Positions 1 to 64,000 of a stretch of DNA of 64,000 nucleotides are shown here, piece by piece. Location: positions 880,820 through 944,819 of the forward strand of contig NZ_NTGB01000001.1 of assembly GCF_003072505.1 (NCBI RefSeq). Reading direction: 5' to 3'. Position 1 is the first letter of the stretch. Every line of letters begins with the position of its first letter. The stretch is from Polynucleobacter rarus. Its GTDB lineage: Bacteria > Pseudomonadota > Gammaproteobacteria > Burkholderiales > Burkholderiaceae. The notes beneath the pieces were generated by a model that was not told where the DNA came from, did no database searches, and saw only the letters and a program-made list of their open reading frames with translations. The position numbers and the translations under genes are program-made.

Positions 1-861
1 ACCAGATAAGACTTTGCCAGAGGAAGGGACCACAGTATTGTAAGCACGTGCTAGACGAGTGATCGAATCTAAAAGAATGATGACATCCTTTTTCATTTCA
101 ACTAAACGCTTTGCTTTTTCAATGACCATTTCAGCAACTTGAACGTGCCTTACTGCAGGTTCATCAAACGTCGATGCCACTACTTCACCGCGAACAGAAC
201 GTTGCATTTCTGTAACTTCCTCTGGACGCTCGTCGACTAAAAGCACAATTAGAATAGCATCTGGATGGTTTGCAGCAATTGCATGTGCAACGTGTTGCAT
301 CATGACCGTTTTACCTGATTTAGGTGAGGCAACAATCAAACCCCTTTGACCAAATCCGATCGGAGAGATCATATCGATAATTCGACCTGTTAAATTCTCC
401 TCAGCTTTAATATCGCGTTCTAACAACATCGGACGGTCGGGATGTAATGGCGTCAAGTTTTCGAACATAATTCGATTTTTGAGAGCCTCAGGGGCGATAT
501 CGTTGACTTTATCGACCTTTACCAAAGCAAAGTAACGCTCACCTTCCTTTGGCGTTCTAACTTCACCTTCAACTGCATCGCCAGTATGAAGATTAAAGCG
601 ACGAATTTGAGCTGGAGAAATATAGATATCATCCGGAGAAGCTAAATAAGAGGATTCCGGTGACCTTAAGAAACCAAAACCATCAGGTAACACCTCTAAA
701 ACGCCATCGCCAAATACGGTTTCACCGTTCTTGGCCCTGTTTTTTAAGATAGCAAACATCAGTTCTTGTTTGCGCATCCTTTGGGTATTTTCAATTTCAA
801 GTGATGCAGCCATCTCGAGTAGTTGAGAAACGTGCAGGATTTTTAATTCAGTTAGTTGCAT
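1..861 (-). CDS. rho: Transcription termination factor Rho (3' end cut by window)
   Basis: Hexameric RNA-dependent ATPase that ends transcription at Rho-dependent terminators. The 287 residues present begin [21 protein letters not shown] and include the N-terminal Rho domain, the RNA-binding cold-shock-like domain ([19 protein letters not shown]) and the ATPase core. The P-loop SPKSGKT has its lysine at residue 184, the same register as in E. coli Rho, and is followed by the Walker B region ([17 protein letters not shown]). E. coli Rho has 419 residues, so about 130 C-terminal residues lie beyond the window edge. The gene follows trxA on the same strand after a long leader. No Shine-Dalgarno is obvious before the ATG at 861. 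Identification is very secure. Confidence 0.97.
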
Positions 862-1235
862 AAATATATAAACAGTTAAATGTGGGGAGTCTGAGGCGAG
901 TGGTCAGAATTAGAAGGAGGATAGGTAGGAAAATGAAGTTAAATTAAAGTCAGTAGAAAATAAAAAAATCTAAAGATTAAAAAGAGGCGTTAAATCAAGG
1001 TTTAGTAAGACTATAACGAACAAGGAAAAGTAAGATGTTTTTGGTTCAGCAACCAAGTCTAGCGAAGAAAACAGGCAATAAACTTGAATAAGTCTGGGTT
1101 CAGATGTTGAATCAGCGTTTATGGGATGATTCTAACACTATTTAAAGTGTGTCCTACATTCTTGTTAAATATACAACACACTCTAGCAAAAAAAATTCTA
1201 ATGATGTGGCTAAATCAATCTGATAAGGCCATATT
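862..1235 (-). promoter_or_regulatory. rho leader / trxA-rho intergenic region
   Basis: A 374-bp gap with no supported gene; the plus-strand frame seen here is antisense to the trxA end and looks like a shadow. Read as rho mRNA, the proximal part (about 870-1010) is rich in C and U and poor in G, with runs such as CCTACCTATCCTCC, the composition of Rho-loading (rut) sites. In E. coli rho is autoregulated by Rho-dependent attenuation in its leader, so a similar control is plausible here. I could not fix a promoter with confidence. Confidence 0.4.
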
Positions 1236-1562
1236 TTACAAATGTGAATCGATGAATGCAGTCAATTGTGATTTAGCTAAAGCACCGACTTTTTGTGCTG
1301 CAACTTCACCGTTTTTAAATAAAATTAATGTTGGGATGCCACGGATTCCAAACTTTAAAGGAACGGCTTGATTTTCATCCACGTTAATTTTAGCAATTTG
1401 AATTTTATCGCCATAGTCTTTTGCTACTTCTTCAAGAATGGGGGCAATCATCTTGCAAGGACCACACCATTCTGCCCAAAAGTCTAGAAGAACTGGTTTG
1501 GTTGAGTTGGTTACGTCTTCTTCAAAAGAACTATCGGTAACGTATTTAATTCCTTCGCTCAT
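1236..1562 (-). CDS. trxA: Thioredoxin 1
   Basis: Small cytoplasmic dithiol reductase that keeps protein thiols reduced and supplies electrons to ribonucleotide reductase and other enzymes. The 108-residue length is exactly that of the family. The active site WCGPCK is preceded by FWAE, and the conserved cis-proline region [15 protein letters not shown] is present. The start ATG has a good AAGGAAG ribosome site a few bases upstream. It is divergent from addB and upstream of rho on the same strand, the usual trxA-rho pairing in proteobacteria. Confidence 0.97.
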
Positions 1563-1707
1563 AAAGCTTCCTTAATTAACTGTGTAAGTAAAAGTTGATA
1601 TTATTTTCTAATTCCTTATTCTACATCTGTTCTAAAAAAATATCTAAGGCTCACTTTTTGATGCTGATTAATGATTTAATAAAACATTACCCAAAACTAA
1701 AACAATA

Positions 1708-4605
1708 ATGCCCATCGAAAAGATTTCATTTCAACCGAACCAAGGTGCTCTAGAGCAAATTGCTGATCATATTTGGGAAGTATCGAAGCGATATCTTCAA
1801 AGACCTCTTGTTATTCTGAGTACTTCAGGTCCCACATATCAACTACGACAAATTTTAGAGTCTCAAAGACCTACTCCTTGCCCCATTGAGCTGGCATTTT
1901 TACCGACACTATTTGGTTTGGATCAGTGGTTAAATTTAACATCAGATTTGCAAAGCACCCAAAATGTATTTTCTGATTTTCAACGATGGGAAATTGTCTT
2001 TAAGCAATTGGAGATTCATCAAGAAATTAGTGCAAGACTTGGTGTTCATGGTGATGCTAGCAAATGGGCCCTGAGTCAATCGATTGTGCAGGGGTGTGAT
2101 TATTTATCAAGTGCATATTTATCTTTGACTGAAGTTAAAGAGGGTGGCCGAGACATTCACTTAGGTAATATTGAATCCTTGTTTCAGGAGGCGTTAAAAC
2201 GCGCTTATCCAAACTCGGAACACTTTGTCTTACCAGAAGCAAATATCTTACTAACCTTTTGGAAATATATTAGTACGATCCAAGATGCTCCAGTTAGGAG
2301 ACAACTTTCTTGGAAATTTAGAATTCAAGAATTAATTGAATCAAAGCAATTGCCGCCATTAATTTGGGTTGAATTTACTCAAGTTAAAGGAGCTGAATTA
2401 AAAACCCAAGAGGAATTTTTATCACAATATGGACAACTTGGTCATGTTTATCGCTTAACTCCAGACTGGAAAGAGATCGCATTATGGCCAGAGGCTTTCA
2501 GTTTAGAAAGCCCATCTTTATCCGAGGAACAAAAACAATCGTTAGTGCAAACAAACCGGAAAGCTGTCTGCAAAGATCACTGGCATTTAATGTCACCGCC
2601 AAGTTTTGAGAAATTGGCTTGGGCAACAGTTCAACGAGTTGCCCTTCATGTAAAAGAGGATCGTAAAAATATAGCTATTATTGCTCAGGATCGATTGGTG
2701 GTCAGGCGAGTCAGAGCATTATTAGCCCGTTACGTGGGTATTTCCATTCAGGATGCTACTGGTTGGAAACTCTCAACGACTGGGGTTGCTGCCGCAATTA
2801 ATAGTTGGATTGAGATCGTTAGAAGTCCCGAAGGGCCAAACTTACATCAATGGATGGGGTTTCTTAAAAATCCTTTGATCGAGTGGTCTGAGGTCATTAA
2901 AAAGATAGATCCAAATTTTGACTTGGCGCAAATCGATAATTGGATGAATTATCTAGATCAGCAACTTTTAGAACGAATGGATGGCGTTGGATGGAGTGCC
3001 TTAATCAATGCATTTCAGAGAAAATCAGCCGATGAAAGGATATTTGGTAGCGAATTCAATACCGAAACTTTTAATACCCTTTCCCTAAAAGTGATCCAAT
3101 TTTTGACTCTCAAATGCCAAGAATGGCAGGGACAGTTTCAAAATGGAAGTTTTTATTCGCATCTACTGTTAACACAACTTCAACAATTGGAGATGGCGAA
3201 TAAACTAGAAAAAGATGAAGCTGGTCAAACCTTTTTGGGTCTAATCGATGACTTAATGAAGATGAATGCTGTAAAACTTCAAGCAAACAGTTGGTTTAGT
3301 TTGTTAGATTTAGGTATGGAAGAGTCATCTTTTACAGAAAAAACCAATAAAAGTGCTATCAATATTTCGATTATTCCTCTTTCCGCCATGAGACTGCATC
3401 AATATAAAGCGGTCATTGTGGTTGGTTGTGATGATGAACATTTCCCTAGTAAAAGAAAAGAAGGTTTAATTTTTTCAAAAAGTTTAATGAGAGAACTTGG
3501 TCTTTCTTCGATTGAAGATGATTATCAACAACAAGCAAGAGATTTATCTCAATTGATGCAATCCCATCAGTATGTCGATTTTTTATGGCAAGAGTATCAA
3601 AAAGCGGGTGAAAAAAATCGTCGAACCTCTTGGTTAACCCGACTGATTAGTAGTATTGACGGCTTTTATGAAAAGAGTTTTCAAGTTGAGATTAACTCAA
3701 CAAGTTACTCCCCAGTAAAAAAATCTAACGTGATCCTGGGGGGCGAACATCCTTTATTGCCAAGCCAATTAAGCCCAAGCTCTTATAAAACTCTGCGCGA
3801 ATGTCCCTATCGATTTTATGTCACTAGATCTCTAAAAATATCCTCACCTAAAGCTTATGCAGAAGAATCAATCTTTGGCGAAATTGGACAACTCCTACAT
3901 ACAGTTTTAGATAAGTTTTATCGAATCTTAAAAGTTGAGAGTGAAGTGAATCAAGAGTTAAGTTTAGGGGGAGAGTATCGGCGTGCTTGGATGATTCAAA
4001 AATTAACAGAAATTTCTAATGCTGAATGGTTAAGCTTAACCCAAAGTAATGGTAAGTATGTTGGTAATCAGTATCTTTGGAACGAACAAATTGAAACCTT
4101 CATTAATTGGCAGTTGGATCATGAAAAAGAGGGGTGGTTAGTTTATCAATCTGAGGCACCTTTCGAATACGATTTTAAAATTAACGATTCATACAGCATT
4201 AAAATTCGAGGAAAAATTGATCGAATTGATCTTCGCGATGAGCAAGCTCTGGTCCTTGACTATAAAGTTCAAGGTCAAAAAAAGTTACAGGATAGAGATG
4301 AACATTTTAATGATGATCCACAATTATTAATGTATGCAATGGCACTAGATCAACAATCTATCGGTTCGACTCACTCAGTTAATGAAGTAGAGTGGGTCAG
4401 TCTAAAGCCTGATGCAAATGATAAAGAAATTTATCTTTCGAAAGAGGTGACACGCGAACTGAGGAGTGAAATAGAAATTCAAATTCAAAAAGATTTTCAA
4501 TCCATTTGGCAAGGTAAGCCACTAATTGCTAGTGGTCCAAACCATGTTTGTCAATATTGTGATGTCAGAGGAATTTGTCGGAAAGGCATGTGGAATAATG
4601 AATGA
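1708..4605 (+). CDS. addB: AddB-type helicase-nuclease subunit
   Basis: Second subunit of an AddAB-type complex that resects double-strand breaks for recombination, the functional equivalent of RecBCD. At 965 residues it fits proteobacterial AddB. The N-terminal half is helicase-like but shows no Walker A, as expected for a degenerate AddB helicase. The C-terminal PD-(D/E)XK nuclease shows DRIDLRDEQALVLDYKV. Four cysteines, C699 and C948-x2-C951-x5-C957, have the exact spacing of the AddB iron-sulfur cluster that clamps the nuclease domain. It overlaps the next gene by 8 bp, so the two subunits are probably translationally coupled. The symbol rests on architecture and pairing. Confidence 0.88.
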   Translation: MPIEKISFQPNQGALEQIADHIWEVSKRYLQRPLVILSTSGPTYQLRQILESQRPTPCPIELAFLPTLFGLDQWLNLTSDLQSTQNVFSDFQRWEIVFKQLEIHQEISARLGVHGDASKWALSQSIVQGCDYLSSAYLSLTEVKEGGRDIHLGNIESLFQEALKRAYPNSEHFVLPEANILLTFWKYISTIQDAPVRRQLSWKFRIQELIESKQLPPLIWVEFTQVKGAELKTQEEFLSQYGQLGHVYRLTPDWKEIALWPEAFSLESPSLSEEQKQSLVQTNRKAVCKDHWHLMSPPSFEKLAWATVQRVALHVKEDRKNIAIIAQDRLVVRRVRALLARYVGISIQDATGWKLSTTGVAAAINSWIEIVRSPEGPNLHQWMGFLKNPLIEWSEVIKKIDPNFDLAQIDNWMNYLDQQLLERMDGVGWSALINAFQRKSADERIFGSEFNTETFNTLSLKVIQFLTLKCQEWQGQFQNGSFYSHLLLTQLQQLEMANKLEKDEAGQTFLGLIDDLMKMNAVKLQANSWFSLLDLGMEESSFTEKTNKSAINISIIPLSAMRLHQYKAVIVVGCDDEHFPSKRKEGLIFSKSLMRELGLSSIEDDYQQQARDLSQLMQSHQYVDFLWQEYQKAGEKNRRTSWLTRLISSIDGFYEKSFQVEINSTSYSPVKKSNVILGGEHPLLPSQLSPSSYKTLRECPYRFYVTRSLKISSPKAYAEESIFGEIGQLLHTVLDKFYRILKVESEVNQELSLGGEYRRAWMIQKLTEISNAEWLSLTQSNGKYVGNQYLWNEQIETFINWQLDHEKEGWLVYQSEAPFEYDFKINDSYSIKIRGKIDRIDLRDEQALVLDYKVQGQKKLQDRDEHFNDDPQLLMYAMALDQQSIGSTHSVNEVEWVSLKPDANDKEIYLSKEVTRELRSEIEIQIQKDFQSIWQGKPLIASGPNHVCQYCDVRGICRKGMWNNE

Positions 4606-7600
4606 GCATCAAGAAGTGATAACTGTAGATTCTGAACCCGATCAATCAATTGCCATTAAAGCTTGTAATCCTGACATCTCCATTGTCATTGAAGCCTGCG
4701 CTGGAAGTGGTAAAACCTGGATCTTAATTTCCAGAATTTTCCGCCTACTTCTAAGTGGTATTGCGCCACACGAAATTTTAGCGATTACCTTTACACGTAA
4801 AGCAGCACAAGAAATGCGGGATCGATTAGAAAAAATCCTGATTGACTTTACAACATTTGATGATCAGCAAATTCGTAAAGAGTTACTTGACCGAGGTATT
4901 AAAGAAAGCGATATTGATGCAAATATTCCTCGAGCTCGTGCCTTGTTTGAAAAGGTCTTGTCTAATCCACAAGAAATATCGATTGATACCTTCCATGGTT
5001 GGTTTAGTAAGATTAGCCAAGCCGCCCCTTTGACTTCAGATATAAATACTCAAGGGGTAGTTCGAGAGGATCAAGCTCGAATGATGCAAGAAGCAATGGA
5101 AGTTTGGTGGGAAAAACTCGGTAAAGGTGAGGGGGAATTTGCCGAATTAAAAAACACATATTTAGAATTATTTGACCAACTCTCGCCAAGTCAACTTAAT
5201 GCCTTGATTGTCGGTAAATCAAGTCTGTTACAACAAAAAGCAATGTGGGATCTATTTGAACAACATTGTTTAGATCAAGGCTCTAGTGTTCAAGAAGTGT
5301 TAGAGAGGCAATTTCCCATAGCTAATAAACCGAATCCACTTCTTGATATGTTGGATGAAAAGAAATTTGATTGGGCAGGACTCGAAGAAGTGGCTCAATA
5401 TTTAGTTAATGGTGGACCTGAGGATCAAGAAACTTCAACTGATATTTTAGATATCATTTCTAAGAAAGAGTCTAAGGTTGATTCATTAGTTTTGATTGAT
5501 CTGCTTGATCAGTTTTTATTTACGAAAGATAAAATAAAAAAGCCCAGATCGAAATTATTAAAGAACTCTACAGCAGTTAAAAAATTTCTAAAGAGTAATC
5601 AAATCTCTCATTTTGAAGAGAAAATTTTAAAAATATTTGCAGATTGGATTGGCCATTTTGAAAATTACCAACTCTGGCGCATTGAAACAGAGCTAATCAA
5701 GCTAAATTTGAATTGGCTGGACCTGGCTAAATCAGCCGCTGATCACTATCTTCGATTCAAGAAAAACAATCGTGTGCTTGATTTCAGTGATTTTGAATAC
5801 AATGCCTATCGCTTAATGTCTGATGAAAAAACTGCTTCTTATTTACAAGAGCGTTTGGATGCCAAATATAAACATATTTTGGTTGATGAGTTCCAAGATA
5901 CGAATCCTCTCCAATGGCAGATTTTGAAGTCTTGGTTAGATGGATATCAGGGTGTAAGTGAAAAACCTAAAATCTTTTTAGTAGGAGATCCAAAGCAATC
6001 AATTTATCGCTTTCGAAGAGCGGATGCTAGGTTGTTTAATGAAGCCAAATCTTATTTACATCAAAATTTTGGCGCAATTCCTTACGGTCATTCTGAGACA
6101 CGAAGGAATCCTCCAGAATTAATTAATCTAGTCAATAATTTGTTCTTTAAAGTGAAGGAAAAGATTACTGATTATCCATTTGAAGAACATTCTACTTTAT
6201 GGAAAAATCCTTCAGAGCAGCATATTAAAGCGCAGGTTTTCTGCTTACCATTGATAGATCAACTTGAGTTGCCTTCTGAAATTGATTCCCGCAATCCATT
6301 CGAAACGCCCATGATCGATCGGAATTTGAAAATTGACTCTATTCAAAGCGAAGACGAAGCAAGGCAAATTGGTCAACTCATTCTGCAGTGGCGCGAAACT
6401 GAGTGGGTTATTCCGGATACAAAGGAAGGAACACAGCCAAGGAGACCAAACTTTGGCGACTTTTTAATTCTTATTCGGGTAAAAAAACACTTACAAGTGA
6501 TTGAGAAAGTGTTTAACCAATTAGGGATTCCCTGCGATACGCCAAGAACCGGTGGCTTGCTTCAATCTCTCGAGGCAGACGACATTCTTGCTTTACTGAA
6601 AACTCTATTAATTCCTGCCAATAATTTAACTCTAGCCCATGTTTTAAGATCGCCGATTTTTTCTTGTTCAGAGAAAGACCTTGAAGAATTAGCGATTTAT
6701 GCGAAAAAATATCATCAAAATTGGTGGGCCGCATTACAAGTTGTTAGCAATGCTAATTTGAAGAAGGCCTGTGTGAATTTAAATGCTTGGAGAGATCTAG
6801 CAAAATTTTTACCAGTGCATGATTTATTAGATCGGATTTATCACGAAGGAAATATTTTGCAGGTTTATGCAAGCGCATCTCCGGCCTTAATCCGTGCAAA
6901 GGTATTAGCCAATTTAGAAGCTTTTTTATTGCTTGCTTTAAATACAAATGCTGGCAGATATCCTTCTTTAAGTCGTTTTATTGATGAATTAGAAATTCTT
7001 TCAAAAGGGGATCTTCAAGATAGTCCAGATGAAGGAGAAATGCAAGAAGAGGCGAGTGATCAAAATGAGGATATGCCTGATTCATCGGTTGAAGATTCTC
7101 GATTTGTGAGAGTCATGACGATTCACTCTGCCAAAGGACTTGAGGCACCTTTTGTATTTTTAACAAATGCAAATACTAAAGGAAAAAAGACCGATAGTAG
7201 TGCTGTGCTATTCGATTGGCCATTGGGTAAGACAACTCCACAAGGCCTTTCGATCTATAAGTCTAAGTTGAAATCAGAGTATGTGGATCGTTTACTTGCC
7301 ATTGAAAATGAAATTGCCAATAAAGAAAACTGGAATTTACTCTATGTTGCCATGACCAGGGCTAAACAATGTTTAGTTGTTTCAGGCCTTGGACGGAAAA
7401 AGACGACGAATAATCTTTCACTTGTTAATGATGAATCTTGGTATGGCTCTCTAATTGATGCTGGCATGTCAGAAATGAATTCTGAAGAATTGATGAAGCT
7501 AGTTAGCCAGACAGATAGTGAATCACTTGTAAAGTTAAAAAATACAACTACGATTGCTGATGAGTTAAACGTTACCTTTCCAGTATTACCTAAAATACCA

Positions 7601-8164
7601 ACTGCAATATTGATTGATCCATTAGCGCAAAAGAATGAAGATCTAATCGAAGCTAAAGATAATCATTCTCCCTCTTATGCTCAAGAGTTAGGTACGGCAA
7701 TTCATTTGATTCTGGAAAGGCATCTGAATGAGGTAGACCGTCGCAAAATATTTACAGCCTTACCGGAGGTTTCAGTTTTACAAAATTGGTTAAATATTGA
7801 TGCCAAATTGATGAATGAAGCTTTTCAAGCTGCGCAATCCATTTTGTCCCAACCACATTTATTAAATTATTTTGATCCTAGTAAATACCTTAATGCTTGG
7901 AATGAGTTGGATCTAATTGATGAAAATAGTAATTTATTTAAGGTCGACCGCTTGGTTGAGTTGCAAGAAAAACTAGTCATTCTTGACTACAAATTGAATA
8001 TCCCAGCACATGGTTCTGAGGCACTTCTTAAATACGAAAATCAAATTCAGAAATATGCAGAAATAATTCGAAAGCTAAGAGGAGATAAGTTGGTCGAAGG
8101 GTATTTAATCGATCAACATGGATCTATTTATAAGGTTAATATAAATAATTTAATTGTTGAATAA
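4598..8164 (+). CDS. addA: AddA-type UvrD-family helicase-nuclease
   Basis: Motor and nuclease subunit of the AddAB recombination complex. Superfamily 1A helicase motifs occur in order: Walker A (EACAGSGKTW), motif Ia (AITFTRKAAQEM), motif II (ILVDEFQDTNPLQWQ), motif III/IV (VGDPKQSIYRFRRAD), motif V (MTIHSAKGLEAPFVFL) and motif VI (NLLYVAMTRAKQCL). The C-terminus carries a RecB-type nuclease (GTAIHLILERHL, then VDRLVELQEKLVILDYK). The frame is open from 4526, but the ATG at 4598 (MNEHQEV) is chosen because it overlaps the addB stop by only 8 bp; this gives 1188 residues. Its 3' end runs towards the oppositely oriented SRP RNA gene. Confidence 0.9.
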   Translation: MNEHQEVITVDSEPDQSIAIKACNPDISIVIEACAGSGKTWILISRIFRLLLSGIAPHEILAITFTRKAAQEMRDRLEKILIDFTTFDDQQIRKELLDRGIKESDIDANIPRARALFEKVLSNPQEISIDTFHGWFSKISQAAPLTSDINTQGVVREDQARMMQEAMEVWWEKLGKGEGEFAELKNTYLELFDQLSPSQLNALIVGKSSLLQQKAMWDLFEQHCLDQGSSVQEVLERQFPIANKPNPLLDMLDEKKFDWAGLEEVAQYLVNGGPEDQETSTDILDIISKKESKVDSLVLIDLLDQFLFTKDKIKKPRSKLLKNSTAVKKFLKSNQISHFEEKILKIFADWIGHFENYQLWRIETELIKLNLNWLDLAKSAADHYLRFKKNNRVLDFSDFEYNAYRLMSDEKTASYLQERLDAKYKHILVDEFQDTNPLQWQILKSWLDGYQGVSEKPKIFLVGDPKQSIYRFRRADARLFNEAKSYLHQNFGAIPYGHSETRRNPPELINLVNNLFFKVKEKITDYPFEEHSTLWKNPSEQHIKAQVFCLPLIDQLELPSEIDSRNPFETPMIDRNLKIDSIQSEDEARQIGQLILQWRETEWVIPDTKEGTQPRRPNFGDFLILIRVKKHLQVIEKVFNQLGIPCDTPRTGGLLQSLEADDILALLKTLLIPANNLTLAHVLRSPIFSCSEKDLEELAIYAKKYHQNWWAALQVVSNANLKKACVNLNAWRDLAKFLPVHDLLDRIYHEGNILQVYASASPALIRAKVLANLEAFLLLALNTNAGRYPSLSRFIDELEILSKGDLQDSPDEGEMQEEASDQNEDMPDSSVEDSRFVRVMTIHSAKGLEAPFVFLTNANTKGKKTDSSAVLFDWPLGKTTPQGLSIYKSKLKSEYVDRLLAIENEIANKENWNLLYVAMTRAKQCLVVSGLGRKKTTNNLSLVNDESWYGSLIDAGMSEMNSEELMKLVSQTDSESLVKLKNTTTIADELNVTFPVLPKIPTAILIDPLAQKNEDLIEAKDNHSPSYAQELGTAIHLILERHLNEVDRRKIFTALPEVSVLQNWLNIDAKLMNEAFQAAQSILSQPHLLNYFDPSKYLNAWNELDLIDENSNLFKVDRLVELQEKLVILDYKLNIPAHGSEALLKYENQIQKYAEIIRKLRGDKLVEGYLIDQHGSIYKVNINNLIVE

Positions 8165-8195
8165 TCATAAAACTGATGCATGCAAGGATGTTAGT

Positions 8196-8294
8196 GGGAC
8201 GAGCCATACCCCCGGCACTATTGGGTAATGGGTTTGGCTGCTTCGTTCCCGACCTGACCAGATTGCCATGCCAATATGCGGGGAGGCCCGTCTT
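8196..8294 (-). ncRNA. ffs: Signal recognition particle 4.5S RNA (small bacterial type)
   Basis: RNA scaffold that binds Ffh and directs nascent membrane proteins to FtsY. On the minus strand the highly conserved Ffh-binding core is present: GGTCAGGTC, then GGAACGAAGCAGCC, which folds as the asymmetric-loop and GNAR-tetraloop hairpin. The ends pair to close the hairpin, GACGGGCC near 8285-8292 with GGCTCGTC near 8198-8205, and the lower stem continues through CCCCG/CGGGG. Size is about 97-99 nt. It lies between addA (convergent) and dnaX (divergent). Exact ends are estimated from the pairing. Confidence 0.95.
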
Positions 8295-8300
8295 AATGAT

Positions 8301-8306
8301 ATTGTA
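8301..8306 (-). promoter_or_regulatory. Probable -10 element of ffs
   Basis: TACAAT on the minus strand ends seven bases before the inferred 5' end of the SRP RNA (about 8294), the correct distance for a sigma-70 start. No convincing -35 is seen 16-18 bp further upstream. It overlaps the upstream region of the divergent dnaX gene. Confidence 0.5.
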
Positions 8307-8331
8307 CCCTGTTGCTTGTTAGAATAGAGAT

Positions 8332-10050
8332 ATGTCTGAATTTAATTTATTCGAAACGCCTTCTTCCCCTTCTCAAGCAGGATTAGCGCTAGCTAGAAAA
8401 TGGCGTCCTCGCGATTTTAGTACTTTGGTCGGTCAAGACCACGTTGTTAAAGCCCTAACGCATGCTTTAGACCAAAATCGACTCCATCATGCATGGCTCT
8501 TTACGGGTACGCGTGGTGTGGGTAAAACTACCATTTCCAGAATCCTAGCTAAATCATTAAATTGTGTGGGTACTTCAGATCACCCCGTGATTGCTCCGAC
8601 CTCAAAACCTTGCGGAACATGTTATGTGTGTCAAGAAATTGATGCCGGTAGGTTTGTTGATTATGTCGAGATGGACGCAGCGAGTAATCGCGGGGTTGAC
8701 GACATGGCAGCGTTACTGGAAAGATCTATCTACGGTCCGACGAGTGGGCGTTTTAAAGTGTTTATGATTGACGAAGTCCACATGCTAACCAATCATGCCT
8801 TTAATTCGATGTTAAAGACTTTGGAAGAGCCACCACCTCATCTCAAGTTTATCTTGGCAACGACCGATCCGCAAAAAATTCCCGTAACAGTCCTTTCTCG
8901 TTGCTTACAATTTAATTTGAAGCAAATGCCGTCCCCAATTATTGTTCAGCACTTACAAAGTATTTTAGAAAAAGAAGAAATCAGTGCTGAAGAAAAGGCT
9001 CTTCGAATCATTGCAAAATCCGCTCGTGGTTCGATGCGAGATGCCTTGTCTTTAACTGATCAAGCTATTGCTTATACTTCTGGAAGCATTACTGAAGAGT
9101 TAGTGCGTAATATGCTGGGCTCTCTTGATGATGCCTACTTAATTAGAATATTAGATGCCCTTGCCACTAATAATGGGCAGGAGTTGGTTGACATATCGAG
9201 AGAAATGGCAATCATGAGTATGTCTTTTTTGGTTGCCTTGCAAGATTTAGCATCTCTCTTGCAAAAAGTGGCAATGGCACAATTAATACCAAACTCGATA
9301 CTTCAAGAATGGCCAGAGGCAGAAGCTGTTCAAAAAATGGCCACTAGTTTTACTAAAGAAGAGGTTCAACTGCTTTATCAAATTGCCATAACTAGTCGGG
9401 CCGATTTACAAATGGCACCAGAAGAAGAGGTCGGGTTTTTAATGGCACTCTTGCGTATGTTAGCTTTTAAAGTGGATGATGGATCATTTAATGCAACTCC
9501 AACATCAAATCTGGCAGCTAGGGGGATAACTCCAAAGCTTCAAGAGCAAACTAAGCCAAGCATAGTAAAGCCCTTAAGTCCTGAGCCTCAAAAAAAAACT
9601 CTAGTTGAAAGTGCCGCAGCTCAAGATTCTAGTCCCATAACCAACACGAGTATTGCGGATCCTATTGAATGGCAAAATTTAGTTAAAAAATTACCATTAA
9701 AGGGTCTAGTTGGTCAATTTGCGTTGCAAACTGCTCTGAAATCTTGGCACGAACAACCTGACTCGATTAATCTGCACCTAACTAGCGAATTACCTCAGCT
9801 TGCAACCACATTTTCAATCGAAAAGTTAACTGAAGCACTTGAACACCATTTCAAGAGGTCCGTCAGAATGAAGGTAGATGTAGGAGTTTCAGAACATACT
9901 GTTGCAAAATTAGAAGCGAAAGTACAGGCTAGCGAGCAATTGGTTGTAGAAGCATCTTTGACAAAAGATCCTTATCTACAAGATTTACAAAATATTATTG
10001 GCGTCAAAGTAATTGAAGGTTCAATTAGACCTTTAAAAGAGAACAAGTAA
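8332..10050 (+). CDS. dnaX: DNA polymerase III tau/gamma subunit
   Basis: AAA+ subunit of the clamp loader, and as full-length tau the organiser of the replisome. Of 572 residues, the N-terminal 370 or so form the clamp-loader module: P-loop GTRGVGKTT (59-67), a four-cysteine zinc site around CGTCYVC, Walker B MIDEVHMLT, and the sensor I region LATTDPQKIPVTVLSRC. A proline/glutamine-rich linker and a tau-specific C-terminal domain follow. The linker is encoded across an A9 run at 9590-9598; both other frames stop within four codons, so a gamma-like product of about 424 residues is likely (E. coli gamma has 431). It heads a dnaX-ybaB-recR cluster. Confidence 0.97.
   Translation: MSEFNLFETPSSPSQAGLALARKWRPRDFSTLVGQDHVVKALTHALDQNRLHHAWLFTGTRGVGKTTISRILAKSLNCVGTSDHPVIAPTSKPCGTCYVCQEIDAGRFVDYVEMDAASNRGVDDMAALLERSIYGPTSGRFKVFMIDEVHMLTNHAFNSMLKTLEEPPPHLKFILATTDPQKIPVTVLSRCLQFNLKQMPSPIIVQHLQSILEKEEISAEEKALRIIAKSARGSMRDALSLTDQAIAYTSGSITEELVRNMLGSLDDAYLIRILDALATNNGQELVDISREMAIMSMSFLVALQDLASLLQKVAMAQLIPNSILQEWPEAEAVQKMATSFTKEEVQLLYQIAITSRADLQMAPEEEVGFLMALLRMLAFKVDDGSFNATPTSNLAARGITPKLQEQTKPSIVKPLSPEPQKKTLVESAAAQDSSPITNTSIADPIEWQNLVKKLPLKGLVGQFALQTALKSWHEQPDSINLHLTSELPQLATTFSIEKLTEALEHHFKRSVRMKVDVGVSEHTVAKLEAKVQASEQLVVEASLTKDPYLQDLQNIIGVKVIEGSIRPLKENK
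9590..9598 (+). promoter_or_regulatory. A9 slippery run in dnaX, candidate gamma-producing site
   Basis: Nine consecutive A residues are read CAA AAA AAA ACT in the tau frame. In the -1 frame the next codons are AAC TCT AGT TGA (stop 9606-9608); in the +1 frame they are CTC TAG (stop 9602-9604). Any slip on the run, ribosomal or transcriptional, therefore ends the protein at once near residue 424. A comparable A-run in Thermus dnaX works by transcriptional slippage, and E. coli uses -1 ribosomal frameshifting. No strong downstream stem-loop was seen by eye. Confidence 0.6.
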
Positions 10051-10083
10051 AATTTTCAAAACAAATAATTGAGGGAAATAGAG

Positions 10084-10407
10084 ATGATGAAAGGTCAAAT
10101 TGCGGGTTTAATGAAACAAGCTCAGCAAATGCAGGAAAAAATGAAAAAAGCTCAAGAAGAGTTGAACGCTTTAGAAGTTGTTGGGCAAGCTGCTGGTGGA
10201 CTAGTTAAAGTTACCTTGTCTGGCAAACATTTAGTAAAGCGAGTAGAAATTGATCCTAGTGCGATGGATGATCGTGAAATGTTAGAGGACTTATTAGTTA
10301 CAGCTTTAACTGATGCGCATAAACATGTTGAATTAGCTGCTGAATCAAGAATGTCAGGTGCTACAGCAGGGATGCCAATGCCTCCAGGTTTCAAACTGCC
10401 ATTTTGA
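10084..10407 (+). CDS. ybaB: YbaB/EbfC family nucleoid-associated protein
   Basis: Small DNA-binding protein of the YbaB/EbfC family that sits between dnaX and recR in very many bacteria. The 107 residues begin with a glutamine/lysine-rich coiled coil ([19 protein letters not shown]), then the conserved beta core ([18 protein letters not shown]) and a C-terminal helix ending in [11 protein letters not shown]. The frame extends upstream through a TTG at 10069, but the ATG at 10084 has GAGGGA seven bases before it and gives the family's usual N-terminus. The cellular role is not well defined. Confidence 0.93.
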
Positions 10408-10416
10408 TCGATTTAA

Positions 10417-11058
10417 ATGAATAAAAAATTTCAGGAAGAAGTTCAGCAAGATGCTCTGGGAAGGCTGATTTCAGCCCTCAAAGTACTTCCTGGAATTGGC
10501 CCAAAATCTGCACAACGCATGGCCTATTACTTATTACAACATGATCGAGCTGGTGCACAAATTTTAGGAGAGTCCTTACAGTTTGCTGTGAATCACATTG
10601 GGCATTGTCGAATGTGTAATTCATTCTCGGAATTTGAGTTGTGTAAGACCTGTTCCGATGATCGACGCGATTCCAAAATCCTGTGTATTGTGGAAACTCC
10701 GTCAGACCAATTAATGGTTGAGCAAACCCTCTCTTTTAAGGGGCTTTACTATGTATTGATGGGTCGGCTCTCGCCAATGGAGGGGCAGGGGCCCAAGGAA
10801 CTTGGTTTTGATGTACTGATGAATAGAATATTTTTGTCGCCTTTTGATGGTCGAGATCCTGTTTCAGAGGTTATTCTTGCGACGAACTTTACGAGTGAAG
10901 GTGAGGCTACGGCGCACTATTTAGGTGAAGTTTTAAAAGCAAAAGGTATCGCAATCTCTCGAATTGCTAGAGGCATTCCAGTGGGTGGGGAATTAGAATA
11001 CGTTGATGCAGGTACTCTTGCCAGAGCAATGATGGATCGAAGACCTTTAGGAAGCTAA
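10417..11058 (+). CDS. recR: Recombination mediator protein RecR
   Basis: Works with RecFO to load RecA on gapped DNA. The 213 residues show the family order: helix-hairpin-helix ([17 protein letters not shown]), a C4 zinc finger (CRMC...CKTC), the Toprim domain ([36 protein letters not shown]) and the C-terminal Walker-B-like strand with [14 protein letters not shown]. It starts 9 bp after ybaB, in line with the conserved dnaX-ybaB-recR unit. The 157 bp after it are AT-rich and hold the surE promoter. Confidence 0.97.
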
Positions 11059-11180
11059 TTCTTTTTTGCTGGATGAAGAAAGTCATCAATTTTTAAATAG
11101 GATTGAATTTAGGTAAGTCAAAAAGAAACCTCATTTTTGTTTCAAATCCCCAATAAACTGAAAAAAATATTTCAATTTTT

Positions 11181-11209
11181 TTTATAAAACGGCAACTTTA
11201 GTTGATAAT
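11181..11209 (+). promoter_or_regulatory. Candidate surE promoter
   Basis: A -35-like TTTATA (11181-11186) and a -10 GATAAT (11204-11209) are separated by exactly 17 bp. The -10 ends six bases before the surE ATG, and no Shine-Dalgarno precedes that ATG, so the transcript would be leaderless or nearly so. Assigned by pattern only. Confidence 0.4.
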
Positions 11210-11215
11210 ATAACT

Positions 11216-11992
11216 ATGCACTTATTAGTTTCGAATGATGATGGTTATTTAGCTCCGGGTCTTCTTGCACTCGTTAAGGCAATGCGTCCACTTGGAAAAG
11301 TGACAGTGATTGCACCTGAGCAGAATCATAGTGGCGCTTCTAACTCCTTGACACTTTCTAGACCCCTCTCTGTACATCGTGTGGCTGGTGGTGAGCGGGA
11401 TGGGTTTATTTTTGTTAATGGTACCCCAACGGATTGCGTGCACATAGCCTTGACAGGATTTTTGACTGAAAAGCCGGATTTTGTTATTTCTGGTATTAAT
11501 CAGGGTGAGAATATGGGTGAAGATGTTCTGTATTCAGGTACCGTTGCGGCGGCGATTGAAGGAGTTATGTTTGGCGTACCAGGTATTGCTTTTTCTCAAA
11601 CTGATCGTGGTTGGTCCAAAATTGATGATGCAGCAAGGGTTGCTCACGATATCGTGGCTCATGCAATTCAGTCTGGTCTAAAAAATGAACATACTCAACA
11701 TGCTCCATTACTGAATGTAAATCTTCCCAATTTGTCCTATGAACAATTTAAGGGGTGGAGAGTCACAAAATTAGGAAATCGTCATCCTTCCCAACCTGTG
11801 ATTGAGCAAAACAGCCCGCGGGGCGATAGGATTTATTGGATTGGTGCTGCAGGAGAAGCCAAAGACTCATCTGATGGCACTGATTTTCATGCAGTTAATC
11901 AAAATTATGTTTCAATCACTCCACTGCAACTCAATCTGTCTGACGAAGAGCGACGTTTGAAGATGATGCAATCCACTTGGAACCAAGGCTAG
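11216..11992 (+). CDS. surE: 5'/3'-nucleotidase SurE
   Basis: Metal-dependent survival phosphatase that dephosphorylates nucleoside monophosphates. The N-terminal metal site [10 protein letters not shown] is intact, as are the conserved [28 protein letters not shown] and GIAFSQ blocks. Length is 258 residues, typical for the family. It is followed directly by pcm and an NlpD-like gene, the widespread surE-pcm-nlpD stress-survival arrangement (in gamma-proteobacteria it continues with rpoS, which is not seen here). Confidence 0.96.
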
Positions 11993-12000
11993 AGACTGTG

Positions 12001-12657
12001 GTGAAACCAGACTGGACTCATTTGGATGCGGCAAGACGTTCGATGGCGCAACGTCTTGCGATGTCAGGAATTACCCATCATGAAGTTTTACAAGCGATGG
12101 CAACTGTTCCAAGGCACGTTTTTGTAGAGCCTGCTCTTGAAGGTCAGGCTTATGAGGATTCATCTTTACCAATTGGCCGGGAACAAACCATCTCCAAACC
12201 ATCTGTTATTGCAAAAATGATTCAAGCACTAATGCAAAAACAAACAAAAATGGGGCGGGTTTTAGAAATTGGAACAGGTTGTGGATATCAAGCGGCCGTT
12301 CTCAGTTTATTGTCCGAAGAAGTCTATTCTGTGGAGAGAATTCGTTCGCTTCATGAGAATGCTAGAGCGAATTTGCGACCTTTCAGAATTTCAAATTTAA
12401 GATTGATTTTTGATGATGGTAATAAAGGGATACCTCAAGCTGCCCCATTTGACAATATTATTTTGGCTGCTGCGGGTTCAGAAATCCCAAGGCTACTGCT
12501 TGAGCAATTGGCGATTGGTGGAAAGTTGATAGCTCCAGTTGCAAATGGTGAGAATCAACAACAGTTACTCTTAGTCGAGAGACTCAGTTCCATGCGTTAT
12601 AAAAGAACGACGCTGGATGAGGTGTTTTTTGTGCCATTACAAACTGGAACAATTTAA
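12001..12657 (+). CDS. pcm: Protein-L-isoaspartate O-methyltransferase
   Basis: Repairs isoaspartyl residues in aged proteins using S-adenosylmethionine. The SAM motif LEIGTGCGYQAAVLS and the downstream LDEVFFVPLQTG block are typical. The first conserved segment is HVFVEPALEGQAYEDSSLPIG. The frame is open from a TTG at 11977 inside the end of surE; the GTG at 12001 is preferred because AGAG lies six bases upstream and the resulting 218 residues match the family (E. coli 208). GTG at 11998 is an alternative. Only 2 bp separate its stop from the next ATG. Confidence 0.93.
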   Translation: MKPDWTHLDAARRSMAQRLAMSGITHHEVLQAMATVPRHVFVEPALEGQAYEDSSLPIGREQTISKPSVIAKMIQALMQKQTKMGRVLEIGTGCGYQAAVLSLLSEEVYSVERIRSLHENARANLRPFRISNLRLIFDDGNKGIPQAAPFDNIILAAAGSEIPRLLLEQLAIGGKLIAPVANGENQQQLLLVERLSSMRYKRTTLDEVFFVPLQTGTI

Positions 12658-12659
12658 CT

Positions 12660-13385
12660 ATGTTTTGTGACGATTTTCTTTTCCAACAGTCTAGAAATAA
12701 AACTTCTTTTTCCGCTTTTATTTTTTCAAAAGGTATCCTGCTCTTAGCCCTAATGCTAATCATTTTCACCTTAGCTAGTTGTTCAGCCAGTAAACCTGCA
12801 CCTATTTCTGATCGCACAACTAGTTCAAGCTCAAGCAATGCTAATACCAATCTGAATTCAGTTAACTCAAATCCCAGTGTGAAAGTGACTCCAATTGCCG
12901 CACCGAAGCCAATGATTCAAAAGAGTAATCCTCGTGAGGTTGTGAGAACTGAGCCAAAAACAGAGCCAAAATCTGATACAAAAACTGAAAACCCAAAGCC
13001 TATAACCCCAACGGAAACCAGTTTTAAATTATTAAAACCTACTAATGCGCCCGTTATTACCCCATTTAATGATACGACTAGTAAAGGAGTTGAGTTTTCA
13101 GGTAAGTTAGGTGATTCTATCTTAGCTGCTGCTGATGGTAGGGTTATTTATTCTGGTAGTAATCTTCGCACTTATGGGAATCTGATTATTCTGAACCATA
13201 ACAATAGTTACGTGACAGTCTATGCAAACAACAAAACCTTACTAGTCAAAGAAGGCGAAACAGTGAAGCGTGGTCAAAAAATTGCGGAAATGGGTAATTC
13301 TGAGTCAGATAAGGTCAAACTCCATTTTGAGTTACGCAAAAATAGTAAACCCATTGACCCAAGTAGCTATTTTGTTGAAAATTAA
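12660..13385 (+). CDS. nlpD: NlpD-like lipoprotein with degenerate M23 (LytM) domain
   Basis: Likely outer-membrane lipoprotein that activates a cell-separation amidase. A hydrophobic stretch at about 25-40 ends in the lipobox LASC. A long Ser/Asn/Pro/Lys/Thr-rich low-complexity linker follows. The C-terminal 110 residues resemble the NlpD LytM domain (AAADGRVIYSGSNLRTYGNL; KLHFELRKNSKPIDPSSYF), with zinc-ligand positions altered (YANN in place of the active HxH), as in NlpD-type activators that lack peptidase activity. No LysM repeat is visible and the protein, at 241 residues, is shorter than E. coli NlpD. Position after surE-pcm supports the assignment. Confidence 0.82.
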   Translation: MFCDDFLFQQSRNKTSFSAFIFSKGILLLALMLIIFTLASCSASKPAPISDRTTSSSSSNANTNLNSVNSNPSVKVTPIAAPKPMIQKSNPREVVRTEPKTEPKSDTKTENPKPITPTETSFKLLKPTNAPVITPFNDTTSKGVEFSGKLGDSILAAADGRVIYSGSNLRTYGNLIILNHNNSYVTVYANNKTLLVKEGETVKRGQKIAEMGNSESDKVKLHFELRKNSKPIDPSSYFVEN

Positions 13386-13393
13386 TTTTATAG

Positions 13394-14218
13394 ATGAAAA
13401 CGATCCTTGTTTTTGATATCGAAACGATTCCAGATGCATCTGGCCTGCGTCGACTAGGGGATTATGATGAACATTTATCAGACCAAGAGATTGTTGAAAT
13501 AGCCAAGCAAGAAAGACTAGATAAAGGGCAAAATGACTTTTTCCCACTTTATTTGCAGAAGATCGTAGCCATTTCTTGCGTTATACGTAGAACCTTAAAA
13601 GATGGAAGTCCACAATTTAAGGTCGGTACTCTTGGCAAAATTGAAAGCTCTGAGGGGGAAATTATTCAAGAGTTTTATCAATTAATTGACCGTTACACGC
13701 CTCAATTGGTGTCCTGGAATGGTTCAGGATTTGATTTACCCGTTTTAAATTACAGGGCCTTAGTGAATCAAGTAACCGCGTCAAGATTTTGGGAAATGGG
13801 TGAGAGCCAAGATTATGATTCTAAAGAGTTTAAATACAACAACTATATAGCTAGGTACCATCTGCGTCATTTGGACTTGATGGATCTTTTGGCTTTTTAC
13901 CAATCAAAAGCTAATGCCCCACTAGATTCCCTAGCCAAGCTGTGCGGTTTTCCTGGCAAGATGGGGATGGATGGTTCACAAGTGTGGCCCGCCTATTTAG
14001 AAGGCAAACTTCCTGAGATCCGTCGATATTGTGAAACAGACGTGGCGAATACTTATTTGATGTATTGTCGATTCCAACTATTAAGGGGCGCTTTTTCCAA
14101 GGAAGAGTACCTTTTAGAGCTGGAATTTGTGAAGAAAAACTTATTACAAGAGGCAAGTAATCCAGATGGCAGCCATTGGCAGGAATATTTATCTGGTTTT
14201 ACGAATGCACTATCTTGA
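13394..14218 (+). CDS. Predicted 3'-5' exonuclease, PolB-like DEDDy family
   Basis: A stand-alone 3'-5' exonuclease of the kind related to DNA polymerase B proofreading domains. Motifs are in order: Exo I VFDIETIPD (residues 5-13), Exo II VSWNGSGFDLPVL and Exo III YCETDVANTYLMY, the last with the tyrosine that marks DEDDy enzymes. Length is 274 residues. The substrate cannot be read from the sequence. It starts 8 bp after nlpD, and its stop overlaps the TTG start proposed for rlmD. Confidence 0.85.
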   Translation: MKTILVFDIETIPDASGLRRLGDYDEHLSDQEIVEIAKQERLDKGQNDFFPLYLQKIVAISCVIRRTLKDGSPQFKVGTLGKIESSEGEIIQEFYQLIDRYTPQLVSWNGSGFDLPVLNYRALVNQVTASRFWEMGESQDYDSKEFKYNNYIARYHLRHLDLMDLLAFYQSKANAPLDSLAKLCGFPGKMGMDGSQVWPAYLEGKLPEIRRYCETDVANTYLMYCRFQLLRGAFSKEEYLLELEFVKKNLLQEASNPDGSHWQEYLSGFTNALS

Positions 14219-15615
14219 GAAAAAAATCGATCAGCCCACTGCAAGGTCAAAAAAAGACTGTTCAAATCCATGCTATCGATTTAGAAGCGAATGGAATTGG
14301 TCGACTTCCTGAGGATGATCCGAACTCTCCAGGAAAAATTGTCTTTATCAATGGAGCCATGATTGGTGAGAAAATAAGCTATACCATCACCCAAGATAAA
14401 AGTCGATTTCAAAAAGGAAAGATTAATTCAATCGCTTCAGAGTCCTTTGCAAGAATAAAACCTCGCTGCGAGTGGTACGGTAATTGTGGCGGTTGCACCA
14501 TGCAACATATTGATTCACGTACCCAGATTGCCATTAAGCAAAGGGCGTTGGAAGATAACCTACGATTCATTGGACGGGTGACCCCACAAGTGATCATGCG
14601 TCCGATTGTCAGTTCAGATTGGGGCTATCGCCATCGTACTAGGTTAAGTGTAGTCAATCGCTCCATTAAAAAAGGTACTGTACTAGTTGGTTTTCATGAA
14701 CCTCAAAACCGCTATGTGTCAGATATGACTTCATGCGAAATACTCCCCGAGGAATGGTCTCATTTATTGATGCCACTGCGTGAGTTTGTCATGGCTCTGT
14801 CGATTCGAGATCGGATCCCACAAATTGAGTTATCACGAGGCGACCCTTCCTCCATCAGAAATTCAGTCATGGTAATTCGACATTTATTACCATTCACAAT
14901 ACAGGATGAATCGCTGATTAAGCAATTTGCTGACGAGCATAATCTCTGGATATGGACCCAAGCACAGGGTGTTGAAACGACTAAACCCTTTTATCCCCTT
15001 GAGGGCGATTTGTTTTATACAATCCCGGAATTTGATCTAAAGTTACACTACCATCCAACAGATTTTACACAGGTGAATCATGCCATGAATCAAGTGATGG
15101 TGTCTAAGGCGATTAGACTCTTGGAAATTGAATCACAGGAGAGAGTGTTGGACCTGTTTTGTGGGATTGGTAACTTTACTTTAGCGATCGCCAAAAAAGC
15201 AAATCAAGTCTTAGGTATTGAAGGTAGTCATGAGCTATTTGAAAGAGCCAAGAATAATGCTTCATTGAATAGGGTTGACCATAATACCCAGTGGCTTCAA
15301 GCAAATTTATTTGATGTAACGACTGCCATCATTCAGTCTTGGGGAATTGCTAGTAAATGGTTGATTGATCCTCCAAGAGATGGTGCTTTTACCTTGGTTA
15401 ATGCTTTAGCGACATTAGCTTCTTCCCAGGATAAAGGTGATCAATTATTTTTACCTAAAAGAATTGTTTATGTATCTTGTAATCCTGCGACGCTTGCCAG
15501 AGATGCAGAGGTATTAGTTCATCAAGCAGGGTATCAATTGTTAAAAGCTGGCATCATGAATATGTTTCCCCACACATCTCATGTTGAATCAATCGCCGTG
15601 TTTGAAAAGGCGTAA
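14215..15615 (+). CDS. rlmD: 23S rRNA (uracil-5-)-methyltransferase RlmD
   Basis: SAM-dependent methylation of a uracil in 23S rRNA (U1939 in E. coli). An N-terminal TRAM domain is followed by the Fe-S cysteines CEWYGNCGGC with a fourth at about 170 (TSCEILPEE). The SAM site VLDLFCGIGNFTLAIA and the catalytic SCNPATLARDA with its nucleophilic cysteine are intact. The frame opens at 14176, but the TTG at 14215 overlaps the previous stop (TTGA) and gives 466 residues. RlmD rather than RlmC/TrmA is favoured by the TRAM domain and Fe-S cluster. Confidence 0.9.
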   Translation: MRKKSISPLQGQKKTVQIHAIDLEANGIGRLPEDDPNSPGKIVFINGAMIGEKISYTITQDKSRFQKGKINSIASESFARIKPRCEWYGNCGGCTMQHIDSRTQIAIKQRALEDNLRFIGRVTPQVIMRPIVSSDWGYRHRTRLSVVNRSIKKGTVLVGFHEPQNRYVSDMTSCEILPEEWSHLLMPLREFVMALSIRDRIPQIELSRGDPSSIRNSVMVIRHLLPFTIQDESLIKQFADEHNLWIWTQAQGVETTKPFYPLEGDLFYTIPEFDLKLHYHPTDFTQVNHAMNQVMVSKAIRLLEIESQERVLDLFCGIGNFTLAIAKKANQVLGIEGSHELFERAKNNASLNRVDHNTQWLQANLFDVTTAIIQSWGIASKWLIDPPRDGAFTLVNALATLASSQDKGDQLFLPKRIVYVSCNPATLARDAEVLVHQAGYQLLKAGIMNMFPHTSHVESIAVFEKA

Positions 15616-15617
15616 AA

Positions 15618-15642
15618 AAAGCTGCTTTTGAAAAGCAGCTTT
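15618..15642. terminator. Bidirectional intrinsic terminator between rlmD and the BI-1 gene
   Basis: A perfect 12-bp inverted repeat (AAAGCTGCTTTT / AAAAGCAGCTTT) around a single G, so the real loop takes in part of the A/T arms. An A-run lies to the left and a T-run to the right, so it can terminate both the plus-strand rlmD transcript and the convergent minus-strand gene. Confidence 0.85.
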
Positions 15643-15659
15643 TAACGAAGTGAACTTTT

Positions 15660-16358
15660 TTAGTCTCTATCGCCACCAACAATACCGAAAATAGCTAGTA
15701 AGTTAGTGAAAATGTTGTAAATATTCAAATAAATCGAAAGTGTAGCCATTACGTAGTTTGTTTCTCCACCGTTCACGATTCTTTGTACATCAACCAAAAT
15801 AAACGCTGAAAAAATACCAACGGCAAAAACCATGATGGTTAGCATGAGGGCAGGTATTTGCAAGAAAATGTTGGCAACAGAAGCAAGAATCATCAACACT
15901 ACGCCAATAAACAACCATTTTCCAAGACCTTCAAAATTGGATTTTGAAGTTGCAGCCCAGGATGCCATACCGAAAAGGATCAAAGCAGTGGAACCAAACG
16001 CCATCATAATTAGCTCGGCACCATTTCTAAACTGGAGCGTATGGGTAAGTAATCCAGTTAGCATTAGGCCCATGAAGAAGGTGAAGCCGAGCAGAAGTAA
16101 TACGCCTGTCCCGGAGTTTTTATTCTTTTCAATACCCCAGAAGAAAGCAAATGCGACGCCCATGAAAATGATCATACCCATAAATGGGCTAGACTTGAAG
16201 AAAGAAAAACCTGTTGTAACTCCAATCCATGCACCTAACATTGTCGGTAACATTGAAAGGGCTAACAAAGCAAAAGTATTACGCAATACTCTATTACGTG
16301 TAATGGCGTCTGTTAGACCACTGCGGCCACTATAACCAAAACTATTTAATTCACTCAT
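15660..16358 (-). CDS. Bax inhibitor-1/YccA family inner membrane protein
   Basis: Integral membrane protein of 232 residues with about seven hydrophobic segments covering nearly all of the chain after an approximately 25-residue cytoplasmic start (MSELNSFGYSGRSGLTDAITRNRVLRNT). The layout, and the conserved C-terminal segment around ILVDVQRIVNGGETNYVMA, are characteristic of the BI-1/YbhL/YccA family. The aspartates in ILVDVQ match the family's pH-sensing pair region. YccA in E. coli is an FtsH substrate and inhibitor; that role is not shown here. It is transcribed alone, with its own upstream region shared with ndk, and has AAGGAG before its ATG. Confidence 0.9.
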   Translation of the reverse strand: MSELNSFGYSGRSGLTDAITRNRVLRNTFALLALSMLPTMLGAWIGVTTGFSFFKSSPFMGMIIFMGVAFAFFWGIEKNKNSGTGVLLLLGFTFFMGLMLTGLLTHTLQFRNGAELIMMAFGSTALILFGMASWAATSKSNFEGLGKWLFIGVVLMILASVANIFLQIPALMLTIMVFAVGIFSAFILVDVQRIVNGGETNYVMATLSIYLNIYNIFTNLLAIFGIVGGDRD

Positions 16359-16534
16359 TGATTACTCTCCTTAAAAAGTATTTATTGATACTTGTAGTTT
16401 AATTATAGGCATTTTTCAAAATTTCAATAGGAGGATTAAAAATAACCCTAAATAATGAATTTATTCTACAAAATGTTAATTTCTTGTCAATGTGTTTAAT
16501 TTAATTTTATGAGAGTTTTAAGGTATTAACTAGG

Positions 16535-16540
16535 TATAAT
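16535..16540 (+). promoter_or_regulatory. Consensus -10 upstream of ndk
   Basis: A perfect TATAAT ends 33 bp before the ndk ATG, which also has an AGGAG ribosome site (16561-16566). It lies in a 215-bp divergent gap (16359-16573) between the BI-1 gene and ndk that is otherwise AT-rich and without recognisable genes. The -35 is weak. Confidence 0.5.
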
Positions 16541-16573
16541 GTTATCTTTTATTATTAATCAGGAGCTTTTCCC

Positions 16574-16999
16574 ATGGCAATCGAAAGAACCCTTTCAATT
16601 ATTAAACCAGACGCAGTTGCAAAAAATGTAATTGGACAAATTTACAGTCGTTTCGAAAACGCTGGTTTGAAAATTATTGCTGCAAAAATGGTTCATTTAT
16701 CTGAAGTGGAAGCCGGCCAGTTTTATGCTGTTCACAAAGAGCGTCCTTTCTTCAAAGATTTAGTCGGATTCATGATTTCTGGTCCTGTAATGATTCAGGC
16801 ACTAGAAGGTGAAAATGCTATTCTCAAAAATCGTGAATTGATGGGTGCTACAGATCCTTCAAAAGCTGAAAAAGGTACTATTCGTGCTGATTTTGCTCAA
16901 AGTATTGATGCCAACGCTGTGCATGGTTCTGATGCCGCAGAGACTGCTGCTGCAGAAATCGCCTTCTTTTTTCCAGGCATGCAGGTTTACACACGTTAA
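16574..16999 (+). CDS. ndk: Nucleoside diphosphate kinase
   Basis: Transfers the gamma phosphate between nucleoside triphosphates and diphosphates through a phosphohistidine. The 141-residue length is standard. The start [20 protein letters not shown] and the active-site block [20 protein letters not shown], with the catalytic histidine, are both exact family signatures. It heads a long plus-strand cluster and is followed after 3 bp by rlmN. Confidence 0.98.
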
Positions 17000-17002
17000 T
17001 TG

Positions 17003-18151
17003 ATGACCAATAAACCCCGTATTAATCTTCTAAATCTTGACGGGGACAGGCTGGCTAGCTTTATAGCCGGCCTGGACGAAAAACCTTTCAGAGCAAAGCA
17101 ATTGATGCGTTGGATTCACCAACGAGGTGTTTCCGACGTTGATCAAATGAGCGATTTAGCGAAAACTTTTCGCACCCAATTACAGGATTTAGTCGAAATT
17201 AAATCCTTACCCGTAATTTCCGATCAAACTGCCTCCGATGGAACTCGTAAATGGCTATTGGATGTTGGTGAGGGAAATGCAGTTGAAATGGTCTATATTC
17301 CTGAAGAAGATCGAGGAACTCTCTGCATTTCTTCCCAAGCAGGATGTGCAGTTAATTGTCGATTTTGTTCTACCGGTAAACAGGGTTTTTCCAGAAATTT
17401 GACGGCTGCCGAAATTATTGGGCAGTTATGGTACGCAGAACATCATCTGAGGAATGATCCTAAGGCGATTAAAAGGGTCGATGCTTACGACAAAACCACC
17501 TTAGCACATGAAGAGGGTCGAGTAATCTCTAATGTTGTAATGATGGGCATGGGTGAGCCGCTGTTAAATTATGAGCCCGTTTTGAGCGCAATGAAGTTGA
17601 TGCTCGACGATAACGCTTATGGACTATCTAGAAGAAGAGTGACCTTATCAACCTCCGGCGTTGTGCCATTCATAGATCGTCTATCGCAAGATTTACCTGT
17701 TGCACTTGCAGTTTCATTGCATGCAGCCAATGATGCACTACGAAATGAGTTAGTTCCCATCAATCGTAAATATCCTTTAGCTGTTTTGTTGGACTCTTGC
17801 AAACGTTACCTAGAGTTTGCACCTAGAGATTTTTTAACTTTTGAATACTGTATGCTAGATGGAGTTAACGACTCAGATAAACAAGCACACGAGTTAATTC
17901 AACTATTAAAATCGATAAAATGTAAGGTAAATTTGATTCCTTTCAATCCTTTTGCGGACTCTGGATTAAAACAATCGCCAAAGTCTAGAATTGATCAATT
18001 TGCAAAAATATTATTAGATGCAAAAATGGTAACAACAGTTCGTAAGACTCGCGGTGATGATATCGATGCCGCTTGTGGGCAGTTAGCAGGAGAAGTGCAA
18101 GATCGAACTAATTTGGCCCAACGTGAAATTCGTTGGATGGAAAAAAATTAA
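17003..18151 (+). CDS. rlmN: Dual-specificity RNA methyltransferase RlmN
   Basis: Radical-SAM enzyme that makes 2-methyladenosine in 23S rRNA A2503 and tRNA A37. The CxxxCxxC cluster appears as [11 protein letters not shown], and the second catalytic cysteine is in [11 protein letters not shown] near the C-terminus. [10 protein letters not shown] is the radical-SAM GGE-like motif. An in-frame TTG at 17000 precedes the ATG at 17003; the ATG gives 382 residues. The gene starts 3 bp after ndk. Confidence 0.97.
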
Positions 18152-18162
18152 ACTTAATTGAT

Positions 18163-19416
18163 ATGAGTGATTCAAGTTTGCAATTAACCAACTATATTAG
18201 GAAAAAAACCCAACAGGCGATTGTGTCTTGGGGTGATCACATCGTGACGATTGGTGGTGATGGACCAATTCGTGTTCAATCAATGACTAATACGGATACT
18301 GTAGATGCTGTTGGTACAGCAATTCAGGTTAAAGAACTAGCTAGGGCCGGTTCCGAGCTCGTCAGGATTACTGTCAATACACCAGAAGCTGCTGCTGCGG
18401 TGCCTTATATACGTGAACAGTTGGATAAGATGGATGTAAAAGTTCCGTTAATTGGTGACTTTCACTATAACGGCCACACTTTATTAAAAGATTATCCAGA
18501 TTGCGCCAAGGCTTTATCTAAATATCGGATCAATCCTGGCAACGTTGGCCAAGGGGCGAAACGAGATATTCAGTTCTCACAGATGATTGAGGCAGCTATC
18601 AGGTACGATAAGCCGGTCCGAATTGGAGTCAATTGGGGTAGTCTTGATCAAGATTTATTAGCGCAGTTGATGGACGCCAATGCTGCTCTTGCTCAACCTA
18701 AAGATGCTCGCGAAATGATGGTAGAGGCGCTCATCCAATCAGCCTTACAATCCGCTCAAAAGGCTATTGAAATTGGTATGCCGAGCAATCAAATTATTCT
18801 TTCTTGCAAAGTCAGTGCCGTACAAGATTTAATTAGTGTCTACCGAGAATTATCTACGCGTTGCGATAATGCCTTGCATCTTGGCCTCACTGAGGCGGGA
18901 ATTGGTAGTAAAGGTATTGTTGCATCAACTGCCGCCTTAAGTGTTCTTTTACAGGAAGGAATTGGAGATACGATTCGTATATCTTTAACTCCTGAACCCG
19001 GTGCATCTAGAGATAACGAAGTGATTGTTGCTCAAGAAATTTTGCAAACCATGAATCTGCGACATTTCACACCGATGGTGATTGCATGCCCTGGTTGTGG
19101 AAGAACGACTAGTACTTATTTTCAGCACCTTGCCTCGGAAATACAGTCCTACCTTAGAAATCAGATGCCAATTTGGAAAAAAGATTATCCAGGCGTTGAA
19201 TCAATGAGTGTGGCTGTAATGGGCTGCATCGTAAATGGCCCTGGTGAAAGTAAACATGCTGATATCGGTATTAGTTTGCCCGGAACTGGTGAGACTCCAT
19301 CGGCGCCAGTTTTTATTGATGGACAAAAAGCGAAGACTCTCAGAGGCGACAATATCCTCGGTGAGTTTGAGCAAATTGTTCAACAATATGTTCATCAGAG
19401 ATATTCATCTAAATAA
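18163..19416 (+). CDS. ispG: 4-hydroxy-3-methylbut-2-enyl diphosphate synthase (flavodoxin)
   Basis: Penultimate enzyme of the MEP isoprenoid pathway, reductively opening MEcPP with a 4Fe-4S cluster. Cluster cysteines are in CPGCGRTT and [10 protein letters not shown]; the TIM-barrel portion includes GDFHYNGH and RINPGNVG. The frame is open from 18133 within the end of rlmN, but the ATG at 18163 gives the usual N-terminus and 417 residues. It lies 11 bp after rlmN and 19 bp before hisS. In many Burkholderiales pilF- and rodZ-like genes lie between rlmN and ispG; they are absent here. Confidence 0.97.
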
Positions 19417-19435
19417 TATTTAAAAGTTACAAAGA

Positions 19436-20782
19436 ATGTCAGATTCAAAAGAAAATATCTCCGATCCTATTAAAAAAAATCCCCCAAAACCTGCTAAATT
19501 AGTTGGTGTAAAAGGGATGAATGACCTATTGCCTGCCGATTCTTTTATTTGGGAAAAGTTAGAAAGAAGTTTGATTAGCCTCGCTAAAACTTATGGGTAT
19601 CAAAATATACGTACGCCCATTTTAGAAAATACAGGGGTCTTTTTAAGAGGAATTGGAGAGGTAACGGATATCGTCGAAAAAGAAATGTACTCTTTCGAAG
19701 ACCGACTGAATGGTGAACAACTCACTTTAAGGCCCGAAGGAACTGCATCGGTAGTGCGTGCTTGCGTTGAACATAATCTCTTGTATGATGGACCTCGTAG
19801 GCTTTACTATATTGGTCCAATGTTTCGTCATGAAAGACCGCAAAGAGGGCGTTATCGTCAATTTCACCAGTTTGGCATTGAGGCTTTAGGTTTTTCTGGC
19901 CCTGAAATTGATGCTGAAATCATTCTCATGAGCCAACGTTTATGGGATGATCTGGGTGTTTCAGGTTTGCGACTTGAAATTAATTCTCTTGGTAATGAAG
20001 TCGAGAGGTTAGCGCATCGTACAGCTTTAGTTGAATACTTTGAAACGAATCAAGCTCTACTAGATGAGGATTCTCTTCGCCGTTTGAAATTGAATCCTTT
20101 AAGAATTCTGGATACAAAAAACCCTTCAATGCAAGATATGGTGGAGAAGGCACCTCGATTAATTGATTTTCTTGGTGAAGAGTCACTAAGTCACTTTGAC
20201 CAATTACAAGAGATATTAAAAGCAAATAATGTGGTTTTTAAAATCAACCCTAGATTAGTAAGGGGTTTAGACTATTACAATCTAACTGTCTTTGAATGGA
20301 TTACCGATCAATTAGGAGCTCAAGGAACTGTGGCCGGTGGTGGTCGATATGATCCATTAATTGAACGGATGGGCGGAAAACCTGCTCCAGCTTGTGGTTG
20401 GGCAATGGGTATCGAGCGAATTGTTGAGTTGATGAAGGAACAGGATATTGTTGAAGACCGATCAACTCAGTGCGATGTGTATGTCCTGCACTCTGGCGGA
20501 AAAACAGTTGTGCCAGCAATGGTTAGTGCCGAGGTATTACGTTCTGCTGGAGTCGATGTGATGGTCCATGCTAGTCCAGATGGCAAAGTGAGTAGTTTTA
20601 AATCTCAAATGAAAAAAGCAGATGCGAGTGGTGCTCTCTTTGCATTGATCATTGGCGAAAATGAATTAGAAACAAACTCCTTTTTACTAAAAGATTTAAG
20701 AAAAAGTGGTGACCAGTTCAGTTATCAAATGGAAGATTTATTGGATAAAGTAATTGACGCCATTGTTTCTCAGAGTGATTAA
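19436..20782 (+). CDS. hisS: Histidyl-tRNA synthetase
   Basis: Class II aminoacyl-tRNA synthetase charging tRNA-His. Motif 1 region, motif 2 ([19 protein letters not shown]), histidine-specific [13 protein letters not shown] and motif 3 ([11 protein letters not shown]) are all present, with a C-terminal anticodon-binding domain (CDVYVLHSG onward). The length is 448 residues with a lysine/proline-rich N-terminal extension of about 25 residues before VKGMNDLLP. The paralogous regulator hisZ lies farther along the same cluster. Confidence 0.98.
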
Positions 20783-20814
20783 ATAAGTTTAGATTTCCAA
20801 AGAAAGATATAGCT

Positions 20815-21522
20815 ATGCCTTTAGATTTAGAAGAACAAGAACAGTTAGAAAATTTAAAATCCTTCTGGGTTAACTATGGTCGTTGGTTAGCAATTGGTAT
20901 TGTGATTGCATTAATTGGTTATGGTGCTTATTGGTTTTATCAAAAACATCAAGAAAGCGTCGCTTTAGATGCTGCCCAACAATACGATGAATTAGTTGCA
21001 GCTGCGACTAAATCTGATTTTCCTTTAGTGCTTAAAAAAGCACAGAACTTAGAGCAAAATTTTGCGAACACAGCTTATTCTGCGATGGCAGGTTTAGTTG
21101 CCGCGAATCTTGCGTATAGTATTGGTGACTTTGAGCAAGCAAGCACACAACTTCAGTGGGTTGAGGATAAGGCTAAAAGCCCAAGTTTCCAGTCATTGGC
21201 AAGGTTAAGACTAATTGCACTCTTGATTGACAAAAAGGATGAATCTTCCATCACAAAGGCAACTGAGCTATTAAAGAAAAAAGTAGCTCCTGGTTATGAA
21301 GCTCTGCTACATGAAAGGCAAGGAGACTTGTGGTTGGTTCAAAGTAAAAACGAGGAAGCAAAAAAAGAGTATCTTCAAGCATGGGATATCTTAGATGCGC
21401 AAAAAGCAAAGCAATCAGGCCTCAAAGAATTAGATGCAATGACCAAGGAAATGGAAAAGAGAAATCCTGGTGAAAATCAGCGTTTATTAAAAGTTAAAAT
21501 TGACAGTTTGGGCGGCTTCTAA
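20815..21522 (+). CDS. yfgM: YfgM-like membrane-anchored TPR protein
   Basis: Periplasmic protein anchored by one N-terminal membrane helix (about residues 24-43, WLAIGIVIALIGYGAYWFY). A short acidic cytoplasmic start (MPLDLEEQEQLENLKSFW) is typical of YfgM. The remaining 190 residues are alpha-helical and TPR-like (QSLARLRLIALL, HERQGDLWLVQSK). E. coli YfgM associates with the SecYEG translocon and PpiD. The hisS-yfgM-bamB-der order supports the assignment. The stop overlaps the bamB start by one base. Confidence 0.88.
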   Translation: MPLDLEEQEQLENLKSFWVNYGRWLAIGIVIALIGYGAYWFYQKHQESVALDAAQQYDELVAAATKSDFPLVLKKAQNLEQNFANTAYSAMAGLVAANLAYSIGDFEQASTQLQWVEDKAKSPSFQSLARLRLIALLIDKKDESSITKATELLKKKVAPGYEALLHERQGDLWLVQSKNEEAKKEYLQAWDILDAQKAKQSGLKELDAMTKEMEKRNPGENQRLLKVKIDSLGGF

Positions 21523-22664
21523 TGAAATTTTTCAAAACAATATGTGTTGTCTTTAGTCTGCTATTGGTTTTCACTAATTTAGTTTCTTGTTCAGGTAGCA
21601 AGAGAAGATTAGCCGCAGAGTTAACCCCAATTACAAATCCGGTTAACTTGCAAAAAGTTTGGTCGGTGTCGATTGGTAAATCGATGCCCTATAACTTTAA
21701 GCCTGTATTAGTCAACAATGCGATTTATACAGCTGCAGCTGCTGGGGAAGTTTATAAATTCAATAGCCAAACAGGTCAATCCTTATGGCAAGCAAATATT
21801 AAAGAAACCATTTCTGCTGGTCCAGGGACTGATGGAAAAATTGTGATTGTGCCAACCATCAAAGGAAATATATACGCATTTGATGCTGAAACGGGCAAAC
21901 CTTTATGGGACACCAGCGTAGCTACCGAAGTACTTACTGAACCACTCGTCGTGGCAGGTGTTGTAGTGATTAGAACCATTGACAATCGATTTATTGCACT
22001 GGATGCTAGTAACGGTAAAAGAAAATGGGTGAATCCACGAGGACAATCGGCGCTGAGCTTAAGAACAAGTTACAGCATGGGTTCTATCAATAATGAGGTC
22101 ATTTTTACTGGTCTTTCTGGCGGTAAATACGGATTACTGGCTCTTACTAATGGTAATTTGATTTGGGAAAGTTTATTAGCGCCACCAAAAGGCGCTTCAG
22201 AAATCGAACGATTGAGTGATGTAACAGCGAAGCCAACTTTGTTGGGTTCAAGAATGTGCGCAGTTTCATATCAAGGAAAAATTGGTTGCGGTGAAATTAA
22301 AAATGCTGCGATGTCTTGGACCAAGGACTTTTCTAGCTTCAGTGGCACTACTCAGAGCCCAGATGCTGTTTATGCGGTCAATGAAAAATCTTACCTAGTG
22401 GCATTTAATGCTGCAAATGGACAGGAGATTTGGCGCAACGAAAAGTTGGTGTGGAGAGATTTAGGCGAGCCTTTAGCGGTTGGGAAAGTGATTCTTGCTG
22501 GTGACTCTGAAGGATATTTACACCTATTTGGACAAGACAATGGTAATATTTTAGGAAGAGTTCGAGTTGATAGTACCCCAATTGAAGCTCCTCCGATTCC
22601 AAGTAACGGACAGATTATTGTTCAGTCCAAAGGTGGTACTTTAGCTTCTTATAGGCTGCAATGA
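21522..22664 (+). CDS. bamB: Outer membrane protein assembly factor BamB
   Basis: Lipoprotein subunit of the BAM complex that folds beta-barrel outer membrane proteins. A signal peptide ends in the lipobox LVSC (cysteine at about residue 23). The mature chain is an eight-bladed PQQ-like propeller with repeats such as [30 protein letters not shown] and [15 protein letters not shown]. Length is 380 residues. It shares one base with yfgM and overlaps der by 4 bp (ATGA), so the three are likely co-translated. Confidence 0.97.
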
Positions 22665-23995
22665 AACCAGTAATTGCAATAGTAGGTCGTCCCAATGTCG
22701 GAAAGTCAACCTTATTTAATCGTTTAACTAGGTCCAGAGATGCTTTGGTTGCTGACTTTTCAGGGTTAACTAGAGATCGCCATTATGGTAATGGTCGTCT
22801 CGGTGATAGAGAGTTTATTTGTATTGATACAGGTGGATTCGAACCTGTAGCCAAAACTGGAATTTTGGCAGAAATGGCTAAACAAACTAAACAAGCCGTT
22901 GTCGAAGCGGATATTGTGGTGTTTTTGGTTGATGGTCGTTTGGGTCTTGCCCCTCAAGATCGTGTTATTTCAGATTTTTTGAGAAAAACAGGTAGGCCGA
23001 TTATTTTGGCGGTTAATAAAGCAGAGGGTATTTCGGGTAATGTAGTAGCCTCTGATTTTTATGAGTTGGGCCTCGGTGTGCCAATTCCCATTTCATCAGC
23101 GCACGGTGATGGTGTCCGTGCAATGTTAGATGAGGCTTTAGATACCCTAAAAATACCTGAGCCAGATGATGATATTCAAGAAAAAAACCGGTCAACTCGG
23201 ATTGCAGTAGTTGGTCGTCCAAATGTGGGGAAATCAACCTTAATCAATACTTTACTCGGTGAAGAAAGAGTGATTGCTTTTGACATGCCTGGTACAACCA
23301 GAGATGCGATTGAAATTCCTTTTGTCAGGGGTAACAAACCTTATACCTTAATTGATACTGCCGGACTGAGAAAAAGAGGGAAAATTTTTGAGGCAATTGA
23401 AAAATTCTCTGTTGTCAAAACATTACAAGCTATTGCTGATTGCAACGTCGTTGTCCTGATGTTAGATGCACAACAGGATATTTCGGAGCAAGATGCTCAT
23501 ATAGCTGGATTTATTGTTGAAGCTGGCAGAGCCCTAGTTGTGGCGGTTAATAAATGGGATGGTTTAGACGCCCATCAAAAAGAAACTTGTCGTAATGACA
23601 TTGCTAGAAAGTTAAGGTTTTTAGACTTTGCTAATGTTCATACCATCTCTGCAATTAAAGGATTTGGCTTAAAGGAATTATTTAAAGATATTGACCTCGC
23701 ATTTGGTGCTGCCATGATGAAAATGCCAACTCCTCAATTGACTAGAATTATGATTGAGGCAGTGGAGTTTCAACAACCTAAAAGGGTGGGACGTTTTAGA
23801 CCTAAACTCAGATATGCTCACCAGGGCGGTTCAAATCCTCCAATCGTCATTATTCATGGTAATGGTTTGGACGGTGTCACCGATAGTTATAAGCGTTATT
23901 TAGAAGGTCGTTATAGAGAAGAGTTTAAGTTAAGAGGAACACCTCTAAGAATTGAATTCCGTTCAAGTAAAAACCCATTCCTTGAGTCTAATTAA
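22661..23995 (+). CDS. der: Ribosome biogenesis GTPase Der
   Basis: Essential GTPase for 50S subunit maturation with two tandem G domains. Both P-loops read GRPNVGKST, each with its DxxG ([16 protein letters not shown]) and NKxD-type motif (NKAEG; NKWDG). A C-terminal KH-like domain follows ([19 protein letters not shown]). Length is 444 residues. The first G4 motif reads NKAE in place of NKxD, a conservative variation seen in the family. It closes the yfgM-bamB-der overlap group. Confidence 0.98.
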
Positions 23996-24106
23996 CAAAT
24001 GGTTTATCATAACATTGGAGTTCTTTACAGTTTTAATATGACATTGACATGAAAATTTCTCTTTGTAAAATTAGAACTATCTCTTAAAGTATCGAATAGT
24101 AGTAAT

Positions 24107-24130
24107 TAGTAGAACTAGTAGAACTAGTAG
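24107..24130 (+). repeat. Short 9-bp tandem repeat in the hfq leader
   Basis: TAGTAGAAC is repeated 2.7 times without error and runs into an A-rich tract that continues to the hfq ribosome site at about 24184. The 197-bp gap between der and hfq (23996-24192) holds no gene. Read as RNA, the region is full of A-R-N triplets (AGU, AGA, AAA), the sequence bound by the distal face of Hfq. Confidence 0.7.
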
Positions 24131-24192
24131 TAAAAAATAATAAAAAAGTAGTAAACACCATCAAACAATAAAAAATAAAAAAAAGGCGAAAT

Positions 24193-24435
24193 ATGAATAT
24201 TAATAAAGGCCAACTCCTCCAAGATCCGTTTCTGAACGCTCTTCGTAAAGAACACATTCCTGTATCTATTTACCTAGTGAACGGAATTAAATTGCAAGGT
24301 AACATTGACTCGTTTGATCAGTATGTTATTTTGCTTAGAAATACCGTGACGCAAATGGTATATAAACATGCTATTTCTACTATTGTTCCTGCTAAATCAG
24401 TAACCTTCCGTCCCGACGAGGAAGTTTCAAGTTAG
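24193..24435 (+). CDS. hfq: RNA chaperone Hfq
   Basis: Hexameric Sm-like protein that pairs small RNAs with mRNAs. The 80 residues contain Sm1 ([20 protein letters not shown]) and Sm2 ([14 protein letters not shown]), with the proximal-face YKHA and distal-face residues Q8 and Y25-type positions in place. A clear AAGGCG precedes the ATG. The C-terminal tail is very short, as in many beta-proteobacteria. hflX follows at once. Confidence 0.98.
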
Positions 24436-24511
24436 TACTCTGCGACAATCTGAACAAGTCAGGGCAGTTATTGTTGGCGTAGATTCAGGACAAGAAAACT
24501 TTTCTGAAAGT

Positions 24512-25675
24512 ATGTCTGAGTTAAGGCTATTAACTCAGACAGCCGGCTCAAATCCAGTCGAAATTGTCGTGACTAAAAGGCAAAAGCCAGATCCTGCACT
24601 CTTTATTGGATCTGGTAAAGCACTAGAAATTAAAAGTCTCATGGAGTTAAATGATCTTGAGATTGCTATTTTCAATGACCCACTAACACCCGCCCAACAA
24701 AGAAATCTTGAAAGAACTTTAGGTTGTCACGTCATTGATCGGACTGGCCTAATTTTAGATATATTTGCTCAAAGAGCAAAAAGCCATATTGGTAAAGTGC
24801 AGGTTGAGCTGGCAAATGTTAAATATCGCATGTCCAGGCTAGTAAAAGCCTGGAGTCATTTAGAGCGACAAAAAGGTGGTATTGGTCTCCGAGGTGGTCC
24901 CGGCGAGACTCAAATGGAGTTGGATCGTAGGATGTTGGAAAATCGTTTTAAAAGACTTTCTGTGGAACTTGGTAAGTTACAAAAACAGCAAGCGAATCAA
25001 AGACGCTCTAGAATGAAAAGAGATGTTTTTTCAATTTCATTGGTGGGTTACACAAACGCTGGGAAATCAACACTCTTTAATGCACTGACAAAGGCAGGTA
25101 CCTACGCAGCCGATCAGCTCTTTGCAACCTTAGATACAACTACTAGAAGAATTTATTTGCCAGATTATGGAAACGCAGTAATCTCTGATACGGTTGGTTT
25201 CATTCGAGAGTTACCCCACCAGTTAGTAGAGGCATTTAGGGCAACCTTGGATGAAACAGTTCATGCTGATTTACTTCTTCACGTGGTGGATTCTGCAAGT
25301 CCCGTTCGAGAAGAACAAATTCTTGAGGTGAATAAAGTTCTTGAAGAAATTGGCGCAAACAATATCCCTACAATCTTAGTCATGAATAAAATAGACCAAT
25401 TGCCGGAATATGTTGGTAGAGAGCCAGAAATTCGTTATCACAAAGATGGTAGTGTTTCGAGAATTTACTTATCAGCACAAAATGGAGATGGCATAGAATT
25501 ATTAAGGGATGTCCTGAGCCAATTTTCCTCAGACACTGATAAAATCAAACAGTATGAAAATTTATTGGAAAATGAAACAAATATCCCCGAAACCTTAGAA
25601 AACAGGCCAGCAGAAGCTGATTATTTTAATGACCTGAGTGATATTGGTAAGGGTTACATTCCGAGAGATATATAA
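24512..25675 (+). CDS. hflX: GTPase HflX (true start probably further upstream)
   Basis: Ribosome-associated GTPase that splits stalled 70S ribosomes under stress. The HflX N-domain (SGKALEIKSLMELN, DRTGLILDIFAQRA, GGIGLRGGPGETQ), a long coiled coil and the G domain (GYTNAGKST, DTVGFIRELP, NKID) are intact. The first ATG is 24512, but the same frame upstream encodes AVIVGVDSGQENFSES, which aligns with the beginning of E. coli HflX; no ATG, GTG or TTG is available there before an in-frame stop at 24401. Candidate rare starts are CTG 24440 or ATT 24470. The stop abuts the hflK ATG. Confidence 0.93.
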   Translation: MSELRLLTQTAGSNPVEIVVTKRQKPDPALFIGSGKALEIKSLMELNDLEIAIFNDPLTPAQQRNLERTLGCHVIDRTGLILDIFAQRAKSHIGKVQVELANVKYRMSRLVKAWSHLERQKGGIGLRGGPGETQMELDRRMLENRFKRLSVELGKLQKQQANQRRSRMKRDVFSISLVGYTNAGKSTLFNALTKAGTYAADQLFATLDTTTRRIYLPDYGNAVISDTVGFIRELPHQLVEAFRATLDETVHADLLLHVVDSASPVREEQILEVNKVLEEIGANNIPTILVMNKIDQLPEYVGREPEIRYHKDGSVSRIYLSAQNGDGIELLRDVLSQFSSDTDKIKQYENLLENETNIPETLENRPAEADYFNDLSDIGKGYIPRDI

Positions 25676-27274
25676 ATGGCGCAGTTTTTTAACGAAAATT
25701 TAAGTAAATCTTTAAAAGTTAGCAAATCATTGATGAATAAAATTCTAGTAATGCGTAATCGTTTTTTGTGGACTTTAGTTAGACTCGTTCAAGTAAAGCC
25801 ACAAACACCCTTATTGAATCAGGAAAATGACGCCAATAATGATGCAGGGAAGTCAGGTGAGCAAACCTCTGCTCCAAAGAACACAAAGCCTAGTTCTGAT
25901 TCCAAACCCAATCCTCGGCCTGAAGATGGACCGCCCGATTTAGATGAGTTATGGAATGACTTTAACCGTAAACTTGGTAGTTTGTTCGGCAATAAAAATC
26001 AAAAACCTACAGATAATTCAAATTCATCCGAAGGTAAGAATCAAGATTTTTCTCGCCCTGAACCAATCAATCAAAATAATTCGAATAACAATCCGAAAGA
26101 TATTGGTAATAAAGCCCAAGATTGGATTAAACGCAATATGAATAATTCGAATAACAACGGTAAAAAACCAAATTTGATTTTTCCAAAAATTGGGGCAGGG
26201 ATTGTTTTATTAGGTATTTTCGTGGTTTGGATGTTTAGTGGAATCTTTATCGTTCAAGAGGGACAAGCTGGTCTTGTTTTACAATTCGGTAAATTTAAAG
26301 ATACGACACGTCCTGGTATTAACTGGCGATTGCCTTTCCCGATTCAATCTCATGAAATCGTCAATGTCTCCAACGTCAGGTCGGTAGAGATTGGAAGATC
26401 TTTTGTCATCCAGGCAACAAATTTAAAAGACTCATCCATGTTGACTGAGGATGAAAATATTATTGATGTCAAATTTGCAGTTCAATATCGATTAAAAGAT
26501 CCGACCGATTATTTATTTTTAAATAGGGATCCTGATGCTGCGGTTGTTCAGGCAGCAGAAACCTCTGTTCGTGAAATTGTGGGTAAAAGTAAGATGGATG
26601 ATGTTTTATACGTCGGTAGAGAGCGTATAGGAATCGATTTGGCCAGTTCGATTCAGGCAATTTTAGATAGTTATAAAACTGGTATTTTCATTACCAGCGT
26701 TAACGTACAAAACGTCCAACCACCTGAGCAGGTGCAAGCTTCTTTTGATGACGCAGTAAAAGCTGGGCAAGATCAAGAGCGCCAAAAAAATGAAGGTCAA
26801 GCCTATGCTAACGATATTGTGCCTCGTGCAAAGGGAGCTGCCGGTAGATTAATCGAAGAAGCTGAGGGTTACAAGGCGAAGGTGGTAGCTACCGCTGAGG
26901 GTGATGCATCGAGGTTTAAGCAAATTTATACCGAGTATTCCAAAGCTCCTCAAATTACCCGTGATCGGATGTACATTGATGTCATGCAGCAGATTTATCA
27001 AAATGTCACTAAAGTCATCGTTGATACGCATTCAAGCAATCAATTGTTATATTTACCACTAGATAAGTTGATACAGCAAGCTACTCCTAGAGATGCAAGT
27101 AGTCCTGCAGGCCCTGGAGCATTGAATCCGAACTCTGCGGTTCAACCCCCGAGTGGATCAATTACGGTCCCATTAAACTCGCCAAATAATTCATCATCAG
27201 GTGTTGTACCTGCTACGCCTGGCAATTCAAATTCAGATAAACGCGATCTTTTTCGCAGTCGTGAGAGAAATTGA
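25676..27274 (+). CDS. hflK: HflK subunit of the HflKC complex
   Basis: SPFH/prohibitin-family membrane protein that with HflC encages FtsH and modulates its proteolysis. The 532 residues are long for HflK (E. coli 419). A 60-residue start, then a Pro/Asn/Ser-rich cytoplasmic region (with two NNSNNN stretches), a membrane helix at about 173-195 (LGIFVVWMFSGIFIVQEG) and the SPFH domain (GLVLQFGKF, VKFAVQYRL, SVNVQNVQPP) with an Ala/Glu-rich coiled coil. Internal methionines at residues 20 and 26 are alternative starts. It abuts hflX and precedes hflC by 9 bp. Confidence 0.95.
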   Translation: MAQFFNENLSKSLKVSKSLMNKILVMRNRFLWTLVRLVQVKPQTPLLNQENDANNDAGKSGEQTSAPKNTKPSSDSKPNPRPEDGPPDLDELWNDFNRKLGSLFGNKNQKPTDNSNSSEGKNQDFSRPEPINQNNSNNNPKDIGNKAQDWIKRNMNNSNNNGKKPNLIFPKIGAGIVLLGIFVVWMFSGIFIVQEGQAGLVLQFGKFKDTTRPGINWRLPFPIQSHEIVNVSNVRSVEIGRSFVIQATNLKDSSMLTEDENIIDVKFAVQYRLKDPTDYLFLNRDPDAAVVQAAETSVREIVGKSKMDDVLYVGRERIGIDLASSIQAILDSYKTGIFITSVNVQNVQPPEQVQASFDDAVKAGQDQERQKNEGQAYANDIVPRAKGAAGRLIEEAEGYKAKVVATAEGDASRFKQIYTEYSKAPQITRDRMYIDVMQQIYQNVTKVIVDTHSSNQLLYLPLDKLIQQATPRDASSPAGPGALNPNSAVQPPSGSITVPLNSPNNSSSGVVPATPGNSNSDKRDLFRSRERN

Positions 27275-27283
27275 GATAAAAAA

Positions 27284-28153
27284 ATGAACCAAAAACTATT
27301 TCCGATTTCAGCTCTATTATTGGGCGTACTTTATTTAATCAACTCTATGTTGTTTGTTGTAGATCAACGTAAATATGCAGTTGTGTTTTCGTTTGGTGAA
27401 ATTAAACGCGTTATTGAAGAGCCAGGGTTAAGTTTAAAGCTGCCTTCACCTCTGCAAAATGTATTGTTTTTTGATCGTAGAATCATGACCATTGACAATC
27501 CAGAAGCAGAGCGTTTTATTACTTCTGAAAAGAAAAATCTTTTAGTAGACTCTTACGTAAAATGGCGGATTGTTGACCCTAGAAAATTCTTCATTAGTTT
27601 TAAGGGAGATGAAAGATTAGCGCAAGATCGATTGTCTCAATTGGTTAAGTCTGCTCTGAATGAGGAGTTTACAAAGCGAACTGTGCGGGAGTTGATCTCT
27701 GAACAACGCGAACAAGTGATGCAAGGTATTAAGAAAAAAGTCATCGAAGATACCCGTGAAATTGGGATTGAGATTGTTGATGTCCGTTTAAAAAGAGTCG
27801 ATTTATTAGCTGAAATTAGTGATTCAGTCTATCGTCGTATGGAGGCTGAGCGGAAAAGAGTTGCTAACGAATTACGCTCAACGGGGGCTGCTGAGTCAGA
27901 AAAAATTAGAGCCGATGCTGAACGGCAGAGGGATGTTATTCTTGCCCAGGCTTACCGAGAAGCGCAAAAAATCAAAGGTGAGGGCGATGCAAAGGCAAAT
28001 GCAATTTATAATGAAGCCTTCAACCGAGATCCACAGTTTGCCCAATTTTACCGTTCTTTAGAGGCTTATAGAAATACCTTTACCGATAAGAAGGACGTCA
28101 TGGTTCTCGAACCTAATAATGAATTTTTAAAATTCATGAAAAAAAGTAAATAA
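27284..28153 (+). CDS. hflC: HflC subunit of the HflKC complex
   Basis: Partner of HflK in the periplasm-exposed complex that regulates FtsH. One N-terminal membrane helix (about 7-24) is followed by the SPFH domain (VVDQRKYAVVFSFGEIKRV, VDSYVKWRIVDP) and a charged coiled coil (MEAERKRVANELRSTG, ADAERQRDVILAQA). Length is 289 residues, close to E. coli HflC at 334 with a shorter tail. hflX-hflK-hflC form one unit here. Confidence 0.96.
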   Translation: MNQKLFPISALLLGVLYLINSMLFVVDQRKYAVVFSFGEIKRVIEEPGLSLKLPSPLQNVLFFDRRIMTIDNPEAERFITSEKKNLLVDSYVKWRIVDPRKFFISFKGDERLAQDRLSQLVKSALNEEFTKRTVRELISEQREQVMQGIKKKVIEDTREIGIEIVDVRLKRVDLLAEISDSVYRRMEAERKRVANELRSTGAAESEKIRADAERQRDVILAQAYREAQKIKGEGDAKANAIYNEAFNRDPQFAQFYRSLEAYRNTFTDKKDVMVLEPNNEFLKFMKKSK

Positions 28154-28167
28154 TATATTTAAATAGA

Positions 28168-29334
28168 ATGACAAATCGTTGGTTATTGCCAGAAAATATT
28201 TCTGATGTATTGCCCTCTGAGGCTTTCAAAGTAGAGTACCTAAGAGGTACCCTACTCGGTGTTTTTAAATCTTATGGATATCAATTAACAATTCCACCTA
28301 TGTTGGAATATTTGGAGTCCTTATTAACTGCTGGTGGCAGTGATATGAACTTGCAAATTTTCAAATTGATTGATCAACTATCAGGCAGAACTTTAGGCCT
28401 TAGAACGGATATGACCACGCAAATTGCTAGAATTGATGCGCATATTCTCAATCAAACAGGGGTGAGTCGTCTTTGCTATGCGGGTACTACATTACAAACT
28501 AAGGTTGTACCTGGTATTTTTTCTAGAGAACAATTACAAATTGGCGTAGAGATCTATGGCCACTCTGGGATTGAAGCGGATATTGAAATTCTGTCTTTGA
28601 TGTTAGATGCATTGAACTGTGCAAATGTGGGTACCATTACTCTTGATTTAAGTCATGCTGGTATCCTGAAGGCGATACTAGAAAATGTTGAAATGTCAGC
28701 AGAAGATGTTCAGTCTCTTCACGTTGCATTACAAGCTAAAAATAAAAAATTACTCACAAATCTTTGTGCAAATTGGAGCGAGGAAAAGTTTAAAACACTG
28801 CATTCATTATTGGATCTTAGTGGTGAGGCCTTTAGTGTGATTGCCCGCGCGCGTGAGGCTTTACCGAATACATCAATCTTTAATGAAGCAATCAATGCCT
28901 TAGAACAATTCTGTCAGATTATTCATTTAATTCGTCCCCAGACTCAGTTGAATATTGATTTAGCGGATTTAGATGGCTTTCAATACCATACAGGATTGAT
29001 GTGCGCTGCTTATGTCGATAACTATCCTGTGGCAATTGCAAGAGGTGGACGCTATGACCAGGTAGGTAGTGCTTTTGGAAGAGACCGAGCTGCCACGGGT
29101 TTTTCTTTAGATTTATTTGCTCTGAGCAATGTTTCTAAGTTAGATTTTGCTTTAAAGGCTATCAGTGCCCCTTGGGACAATCGTCAAGACTTAAGAGACG
29201 CAATTAGCGAACTAAGAAAATCAGGAGAAGTAGTTATTCAGCACTTTTCTGATGAGTCCCATTCACAATCGATCTATGAGTTTGATCGAAAACTGATACT
29301 GGAGGAAAATCAGTGGAAAGTCGTTTCTGTCTAA
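28168..29334 (+). CDS. hisZ: ATP phosphoribosyltransferase regulatory subunit HisZ
   Basis: HisRS paralogue lacking the anticodon domain that activates the short form of HisG, the first enzyme of histidine synthesis. It resembles the class II catalytic core (GLRTDMTTQIARI for motif 2, ARGGRYDQVG for the histidine-like pocket) and begins LPENISDVLPSEAF, typical of HisZ. Length is 388 residues. Its place between hflC and purA is characteristic of Burkholderiales and unlinked from the his operon. Confidence 0.94.
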   Translation: MTNRWLLPENISDVLPSEAFKVEYLRGTLLGVFKSYGYQLTIPPMLEYLESLLTAGGSDMNLQIFKLIDQLSGRTLGLRTDMTTQIARIDAHILNQTGVSRLCYAGTTLQTKVVPGIFSREQLQIGVEIYGHSGIEADIEILSLMLDALNCANVGTITLDLSHAGILKAILENVEMSAEDVQSLHVALQAKNKKLLTNLCANWSEEKFKTLHSLLDLSGEAFSVIARAREALPNTSIFNEAINALEQFCQIIHLIRPQTQLNIDLADLDGFQYHTGLMCAAYVDNYPVAIARGGRYDQVGSAFGRDRAATGFSLDLFALSNVSKLDFALKAISAPWDNRQDLRDAISELRKSGEVVIQHFSDESHSQSIYEFDRKLILEENQWKVVSV

Positions 29335-29361
29335 ACACTTGCACAACACAGTAAAATGTAA

Positions 29362-30747
<1,386 letters not shown>

Positions 30748-30779
30748 TATCAGATTCGAATCTCCTTCAAAACGATATT

Positions 30780-30818
30780 CCTAAAGCCTAATTGTATTTC
30801 TACTCAATTGGCTTTAGG
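30780..30818. terminator. Long hairpin between purA and a convergent gene
   Basis: CCTAAAGCCTAATTG (30780-30794) and CAATTGGCTTTAGG (30805-30818) form a 14-bp stem with one bulged base around a 10-nt loop. There is no T-run immediately after it on either strand, so it may be a stability hairpin or a weak terminator. Confidence 0.5.
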
Positions 30819-30842
30819 TACTGATTAAATCCGAACGTTGAT

Positions 30843-31544
30843 TTAAGACTTATCTTCCCAAATCTTGTCTTGCATTAAATTGACATACTCTTCACTCATT
30901 GAATAAAGTGCTTTTAAATTCATCTGAGGAATGAGTTTTTTGACTTTAATGCAGTTTTTAGTTAAAGCAAGAATGTCTGGAGTCATTAGTCCTTTTTCTA
31001 AATGAATCGGAGTGTTTTCAGAAGAAACAAACTTCACTAAAAACAAGGGATCTCCACGTTTGATGTGAATAGGGTTTTCATCATATAGTTCAAAGGCATA
31101 TTCAATGGGACGCACCCATTTAGAAATATCAAAGGTACCTGCAACCATTCCCACCTTGCTTGGTTGAAGCAAGAGAGGCGATTGGATGATTTGAAGCGGA
31201 GTCTTGCTATCAGTTAAAAAGAGATAGCGAGGGAAGAAATGGACGATTATTGGATCTGTCTCTGACAATCTAAAACTGATATTTTCATTATAAAAATCTT
31301 GACTAGTTTTAGTTGTTTTTAATTTTTTTGATTCCTTGTCAAACTTAAATGAGATGTCATAAGGACTTTTAATCACATACGTATTTTTTAGCTGTTCTGA
31401 AAATGCGGGGCACTTCATCAGCAGAGAATCTTTTCTTTGTTTAAGGTAATAAGCAAAAGCTGGTTCCGGAGCGAAATACGTAATGTTCATCGGCTCTTGG
31501 CTATGATCATTTAAATTGATTGGAATCCATTCAATTCTGGGCAT
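30843..31544 (-). CDS. Conserved-looking hypothetical protein, family not recognised
   Basis: A 233-residue soluble protein; no signal peptide and no membrane segment. It begins MPRIEWIPINLNDHSQEP and is rich in aromatics, lysine and beta-strand pattern. The stretch GTFDISKWVRPIEYAFEL followed by HIKRGDPLFLVKF alternates as beta-strands and vaguely resembles the strands of dUTPase-like beta-clip folds, but catalytic motifs are not seen, so this is only a hint. A helical C-terminus follows (MNLKALYSMSEEYVNLMQ). No Shine-Dalgarno is clear. It sits beside an orphan PIN gene in what looks like an accessory pocket between purA and rnr. Confidence 0.75.
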   Translation of the reverse strand: MPRIEWIPINLNDHSQEPMNITYFAPEPAFAYYLKQRKDSLLMKCPAFSEQLKNTYVIKSPYDISFKFDKESKKLKTTKTSQDFYNENISFRLSETDPIIVHFFPRYLFLTDSKTPLQIIQSPLLLQPSKVGMVAGTFDISKWVRPIEYAFELYDENPIHIKRGDPLFLVKFVSSENTPIHLEKGLMTPDILALTKNCIKVKKLIPQMNLKALYSMSEEYVNLMQDKIWEDKS

Positions 31545-31637
31545 AAAAAATTTTAATAAAAGTTGGTCGGCATTGGATCGTTAAATAACGACAATTGGAA
31601 ATAGTATATTTCTATACCTTATGAAGTTGGGAAGATC

Positions 31638-32102
31638 TTAGGCGATTTGAATCAGGCTCTCCCATGGGGGAGTTAGCGAAAGTTTTGTTTTCTTATTTGA
31701 GGTAACTTCGACATTAACCAGTTTTAATTTTTTAGCTAGTTTTAATACCTCAAGATCTCGACTAATTAACCAACAAGGAGCTTTTATTACTGCTAAATCG
31801 ATAAAAGTTTGGTCATCTGGATCCCTACATTTATATGTTGATGGTGGTATTTTACTGACTTCAAATTGAAAATATTTCAGTGCTTTTTCAATCATTTTTT
31901 GATAGGTTTCTTCATTTTTGTAAAAAGCGGGGCGTCTCATCACATCAAGAAACTCCTCCCAAATCAAGTCGCAAGACCAGGCTTCAAGCTGACCATTTTC
32001 AAGGGCATTTTTAAGTCCCTCAACATGGGGATCTTCGAAAAAAATAATGTCTAGTAATATGTTCGTGTCGACTACGATACGTGTTTTTTCCGACAATTTC
32101 AA
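31638..32102 (-). CDS. PIN-domain putative ribonuclease (toxin-like)
   Basis: PIN-fold metal-dependent RNase of the COG1569-like putative toxin family. Acidic residues are in place: VVDTNILLD, WEEFLDVM and RDPDDQTFIDLA, followed by the WLISRDLEVL strand. The frame is open to 32237 but would begin in a phenylalanine-rich stretch with no support; a TTG at 32102 has GGAGAA at good spacing just upstream and gives 154 residues starting near the first beta strand. No antitoxin reading frame lies beside it. It is divergent from rnr, whose ATG is 70 bp away. Confidence 0.8.
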   Translation of the reverse strand: MKLSEKTRIVVDTNILLDIIFFEDPHVEGLKNALENGQLEAWSCDLIWEEFLDVMRRPAFYKNEETYQKMIEKALKYFQFEVSKIPPSTYKCRDPDDQTFIDLAVIKAPCWLISRDLEVLKLAKKLKLVNVEVTSNKKTKLSLTPPWESLIQIA

Positions 32103-32171
32103 ATGTTCTCCGAAATGAGTTAAATTAGTTGTTATTATCGTAGTTAGTATAGAACTTTGAACAAGGTCCAC

Positions 32172-34532
32172 ATGATAAAACAATCCAATCCTTTGAAAGA
32201 AAAAAAAGACGAACGAACTGGAATAGTCCAAGGTCACAGAGATGGTTTTGGATTCGTGATTCCAGATGACGGACAGTTGGACATTTTTCTTTCAGAAAGA
32301 GAAATGGCTCGAGTCATGCATGGCGATCGTGTGATCGTTAGGGTTACAGGAACTGACCGTAAAGGAAGGCCTGAAGGACAAATTTCGGAGGTAGTACATA
32401 GAGCAAATCGATTCGTAATTGGACGCCTCTTAAATGAAAACGGTGTCTTAATTGTGGCGCCAGAAGATAAAAGAATTTCTCACGATATCTTAATACCCCC
32501 CAAAGGCTATATGAATGCCAAGATGGGGCAGGTTGTGAGTGTAGAAATTATCGATTACCCCGATAGTTATCGACAAGCAGTTGGCCGAGTAGTAGAGATA
32601 TTAGGTGACATTGATGATCCAGGTATGGAAATCGAAATTGCGGTGAGAAAGTATGGGGTTCCCCACGAGTTTTCACCCGCAACAGTCAAAGAGGCTGCTG
32701 CACTTCCAGATGAAGTTCAGGAATCAGATTTAGAAGGTAGAGTAGATTTAAGAGATATTCCGTTAGTGACAATTGATGGTGAAGATGCACGGGACTTTGA
32801 TGACGCAGTATATTGTGAGCCAACGAACTATAAAGGATCGAAATGTTTTCGATTAATTGTTGCGATTGCAGACGTTTCGCACTACGTTAAGCCTGGCCAT
32901 CCATTAGATTCTGACGCAATACGACGGGGTACATCGGTTTATTTTCCAAGAAGAGTCATACCGATGTTGCCTGAAAAAATTTCTAATGGATTGTGTTCCT
33001 TAAAGCCATCTGTTGATCGCTTATGTATGGTGAGTGACGCTATCATTGATCATAAAGGGCAAATTCTAGCTTATCAGTTCTATCCTGCAATTATGCATTC
33101 AGTGCAGCGTTTTACCTACAATATCGTTTGGGAAATTTTAAGTAATACCAGTGGGCCTGAAGCAACGAAGTTTGCAAACTTAAAGCCCCATTTACAAAAT
33201 TTATATAAATTATTCCATGTATTAAAAGGCTCTCGTGAGAAAAGAGGGGCGATTGATTTTGATACAACGGAAACGCAGATTATCAGTAATGAGTTTGGGA
33301 AGATTGAACGCATTGAACCAAGAACACGAAATGATGCTCATCGTTTGATTGAAGAATGTATGTTGGTAGCGAACGTTTGTGCCGCCAATTTTATTGGAGC
33401 TAAAAATCACTCTAGTTTATTTCGGGTGCATGGTGAGCCGACAATAGAAAAGGTGAATGCTTTAAGAGACGTCTTGAGATCTTCTGGCTTAACTTTAGAG
33501 GGAAGTACAAAACCGCATCCGATGGATTATGCAAAATTGATTCAATCGATTAAACCTAGGCCAGATGCCTCCATGTTACAAACCGTGATCCTTCGCTCAA
33601 TGCAACAAGCTGTTTATCAACCTGAGAACTTAGGACATTTTGGATTAGCTTATCCAGCTTACACCCACTTTACAAGTCCGATTCGTCGTTATCCTGATTT
33701 ACTCGTTCATCGAACCATTAAAGCAATTTTGGCTAAGAAAAACTATAAACCTTCTATTCCGGAAGATGTTCCTCTTAACTTGGCAATGCCAAGAAAAGGA
33801 CCAGGTAGGGTTAACGTTGCACAAGTAAAACAACAAATTGCGATTGATATTTCGAATGATGGAGGAACTACCAAGCCGCGTAGAAAAACTGCTAGTGATG
33901 GAGTTGATATGGCAGCTTGGGCGCAATTAGGGGTTCACTGTTCAGCTAATGAAAGAAGGGCAGATGAAGCTTCTCGAGATGTCGAGTCATGGTTGAAATG
34001 CTACTTTATGCGAGATCGTTTAGGTCAAGAGTTTGCCGGAACTATCACTGGAGCTACGACCTTTGGATTATTTGTTCAGTTAGAAACTTTATTTGTAGAA
34101 GGCTTAATCCATATTTCTGAATTAGGTGGCGATTATTTTCAGTATGATGAAGCCAGGCAAGAGTTACGTGGTGAAAGAACGGGGATTCGCTACCGAATCG
34201 GTGACAGAGTGCATATTTTAGTGAGCAGGGTAGATCTTGATGCTAGAAAAATTGAATTTAGTCTAGTTAAGAATAATCAAGATCGAGGACGCTACGCTCC
34301 CATTCTGACGGTGGACGATACAGGTAGACCACAAAAAAAAGCAGCTTCGAAACACACAAGACCGCCAGAAAAGGCACCTCAACCTTTAAGATCTAAAGCA
34401 TCGAAAAAATCTGCCGCAGCCAAAGGTGGTAATAAATCAAAATCGAAGAGTAATTCAAAAAGTTCTTTAGTCAGTATGGATAAAGCTGAAAGTACTTTAG
34501 TATCCTCACGTAAAACTCGGAGTCGGCGTTAA
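32172..34532 (+). CDS. rnr: Ribonuclease R
   Basis: Processive 3'-5' exoribonuclease able to degrade structured RNA. Order: cold-shock domain (HRDGFGFVIPDDG, IFLSEREMARVMHGDRV), a second CSD, the RNB catalytic domain (TIDGEDARDFDDAVY with active-site aspartates; TSPIRRYPDLLVHR), the S1 domain (GTITGATTFGLFVQLE, EGLIHISELG) and a lysine/serine-rich basic tail of about 70 residues. The frame opens at a TTG at 32157; the ATG at 32172, preceded by AAGG, is preferred (786 residues). rlmB starts directly after the stop. Confidence 0.97.
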   Translation: MIKQSNPLKEKKDERTGIVQGHRDGFGFVIPDDGQLDIFLSEREMARVMHGDRVIVRVTGTDRKGRPEGQISEVVHRANRFVIGRLLNENGVLIVAPEDKRISHDILIPPKGYMNAKMGQVVSVEIIDYPDSYRQAVGRVVEILGDIDDPGMEIEIAVRKYGVPHEFSPATVKEAAALPDEVQESDLEGRVDLRDIPLVTIDGEDARDFDDAVYCEPTNYKGSKCFRLIVAIADVSHYVKPGHPLDSDAIRRGTSVYFPRRVIPMLPEKISNGLCSLKPSVDRLCMVSDAIIDHKGQILAYQFYPAIMHSVQRFTYNIVWEILSNTSGPEATKFANLKPHLQNLYKLFHVLKGSREKRGAIDFDTTETQIISNEFGKIERIEPRTRNDAHRLIEECMLVANVCAANFIGAKNHSSLFRVHGEPTIEKVNALRDVLRSSGLTLEGSTKPHPMDYAKLIQSIKPRPDASMLQTVILRSMQQAVYQPENLGHFGLAYPAYTHFTSPIRRYPDLLVHRTIKAILAKKNYKPSIPEDVPLNLAMPRKGPGRVNVAQVKQQIAIDISNDGGTTKPRRKTASDGVDMAAWAQLGVHCSANERRADEASRDVESWLKCYFMRDRLGQEFAGTITGATTFGLFVQLETLFVEGLIHISELGGDYFQYDEARQELRGERTGIRYRIGDRVHILVSRVDLDARKIEFSLVKNNQDRGRYAPILTVDDTGRPQKKAASKHTRPPEKAPQPLRSKASKKSAAAKGGNKSKSKSNSKSSLVSMDKAESTLVSSRKTRSRR

Positions 34533-35276
34533 ATGAGTCAACAAATTTTAGTAGGTTTTCATGCAGTAATTTCCAGAATCCGTCAGGCACCGGATAGTCT
34601 TAAAACGGTTTACTATGATTTTTCTAGAAGAGATCGTAGGATGAAAGATTTTATTGAGGTCGCAAATGAGTTGCTAGGAAGAAAACTTCATCAAGCTGAT
34701 ACCGAGCGTCTGCGTCAATTAGCAGGGCATGATCGTCATCAAGGTGTGGTTGCTTTTGCAGAGCCGACATCGATGGCCAGAACGATACCTGAGTTAATGG
34801 ACTCACTTGGTAACAAAAAAGCATTACTTTTGATTTTAGACGGTGTGACAGATCCTCATAATTTAGGGGCTTGTTTAAGGGTTGCTGATGGTGCTGGAGC
34901 CGATGCAATCATTGTGCCAAAGGACCGGTCTGCCCAATTGAATGCTACGGTGAGTAAAGTGGCTAGTGGAGCTGCCGAAACGATGCCATTCATAGCGGTG
35001 ACTAATTTAGCAAGAACGATGCGTGAACTTCAAGAACTTGGTGTTTGGATTATCGGCACTTCAGAAGATGCTCCTAAAACAATTTATGAGCATGATTTAA
35101 CGGGTCCTATTGCCCTTGTGATGGGAGCTGAAGGGGAAGGCATGCGACGACTAACCAAGGAAACCTGTGACGAACTAGTAAACATTCCCATGTCGGGTGG
35201 TGTCGAAAGCTTGAACGTCTCGGTTGCAAGCGGTGTTTGTTTGTACGAAGCTTTACGACAAAGGTTGCCTAAGTAA
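34533..35276 (+). CDS. rlmB: 23S rRNA (guanosine-2'-O-)-methyltransferase RlmB
   Basis: SpoU/TrmH-family knotted methyltransferase acting on G2251 of 23S rRNA. N-terminal substrate domain ([25 protein letters not shown]), then the SPOUT motifs [30 protein letters not shown] and [17 protein letters not shown]. Length is 247 residues. It abuts the rnr stop, the widespread rnr-rlmB pairing, and is convergent with transaldolase. Confidence 0.96.
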
Positions 35277-35294
35277 GACTGATAGGGATATGAT

Positions 35295-36245
35295 TTACTG
35301 CCAAGAACCTAATAATTCTTTAAGTTTTTGGGTATCTGCAATAAAGTTCCGAATACCTTCAGATAATTTTTCTGAAGCCATTGGGTCACCATTCATGCCA
35401 TTTCGAAAAGAAATCTCATCACATTTGACGGGTTCAAAGGACATGGCTTTAGCTTTAAAAAAACTCAACTGTGTTTGTAAGTCACCTTCAGCGAGTTGAA
35501 GTTGCTCGAGTAACTCGGGGCTAATAGTTAATAAATCACAACCAGCTAATGCTTGGATTTGACCGATATTTCTGAAACTTGCTCCCATGATTTCAGTTTT
35601 AATATCAAAATATTTAAAATAATTGTAAATTTTTGATGTTGATAGAACTCCTGGATCATTCAGACCCGACATCGTGGACTCATTCCATTGTTCACCTAAA
35701 TTTTTCTTGTGCCAATCGGTAATCCGGCCAATGAAAGGGGATATTAGTTTTACTTTAGCCTCTGCGCAGGTGGCAGCTTGCGTCAAATTAAAGACTAAGG
35801 TGAGATTGCAATGAATACCTTCCGCCTCCAGTATTCTTGCCGATTGAATTCCCTCCCAAGTTGCCGCGATTTTAATTAAGATTCGATTTTGATCGATTCC
35901 TAAAGCTTTATAAAGGTCGATGATGCGGCGAGCTTTTGCAACAGAAGCTTCAAGATCATAAGAGAATTCAGCGTCTATTTCTGTAGAAACTCGTCCAGGG
36001 ATAATTTTTAAAATCTCAACCCCGAAAGCAACTAATAAATGGTCAATCAGTTGGTTGATTTCTGTATTTGGGTTTTTTTGAATAGTTTCATCAATCAGGT
36101 AGCGATAAGCAGGCAGTTGAGCTGCCTTTAAAATCAAGCTAGGATTGGTCGTGGCATCTTTTGGCGTGAAGTCTTTCATCCGCTCAAAATCGCCGGTATC
36201 AGCAACCACGAAGGTTACTTTCTTTAATTGTTCAAGTAAATTCAT
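35295..36245 (-). CDS. tal: Transaldolase
   Basis: Pentose phosphate enzyme exchanging dihydroxyacetone units between sugar phosphates. Signature TPKDATTNPSLILKAA is at residues 27-42, and the Schiff-base lysine is in RILIKIAATWEGIQSA. Length of 316 residues fits the classical (TalB-type) family. It is divergent from rpiA, another non-oxidative pentose phosphate gene, with a 78-bp gap for both promoters. Confidence 0.97.
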   Translation of the reverse strand: MNLLEQLKKVTFVVADTGDFERMKDFTPKDATTNPSLILKAAQLPAYRYLIDETIQKNPNTEINQLIDHLLVAFGVEILKIIPGRVSTEIDAEFSYDLEASVAKARRIIDLYKALGIDQNRILIKIAATWEGIQSARILEAEGIHCNLTLVFNLTQAATCAEAKVKLISPFIGRITDWHKKNLGEQWNESTMSGLNDPGVLSTSKIYNYFKYFDIKTEIMGASFRNIGQIQALAGCDLLTISPELLEQLQLAEGDLQTQLSFFKAKAMSFEPVKCDEISFRNGMNGDPMASEKLSEGIRNFIADTQKLKELLGSWQ

Positions 36246-36323
36246 TTTTTTATTTTACCCAATATTGATGAATTTTTTAACCGAGAAAGCTAAAATAGCC
36301 ATTATTAATATAAGGTATTGTTG

Positions 36324-37034
36324 ATGACTCAAGATGAATTAAAACAAATGGTAGCAACTGCTGCTGTTCAAGAAATCTTAGCGATTTTACCTCCCCAATC
36401 CTTGATTGGTATGGGGACAGGTTCTACAGTGAATTATTTGATTGATGCACTCCAGACTCATGCCAGCTATTTTCGAGGGGTTGTGTCAAGTTCTGATAAG
36501 ACTTCTCAACTTTTGCAAGAGAGAGGTTTTAAGGTATTAGACGCTAATCAAGTGACCTCTTTACCTCTATATATTGATGGCGCTGACGAAATTGATCCCC
36601 ATGGAAACATGATTAAAGGGGGGGGAGGCGCATTAACTAGAGAAAAAATTGTCGCTTCACTAGCCGATCAGTTTATTTGTATTTGTGATGCCACAAAACT
36701 GGTAAATGTTCTTGGAGTATTTCCATTGCCTGTAGAAGTCATCCCGATGGCTAGTGCACAAATACAAAGATTTTTGGAGTCTATCGGCGGCAATGTTGAA
36801 TTACGGAAAACCAAGACCGACTTGAACCAAAATTTTGTTACTGATAATCAAGCCTGGATTTTAGATGTGAAAGGACTCGTCATTGATCAACCCTTAGCCC
36901 TTGAGACCCAATTAAATCAATTACCAGGGGTGATTTGTAATGGAGTGTTCGCCGTGCAATCAGCGGATACACTTTTGGTAACTCTCAATGACAAAGTGCA
37001 AACCATCCATTTCAGAAAAGATAAAAACAACTGA
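36324..37034 (+). CDS. rpiA: Ribose-5-phosphate isomerase A
   Basis: Interconverts ribose-5-phosphate and ribulose-5-phosphate. Conserved GMGTGSTVNYLIDAL, SSDKTSQLL, DGADEIDPHGNMIKGGGGALTREKI (in parts) and the C-terminal GVFAVQSAD region are all present. Two in-frame TTG codons precede the ATG at 36324; the ATG has TAAGG eight bases upstream and gives 236 residues. Paired with divergent tal. Confidence 0.97.
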   Translation: MTQDELKQMVATAAVQEILAILPPQSLIGMGTGSTVNYLIDALQTHASYFRGVVSSSDKTSQLLQERGFKVLDANQVTSLPLYIDGADEIDPHGNMIKGGGGALTREKIVASLADQFICICDATKLVNVLGVFPLPVEVIPMASAQIQRFLESIGGNVELRKTKTDLNQNFVTDNQAWILDVKGLVIDQPLALETQLNQLPGVICNGVFAVQSADTLLVTLNDKVQTIHFRKDKNN

Positions 37035-37057
37035 GCATTATTTTTAACTCTTCAGTT
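37029..37057 (+). terminator. Weak candidate terminator after rpiA
   Basis: AACTGA at the rpiA stop pairs with TCAGTT followed by a T-run, but the stem is only 6 bp and the loop 17 nt. It reaches to within 3 bp of the end of the convergent yggX gene. Confidence 0.3.
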
Positions 37058-37059
37058 TT

Positions 37060-37335
37060 TTAGGTATTTGATGGTGGAACGTATCCGGTCGCAAGATCGG
37101 CTCCATCGCCAAAGAAATACTGTTCTGTTTGCTTGAGTAAATATTGACGGGCTCTAGCGTCAGCCATATTCAAACGATTTTCGTTAATAAGCATTGTTTG
37201 GTGATTCAACCAATCTGCCCAAGCTTCTTTTGATACAGTATTCCAAATCTTTTTTCCCAATTCTCCAGGTACTGGAGCGAACTGTAAACCTTCTGCTTCT
37301 TTGCCTAACTTGATGCACTGGACCATTCTTGTCAT
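37060..37335 (-). CDS. yggX: Oxidative damage protection protein YggX (Fe(II)-trafficking)
   Basis: Small protein thought to protect Fe-S clusters from oxidative damage. The 91 residues begin [19 protein letters not shown] with the conserved cysteine at residue 7 and contain [17 protein letters not shown] and [15 protein letters not shown], both hallmarks of the family. It lies 30 bp downstream of argA on the same strand, an arrangement common in Burkholderiales. Confidence 0.95.
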
Positions 37336-37365
37336 ATTAACCTCGGTAATGTTTTTAAAGAGTTT

Positions 37366-38745
37366 TTAAAGTGTTTTGATTAAAACCATGGATCGACGAT
37401 CCCAGTTGTAATGCGATTTTCTTTCCTTTGGCAGTTCATCAACGGAACTCTTGATAAAGCCACGTTTTAAAAACCAGTGTTCGGTGCGTGTTGTAAGCAC
37501 AAAGAGTCTTTTAATACCAATTTCTTTAGCACGTGCTTCAATCCGTTTTAATAGTCTTTCGCCATCGCCAGTTCCTTGCGTGTCTGGGTCAACAGCTAAA
37601 CAAGCTAGTTCGCCTAACCCGCCAGAAAATTGAAATAGGGCGGCACAGCCAAAGATGACATGGTCATGTTCGATCACTGAAAAGGAGGAAATATCACGTT
37701 CGATTACATCCCGTCCCCGAGGCGCGAGCACTCCTTCATCTTCTAAAGGAGAAATAATTTGGAGGATACCACCAACATCATCAATCGTCGCTTCTCTAAG
37801 GTTTTCGATATCCGAGGCCACAATCATTGTGCCAATGCCGTCGTGGGTAAAAAGTTCTTCGAGTACGGCTCCATCTCGATTATGGGGCAACAAGTGTACG
37901 CGGTTAACACCTAATTTAATAGCCTTAACCGCTGTGTGTAATAAAGATCTCAACTCTCCTGGTTCCATCCCTTCCGGTCCGAGCATCGGCGTCAGTTGTG
38001 GTAAAGAGATTTCAGCAATATGTTCCCCAAATTCATCTTTTAGCCCATGAACGCTCGATAAGAAAATGAGTTTATCTGCTTTTAATGCCGTAGCAGCGGA
38101 GCAAGCTACGTCCTCATAGGCAAGATTAAAAGCCTGACCTGTGGGCGAATAGCCAAGAGGTGATAAAAGAACAATCTTGTTATGATCTAAGGACATCATG
38201 ATCGATTCATGGTCCACTTTACGCACTAGTCCTGTGTGCACAAAATCTACACCATTCACAATGCCGACAGGACGTGCTGTTATAAAGTTGCCAGAAATTA
38301 CTGAAATCCTTGAACCTGCCATTGGGGTATTGGGAAGACCTTGGCTAAAGCAAGCTTCAATATCTAGTCTTAATTCACCAACCGCTTCTTTTACGCATTC
38401 CATGGTGGCCAAATCAGTAATCCGGTAGCCTAGCATTTGTCCTGTGCCGTATTTGGCTTCAATGGAGTGCAGTGCTAATTGTTCTTGGATTTGTGGTCTA
38501 GAGCCGTGAACTAGTACAATACGCATTCCCATGGCATGCAGCATGGCAATGTCTTCTACCAAGTTTTCTAATTCACTATCTGTGGCTAATTCACCCGCAA
38601 AGGCAATTACGAAAGTCTTACCATGAAATGAGTGAATATAAGGTGCAACAGTCCTTAACCAACTGACGAAAGGGAAGGTGTCTAATTCTGACGGAGTAGT
38701 GTTCATCGAGTCAGAATTGGAATTTTGGGAGGAATTATTCAACAT
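37366..38745 (-). CDS. argA: Amino-acid N-acetyltransferase (N-acetylglutamate synthase)
   Basis: First step of arginine synthesis, acetylating glutamate with acetyl-CoA. An amino-acid-kinase-like domain (KTFVIAFAGELA, MRIVLVHGSRPQI, NKIVLLSPLGYS) binds arginine for feedback control, and a C-terminal GNAT domain (GGLGELACLAVDPDTQGTGDGERLLKRI in parts) does catalysis. Length is 459 residues. The first 14 residues are Ser/Asn-rich and a second methionine at 14 is a possible start. Divergent from hrpA with a 54-bp gap. Confidence 0.95.
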   Translation of the reverse strand: MLNNSSQNSNSDSMNTTPSELDTFPFVSWLRTVAPYIHSFHGKTFVIAFAGELATDSELENLVEDIAMLHAMGMRIVLVHGSRPQIQEQLALHSIEAKYGTGQMLGYRITDLATMECVKEAVGELRLDIEACFSQGLPNTPMAGSRISVISGNFITARPVGIVNGVDFVHTGLVRKVDHESIMMSLDHNKIVLLSPLGYSPTGQAFNLAYEDVACSAATALKADKLIFLSSVHGLKDEFGEHIAEISLPQLTPMLGPEGMEPGELRSLLHTAVKAIKLGVNRVHLLPHNRDGAVLEELFTHDGIGTMIVASDIENLREATIDDVGGILQIISPLEDEGVLAPRGRDVIERDISSFSVIEHDHVIFGCAALFQFSGGLGELACLAVDPDTQGTGDGERLLKRIEARAKEIGIKRLFVLTTRTEHWFLKRGFIKSSVDELPKERKSHYNWDRRSMVLIKTL

Positions 38746-38799
38746 AAGCGAAAATTATAGGACGCTTATCATTCTAATTGCTAAAAAAAGTATTTAAAG

Positions 38800-41700
38800 T
38801 TGGAAAAATCTCACATAAACATCGAATTTCCCGAACTTTTGCCAGTCAGTGGCCAAAGAGCAATCATTGCGCAGGCAATTAAAGACCATCCAGTGGTAAT
38901 TGTTTGTGGTGAGACTGGTTCGGGTAAAACAACCCAGTTACCAAAAATTTGTTTGTCTATTGGTCGGGGACGGATGAATCAGACAAATCGTTTAATAGGT
39001 CATACCCAACCTCGAAGAATTGCCGCTACCGCTACAGCGAAAAGAATTGCTCAAGAGCTTGGTACTCCCCTTGGTCAAGATGTTGGTTTTCAAGTAAGGT
39101 TTAGCGATAAATCAAGCGCGACTGCTTCCATTAAGCTGATGACCGATGGTATTTTGTTGGCGCAAACGCAAAATGATCCTCTATTGTTAGCCTATGACAC
39201 GATCATCATCGATGAAGCCCATGAGAGAAGTTTAAATATTGATTTTCTTTTGGGGTATTTAAAGCAAATATTACCGAAGCGACCTGATTTAAAAGTCATC
39301 ATTACCTCAGCCACCATTGATGCGACAGCTTTCGCTAAGCATTTTTCATCGATTGATGAAAACGTACCCATTATTGAAGTCAGCGGGAGACTCTATCCCG
39401 TTGAAGTCCGTTATCGTCCGATTGATGTTACCTTGACGAAAGAGGGGCGTGAGACAAAGGATAGCAAAGAACAGTCGGAAGCTATCAAAGATGCAATTCT
39501 GGAATTATGGCAATCAGGTGTTTCAGGTGCAGGTGATATCTTGGTCTTTTTTCCTGGCGAACGCGAAATTAGGGAGTGTGAACAGGTTTTAAGAAAAGAT
39601 TTCAGTCTGATGCAAAAGTATCAACCAGAAATACTGAGTTTATTTGCTCGTCAGTCCATCTCTGAGCAGGAGAAGGTCTTTGGGAATAGTGGCGGTCGCA
39701 GAATTATTTTATCTACGAATGTGGCGGAAACTTCGCTAACAGTACCTGGCATTCGTTTTGTGATTGATACTGGCTTAGCACGAGTAAAACGCTATTCTTA
39801 CCGTAACAAAGTTGAACAACTCCAAATTGAGTCTATTTCTCAAGCCGCTGCTAAACAAAGAGCTGGGCGATGTGGACGGGTATCAGATGGAATTTGTATT
39901 CGCTTGTATAGTGAAGAAGATTTTTTAGCGAGACCAGGACAAACTGATCCAGAAATATTGAGAAGCTCTTTAGCCGCAGTCATTTTACGAATGGCGGCCC
40001 TGAAATTGTCAAGGATTCAAGATTTCCCTTTTTTGCAGCCGCCCCTTGGTAGAGCCATTAGCGACGGTGTTCAGTTGTTAGAAGAGTTAGGCGCAGTTGA
40101 ATCGAGTGAGAACTCCTTTGGCAAAATCATTGAACTCACGCCGATTGGTAAAGAGCTTGCCAAATTACCGCTTGATCCAAAAGTAAGTCGAATGTTAATC
40201 GCGGCGAGGGAGAATCAGGCTCTTAAGGAGGTGTTGATAATTGCTTCAGCACTCGCGATTCAAGATCCGCGTGATCGTCCTTTAGAACAAGCGCAGGTAG
40301 CTGATCGGGCACATCTAATTTTTGCCGATGCTCAGTCTGAATTCTTATCCTATATAAAAATGATGGATTGGTATCAACAGGCCCTGAGTCAAAAACTAAG
40401 TCATCGGGCATTAGATACCCTTTGTAAAAAACAATTTATATCCCCTCGACGCATGCGTGAATGGTTAGATGTTTATCGTCAACTGCAAAGTCTTTTGAAT
40501 GAACAGGGATGGCGAGAAAATAAAATTGAAGCGACTTATGAGCAAATTCATATCTCATTACTCACAGGACTACTTGGCAATATCGCCAAAAAGTCGGAAC
40601 TTGAAAAAATTTATGATGGTACCCGTGGTATTAAGTTAAATATTTGGCCTGGATCTAACCTCTCTAAAAAAGTAGGCAACTGGTTAGTGGCTTCTGAACT
40701 GATTGAGACAAATCGTCTCTATGCAAGGACTATTGCCAAAATTGACCCCAGATGGGTTGAGAAGATTTGCCAACATCGCCTTATCAAAAGTTGGAGTGAT
40801 CCTTTTTGGGATCAACGGACCGGTGAAATGATGGCCCACGAACAAGGCTCGCTATACGGCTTAGTTCTATACAACGGTCGAAAAGTACGTTTTTCTTTAA
40901 TGCAACCCGAAGAAGCAAGGCTACTCTTTATCCAAAGAGCCATGGTCGAAGGAGAGTTGTTTGGTTCAACTGAAATCGCTCAAATTCAAAAACAGTTTGG
41001 CAGTGCCTTTAGGTTTTTTTGGTTAAACCATCAATTAATCCGACAGGTTGAAGCAATTGAACATCGTTCAAGACGTCAAGATGTATTGGTAGATGATTTA
41101 ATTATTTTTGAGTTTTATCAAAAAATACTTCCTCAATCGGTTTTCAGTCGAAGCACTTTGCAAGCCTGGTTAGATAAAGATGCTAAAAATAGTGAGATGC
41201 TGTTATTAACTAAAGCAGACTTAATGCGGCATAGTGCCGAAAGTATTACCAATGATCGTTATCCCAAAACATTGAGCATGATGGGTTCAAATTTAAGCCT
41301 AACTTATCATTTTGAGCCAGGCAGTCCTAAAGATGGTGTTACTTTGGTAGTCCCCATCGCATTTCTGAATCAAATTGATCAACGCAAGTGTGATTGGTTG
41401 GTACCTGGTTTGTGTGTAGAAAAGATCCATTTATATTTAAAAACACTACCTCAAAAATTAAGGCGTCATTGCGTTCCTTTACCCGAGTACGCCAAGCAAT
41501 TTGTTGATCGGGCTTTAGATAACGATCAATTTGGTAGGGGAGAATTGATCGATGCATTAATTGCTGACATTAGAGAAATGACGAAAGTAGTGATGCAAAG
41601 AGCCGACTTTCGGCCTGAAAATTTACCGCCTCATTGTTTTATGAACTATCGTTTGCTTGATCAGCATGGTCGCCAACTAGAATTGGAAAGAAACTTAAGT

Positions 41701-42726
41701 CTTTTACAAAATAAGTATGTGCATGAAGTTCGGGAAATTTTTTCTAAAGCGGCTGCAGAAGCGGTTCAACAAGTGATTACTCCGGTAGGCATAAAAAATG
41801 AGAAGTTGACCAACGTAACGCCCCAAAAGCTGAAAGATGATGCGAATGAGAGTAATCGTGAATCTTCCCCCCACATCACTCAATGGAGTTTTGGGGAATT
41901 ACCAGAAATTTTAGAGATACAAAAGAATCGTCAAGTACTTTTGGGTTATCCCGCCCTAGAAGATCACATAACCCATTGCGAACTGAATGTATACGATGAT
42001 CCTGTCAAAGCCAGAGCGATTCATTTAAAAGGCTTAAGACGACTTTTTGCGTTAGCTCAAAAGGACTCTATTAAAGCGCTTCAAAAACAATTACCTGGAG
42101 CACGCGAGTTGGGATTGCTATTTTTACAAATTGGCACACCAGAACATTTGATGCAACAAATTATTGATTTAGCCCTTAACCGTGCTTGTCTTAACGAGCC
42201 ATTACCCAAAAATCAGGAAGAATTTTTAGCCCGCTTACAAGCAGGGAAAACCAAGTTATCCTTAATTGCCCAAGAAATTGCCCGTCACGTGAGTGTTGCT
42301 TTGCAAAACTATCATGAAGTCCAGAAAAAATTATCACAAGTGAAACTCATTTCACCTTCTGCACATACTGATATTGCAAAGCAATTAGAGGAGTTGATCT
42401 ATCCAGACTTTGTTATGTCAACACCGTATGAACAGTTAATTCATTTACCTAGATATCTAAAGGGAATTGTTGTTAGAGTAGAGAAAATGCGGGGCGCATT
42501 GGCCAGAGATCAAGAAAATCAAGATAATTTTGCGCAATTAACTAGGCAATGGCAACGAATGATGCAAAACCAAGGTTTATCAGGTAACCAGCATGCTCAA
42601 AAAATTCAGGAGGTTCGTTGGCAGTTTGAGGAGTTACGGATTGCCCTTTTTGCCCAAGAGTTAAAAACTCCTGTACCCATGTCGATAAAAAGGATTGAAA
42701 AAATCATTCTTAGTTTTCAAGGTTAA
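38800..42726 (+). CDS. hrpA: ATP-dependent RNA helicase HrpA
   Basis: DEAH-box helicase implicated in mRNA processing and rescue of collided ribosomes in E. coli. Motifs: GETGSGKTTQ, TQPRRIAA, DEAHERS, SAT (ITSATIDA), FFPGEREI, STNVAETSLT and QRAGRCGR, followed by the HA2/OB domains and a long HrpA-specific C-terminal domain. The length of 1308 residues equals the E. coli protein (1300). The only available start before the P-loop is the TTG at 38800, with no strong ribosome site. Confidence 0.96.
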   Translation: MEKSHINIEFPELLPVSGQRAIIAQAIKDHPVVIVCGETGSGKTTQLPKICLSIGRGRMNQTNRLIGHTQPRRIAATATAKRIAQELGTPLGQDVGFQVRFSDKSSATASIKLMTDGILLAQTQNDPLLLAYDTIIIDEAHERSLNIDFLLGYLKQILPKRPDLKVIITSATIDATAFAKHFSSIDENVPIIEVSGRLYPVEVRYRPIDVTLTKEGRETKDSKEQSEAIKDAILELWQSGVSGAGDILVFFPGEREIRECEQVLRKDFSLMQKYQPEILSLFARQSISEQEKVFGNSGGRRIILSTNVAETSLTVPGIRFVIDTGLARVKRYSYRNKVEQLQIESISQAAAKQRAGRCGRVSDGICIRLYSEEDFLARPGQTDPEILRSSLAAVILRMAALKLSRIQDFPFLQPPLGRAISDGVQLLEELGAVESSENSFGKIIELTPIGKELAKLPLDPKVSRMLIAARENQALKEVLIIASALAIQDPRDRPLEQAQVADRAHLIFADAQSEFLSYIKMMDWYQQALSQKLSHRALDTLCKKQFISPRRMREWLDVYRQLQSLLNEQGWRENKIEATYEQIHISLLTGLLGNIAKKSELEKIYDGTRGIKLNIWPGSNLSKKVGNWLVASELIETNRLYARTIAKIDPRWVEKICQHRLIKSWSDPFWDQRTGEMMAHEQGSLYGLVLYNGRKVRFSLMQPEEARLLFIQRAMVEGELFGSTEIAQIQKQFGSAFRFFWLNHQLIRQVEAIEHRSRRQDVLVDDLIIFEFYQKILPQSVFSRSTLQAWLDKDAKNSEMLLLTKADLMRHSAESITNDRYPKTLSMMGSNLSLTYHFEPGSPKDGVTLVVPIAFLNQIDQRKCDWLVPGLCVEKIHLYLKTLPQKLRRHCVPLPEYAKQFVDRALDNDQFGRGELIDALIADIREMTKVVMQRADFRPENLPPHCFMNYRLLDQHGRQLELERNLSLLQNKYVHEVREIFSKAAAEAVQQVITPVGIKNEKLTNVTPQKLKDDANESNRESSPHITQWSFGELPEILEIQKNRQVLLGYPALEDHITHCELNVYDDPVKARAIHLKGLRRLFALAQKDSIKALQKQLPGARELGLLFLQIGTPEHLMQQIIDLALNRACLNEPLPKNQEEFLARLQAGKTKLSLIAQEIARHVSVALQNYHEVQKKLSQVKLISPSAHTDIAKQLEELIYPDFVMSTPYEQLIHLPRYLKGIVVRVEKMRGALARDQENQDNFAQLTRQWQRMMQNQGLSGNQHAQKIQEVRWQFEELRIALFAQELKTPVPMSIKRIEKIILSFQG

Positions 42727-42735
42727 AATATCACT

Positions 42736-43776
42736 ATGAATACAAAATTCAATAGATTAATCAAAAAGTTCGTTTTCTTACAATGCGTCCTTTTAGTAAA
42801 TGGCTCAATTGCGCAACCAATTGCTCCATTAAACACCTCTAAGGGTAACGATTCGCTGTCACCAAGCCCTAAAATTGCGATTGTTCTCAATTCGGGATCT
42901 GCTTCGATCAGTCGCATAGATATGCAAAAAAGAGAAGTGATTGATGATTATCCGGTGGGTAAAGAGCCTCACCATTTGATGATCATGCCAGATCAAAAAA
43001 ATTTAGTTGTTGCCAATGCAGCGAGCAATAATTTAGTGTTAATAAATCCCATAACAGGGCAAAAAAAACAAATCATTCCAAATATTTTTGACCCTTATCA
43101 ATTAGGTTTCTCACCGGACAATAAATGGTTTGTTGTCGCTGGTAATCGATTGGATCGGGTCGATATTTATGCTGTGGTCAATGGGGAAATTCAACAGCCT
43201 CCGAAAATCTTAAAAACACCAAAGACGCCAAGCCATATTAACTTTACACGAGACAGCAAGATTGCTTTTGTGACTCTGCAGGACTCAAATGAAATTGTAG
43301 CGATTCAACTTGAACAGCAAAAGATTTTATGGAAGATGCAAGTTGGTAAATTACCCGCAGGAGTCTGGTTAACCCCTGAAGATAAGTATTTACTAATTGG
43401 CCTAACCGGCGAAGATAAGGTTCAGGTAATTGATTGGCGTGAACAAAAAATTGTGAAATCCATCACAACGGGTAAAGGCGCTCATAACTTTAGACCCCTT
43501 GGAGATGGTCGACATGTATTTGTCTCGAATCGTATTGAAGCAACAATTAGCAAACTTGATATGTTGACATTAGAAAAAATCGCCGATATCAAAGGTCTAC
43601 CTGCAGGTCCTGATTGCATGGATATTACCGCTGATCAAAAAGAAATGTGGGTTAGTTTTCGTTTTTCTAAAAAAGTGGGTGTGATTAATTTAAGCACTAA
43701 CCAATTAGAAAAAACTATTAAAGTAGGAAAAAGTCCCCACGGTATTTTCTTTACCCCGAACTCAAGTTGGAATTAG
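42736..43776 (+). CDS. Exported YVTN/YncE-like beta-propeller protein
   Basis: A 346-residue protein with an N-terminal signal peptide (cleavage probably near NGSIAQP, residue about 27) and a seven-bladed propeller of YVTN-like repeats: DDYPVGKEPHHLMIMPDQK, WKMQVGKLPAGVWLTPEDK, KSITTGKGAHNFRPLGDG, KTIKVGKSPHGIFFTP. Such proteins are periplasmic, often with unknown ligands; cytochrome-d1-like and YncE proteins share the fold. No haem motif is seen. It lies 9 bp after hrpA and 11 bp before the deacetylase gene. Confidence 0.85.
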   Translation: MNTKFNRLIKKFVFLQCVLLVNGSIAQPIAPLNTSKGNDSLSPSPKIAIVLNSGSASISRIDMQKREVIDDYPVGKEPHHLMIMPDQKNLVVANAASNNLVLINPITGQKKQIIPNIFDPYQLGFSPDNKWFVVAGNRLDRVDIYAVVNGEIQQPPKILKTPKTPSHINFTRDSKIAFVTLQDSNEIVAIQLEQQKILWKMQVGKLPAGVWLTPEDKYLLIGLTGEDKVQVIDWREQKIVKSITTGKGAHNFRPLGDGRHVFVSNRIEATISKLDMLTLEKIADIKGLPAGPDCMDITADQKEMWVSFRFSKKVGVINLSTNQLEKTIKVGKSPHGIFFTPNSSWN

Positions 43777-43787
43777 TGGTGTATCAA

Positions 43788-44570
43788 ATGGATTCAATCC
43801 AGGCGTATTTGAATTGGTTTGTAAAATCATATTGCATAGCTTTAATGATTTTTTTCTCCCTCTCATTACCTGCTTTCGCGGCAAATGCATGTAGTAAAAA
43901 TATCTATTTAACTTTTGATACAGGCAATATGTCAGTAGCTGAGCAAGTTGCTGACATATTGCGAAAACAGCAAGTGAAAGCAACTTTTTTCTTAGCAAAT
44001 GAGAAAACCTTTCGAAATGATTACGCATTAGATGATTCTTGGAAGGGTTTCTGGAATACTTTAGTCGAAGAGGGTCATGCCTTTGGTAGTCATACCTTAA
44101 ACCATACCTATTGGCAAAAAGATGTTGGTACAGACAGCGTGTTGGTAAAGTCGCAATTTGGTCCTGATGCTGGTCGTAATATTCAAATGAAGAATGTGCA
44201 ATTTTGTCAACAAATCAAAAATGTAGACCAACGCTTTCAAGAACTAACTGGCAAGGCATTAAGTAGAATTTGGCGAGCTCCGGGAGGTAAAACATCTCCT
44301 CGTCTCGTGCAGTTTGGGGATATTTGCGGTTATCGACATATTGGCTGGTCAAAAACTGGTTTTTTAGGCGATGAGCTCTCTTCGACAGATTTTCCGAATA
44401 CTTTTTTACTGAATCGCGCTTTAAATTCTCTAGAAAAAGATAATATAACCATGGCACATCTAGGAATCTGGTCGCGCAAAGATCCATGGGCCCCAGCAGT
44501 GTTAGAACCTTTAATCATTGGATTGAAGAGTAAAGGTTTTTGTTTTAGAAAAATTGGGGAAACATTTTGA
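43788..44570 (+). CDS. Exported polysaccharide deacetylase family protein
   Basis: NodB-homology carbohydrate esterase. A signal peptide ends near LPAFAANA. Motif 1 reads TFDTGN, where the second aspartate of the classical TFDDG is threonine; motif 2 HTLNH supplies two metal-binding histidines; motif 3 is RAPGGKTSP; later WSKTGFLGDEL and HLGIWSRKDPWAPAVLEPL. The altered motif 1 suggests different metal geometry or substrate. Starts at 43767 (TTG) and 43776/43779 (GTG) are possible, overlapping the previous stop; ATG 43788 gives 260 residues. The stop shares one base with the next ATG. Confidence 0.85.
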   Translation: MDSIQAYLNWFVKSYCIALMIFFSLSLPAFAANACSKNIYLTFDTGNMSVAEQVADILRKQQVKATFFLANEKTFRNDYALDDSWKGFWNTLVEEGHAFGSHTLNHTYWQKDVGTDSVLVKSQFGPDAGRNIQMKNVQFCQQIKNVDQRFQELTGKALSRIWRAPGGKTSPRLVQFGDICGYRHIGWSKTGFLGDELSSTDFPNTFLLNRALNSLEKDNITMAHLGIWSRKDPWAPAVLEPLIIGLKSKGFCFRKIGETF

Positions 44571-45538
44571 TGAATCTTTACGATGATTTACATGAATGGT
44601 TAATGCAAAACCTCATTTTGCCCATTTTTTTTCAGTTGGATTGGATGAGCTATGTGGAAGATAGTACCCTTGCAGTAGATTGGTTCCTGTTGGGTGTTTT
44701 CCAAATTACCATCATTGCCTTTATTCTTAGACCAGCGGAGGCCAAGGAAGAGGGGCTGTCTAAGAGCGGTTATTCGGGTAAAGCAGCAATTAGTTCAGAT
44801 ATTTTTTATTGTTTCATTCATCGTTTGGGCTTGATTCAGTTACTGTTCTTTTTTACCCTCAATCCACTATTCATTAAGATTGGTTCCTCCTTACATGATG
44901 TGCGTTTTGAAAGACTGAACTTGGAAAATATTTTACCGAGTATCAACGCTACACCACTTCTGAGTTTTATCATTTATTTAATTATTCTTGATTTTGTGGA
45001 TTACTTGTACCACCGGGTCTCGCATCGTTTTAGTTGGTGGTGGCAATTACATGCTTTACATCATAGTCAGCGACACATGACTGTATGGACTGATAATCGC
45101 AATCATTTGATTGATGACGTATTGAAGGCGTTTGTATTTTCCACAGTTGCCTTAGTGATTGGTATCGAACCGAGTCAGTTCATCTTGCTTGTGGCATTGA
45201 GCCATTTAATCCAAAGTTGGCAGCATGGTTATTATGTGTATCAATTTCATTTTTTAAAATACCTCATTGTGACCCCTAGCTTTCATCGATATCATCATGC
45301 CATGCGCTTGGGTTACGAGTTGCCAGGGAAGCCTGGTGTGCTTGGAGGTTGTAACTTTGGGGTTCTGTTTCCTTGGTGGGATCTTTTGTTTCAAACCGCT
45401 ATTTTTGACAATTCCTATCATCCTACTGGAGTGGACTCTATTGTTCCTTCCAATAACCCATTTATCCAACAAATTCAATTTCTGCGCAATAGTATCGAGT
45501 CATTGAAAAGGGCTTTTTCTCGGCAGGATGCCCTATGA
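44570..45538 (+). CDS. Sterol desaturase/fatty acid hydroxylase family membrane protein
   Basis: Di-iron membrane oxygenase-type protein of 322 residues with four or so hydrophobic segments. The histidine boxes are complete: YHRVSH, HALHHSQRH, HLIQSWQHGYY and HRYHH. The substrate (lipid, sterol-like or carotenoid) cannot be told from the sequence. It is coupled to the deacetylase upstream (one-base overlap) and the EI24 gene downstream (4-bp ATGA overlap), suggesting a joint role at the envelope. Confidence 0.88.
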   Translation: MNLYDDLHEWLMQNLILPIFFQLDWMSYVEDSTLAVDWFLLGVFQITIIAFILRPAEAKEEGLSKSGYSGKAAISSDIFYCFIHRLGLIQLLFFFTLNPLFIKIGSSLHDVRFERLNLENILPSINATPLLSFIIYLIILDFVDYLYHRVSHRFSWWWQLHALHHSQRHMTVWTDNRNHLIDDVLKAFVFSTVALVIGIEPSQFILLVALSHLIQSWQHGYYVYQFHFLKYLIVTPSFHRYHHAMRLGYELPGKPGVLGGCNFGVLFPWWDLLFQTAIFDNSYHPTGVDSIVPSNNPFIQQIQFLRNSIESLKRAFSRQDAL

Positions 45539-46347
45539 ATGATATCGTTCGTGCCTTTTTATTTGCCTGCAGAGACATCTTAAAACCTAAAGTATTGTGG
45601 TTATCTTTTCGTCCCTTTTTGTTAACGGCGATTTTTTGGTCCATCATTCTTTGGTTTACTTGGAATCCCTTATTAGATTGGACTAAGTTAATCATCACCC
45701 AATCTTGGTTGTCTGGTTGGATCAGTAAAGTCTTGACTAGCGTTGGTTGGGAGGGGGTGAGAGCGATCATGAGCCCTTATTTGACGGCAATTATTTTGAT
45801 GCCATTCATTATTATTACTTTAATCGTAATTATTTCCTATACCTCAATGACTGCAGTTGTGACTCTTTTGGAGCAACAAAAATATTATCAGGGTCTTCGC
45901 AGGGGTAAGGGGGGATCTTTTTTAGGAAGTCTTTGGAATACGCTTGGTTTAAGCGTGTTAGCTTTATTACTATTGACGCTATCTTTTCCTTTGTGGTGGA
46001 TACCACCTTTGTTTTCGCTCATTCCCCCTTGTATTTGGGGTTGGTTAACGGCGAGGTTAATGAGTTACGATTTGTTATCAATTCATGCGGAAAAGGCTGA
46101 GCGAATTAAAATTTGTGAGGAACGACGTTATGGTTTGTTATTGATTGGAATACTGTCTGGATTGCTTGGGGCCGTCCCTAGCTTTTTCTGGTTATCTTCT
46201 GTATTTGTTTTAATCTTATTCCCGTTTGTTTCTTTGTTTATGATGTGGGTGTATTCTTTAATTTTTATATTTGTATCATTGTGGTTTGGTCATTATTTAT
46301 TGTTCGCTTTAAGGGTTGATCGACAGTTAAGAGGAGAAAGTCTTTGA
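45535..46347 (+). CDS. EI24-domain inner membrane protein
   Basis: A 270-residue protein with about five or six hydrophobic segments, basic N-terminus (MNDIVRAFLFACRDILKPK) and the layout of the EI24/CysZ-like family (LWLSFRPFLLTAIFW, LISYTSMTAVVTLL-like segments, SLWNTLGLSVLALLLL). Function is unknown; CysZ members transport sulfate, but similarity is not strong enough to assign that here. Its stop overlaps the TTG start of the next gene. Its placement before a CinA-like gene and glnA is typical of Burkholderiales. Confidence 0.82.
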   Translation: MNDIVRAFLFACRDILKPKVLWLSFRPFLLTAIFWSIILWFTWNPLLDWTKLIITQSWLSGWISKVLTSVGWEGVRAIMSPYLTAIILMPFIIITLIVIISYTSMTAVVTLLEQQKYYQGLRRGKGGSFLGSLWNTLGLSVLALLLLTLSFPLWWIPPLFSLIPPCIWGWLTARLMSYDLLSIHAEKAERIKICEERRYGLLLIGILSGLLGAVPSFFWLSSVFVLILFPFVSLFMMWVYSLIFIFVSLWFGHYLLFALRVDRQLRGESL

Positions 46348-47162
46348 GTAATGCATTAAAAAAAATTGGATTAATCGTCGTTGGTGATGAGATCCTGTCA
46401 GGTCGTAGAACTGATAAACACCTACCTAAGTTAGTCGAGCATCTATCGGCTAGGGGCTTGCAGTTATCTTGGGCTGAGTATATTGGGGACGATCCAACAC
46501 GGATTGTTGAAACACTCCAGCGTACTTTTGCTAGTACAGATATTGTGTTTAGTACTGGAGGTATTGGCGCTACGCCAGATGATCATACTAGAGCCTGTGT
46601 TGCCAAAGCTTTGGGTTTAGAACTTGCTTTGCATCCTGAAGCAAAGGATTTAATTGGACAAAGAATTATTGATATGGCAGAGGGTGATCCAGTCAAAGCT
46701 GATTTATCCTCCCCAGGTAACCAACATCGCTTTAAGATGGGGGAGTTTCCGGTCGGTAGTAACATTATTCCCAACGTTTATAACAAAATTCCAGGTTTTT
46801 ATATTCGTGAGCATTATTTTATGCCCGGTTTTCCAGTGATGGCAGATCCAATGATGACTTGGGTATTAGATACCTTTTATAGTGATTTATTTCATCAAAA
46901 TGATTATGTTGAAAAGAGTTTTATCGTTCAGGGCGCTATAGAAGCGACGATTACTCCAGTGATGGAGCAAATTGAGGCTGCTTTTCCGGGGATTAAAGTA
47001 TTTAGCTTACCTTCCCTAGGCGATCCATCTCGGGGCGGTATTTACGCTACACGTCATATCGAATTAGGTGTTAAAGGTAATAGTGAAGCAGTTGAAAAAG
47101 CTTTAATTGAACTACGTAATGGGGTTGAGGCATTAAATTCTGTTACGTATGACATTGAGTAG
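46344..47162 (+). CDS. Competence/damage-inducible protein A family (molybdopterin-binding fold)
   Basis: CinA N-terminal-like protein of the MoaB/Mog fold: GLIVVGDEILSGRRTDKHL, FSTGGIGATPDDHTRACVA and GFYIREHYFMPGFPVMAD. At 272 residues it lacks the C-terminal nicotinamide-nucleotide amidase domain of full CinA, so it is probably the stand-alone hydrolase-type domain. The start is a TTG at 46344 overlapping the EI24 stop and supported by a GAGGAG ribosome site at 46331-46340. Confidence 0.88.
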   Translation: MSNALKKIGLIVVGDEILSGRRTDKHLPKLVEHLSARGLQLSWAEYIGDDPTRIVETLQRTFASTDIVFSTGGIGATPDDHTRACVAKALGLELALHPEAKDLIGQRIIDMAEGDPVKADLSSPGNQHRFKMGEFPVGSNIIPNVYNKIPGFYIREHYFMPGFPVMADPMMTWVLDTFYSDLFHQNDYVEKSFIVQGAIEATITPVMEQIEAAFPGIKVFSLPSLGDPSRGGIYATRHIELGVKGNSEAVEKALIELRNGVEALNSVTYDIE

Positions 47163-47198
47163 TGAGGTAGGTACGATTTTGGGGCATGATTTTAAATA

Positions 47199-47215
47199 TG
47201 CACGATAATAGTGCT
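47199..47215 (+). promoter_or_regulatory. NtrC-like dyad upstream of glnA
   Basis: TGCAC-N7-GTGCT matches the NtrC operator pattern TGCAC-N7-GTGCA in all but the last base. It is 83 bp before the glnA ATG, within the 135-bp gap after the CinA-like gene. No GG-N10-GC (-24/-12) sigma-54 promoter was found between it and glnA. Assignment is by pattern only. Confidence 0.5.
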
Positions 47216-47297
47216 TGAGGAGTTTTAAGCAAAACCTTAATTTGTTTTAATAGATTAAGAATTATTTAACCTAGTTTTAATGTTTTAGGAGAATTAA

Positions 47298-48713
47298 ATG
47301 AGTAAAGCAGTTGCAGATGTTTTAAAGCTTGTAAAAGACAAAGAAATCACTTTTGTTGATTTCCGTTTTACAGATACCAAAGGTAAAGAGCAGCACGTCT
47401 CCGTTCCTGTTTCAGTATTTGATGAAGATAAATTTGAAAGTGGTCATGCTTTTGATGGTTCATCTATTGCTGGCTGGAAAGGTATTGAAGCATCTGACAT
47501 GTTGTTGATGCCAGATCCGACTACTGCTTACATTGATCCATTTTATGAAGAGCCTACCCTTGTTTTAACATGTGATGTAGTTGAGCCTTCAGATGGTAAA
47601 GGTTACGACCGTGACCCACGTTCTATTGCTAAACGTTGTGAAGCATACTTAAAGAGCACTGGTTTAGGTGATACAGCTTACTTTGGTCCAGAGCCAGAAT
47701 TCTTTATTTTTGATGGCGTTCAGTGGAATACTGATATGCAAGGTTCTTTCGTTAAGATTCAATCTGAAGAGGCTCCATGGTCATCTGGCTTGGAAATCGA
47801 AGGTGGTAATACTGGTCATCGTCCAGGTAAAAAAGGCGGTTATTTCCCAGTTGCTCCATTAGATACATTCCAAGATATGCGTTCTGAAATGTGTTTAATT
47901 TTAGAATCAGTTGGTATTCCTGTTGAAGTGCATCACCACGAAGTTGCTGGTCAAGGTCAAAACGAATTAGGTACAAAATTTAGTACTTTAGTACAACGTG
48001 CTGACTGGACAATCCTCCAGAAATACATTGTTCATAACGTTGCTCATCAGTACGGCAAAACTGCAACATTCATGCCAAAACCAGTAGTTGGTGATAACGG
48101 TTCAGGTATGCACGTTCACCAGTCAGTTTGGAAAGATGGTATCAATCTTTTTGCTGGTAATGGTTATGCTGGCTTGTCTGAGTTTGCTTTGTATTACATC
48201 GGCGGCATCATCAAGCATGCACGTGCATTGAATGCAATTACAAACCCAGGAACAAACTCATATAAGCGTTTAGTGCCTGGTTTTGAAGCTCCAGTGAAAC
48301 TTGCTTACTCTGCTCGTAACCGTTCTGCTTCAATTCGTATCCCTTACGTATCTAATCCTAAGGGTCGTCGTATTGAAACACGTTTCCCAGATCCACTTGC
48401 AAACCCATACTTGGCTTTCTCAGCATTGTTGATGGCTGGTCTTGACGGCGTTCAAAACAAGATTCATCCAGGTGAAGCAGCTGATAAAAACTTGTATGAT
48501 TTGCCACCTGAAGAAGATGCATTAATCCCAACGGTTTGTAGCAGTTTGGATCAAGCTTTAGAGCATCTTGATAAGGATCGCGAGTTCTTAACGCGTGGTG
48601 GTGTTTTCACTGACTCAATGATTGATGCTTATATTGCCCTCAAAATGGAAGAAGTCACACGTTTCCGTATGACGACTCATCCAATTGAGTTTGAAATGTA
48701 TTATTCACTCTAA
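47298..48713 (+). CDS. glnA: Glutamine synthetase type I
   Basis: Makes glutamine from glutamate and ammonia; central to nitrogen assimilation. The 471 residues include the N-terminal beta-grasp ([19 protein letters not shown]), the metal and glutamate sites ([29 protein letters not shown] in parts), the ATP site ([16 protein letters not shown]) and the adenylylation loop NLYDLPPEE with Tyr400, so control by GlnE is likely. The ATG has AGGAG upstream. Followed by ntrBC. Confidence 0.98.
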
Positions 48714-48731
48714 TTTAAGAAATAAGCGCCC

Positions 48732-49871
48732 ATGCGCATGATACCGACTAGGGCAGCTTCGGCTGCCCTTTTTAATCCTCAAGAGGCACTCGATCAGATG
48801 CCAAACTCGGTACTTATCGTTGATAAGAGTACCTTAGCTGTCATTTATGCGAATACGGCAGCTGAAGTCTTTTTTAAATCTTCGAGAAAGTCATTTGTAG
48901 GGTGTGAATTGAGAGATTTGTTTGGTGATGATGGGCCATTTTATGAATCCCTCGAGTTATTTCAAAGAACAGGAATTACGCAGCGCGTTGATATTTTGTT
49001 AGGTGTTGGTTCCCTTCGTTTAGATCAAAAGGAATGTAAGGCTTACCTCATCCTTTCGAATTTAGAAGGTGCAGATTTATTTTTAATGGAATGGTTTGAA
49101 ATTGATCAACGCAATAAGAGTGCTCTGGAAGAACGTTTAATGATGCAAGCAAGGGCAAATAAAGATTTAATGAGAAATTTAGCCCATGAAATTAAAAATC
49201 CCTTGGGTGGGATTAAGGGCGCTGCGCAGTTGCTAGATTACGAATTACCAGATCCTTCCTTAAAAGAATATACCAAGGTAATGATTAAAGAGGTTGACCG
49301 CTTACAACTCTTGGTTGAACGCCTCTTGGCACCACAAAAAAAGCAAAAGCAAGTTAGCGAAGTCAATATTCATGAGGTTTTAGAGCGAGTTCGCAGCGTT
49401 GTGCTTGCCGAGTTTCCGAAAGGCTTAAACATTACTCGTTTCTATGACGTTAGTATGCCGGACTTTGTGGGTGATAAAGAATTATTGATTCAAGCCGTTT
49501 TGAATATTGTGCACAATGCAGCTCAAATACTTGAAGATCGTATAAAAGAAGGTGATGCGTTGATACAGCTTCAAACGAGTATTTCAAGAAATATTACGAT
49601 TGCAAAAAAACGTTTTAAGCTCGCTCTTAATATTCATGTCATTGACAACGGACCGGGAATACCCCCTGAGATCATTGATCATGTTTTTCTACCTTTAGTG
49701 TCTGGGAGAGCCTCTGGCAGTGGTTTGGGTCTGACTCTTGCCCAGTCATTTGTGCAGATGCACGGAGGGTTTATTAGCGTTCAAAGTGTTCCTGGTAAGA
49801 CGGAATTTCATATACAAATTCCGTATACCTCTGCAGATTTCATAACAAGTATTGATTCAAGGAGTTCATAA
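48732..49871 (+). CDS. glnL: Nitrogen regulation sensor kinase/phosphatase NtrB
   Basis: Soluble histidine kinase that phosphorylates NtrC under nitrogen limitation and dephosphorylates it with PII. A PAS domain (NSVLIVDKSTLAVIYANTAAEVFF), HisKA box NLAHEIKNPLGGIKGAAQLL with H152, and an ATPase domain (NIVHNAAQ, IDNGPGIPPE, GSGLGLTLAQSF). The first ATG, 48732, lies upstream of an intrinsic terminator encoded in codons 7-14; an ATG at 48798 (MPNSVLIVD) would avoid it but begins right at the PAS domain. Neither has a strong ribosome site. The stop overlaps the ntrC start by one base. Confidence 0.93.
   Translation: MRMIPTRAASAALFNPQEALDQMPNSVLIVDKSTLAVIYANTAAEVFFKSSRKSFVGCELRDLFGDDGPFYESLELFQRTGITQRVDILLGVGSLRLDQKECKAYLILSNLEGADLFLMEWFEIDQRNKSALEERLMMQARANKDLMRNLAHEIKNPLGGIKGAAQLLDYELPDPSLKEYTKVMIKEVDRLQLLVERLLAPQKKQKQVSEVNIHEVLERVRSVVLAEFPKGLNITRFYDVSMPDFVGDKELLIQAVLNIVHNAAQILEDRIKEGDALIQLQTSISRNITIAKKRFKLALNIHVIDNGPGIPPEIIDHVFLPLVSGRASGSGLGLTLAQSFVQMHGGFISVQSVPGKTEFHIQIPYTSADFITSIDSRSS
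48750..48773 (+). terminator. Intrinsic terminator between glnA and the ntrB core
   Basis: A perfect 8-bp GC-rich stem (AGGGCAGC / GCTGCCCT) with a TTCG tetraloop is followed by five T residues. It lies 37 bp after the glnA stop and inside the first codons of the ntrB frame. In E. coli a terminator separates glnA from glnLG so that glutamine synthetase far exceeds the regulators; the same logic fits here. Confidence 0.85.
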
Positions 49872-51361
49872 TGAGAGCGGTCTGGATTGTAGATGATGAT
49901 CAATCTATACGTTGGGTTTTAGAAAAGTCTTTAGCAAGAGAAGGAATTCCCTTTAAAAGTTTTTCTAACCCAGATGATGTTTTAGATCTATTAGAAAAAG
50001 AAAAGCCCCAAGTCATTATTTCAGATATTCGTATGCCTAAGGGTAGTGGTATCACTTTGCTTCAACAGATAAAACAGGACTTTCCTAAGATTCCAGTCAT
50101 CATCATGACTGCCTTCTCTGATATGGAGTCAGCTGTTTCTGCATTTCAAGGTGGTGCATTTGAATATATTACGAAGCCCTTTGATATTGGTGAAGTGATT
50201 GCTCTCATCACGCGTGCGGTCAATGAAAGTATTAGTTTAGAAGTGGTTAAAACGCAATTTGCTCCTAATATGGTAGCAAGCAGTTCCATGCCAACCGAAC
50301 TGATTGGACAAGCACCTTCGATGCAAGAGATTTTCAGAGCAGTTGGCCGACTTGCTCAGTCCAATGCCAGTATTTTGATTACGGGTGAATCTGGCACTGG
50401 TAAAGAATTAGTTGCCAGAGCATTACATCGCCACGGTGATCGTTCTTCCGCACCCTTTATTGAATTTAATTTAGCAAAAATTTCAAAAGATTCAATTGAA
50501 GCTGAGTTATTTGGATACGAGCGTGGGGCATTTGCCAATGCAGCAACCATGAAGCGGGGTTGTTTTGAACAAGCAGATGGTGGTACTCTGTTTTTGGATG
50601 AGGTAGGGGATTTGCCGCTTGAATTGCAGGGCACTTTACTACGACTAATTGAAGATGGTCGATTTCACCGAATTGGTGGTCAGCAAGAACTGAAGTGTAA
50701 TGTCCGATTTATTGCCTCTAGTTTTAAAAATTTAGAGGCCTTAGTTGCCAGCGGTCAGTTTAGAGAAGACTTGTTTCATCGACTTAATGTGATCCGCCTT
50801 CGTTTGCCAGCTTTACGCGAAAGAAAAGAGGATATTCCAATTTTGACGCAACATTTTTTAATGATGAGTGCTCGAGAATTAAATGTAAAACCGAAGATTT
50901 TAAATCCCTTAACTTTAGATATTCTTTCCATGATGCAACTTCCTGGAAACGTTCGTGAGCTACAAAATATTTGTCACCGTTTAACAGTGATGGTTTCTGC
51001 TCAAGAAATTATGCCAAAAGACCTTCCAAAGGATTTTCATCAATTTACTCCAACAAATTCCTCAGTCAATTCATTAGACTATGTCAATCCTGAAAACATT
51101 ATTCCTGTAGCAGCGATTCCTAAACAAGTGATTCAACCGAGTAGCTCTTCATCCTGGGAAAGTGGCTTAAAGACGGTAGCAAAAAAAATGTTAGAGGCAA
51201 ATAACGAAGGTATTTATCAAGAGTTATTGAATAAATTTGAAAAATCCTTGATTGAAACTGCGCTTGAAGTTACCAGAGGCAGAAAAGTAGAGGCAGCGGA
51301 GCGTTTAGGGATTGGTCGCAATACCATTACTCGCAAGGTTCAAGAATTAAATATCCTTTAG
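49871..51361 (+). CDS. glnG: Nitrogen response regulator NtrC with altered GAFTGA loop
   Basis: Activator of nitrogen-assimilation genes. Receiver domain with phospho-acceptor D52 (SDIRMP), AAA+ domain with Walker A GESGTGKE (172-179), Walker B GGTLFLDEVGD and arginine-finger FREDLFHRLNV, and a C-terminal Fis-type helix-turn-helix (AAERLGIGRNTITRKVQEL). The sigma-54 contact loop, normally GAFTGA, reads GAFANA at residues 219-224. Loss of the threonine and the second glycine normally abolishes sigma-54 activation. The rest of the ATPase looks intact. 496 residues; follows ntrB with a one-base overlap. Confidence 0.95.
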   Translation: MRAVWIVDDDQSIRWVLEKSLAREGIPFKSFSNPDDVLDLLEKEKPQVIISDIRMPKGSGITLLQQIKQDFPKIPVIIMTAFSDMESAVSAFQGGAFEYITKPFDIGEVIALITRAVNESISLEVVKTQFAPNMVASSSMPTELIGQAPSMQEIFRAVGRLAQSNASILITGESGTGKELVARALHRHGDRSSAPFIEFNLAKISKDSIEAELFGYERGAFANAATMKRGCFEQADGGTLFLDEVGDLPLELQGTLLRLIEDGRFHRIGGQQELKCNVRFIASSFKNLEALVASGQFREDLFHRLNVIRLRLPALRERKEDIPILTQHFLMMSARELNVKPKILNPLTLDILSMMQLPGNVRELQNICHRLTVMVSAQEIMPKDLPKDFHQFTPTNSSVNSLDYVNPENIIPVAAIPKQVIQPSSSSSWESGLKTVAKKMLEANNEGIYQELLNKFEKSLIETALEVTRGRKVEAAERLGIGRNTITRKVQELNIL

Positions 51362-51424
51362 TATCAATATTTTTTGCCGAAAATACCTGTTTGTAACTCG
51401 GTAAATGATGATTGGTTTATGAGT

Positions 51425-51457
51425 GAAAAATTACCGCCTTTAGTGCGGTAATTTTTT
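51425..51457. terminator. Bidirectional intrinsic terminator between ntrC and xth
   Basis: AAAAATTACCGC and GCGGTAATTTTT form a perfect 12-bp stem around a 7-nt loop, with A-run on the left and T-run on the right. It serves the plus-strand ntrC transcript and the convergent minus-strand xth transcript. A second partial copy of the right arm, CGTAATTTTTT, follows at about 51462. Confidence 0.9.
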
Positions 51458-51493
51458 GAGCCGTAATTTTTTATTGTCCGAGTCGTAAATTGA

Positions 51494-52336
51494 CTACTGG
51501 TTGATAGTAATGATTACTGGAGCATGATCTGACGGTTGTTCCCATGTTCTAGGTATCTTATCAATGGTACAAGCAAGGGCTTTTTCTTTTAAGGCCGGAC
51601 TGATTAAGATATGGTCTATTCGCATACCAGCATTTCGGCGAAATCCCATCATACGATAGTCCCACCAACTAAAAGATTTCGGAGCTTGATCAAACAGTCG
51701 GTAACTATCGATCAGTCCCATTGCTTCCATATTAAAAAAGTATTTTCGCTCTTCATCGGATACTAAGTTTTGACCAACCCATGCTGCAGGATCGTGTACA
51801 TCTTGATCTTTTGGAGCAATGTTATAGTCGCCAACGAGTAATAGTCTGTCGTAAGCATTTAATTGGCTCTGTAAATAATTCTGTAGTGCTTCCAACCAGC
51901 TTAATTTATAACTAAATTTCTCTGACCCAACAGCTTGACCATTGGGGAAATATCCGCAGATAAATCGTAAAGGTTGAGTGTTTTTTAAATGAATTGTGGC
52001 AGCAATTAACCTCTGTTGCTCATCAACGAATCCAGGGATATTTTTTTGAAAATCTAAGAACGCAGTCTCAGGGTTTTGTGTGACGAGTGAGAGTGCTTCT
52101 TTACGGACTAGAACAGCAACTCCATTATAGGTTTTTTGACCTGCAACAAGACTGTAATAACCGGCTTTCTCTAACTCATCAAACGGAAACTTATCCTCAG
52201 TCAACTTCAGTTCTTGTAGTCCAATAATATCAATCGCTTCGTTTTTTGCCGCCTGTTGGGCAAGCCAATTTAAAAGATGAGGAAGTCTCACCTTGATGGA
52301 GTTCACATTCCAAGTAGCAATTCGGTATTGGTTCAA
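51494..52336 (-). CDS. xth: Exodeoxyribonuclease III (AP endonuclease)
   Basis: Repairs abasic sites and 3' blocking groups. Motifs of the exonuclease III/APE1 family: TWNVNSIKVRLPHLLNWL, GLQELKL with the metal-binding glutamate, LLVGDYNIAPKDQDVHDP and the terminal SDHAPVIITI with the catalytic Asp-His. Length is 280 residues. It overlaps the prlC end by 4 bp and lies last in a minus-strand group with folD. Confidence 0.95.
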   Translation of the reverse strand: MNQYRIATWNVNSIKVRLPHLLNWLAQQAAKNEAIDIIGLQELKLTEDKFPFDELEKAGYYSLVAGQKTYNGVAVLVRKEALSLVTQNPETAFLDFQKNIPGFVDEQQRLIAATIHLKNTQPLRFICGYFPNGQAVGSEKFSYKLSWLEALQNYLQSQLNAYDRLLLVGDYNIAPKDQDVHDPAAWVGQNLVSDEERKYFFNMEAMGLIDSYRLFDQAPKSFSWWDYRMMGFRRNAGMRIDHILISPALKEKALACTIDKIPRTWEQPSDHAPVIITINQ

Positions 52337-54444
52337 CGTGGTAATCCTTCATTCAAGGCAAGCAAACCGCCGTGTCGCAGTAGGGCATCAATTGAGGGTG
52401 CTCTACCCCTAAAGGCGGCAAAGGACTCTGTTGCAGAACGACTTCCACCAACTTCTAAAATTTCATGGCGGTAACGAATGCCGACTTCAGAATTTAACAC
52501 CGAGCCAACAGTTGATGCTTGCTCTTCAAAGGCTGCAAAGGCATCAGCTGATAAAACCTCAGCCCATTTGTAACTATAGTAGCCAGCTGCATATCCACCA
52601 GAAAAAATATGGCTAAAAGTATTTGGCCAACGCGATAAATCTGATTGTGGCATTACATGTATCCTCGCGTTGATCTCTTTGGCTAAGGCTAAGATATCAG
52701 AGGCTTGTTGCTTGTTTGGTTCAAAGGACGCGTGCAATTCCCAGTCAAATATCGCAAACACCATTTGTCTGAGTGTGAATAAACCATTTTGAAAGTTTTT
52801 AGCAGCATTCATTTTGGCAAATAAATCTTTTGGTAATTTTTCACCTGTTTGAACATGCTTTGAAAGTTTTGAGATAACCTCATAATCCCAACAGAAATTT
52901 TCCATAAACTGGCTAGGTAATTCAACGGCATCCCACTCAACCCCGTTAATACCCGATACGCCAAGCGTATCAACTTTTGTCAACATATGATGGAGCCCAT
53001 GACCAAATTCATGGAAGAGGGTAATCACATCATCATGCGAGATCGTCGCAGGTTTAAATACCCCATCTGCTAATTTTAAAGGAGCTGGAAAATTGCAGAC
53101 TAAATAAGCAATCGGAGTTTGAATTACACCATTACTCAGCAGTTTACGACCTCTGGCATCATCCATCCATGCACCGCCACGCTTACCAGCTCTAGCATAA
53201 GCATCTAAATAAAAGTAGGCAACAATTTCTCCATGCTCATTGCGCACTTGAAAGGATTTAACATCTTCATGCCATTTGGGTAGGTCAAACGCTTCTATCT
53301 TAATTTGTAAAACCGTTTCAATTACATTAAAAAGTCCAGCTAAAACTTGATCAATTGGGAAGTATTGTTTGACTTCATTTTCAGAAAATAAATACTTTTC
53401 TTCTTTCAAAGCCTCTGAAACAAAAGCAACATCCCATGGCTCTAAGGACTCTATGTTCAATTTTGATTTGGCAAACGCCGATAATTCTTCGAGGTCTAAT
53501 AGCGCCTTCGGATGGGCTCTGGTGGCAAACTCACTTAAGAACTTTCTAACCTGATCAACATCTTGCGCCATCTTTGGAACTAGACTTAATGCAGCGTAGC
53601 TTGGGTAGCCAAGAAGTTGAGCTTCTTCTTGCCGTAAGCTCAATATTTTTAACATTAATTGAGTGTTATCCCATTCGGCTTTTCCTTGGCCATACTCAGG
53701 ACCTAATTCTGAAGCCCTTGTGACATAGGCTTGATAAAGTGTTTGCCGAAGGGGACGGTTTTGAGCGAGCTGTTGTACTGGAAAATAAGAGGGAAATTTA
53801 AGACTAAAGGCCCATCCTTCGAAGCCTTTCTCAGTTGCAAACTCCTTGGCTGCAGCTAAAATATCCTCTGGTAAGCCAGCAAGCTCATCCTTGTTTGTGA
53901 CGACATGGATAAATTGATCCGTTGCATCTAACACGTGATCAGAAAATTCCTTAGAAGCATTTGCTTGATTCTCCGAATTTTTGGCAAATATAGGTTTCAA
54001 ATTATCGGCTAACTCTGCACCACCTAATTGGAAATCTCGAATGGTATTGTTGATACTTTTTTGTTGCGCCATGCTGAGTGTCGGCCACTCAGAGGAGTTT
54101 TTGAGATTTTTAACTTTTTCAAAGATATTTAAATTTTGTGAGAAGTAACTACTAAACGCCGTTACCTCTGGGATCATGGCAGCGTGAGCAGTTCGTAACT
54201 CAGGTGAATCAATAACACTGGTTAAATGGTTTACAACCCCCCATGCACGCCCCAGAGATTCGTTCACATCTTCCAATGGTTCAATCAAATTCGCCCAGCT
54301 TGGAACATCTTGAAGATTTTCGATTTCTTTTAAAACCTGATAGGCATTGGTAAGTAGGGTATTGATCGCTGGCTGAATATGCTCAGGTAGGATTTGATTA
54401 TAGGCAGGTACATCCCGCCCAATTGATAATAACGGGTTGTGCAT
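52333..54444 (-). CDS. prlC: Oligopeptidase A (M3 family)
   Basis: Zinc oligopeptidase that clears signal peptides and short peptides in the cytoplasm. The zinc site is HEFGHGLHHML, with the third ligand glutamate downstream (DAVELPSQFMENF). C-terminal SGGYAAGYYSYKWAEVLSAD is characteristic. Length of 703 residues is near E. coli PrlC (680). 5 bp lie between folD and its start, and its stop overlaps the xth start by 4 bp. Confidence 0.95.
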   Translation of the reverse strand: MHNPLLSIGRDVPAYNQILPEHIQPAINTLLTNAYQVLKEIENLQDVPSWANLIEPLEDVNESLGRAWGVVNHLTSVIDSPELRTAHAAMIPEVTAFSSYFSQNLNIFEKVKNLKNSSEWPTLSMAQQKSINNTIRDFQLGGAELADNLKPIFAKNSENQANASKEFSDHVLDATDQFIHVVTNKDELAGLPEDILAAAKEFATEKGFEGWAFSLKFPSYFPVQQLAQNRPLRQTLYQAYVTRASELGPEYGQGKAEWDNTQLMLKILSLRQEEAQLLGYPSYAALSLVPKMAQDVDQVRKFLSEFATRAHPKALLDLEELSAFAKSKLNIESLEPWDVAFVSEALKEEKYLFSENEVKQYFPIDQVLAGLFNVIETVLQIKIEAFDLPKWHEDVKSFQVRNEHGEIVAYFYLDAYARAGKRGGAWMDDARGRKLLSNGVIQTPIAYLVCNFPAPLKLADGVFKPATISHDDVITLFHEFGHGLHHMLTKVDTLGVSGINGVEWDAVELPSQFMENFCWDYEVISKLSKHVQTGEKLPKDLFAKMNAAKNFQNGLFTLRQMVFAIFDWELHASFEPNKQQASDILALAKEINARIHVMPQSDLSRWPNTFSHIFSGGYAAGYYSYKWAEVLSADAFAAFEEQASTVGSVLNSEVGIRYRHEILEVGGSRSATESFAAFRGRAPSIDALLRHGGLLALNEGLPR

Positions 54445-54449
54445 ATGGA

Positions 54450-55307
54450 TTATTTTTTCTGGTGAAAGTGTTGTGCTGCTTCAAGTGTATTTTGTAATAG
54501 CATGGTAATGGTCATGGGGCCGACTCCACCCGGTACAGGGCTGATCCAGTCAGCAACATATTTCACTTCATCATAATCAACGTCACCGCATAGCTTACCA
54601 TCCGGCAGACGATTGATGCCAACATCAATTACGACTGCTCCTGGCTTTACCATTTGTGCAAGAATCATTTTAGGTTTACCGGTAGCCACAACTAAAATAT
54701 CTGCTTCTCTGGTATGAGCGGATAAATCTTTGGTTTTACTATTACAAATAGTTACGGTTGCACCTGCTTGAAGAAGGAGCATTGCCATTGGCTTACCAAC
54801 GATATTCGATGCACCGACAATGACCGCTCTTGCCCCGCGAATTGGGTAATCAATACTCTCTAACATTTTCATACAACCATATGGTGTACAAGGAATAAAT
54901 AATGGTTTACCGGTCATTAAAGCCCCTGCATTCGCCACATGAAAGCCATCAACATCTTTTTCTGGATCAATGGACTCTAGAACAGCGTGAGAATCAATCT
55001 GAGAGGGGAGTGGTAACTGAACTAGGATGCCATGAATCGATGAATTATCGTTGAGCCCGTGAATCACAGAAAGTAATTCTTCTTGAGTCGCGTTTTCACT
55101 TAAGGAAATTAATTCCGAGTGAATGTTGGCATCGTGGCAAGCTTTGATTTTATTTCTAACGTAAATTTGACTAGCGGGATTGTTTCCTACTAAGACTACC
55201 GCTAATCCAGGCTTTGTTCCTTTAGCCGTTAAGATTGCAGAGTTGGTAGCAATTTGAGTACGAAGTTGTTTTGATAAGGCATTTCCATCTAAAATTTTTG
55301 CAGGCAT
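54450..55307 (-). CDS. folD: Bifunctional methylenetetrahydrofolate dehydrogenase/cyclohydrolase
   Basis: Interconverts one-carbon folates for purine and formyl-Met synthesis. Signatures: [14 protein letters not shown] with the catalytic lysine, [35 protein letters not shown] for the dinucleotide fold and [11 protein letters not shown] near the end. Length is 285 residues, standard. It follows the response regulator gene by 10 bp on the minus strand. Confidence 0.97.
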
Positions 55308-55317
55308 ACTTTAATTA

Positions 55318-55950
55318 TTAAGAGGTTTTTTCAGACAGAGCCAATCGAAGTAAGTCAGCTACTGTATTTACATTTAACTTTTCCATGATGTTGGCTCGAT
55401 GTGCTTCCACTGTTTTGATAGAAATGGTTAAGTCATCGGCAATTTGCTTGTTCAATCTACCCGCCACGATTCTTTCTAAGACTTGTCTTTCTCGGCTGGT
55501 GAGTTTACTTAATAAGTTTTGATTATTCTTTTGTAAGTTTGCATTTTTATAAGAGGACCGAGCTTGAACCAACATTTTTTCAACTAAGGTGTGTAACTCG
55601 TTTTCATTGAAAGGTTTTTCAATGAAATCAATGGCACCTTTTTTCATGGTTGAAACTGCCATCGTCACATCGCCGTGTCCAGTAATGAATGCGATTGGCA
55701 TCGGAATCGACTCTGCCAATAAATGTTCTTGTAATTCTAGGCCTGACATTCCGGGCATTCGGACGTCAAGGATGGCACAAGAGGTGACTTCTCTTTCGTT
55801 ACCAATGACTGTTTGTAAAAAACGTTCGGCACTGCCAAAACATTTAACAAAATATCCATTGCTTTCTAGTAACCAGCTAAGGGAGTCGCGAACGGCTTCA
55901 TCATCATCTACTACATAAATGATTTCTCGAGATTTTTCATTTGTTGGCAT
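55318..55950 (-). CDS. FixJ/LuxR-type response regulator
   Basis: Receiver domain (VVDDDEAVRDSLSWLLES; phospho-acceptor in ILDVRMPGMSGLE; lysine in FIEKPFNE) joined to a LuxR-type HTH (LTSRERQVLERIVAGRLNKQ, SIKTVEAHRANIMEKL). 210 residues, similar to FixJ/TtrR. It lies 120 bp downstream of the PAS sensor kinase on the same strand and is almost certainly its partner. Position next to the PDH operon suggests aceEF-lpd is a target, an inference. The 120-bp gap contains no other gene. Confidence 0.9.
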   Translation of the reverse strand: MPTNEKSREIIYVVDDDEAVRDSLSWLLESNGYFVKCFGSAERFLQTVIGNEREVTSCAILDVRMPGMSGLELQEHLLAESIPMPIAFITGHGDVTMAVSTMKKGAIDFIEKPFNENELHTLVEKMLVQARSSYKNANLQKNNQNLLSKLTSRERQVLERIVAGRLNKQIADDLTISIKTVEAHRANIMEKLNVNTVADLLRLALSEKTS

Positions 55951-56070
55951 ATTTATAGGATTTAAAGTAAATTTACCCTTAGTTTAAAACGATTTTCGAA
56001 ATTGGGTAGAAAAAATACCTACCTAGATGATTGACTTTACATAATTCAGCAAGATTTGTAACAAATAATA

Positions 56071-58614
56071 CTAATTATGAACACCAATTGGAAGCAGTAC
56101 AACAAAAGTACAGCCTTTATCTTTTGGTAAATAAGTTTCCGTATTGATTTCTTCAATTGCTATATCAGAATTATTCACCACATAAAGACGACCTTGATGG
56201 GATTCAATCACGGATCGACAAATGTTTAAGCCCATGCCCATTCCTTCTGCCTTAGTACTGTAAAAGGGTTCAAAAATATGGGGAATGGCGGCTGGTTGAA
56301 TTCCTAGGCCGCTATCAATAATCCTAATACGTAACATTTCATTACCTGAACTTTTATCTAAATCAACAATTAAATGCAAGGGTATTACCAGAGATCTTAG
56401 GTGAAGAGGAGTTGAACTGCGCATGGAGTCAATTCCGTTTTTCAGTAAGTTAACGATGACTTGTTCAATGAGGACTGGGTCAAGATAATAATCTGGCAAA
56501 TTGCTGGGTACTAGTGACCTAATTTCTAAGCTATATCTCTTCGCGTCAATTTCGGCTAGTTCGACAGATTGTTGAACGACATCCTCAATCCGACAAATAA
56601 TTCGTTGTGGAGCACTTCTTTTTACGAAGTTTCTAATCCTTTGAATAATGGTTCCAGCACGAAGTGCCTGTGCGGAGGCTTTTTCAAGGGCTGGTAAAAT
56701 TTCAGATTGAAAGTTTGGATCCGAATAATTTTTTACTCTGGTGATGACGCCCATACAATAGTTATTAATGGCCGCAAGTGGTTGATTTAATTCATGAGCA
56801 ATTGATGAGGCCATTTCTCCCATGGTTGTTAAACGACTAGAAAATTGAAGTTTTTCCTCCTGATTTCTCAAGTTCTCTTCAGCTAGTTTTCTTGATGAAA
56901 TGTCGGTTGTAATCAAGAGTTGAGCTAAGCCACCATCCGTCCATGGAATGTACCTTCGGCGTACTTCATACCAATTTTCATTAAGACTAGGCAATTGAAC
57001 CTCTTCAGAGTCACTTGTAATCGGCAACAGCATTGCGGATGGAATCCCCGCATAGTCATCAACACTATCGTCCTCGGTTAATATATCCGAAATGACTCCA
57101 TCTGGATTACCAATTAATTGTAGGTGTGCTGCAGAAGAGTTTCCAAACATTTCACGATATAGACCGTTGGTGAAAAGTAATTCCCCATTTTTAGGATTGA
57201 TTACGGAGATTGCAGCATCAAGACCTTCAAGCACTGTTATAAATCGTTGTTGAGAAATTGCTAACTCTTCTCGAATTCTTTGAGGTTCAGAAATATCAAT
57301 TAATGAATTAATCCAACCAGTTTGGCGATTTTTTGCATCAATCATTGGCGATACAAAATTTCTTACGGCAATTTTTTTGCCAGCTTTAGATGTAATCGTG
57401 GCTTCTATCCCTACAATCGACCCCGTTTTAGTTTTAAATGCATTATCAAGTTTGAGCATATTATTTGTTACTTCTTCCACACTTGACCAAAATGGAAAGG
57501 GAGGATATTTACCATATAATTCATCTGCGCTCCAGCCGACCATTTTGCAAAAGGCAGGGTTGACATAGTTGATCCTTCCGTCCATGTCGTGCACTCTTAA
57601 ACCTACTGGATTGGATTCCTCAATAGCTCGCCGAAAATTTGTCTCTTGAATGAGGTTCTTTTGAATATCTTGGCGTGATTTCATTTGACGCCAAATAGAC
57701 CAAAAGCTCCAAATAACATAAGCACTTAAACCAATCACCAGCCAATACAACATTTTATAGTTGATATTACTTGGAGAAGGGTAACTTTCAGCCTGCAGTG
57801 AGATATTCTCAGGGAACTTAATTAAGCGAATTTGATGGGTGGCATGGATTTTGTTAAGGTTTTTTTCAGACAAGCTAATGATTGGACGCCCATTTTCATT
57901 AATGATCGAAAATCGATGGCGACTCAAAATGTCTTTAGGGATAATTTTAGATAGGAGTGCAGGCATTGAGTATAAGACTGCAATGTGGTAATTTGTTGAA
58001 CTAAAAATGGTAGTGGGTTGTACGTACCAAAATACCAAAGATCGGTTACGATTAATTGATTGATTTGAGCTGATAGGCTCTAGATTAAATAGTTTTCCAT
58101 ACTGACCATTTCCTGATTTGAGAGCGTCTTGAAGGGTCTCTTGATAGTTTTTTATAACGTTATTTTTATGTTCTAGAGCATCTGTCCAATCGTCTCCACC
58201 ATTGAGTGGGTATTTCAGAGTTCTGACGTTATCGGTTGATATGGCTCTAATTTGTAAAATCTCGGTGTGCCGAGATAATAAATCCCCAGTTCGTTGGTAA
58301 AACTCAATCGTTGAATTTGAAATGTTGTCAGTAAAAACCTTACTGAGGATTAAAAACTCTTCTTCATTCTCATCAAAGTTTACTTGTATTCTTTGCTCCG
58401 AATAATCAATATCGCGAAATAATGTGATTTCTGCTTGTTTAGTTTCTTGATTATTCAGTGTCCACAAAATAGTGAACATCGCAACCATGAACAGCATGCT
58501 TGCAATAATAGGTGTGTAAAGATAATCTACGGATTGATTCGTGAAAATTTGCGTCGACTTAGCTGGTTTGAACCACGATGTGAATCGACGTAATGTTTTC
58601 TTTTTGAATATCAT
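56071..58614 (-). CDS. Membrane PAS-domain sensor histidine kinase
   Basis: 847 residues. A membrane helix at about 30-52 and a second at about 288-305 bracket an extracytoplasmic sensor of about 230 residues. Two PAS domains follow (NPVGLRVHDMDGRINYVNPA; VLEGLDAAISVINPKNGEL), then HisKA with H607 in SIAHELNQPLAAINNYCMG and an ATPase domain (NLLKNGIDSM, DSGLGIQP, MGMGLNICRS). The HELNQPL box is of the DctB/FixL class. The ligand is unknown. It is divergent from aceE and pairs with the downstream FixJ-type regulator. Confidence 0.9.
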   Translation of the reverse strand: MIFKKKTLRRFTSWFKPAKSTQIFTNQSVDYLYTPIIASMLFMVAMFTILWTLNNQETKQAEITLFRDIDYSEQRIQVNFDENEEEFLILSKVFTDNISNSTIEFYQRTGDLLSRHTEILQIRAISTDNVRTLKYPLNGGDDWTDALEHKNNVIKNYQETLQDALKSGNGQYGKLFNLEPISSNQSINRNRSLVFWYVQPTTIFSSTNYHIAVLYSMPALLSKIIPKDILSRHRFSIINENGRPIISLSEKNLNKIHATHQIRLIKFPENISLQAESYPSPSNINYKMLYWLVIGLSAYVIWSFWSIWRQMKSRQDIQKNLIQETNFRRAIEESNPVGLRVHDMDGRINYVNPAFCKMVGWSADELYGKYPPFPFWSSVEEVTNNMLKLDNAFKTKTGSIVGIEATITSKAGKKIAVRNFVSPMIDAKNRQTGWINSLIDISEPQRIREELAISQQRFITVLEGLDAAISVINPKNGELLFTNGLYREMFGNSSAAHLQLIGNPDGVISDILTEDDSVDDYAGIPSAMLLPITSDSEEVQLPSLNENWYEVRRRYIPWTDGGLAQLLITTDISSRKLAEENLRNQEEKLQFSSRLTTMGEMASSIAHELNQPLAAINNYCMGVITRVKNYSDPNFQSEILPALEKASAQALRAGTIIQRIRNFVKRSAPQRIICRIEDVVQQSVELAEIDAKRYSLEIRSLVPSNLPDYYLDPVLIEQVIVNLLKNGIDSMRSSTPLHLRSLVIPLHLIVDLDKSSGNEMLRIRIIDSGLGIQPAAIPHIFEPFYSTKAEGMGMGLNICRSVIESHQGRLYVVNNSDIAIEEINTETYLPKDKGCTFVVLLPIGVHN

Positions 58615-58685
58615 GTTTGATATTTTGCTCCATTAGTCATCAACAAAAAAGTTTTTTCTAATAAATCTTTAGCTAGCTATTAAAT

Positions 58686-58720
58686 TTCACAATGTAAAAT
58701 ATTAATTCGGAATGTGAAAT
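58686..58720. repeat. Direct repeat pair upstream of aceE, candidate operator
   Basis: TTCACAATGTAAAAT (58686-58700) and TTCGGAATGTGAAAT (58706-58720) match at 12 of 15 positions and are offset by exactly 20 bp, about two helical turns. The outer ends also form an inverted repeat, ATTTCACA and TGTGAAAT. It lies in the 167-bp gap between the PAS kinase and aceE (58615-58781), which is otherwise AT-rich and without genes. Confidence 0.5.
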
Positions 58721-58781
58721 AGTTCTTGTAATTTTATATGTCAAAACTTAGACTTAAACATAACTTAATATGGAGATTAAA

Positions 58782-61481
58782 ATGGCTACTATTCCAGAGC
58801 AAATGAGCGTAAATAATAATCAATCAGTTGACATTGACCCATTTGAAACCAAGGAATGGTTGGAGGCTCTGCAAGGGGTAATTCAGGCCGAGGGAACTGA
58901 GAGAGCCGCTTATTTAATTGATCAACAAATTTCTTACGCAAGAATCAACGGTGTTGATCAAGCTTTCCATGCTGAAACTCCTTACATCAACACGATTCCT
59001 GTAGAAAGACAGGCTCGAATCCCTGGCGATCAAGAGATTGAACATACCATTCGTTCTTACACGCGCTGGAATGCAATGGCAATGGTATTACGAGCCAATA
59101 AGTCCACCAACGTTGGTGGGCATATTTCCTCATTTCAATCCGCAGCAACACTTTATGACGTCGGTTACAACCATTTTTGGCATGCACCCTCCGAGCAACA
59201 TGGTGGTGATTTGATTTTTGTACAAGGTCACTCTGCACCTGGGGTTTACGCAAGAGCATTTATGTTGGGGCGTTTAACAGAAGAGCAACTCGATAATTTC
59301 CGTCAGGAAGTCGGTGGTAAAGGTATTTCTAGTTATCCGCATCCATGGTTAATGCCTGATTTCTGGCAGTTTCCAACTGTCTCAATGGGCCTAGGTCCCA
59401 TTATGGCTATTTATCAAGCTAGGTTCATGAAGTATATGGATGATCGTGGACTGGCTAAAACTACGGGCCGTAAAGTTTGGACTTTTTTAGGTGATGGTGA
59501 AACCGATGAGCCGGAATCATTAGGCGCTATTGGCATGGCTGGGCGTGAGCATTTAGACAATCTAATTTTTGTGATTAACTGTAATTTACAAAGACTTGAT
59601 GGTCCTGTCCGTGGTAACAGTAGCATTATCCAAGAATTAGAAAGAGAATTTAGAGGTTCTGGCTGGAACGTTATCAAAGTAGTTTGGGGTACTCATTGGG
59701 ATGCACTTTTTGCAAGAGATAAAAAAGGTATTTTAATGAAAAGGCTCGGCGAAATTGTTGATGGAGAGTACCAAACTCTTAAATCCAAAGACGGGGCCTA
59801 TGTTAGAGCAAAAGTTTTCAACACTCCAGAACTCGCTGCATTAGTAGCCGATTGGTCAGACGAGGATATTTGGAACTTAAACCGCGGCGGGCATGATCCA
59901 CACAAGGTATACGCGGCTTTTCACTCTGCCGCAAACCATCAAGGTCAACCTACATTAATTTTAGCTAAAACAATTAAAGGTTATGGCATGGGCAGTTCTG
60001 GTGAGGCGATGAATATTGCTCATCAACAGAAAAAAATGGGCATGGAAGATGTGAAAGCTTTCCGCGATCGTTTTAAATTGCCTGTTAAGGACGAAGATTT
60101 AGAAAACGTCCCTTATCTTAAATTTGCTGAAGGTAGTCCTGAATTAGAGTACATGCGTTCGCGTCGAATGGAGTTGGGGGGGTATTTACCGCAACGTCGT
60201 TCAAAAGCGGAGTCGATGAATGTGCCGAAATTAGAAACTTTTGCGGCGCTGTGTGAAGCAACAGTTGAAGGTCGTGAAATTTCTACTACGATGGCTTTTG
60301 TACGCATGCTAAATATGATCATCAAAGATAAAGAGATTGGACAACGCGTAGTACCAATTGTTCCTGATGAGTCAAGAACATTTGGTATGGAAGGGATGTT
60401 TCGCCAATTAGGTATTTGGAGTCATATCGGCCAGTTATATGAGCCTCAAGACCGTGATCAATTAATGTTTTATAAAGAAGATAAAACTGGCCAAATTTTG
60501 CAAGAGGGTATTAATGAGGCGGGTGCTATGTGTGATTGGATAGCCGCTGCCACTTCTTACTCCACCCACGGCGTCCCAATGTTGCCTTTTTATATTTTCT
60601 ACTCCATGTTTGGATTTCAGAGAATTGGTGATTTAGCCTGGGCTGCCGCTGATATGCGCTCTCGTGGTTTTTTACTCGGCGGAACTGCTGGTAGAACAAC
60701 TCTGAACGGTGAAGGCTTGCAACATGAAGATGGTCATAGTCATTTATGGAGTGCAACTATTCCCAACTGCGTAAGTTATGACCCAAGTTTTAGTTTTGAA
60801 CTTGCTGTTGTCATTCAAGAAGGTATGCGCAGAATGTTGACTGAGCAGGAGGATGTTTACTATTACATTACTCTCATGAATGAGAACTACGCTCATCCTG
60901 CGATGCCTAAAGGTGCTGAACAAGACATCCTTAAAGGTATGTATTATTTATCCAGTACTGGCACTCCAAAAGCTAAATTGAAAGTGCAATTATTAGGTAG
61001 TGGCACCATTTTTAGAGAGGTTATCTTTGCCTCAGAAATGCTTTTGGAAGAGTGGGGAGTTGCGGCTGATATTTGGGGTTGTCCGAGCTTTACAGAGTTA
61101 GGCAGAGATATTCAGAGAGTTGCTAGAACGAATTTATTGAACCCAACACAGCCGAGTGTCTTATCCCATGTTGAATCCTGTTTGAAGGATCATGCGGGTC
61201 CAGTAGTTGCTGCAACCGATTATATTCGTGCCTTTGCAGAACAAATTCGACCAGCGATTCAGCAAGTTGGCAAACGATATACCGTTCTTGGTACGGATGG
61301 CTTTGGGCGGTCAGATACACGTGAGAACTTAAGACATTTCTTTGAAGTAGATCGTCGGTGGATTACGGTCGCAGCTTTAAAAGCACTCGTAGATGATGGT
61401 AAGTTGGAAGCCAAAGTGGTTGCACAAGCAATTGCTAAATATGAGTTAGATCCTAGTAAACCAAATCCAATGTCCGTTTAA
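58782..61481 (+). CDS. aceE: Pyruvate dehydrogenase E1 component, homodimeric
   Basis: Thiamine-diphosphate enzyme decarboxylating pyruvate and acetylating E2 lipoyl groups. Signatures of the AceE type: GGHISSFQSAATLYDVGYNH in parts, the ThDP motif GDGETDEPESLGAI ending at INCNLQRLDGPVRGN, and GTDGFGRSDTRENLR near the C-terminus. The frame opens at an ATG at 58770, but the ATG at 58782 has GGAG six bases upstream; it gives 899 residues (E. coli 887). First gene of aceE-aceF-lpdA. Confidence 0.97.
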   Translation: MATIPEQMSVNNNQSVDIDPFETKEWLEALQGVIQAEGTERAAYLIDQQISYARINGVDQAFHAETPYINTIPVERQARIPGDQEIEHTIRSYTRWNAMAMVLRANKSTNVGGHISSFQSAATLYDVGYNHFWHAPSEQHGGDLIFVQGHSAPGVYARAFMLGRLTEEQLDNFRQEVGGKGISSYPHPWLMPDFWQFPTVSMGLGPIMAIYQARFMKYMDDRGLAKTTGRKVWTFLGDGETDEPESLGAIGMAGREHLDNLIFVINCNLQRLDGPVRGNSSIIQELEREFRGSGWNVIKVVWGTHWDALFARDKKGILMKRLGEIVDGEYQTLKSKDGAYVRAKVFNTPELAALVADWSDEDIWNLNRGGHDPHKVYAAFHSAANHQGQPTLILAKTIKGYGMGSSGEAMNIAHQQKKMGMEDVKAFRDRFKLPVKDEDLENVPYLKFAEGSPELEYMRSRRMELGGYLPQRRSKAESMNVPKLETFAALCEATVEGREISTTMAFVRMLNMIIKDKEIGQRVVPIVPDESRTFGMEGMFRQLGIWSHIGQLYEPQDRDQLMFYKEDKTGQILQEGINEAGAMCDWIAAATSYSTHGVPMLPFYIFYSMFGFQRIGDLAWAAADMRSRGFLLGGTAGRTTLNGEGLQHEDGHSHLWSATIPNCVSYDPSFSFELAVVIQEGMRRMLTEQEDVYYYITLMNENYAHPAMPKGAEQDILKGMYYLSSTGTPKAKLKVQLLGSGTIFREVIFASEMLLEEWGVAADIWGCPSFTELGRDIQRVARTNLLNPTQPSVLSHVESCLKDHAGPVVAATDYIRAFAEQIRPAIQQVGKRYTVLGTDGFGRSDTRENLRHFFEVDRRWITVAALKALVDDGKLEAKVVAQAIAKYELDPSKPNPMSV

Positions 61482-61493
61482 GGAGTGAAAGTC

Positions 61494-63122
61494 ATGACGA
61501 ATTTATTAGAAATTAAAGTACCTGACATTGGTGATTACAAGGATATTCCTGTTATCGAAATACATGTCAAGGTCGGTGATACCGTCAAGGCAGAGCAATC
61601 TATTGTTACCTTGGAGTCAGATAAAGCGACGATGGATGTGCCAAGTTCAGGAGCTGGGGTTGTTAAAGAGTTACGTGTCAAATTAGGCGACAATGTTTCT
61701 GAAGGCACTGTTGTATTAGTGTTGGAAGAGCTTGTTAGTTCTTCAACGATTGAAGCTACTCCTAAAGCTACAAACTCGGTAGCCCCAACTCCAAGTATTG
61801 CTGTATCCCCGCAAGCGACGGTAGTTTCGGTACCTGATATTGGCGACTATAAAGAAATTCCTGTCATTGAAATTCATGTGAAGGTTGGAGATGTGGTGAA
61901 AGCCGAACAATCTTTGATCACTTTGGAATCTGATAAGGCCACAATGGATGTACCTAGTTCAGCCTCAGGAGTTGTGAAAGAAGTGAAGGTGAAATTAGGT
62001 GATTTGGTTTCAGAAGGAAGTGTCGTTGTTCTTTTAGAAGCCTCCGGTTCATTGATCCCTGCAGTAACTCAGGCAATCACTACTGCGCAAAGCGCAGTTT
62101 CCTCACCGGCACCAACTGTCGCTCCAACTCCGGTCCCTCAAGTGCCAGTCAGTTCTGTGGCCCAGCAGAGTGCGACTTCAGTTACTTCAATGCCAGACGT
62201 TAGGGCGACGATAAGCCATGCCAGTCCAACTGTACGCAAGTATGCCCGTGAGTTGGGTGCCGATATCAGTCAAATTAAAGGTACTGGACCGAAAGGTAGA
62301 ATTACCCAAGAGGACGTTAGAATTTTTATTAAACAAATTCTTTCTGCGCCTAAGACAGCAGCTGCGGCCCCTGTAAGCGGCGGTAGTGGTTTGAATTTAT
62401 TGCCATGGCCAAAGGTCGACTTTAAGAAATTTGGTGAAATTGAGACTAAACCCTTATCTCGAATTCAAAAAATTTCAGCGGCAAATCTCTCTCGTAATTG
62501 GGCGATGATACCCGCGGTAACCTATCATGAAGATGCGGATATCACTCTTTTAGAAAGCTTCCGAGTTGAGACGAATAAGCTCAATGAAAAATCAGGCTTG
62601 AAAGTTACTCTGTTAGCCTTTTTAATGAAAGCCTGTGTCCAGGCACTCAAGAAATATCCGGAGTTTAATAGCTCACTTGATGGTGACGAGTTAATTCTTA
62701 AAAAATACTTTCATTTAGGTTTTGCAGCAGACACACCAAATGGTTTAGTGGTGCCAGTGATTAAAGACGTTGATAAAAAAGGTGTCATGCAAATTGCTCA
62801 GGAAACGAGCGAACTCGCGAAATTAGCAAGAGATGGTAAGTTAAAGCCAGATCAAATGCAGGGAGCTTGTTTTACTATTTCCTCGGTTGGTGGCATCGGT
62901 GGAACTTATTTTGCACCGATTATCAATGCTCCAGAAGTAGCCATTTTAGGTGTCAGTAAAGCAGCGATGAAACCTATCTGGGATGGTAAACAATTTAATC
63001 CTAAATTAATTTGCCCTCTATCACTAACCGCAGATCATCGGGTCATTGATGGAGCCCTTGCGACGCGATTTAACGCCTATATCGCTGAACTATTAAGTGA
63101 CTTCCGTCGCGTTACCTTATAA
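61494..63122 (+). CDS. aceF: Pyruvate dehydrogenase E2, dihydrolipoyl acetyltransferase with two lipoyl domains
   Basis: Core of the PDH complex, passing acetyl groups to CoA. Two lipoyl domains, nearly identical, have their lysines at K44 and K148 (both ESDKATMDVPSS). Ala/Pro-rich linkers, the peripheral subunit-binding domain (SPTVRKYARELGADISQIKG) and the catalytic domain with H515 and D519 (ADHRVIDG) follow. The ATG at 61494 with AGGAG upstream is preferred over a GTG at 61485; 542 residues. Lies 12 bp after aceE. Confidence 0.97.
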   Translation: MTNLLEIKVPDIGDYKDIPVIEIHVKVGDTVKAEQSIVTLESDKATMDVPSSGAGVVKELRVKLGDNVSEGTVVLVLEELVSSSTIEATPKATNSVAPTPSIAVSPQATVVSVPDIGDYKEIPVIEIHVKVGDVVKAEQSLITLESDKATMDVPSSASGVVKEVKVKLGDLVSEGSVVVLLEASGSLIPAVTQAITTAQSAVSSPAPTVAPTPVPQVPVSSVAQQSATSVTSMPDVRATISHASPTVRKYARELGADISQIKGTGPKGRITQEDVRIFIKQILSAPKTAAAAPVSGGSGLNLLPWPKVDFKKFGEIETKPLSRIQKISAANLSRNWAMIPAVTYHEDADITLLESFRVETNKLNEKSGLKVTLLAFLMKACVQALKKYPEFNSSLDGDELILKKYFHLGFAADTPNGLVVPVIKDVDKKGVMQIAQETSELAKLARDGKLKPDQMQGACFTISSVGGIGGTYFAPIINAPEVAILGVSKAAMKPIWDGKQFNPKLICPLSLTADHRVIDGALATRFNAYIAELLSDFRRVTL

Positions 63123-63131
63123 GGAGTGATG

Positions 63132-64000
63132 ATGGAATCATTAGCTATTAAAGTACCTGATATCGGAGATTTCTCTGAGATACCTGTGATTGAAATATTG
63201 GTCAAAGTTGGGGATGTGATTAAAAAAGAACAGCCTTTAATTGTTCTTGAGTCTGATAAAGCAACGATGGAAGTGCCGAGTGACGTGGACGGAACTGTGC
63301 TATCTATTGAAGTGAAGATGGGGGATTTAATCAGTATGGGATCAGTTGTTGCCCATGTTGAACCAACCCTTACCTCTTCTGCAGCAGCTCCTAACATTTC
63401 ACCAAATACCACGCAAAAAGAACCTGTCAAGCCGGTTGTACCGACTCCTCAAGTTACTGTTTTTACACCTCAAGCTGGAGCATACCAAGGTAGCGTTCAA
63501 CATGATTGTCAGTTGTTAGTGTTGGGTTCAGGTCCCGGTGGTTATAGTGCTGCATTTAGAGGCGCTGACCTCGGTATGAAAACAATCCTAGTCGAGCGTT
63601 ATGCTACTTTGGGTGGTGTTTGTCTGAATGTCGGTTGTATACCCTCTAAAGCCTTACTTCACACTGCGGCTGTAATGGAAGAGGTCAAGTCGATGGCTAA
63701 GCACGGTATCTCTTATGGTCAACCACAAATTGATTTAGATGCATTAAGGACGCACAAAGATGGTGTAATTGGACAGTTAACTTCTGGGCTGGCTGGAATG
63801 GCCAAAGCTCGCAAAGTACAAACGATTCGGGGCGTTGGTGTTTTTTTAGATGCTCATCATTTAGAAGTTACCCTTACTGAAGGAACCGGCTGGGACATGA
63901 CCTCTAAGAAAGAGGTCATCAAATTTGACAAAGCCATTATTGCTGCCGGTAGCCAGTCCGTAGTGTTACCGTTCTTACCTGTCGATCCCCGCATTGTAGA
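63132..64000 (+). CDS. lpdA: Lipoyl-domain-bearing dihydrolipoyl dehydrogenase E3 (3' end cut by window)
   Basis: FAD enzyme that reoxidises the lipoyl groups of the PDH complex. The 289 residues present begin with a lipoyl domain (lipoyl Lys43 in ESDKATMEVPSD), an Ala/Pro/Thr-rich linker, and then the E3 body: FAD site LLVLGSGPGGYSAAFRGADL and the redox disulfide GGVCLNVGCIPSKALL (C164, C169). Two ATGs in tandem, 63129 and 63132, follow AAGGAG. E3 with its own lipoyl domain is common in Neisseria and Burkholderiales. About 300 further residues are expected outside the window. Confidence 0.96.
   Translation, partial: MESLAIKVPDIGDFSEIPVIEILVKVGDVIKKEQPLIVLESDKATMEVPSDVDGTVLSIEVKMGDLISMGSVVAHVEPTLTSSAAAPNISPNTTQKEPVKPVVPTPQVTVFTPQAGAYQGSVQHDCQLLVLGSGPGGYSAAFRGADLGMKTILVERYATLGGVCLNVGCIPSKALLHTAAVMEEVKSMAKHGISYGQPQIDLDALRTHKDGVIGQLTSGLAGMAKARKVQTIRGVGVFLDAHHLEVTLTEGTGWDMTSKKEVIKFDKAIIAAGSQSVVLPFLPVDPRIV

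Follow-up and report, generated by a model that had tools for sequence, protein, structure and literature searches.

A run of nine adenines in dnaX of Polynucleobacter rarus as a candidate slippage site for a gamma-like protein

The dnaX gene of Polynucleobacter rarus, carried on the 64,000-nucleotide stretch of DNA analysed here (the window), contains a run of nine adenines (A9) in its coding sequence, which raises the question of whether this single gene gives rise to both the full-length tau protein and a shorter gamma-like protein by slippage at the run. A sequence-only reading of the window had proposed that it does, on account of the stop codons that follow the run in both alternative frames. 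Considerable dispute surrounded the role of gamma in Escherichia coli before it was settled (PMC5009743, in excerpt), and relatives that either carry or lack a likely gamma-making site would constitute a natural comparison for the part played by gamma in repair, mutation and replication.

The run of nine adenines and its predicted products

The features of the dnaX locus are collected in Table 1. A9 is located in frame in the part of the gene that separates the clamp-loader domains from the tau domain, and both other frames are closed by stops shortly after the run, as had been described in the sequence-only reading; the distances are two and three codons in the window, and two and three to five codons across the clade of closest relatives treated below. 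When the gene was translated with different run lengths, eight adenines gave a predicted product of 423 residues (46.7 kDa), ten adenines 425 residues (46.9 kDa), eleven adenines 424 residues, and the native nine adenines the tau form of 572 residues (63.2 kDa), in agreement with the truncation at about residue 424 that had been anticipated. According to the domain coordinates the short forms keep the clamp-loader domains and lose the polymerase-binding domain. The cut had been thought to fall at the end of the clamp-loader module, and the domains are indeed kept, but since residue 378 is the last of domain III and residue 446 the first of the tau domain, the cut is more properly placed in the linker, approximately 45 residues past domain III. 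Downstream from dnaX follow a ybaB-like and a recR-like ORF, both named as judged from their translations. A gene for small bacterial SRP RNA (RF00169, 65.6 bits) is present at 8195-8292 on the minus strand, divergent from dnaX.

Table 1 Features of the dnaX locus in the window.
Feature	Positions	Strand	Evidence or remark
dnaX, full-length tau form, 572 aa	8332..10050	+	TIGR02397 dnaX_nterm 1.5e-124; PF12170 tau domain V 3.5e-11
Clamp-loader ATPase domain, residues 34-199	8431..8928	+	PF13177
Gamma/tau domain III, residues 253-378; last domain retained in the short form	9088..9465	+	PF12169
Fast-evolving linker with the candidate slip site inside	9472..9666	+	Outside QKKT, 16/61 residues shared with the G043 ortholog
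CCTC upstream flank, NCT(C/G), common to most other A9-bearing dnaX genes examined	9586..9589	+	
A9 candidate slip site, CAA AAA AAA ACT (Q420 K K T)	9590..9598	+	
TAG, reached on losing one A or gaining two; predicted 423 or 424 aa	9602..9604	+	Stop at the same position in 4/4 clade members
TGA, reached on gaining one A or by a -1 ribosomal shift; predicted 425 aa	9606..9608	+	3 codons off in three members, 5 in G043
Tau domain V (alpha-binding), residues 446-560; missing from the short form	9667..10011	+	PF12170

The dnaX run is the single A9 on both strands of the window, where dinucleotide shuffles average 11.5, and the whole genome of 3.16 Mb holds 49 runs of at least nine A or T (53 overlapping matches). 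These numbers show that long runs are avoided and that the run in the window is unusual, not unique. Twenty-seven of the 49 runs are found inside ORFs of at least 100 aa, and 19 of these 27 have the adenines on the sense strand.

The sequence-only reading had taken the double stop as a sign of selection for truncation whichever direction the slip takes, and hence of transcriptional slippage. This argument carries little weight by itself. Across the 42 ORFs of the window, with 18,253 codon positions, the probability of finding a stop within two codons in one frame and within three codons in the other is 0.024, and both stops occur within three codons at 3 of the 27 coding runs of the genome, namely those of dnaX, L193 and L201. 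The double stop on its own is a modest excess and a weak sign of selection, and as a proof of a slip site it was dropped because it arises too commonly by chance. The two other loci are of some interest in themselves. L193 (G000:C1:2401691-2401700, G000 being the genome of the window) has ten adenines in an ORF of 171 aa made up of lysine/alanine/proline repeats, with both stops within two codons, and the aligned repeats of the related genome G043 are without the run. L201 (G000:C1:2870675-2870683) has nine adenines in a 159-aa ORF with other-frame stops one and three codons on, and no G043 ortholog of it was found among the matches searched.

Retention of the run within a Polynucleobacter clade

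In a survey of the genus, dnaX was recovered from 174 of 186 genomes at E <= 1e-50, and 64 loci were checked for A9. The run is present in all four members with a dnaX identity of 84% or more, that is G000 together with G173, G100 and G043 (protein identities to G000 of 96%, 95% and 84%, respectively), and on the dnaX tree these four species group as a single clade (100/99). It is absent from dnaX in the other 60 of the 64 loci examined, the next relatives being at most 66% identical. Conservation of run and stops in relatives, the check that had been suggested for this locus, is thus seen in 4/4 of the closest relatives and is absent from the 60 other genus loci. The linker scan of 135 distinct dnaX ORFs omitted L024 and L117, in which no linker motif was found; L024 was inspected separately and has no A9.

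G043 is the most distant member of the clade. Between G000 and G043 the synonymous sites are saturated (ps 0.74), and outside the QKKT residues the linker is 53% identical at the DNA level and 26% identical at the protein level. Across this distance G043 keeps the run, the preceding CT and the following CT, and carries TAA at the place of the TAG.

For comparison, the other runs of the genome were followed in the same pair, with control orthologs taken only from loci returned by the ortholog search. For 14 of the 26 remaining coding runs of G000 there is a G043 ortholog that covers the run, and one of them (L170, a T9) keeps nine; none of the 10 sense-strand A runs with a G043 ortholog keeps nine, as three to eight are left. 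DNA-level alignment to G043 showed that the runs of L171 (eight left) and L193 (in the repeat, at most six left) also fail to keep nine, and two of the 22 non-coding runs (L177 and L203) are retained. With 4/4 of the closest relatives carrying A9 in dnaX, and with this genome-wide control, the retention of the run exceeds the neutral expectation.

L170 (G000:C1:827413-827421) is located in a hydrophobic-looking ORF of 160 aa with 69% protein identity to G043. It is the sole other coding run of nine found retained, and it may represent a second slip site.

Recurrence in a family taken as Oxalobacteraceae and in a second family

One among 80 named loci collected by dnaX similarity, from a Burkholderiales MAG (L070, gene GC 58%), has CTC-A9-CTGA in the same linker, and a comparison of the L070 protein with the order (30 loci) revealed A9-CTGA in the dnaX genes L245 and L251, of 65% and 63% GC. 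L070, L245 and L251 belong to or group with a family, f8, that we take as Oxalobacteraceae because the dnaX tree places L071 (Oxalobacter sp.) within it (100/99). The 13-mer A9-CTGA occurs in 128 of 294 f8 genomes, and the reversed control in 32 genomes. When 131 of the 141 listed f8 places were examined, 104 proved to be dnaX sites read in the usual frame, spread over 104 genomes and 18 of the 44 genera sampled (the tally being 103 census places, L437 excluded, and the G582 gene, L251 and L327); one place was in an odd-frame dnaX copy (L437) and 26 were outside dnaX. In 190 of the 294 f8 genomes no A9-CTGA was shown in dnaX, a figure that refers to this 13-mer only and to 131 of the 141 places.

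The dnaX runs at these places all have exactly nine adenines, read in the frame xAA AAA AAA ACT, in genes of 46 to 72% GC (median 63%, with 76 of 103 at 60% GC or above). In the dnaX genes of the L278-L323 and L378-L456 sets (L278 being a partial dnaX with no linker) the bases before the run are CT in 100 of 103 and CG in the remaining three. The codon before the run encodes Ala, Pro, Thr or Ser, so the CT is kept whatever the amino acid, and this codon ends in T in 45/45 distinct genes, compared with 12% T-ending codons for the same amino acid in the rest of these genes.

Outside f8 the same element is found in dnaX of 2/10 genomes of family f50. In the rest of the order the 13-mer is present in 26 of 349 genomes, with two f8 and two f50 places as the only ones in dnaX; the other 22 places had no dnaX in the locus (four loci ended at contig ends). 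In family f1 the sequence CTSA9CT was detected in 7/200 genomes and in dnaX only for G000, and in the class CTSA9CTGA was detected in 2/185 genomes, in neither case in dnaX.

On the dnaX tree, in which the bootstrap is not settled and some branches are long, the A9 label needs 8 changes, of which at least five are forced, showing that A9 sites have come and gone. A single shared origin of the clade and f8 sites was considered and found unsupported, with A9 missing from 60/64 genus loci and only the G000 place in dnaX within f1; repeated losses from one shared origin may be an alternative. Since no such site is seen in most relatives (60/64 genus loci and 190/294 f8 genomes) gamma looks dispensable on this evolutionary scale. 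Collectively, these observations suggest a candidate dnaX slip site of a known kind of recoding, found in lineages for which searches of an open library gave no prior report and with an unexpectedly wide second home. They also suggest that a large pseudomonadotan family makes frequent use of Thermus-like slippage in dnaX, mostly in GC-rich genes where nine adenines stand out.

Is it the lysines or the nucleotides that are conserved? Two lysines in a row occur in the linker of 2/162 dnaX entries without A9, one of the two being an A8 (some entries are duplicates). When the amino acids and the codon usage of each gene are taken as given, the probability of the codon set CAA/GAA AAA AAA ACT in 41 A9 genes from other genera has a geometric mean of 0.0045, a value inflated by the fact that most of the 41 genes were found via the run; within the clade, where the genes are AT-rich, the corresponding probability is 0.13. 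The rarity of KK in the absence of A9 and the improbable codon set outside the genus point to conservation at the nucleotide level, and a protein-level need for KK was dropped because KK is nearly absent from linkers without the run.

Two dnaX copies in f8 deviate from the general pattern. In L437 (G1050, a MAG) the upstream frame encounters a TGA right after the run and the tau end is in another frame, which could reflect an error of sequencing or assembly, decay of the gene, or a reversed arrangement with tau dependent on the slip; this MAG carries a second dnaX, L438, in the usual frame. The linker of the dnaX gene L254 in the f8 genome G648 has an A8 (GAA AAA AAA GCA) whose stops are distant, 48 and 19 codons off, and may hold a decayed site.

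Probable transcriptional slippage, its rivals and known systems

The position of the stops and the surroundings of the run bear upon the mechanism. The stop in the frame reached by gaining an A is one codon past the run in 3/3 f8 genes found by protein similarity (L070, L245 and L251); in the genes found with the 13-mer the immediate gain-frame stop is there by construction. The stop in the frame reached by losing an A is located 3 to 111 codons away in f8. In the clade it is two codons off, compared with a linker background median of 8, and in 17/41 other genes, which are related and not independent, it is found within six codons, compared with 15% in the linker background. The heptamer in the A9 dnaX genes is A_AAA_AAA, in frame, and A_AAA_AAG was absent from the linkers scanned, those of 135 distinct dnaX ORFs and of 30 order loci.

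Upstream pairing and downstream structure were calculated for 103 of the 104 f8 entries, L437 not having been deliberately removed. A strong Shine-Dalgarno-like element was seen in 0/45 distinct genes (duplex energy of -7 or below) and in 4/103 entries (-6 or below). The mean upstream anti-Shine-Dalgarno pairing is slightly stronger than in the control, -2.94 vs -2.64 for the 45 genes and -2.79 vs -2.27 for the 103 entries. Downstream hairpins show no excess (z 0.03 vs -0.08 for the 45 genes and -0.27 vs -0.35 for the 103 entries). In the window itself the upstream duplex energy is -1.9 and the downstream structure has z 0.73, so that neither a Shine-Dalgarno-like stimulator nor a stem-loop is recognized there. 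With no strong Shine-Dalgarno-like element and no hairpin above background, the run is the only signal found, and it is mainly the lack of any such element standing out that makes transcriptional slippage likelier than a ribosomal shift.

What the analysis shows is the sequence itself, the retention of the run relative to the controls, its recurrence in another family, and the lack of a ribosomal stimulator above background. The original proposal of a slip site yielding a gamma form by transcription survives in part, with respect to recoding, supported by clade retention, the control and the f8 recurrence, while the double-stop argument from which it started is weak alone. With guarded confidence we favour the explanation that A9 is a Thermus-type transcriptional slippage site and that gamma is made beside tau. 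RNA polymerase transcribing the T9 template would sometimes add or drop an A when the RNA:DNA hybrid is all A:T. Messengers with nine (or twelve) adenines would be translated into tau, and those with eight, ten or eleven would meet TAG or TGA after three codons at most, yielding a gamma-like form of 423-425 aa, which would contain the ATPase and collar domains and no polymerase-binding domain. Copying into RNA thus probably slips now and then at the dnaX A9, and by analogy with Thermus this one gene very likely encodes two replication proteins, tau and a gamma-like one. From these comparisons we infer that slippage takes place in living cells, mainly during transcription, and that the resulting gamma is put to use.

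Programmed -1 ribosomal frameshifting at A_AAA_AAA could also yield gamma, without strong stimulators and with the gain-frame stop serving the shifted ribosome. The A9 dnaX genes have the heptamer in their reading frame, where it is able to shift a ribosome, approximately 61% of heptamers need no stimulator to shift in E. coli (PMC4066793, in excerpt), the UGA in the -1 frame of f8 comes one codon on as in the E. coli layout (PMC5009743, in excerpt), and the slightly elevated upstream pairing is in the direction expected. We nevertheless regard frameshifting, although a serious rival, as the less likely explanation, because no strong Shine-Dalgarno-like element or hairpin rises above background, because A_AAA_AAG, the stronger heptamer in E. 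coli according to the excerpted text of PMC5009743, is unseen in the scanned linkers, and because the loss-frame stops are also nearer than background and nine adenines are retained, not seven. In an E. coli in vitro system, the excerpt of PMC4363877 reports little ribosome sliding or truncated product on A9 or A10.

The run could also be incidental, a chance A9 in a lysine-containing linker that has not yet been lost, followed by fortuitous stops and giving at most a wasteful truncated protein. A double stop found at 2.4% of positions and at 3/27 coding runs is not rare, the run is known in four Polynucleobacter species only, the clade codon set is not improbable given the amino acids, and L170 (coding) and L177 and L203 (non-coding) were also retained in G043. 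It is difficult to reconcile chance with the preservation of nine adenines in G043 at saturated divergence, when 0/10 other sense A9 runs with an ortholog keep nine and when the rest of the linker is 26% identical, or with the reappearance of the run at this linker in both f8 and f50, and we consider this explanation improbable.

A DNA-level contingency (phase-variation) tract would profit from the tendency of long homopolymers to mutate by replication slippage and would fit the L437 copy, where the upstream frame ends right at the run, but it is very improbable in view of the exactly nine adenines in 104/104 f8 census places (in frame in 103) and in 45 distinct genes, as counted in searches blind to A8 alleles. 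Equally remote is a role of the A-tract as a promoter upstream element for the ybaB- and recR-like ORFs that follow dnaX, or another DNA-level role, as no promoter was found near the run, the one promoter-like site being at 10026-10053 (shuffle mean 1.9), and as such a role gives no reason for the stop that directly follows the run in the -1 frame of the f8 genes.

Returning to transcriptional slippage, one property of the sites goes beyond it. The upstream CT is accounted for by neither transcriptional slippage nor ribosomal frameshifting, and a simple slippage model does not require it. Tentatively, and with more doubt than confidence, we propose that gamma has been gained and lost repeatedly in the Burkholderiales by means of a compact cis element, (CT)(C/G)-A9-CT(GA), for which no RNA structure is needed. 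Such a minimal slip cassette, with flanks tuning the RNA polymerase at the all-A:T hybrid, would have had separate origins in the Polynucleobacter clade, in Oxalobacteraceae and in f50.

In listings of an open library we found no report of dnaX recoding for Polynucleobacter or Oxalobacteraceae; within the open library, co-mention of dnaX and Polynucleobacter was confined to a Euplotes topic, and dnaX and Oxalobacteraceae were not mentioned together. Ribosomal frameshifting in dnaX is described for Escherichia, Salmonella, Neisseria and Vibrio, and slippage for Thermus, with candidates including Chlorobium and Chloroherpeton (PMC3711429, PMC1088944 and PMC5009743, all in excerpt). In E. coli dnaX, A_AAA_AAG is combined with an upstream Shine-Dalgarno sequence and a downstream stem-loop (PMC3711429 and PMC5009743, in excerpt). 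The sites described here share with E. coli the gene, the logic of obtaining gamma from tau, a comparable place of the cut and, in f8, a -1-frame stop one codon on; they differ from E. coli, as portrayed in these excerpts, in that neither stimulator stands out and in the heptamer. Poly-A is also a feature of the two-ORF dnaX genes identified by GeneTack, where 12/17 have such a run (A7 to A10) and transcriptional realignment was proposed (PMC3711429, in excerpt). Unlike that set, in which tau needs the slip, tau is here the zero-frame product, apart from L437, which is possibly reversed or an assembly error.

Baranov and colleagues pointed out that truncating slippage sites are hard to judge comparatively since no extensive new coding sequence is made (PMC1088944, in excerpt). 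In the present case the saturated linker and the GC-rich relatives supply the comparative contrast. The closest parallel is the dnaX gene of Thermus thermophilus, in which slippage occurs on nine adenines with stops in both frames (PMC1088944 and PMC5009743, in excerpt). As in these accounts, there are nine adenines in frame late in dnaX, close stops in both other frames and a predicted short form without the C-terminal part of tau. Thermus belongs to another phylum, and in contrast to Thermus the f8 context is usually (CT)(C/G)-A9-CTGA, with one stop only at a fixed place.
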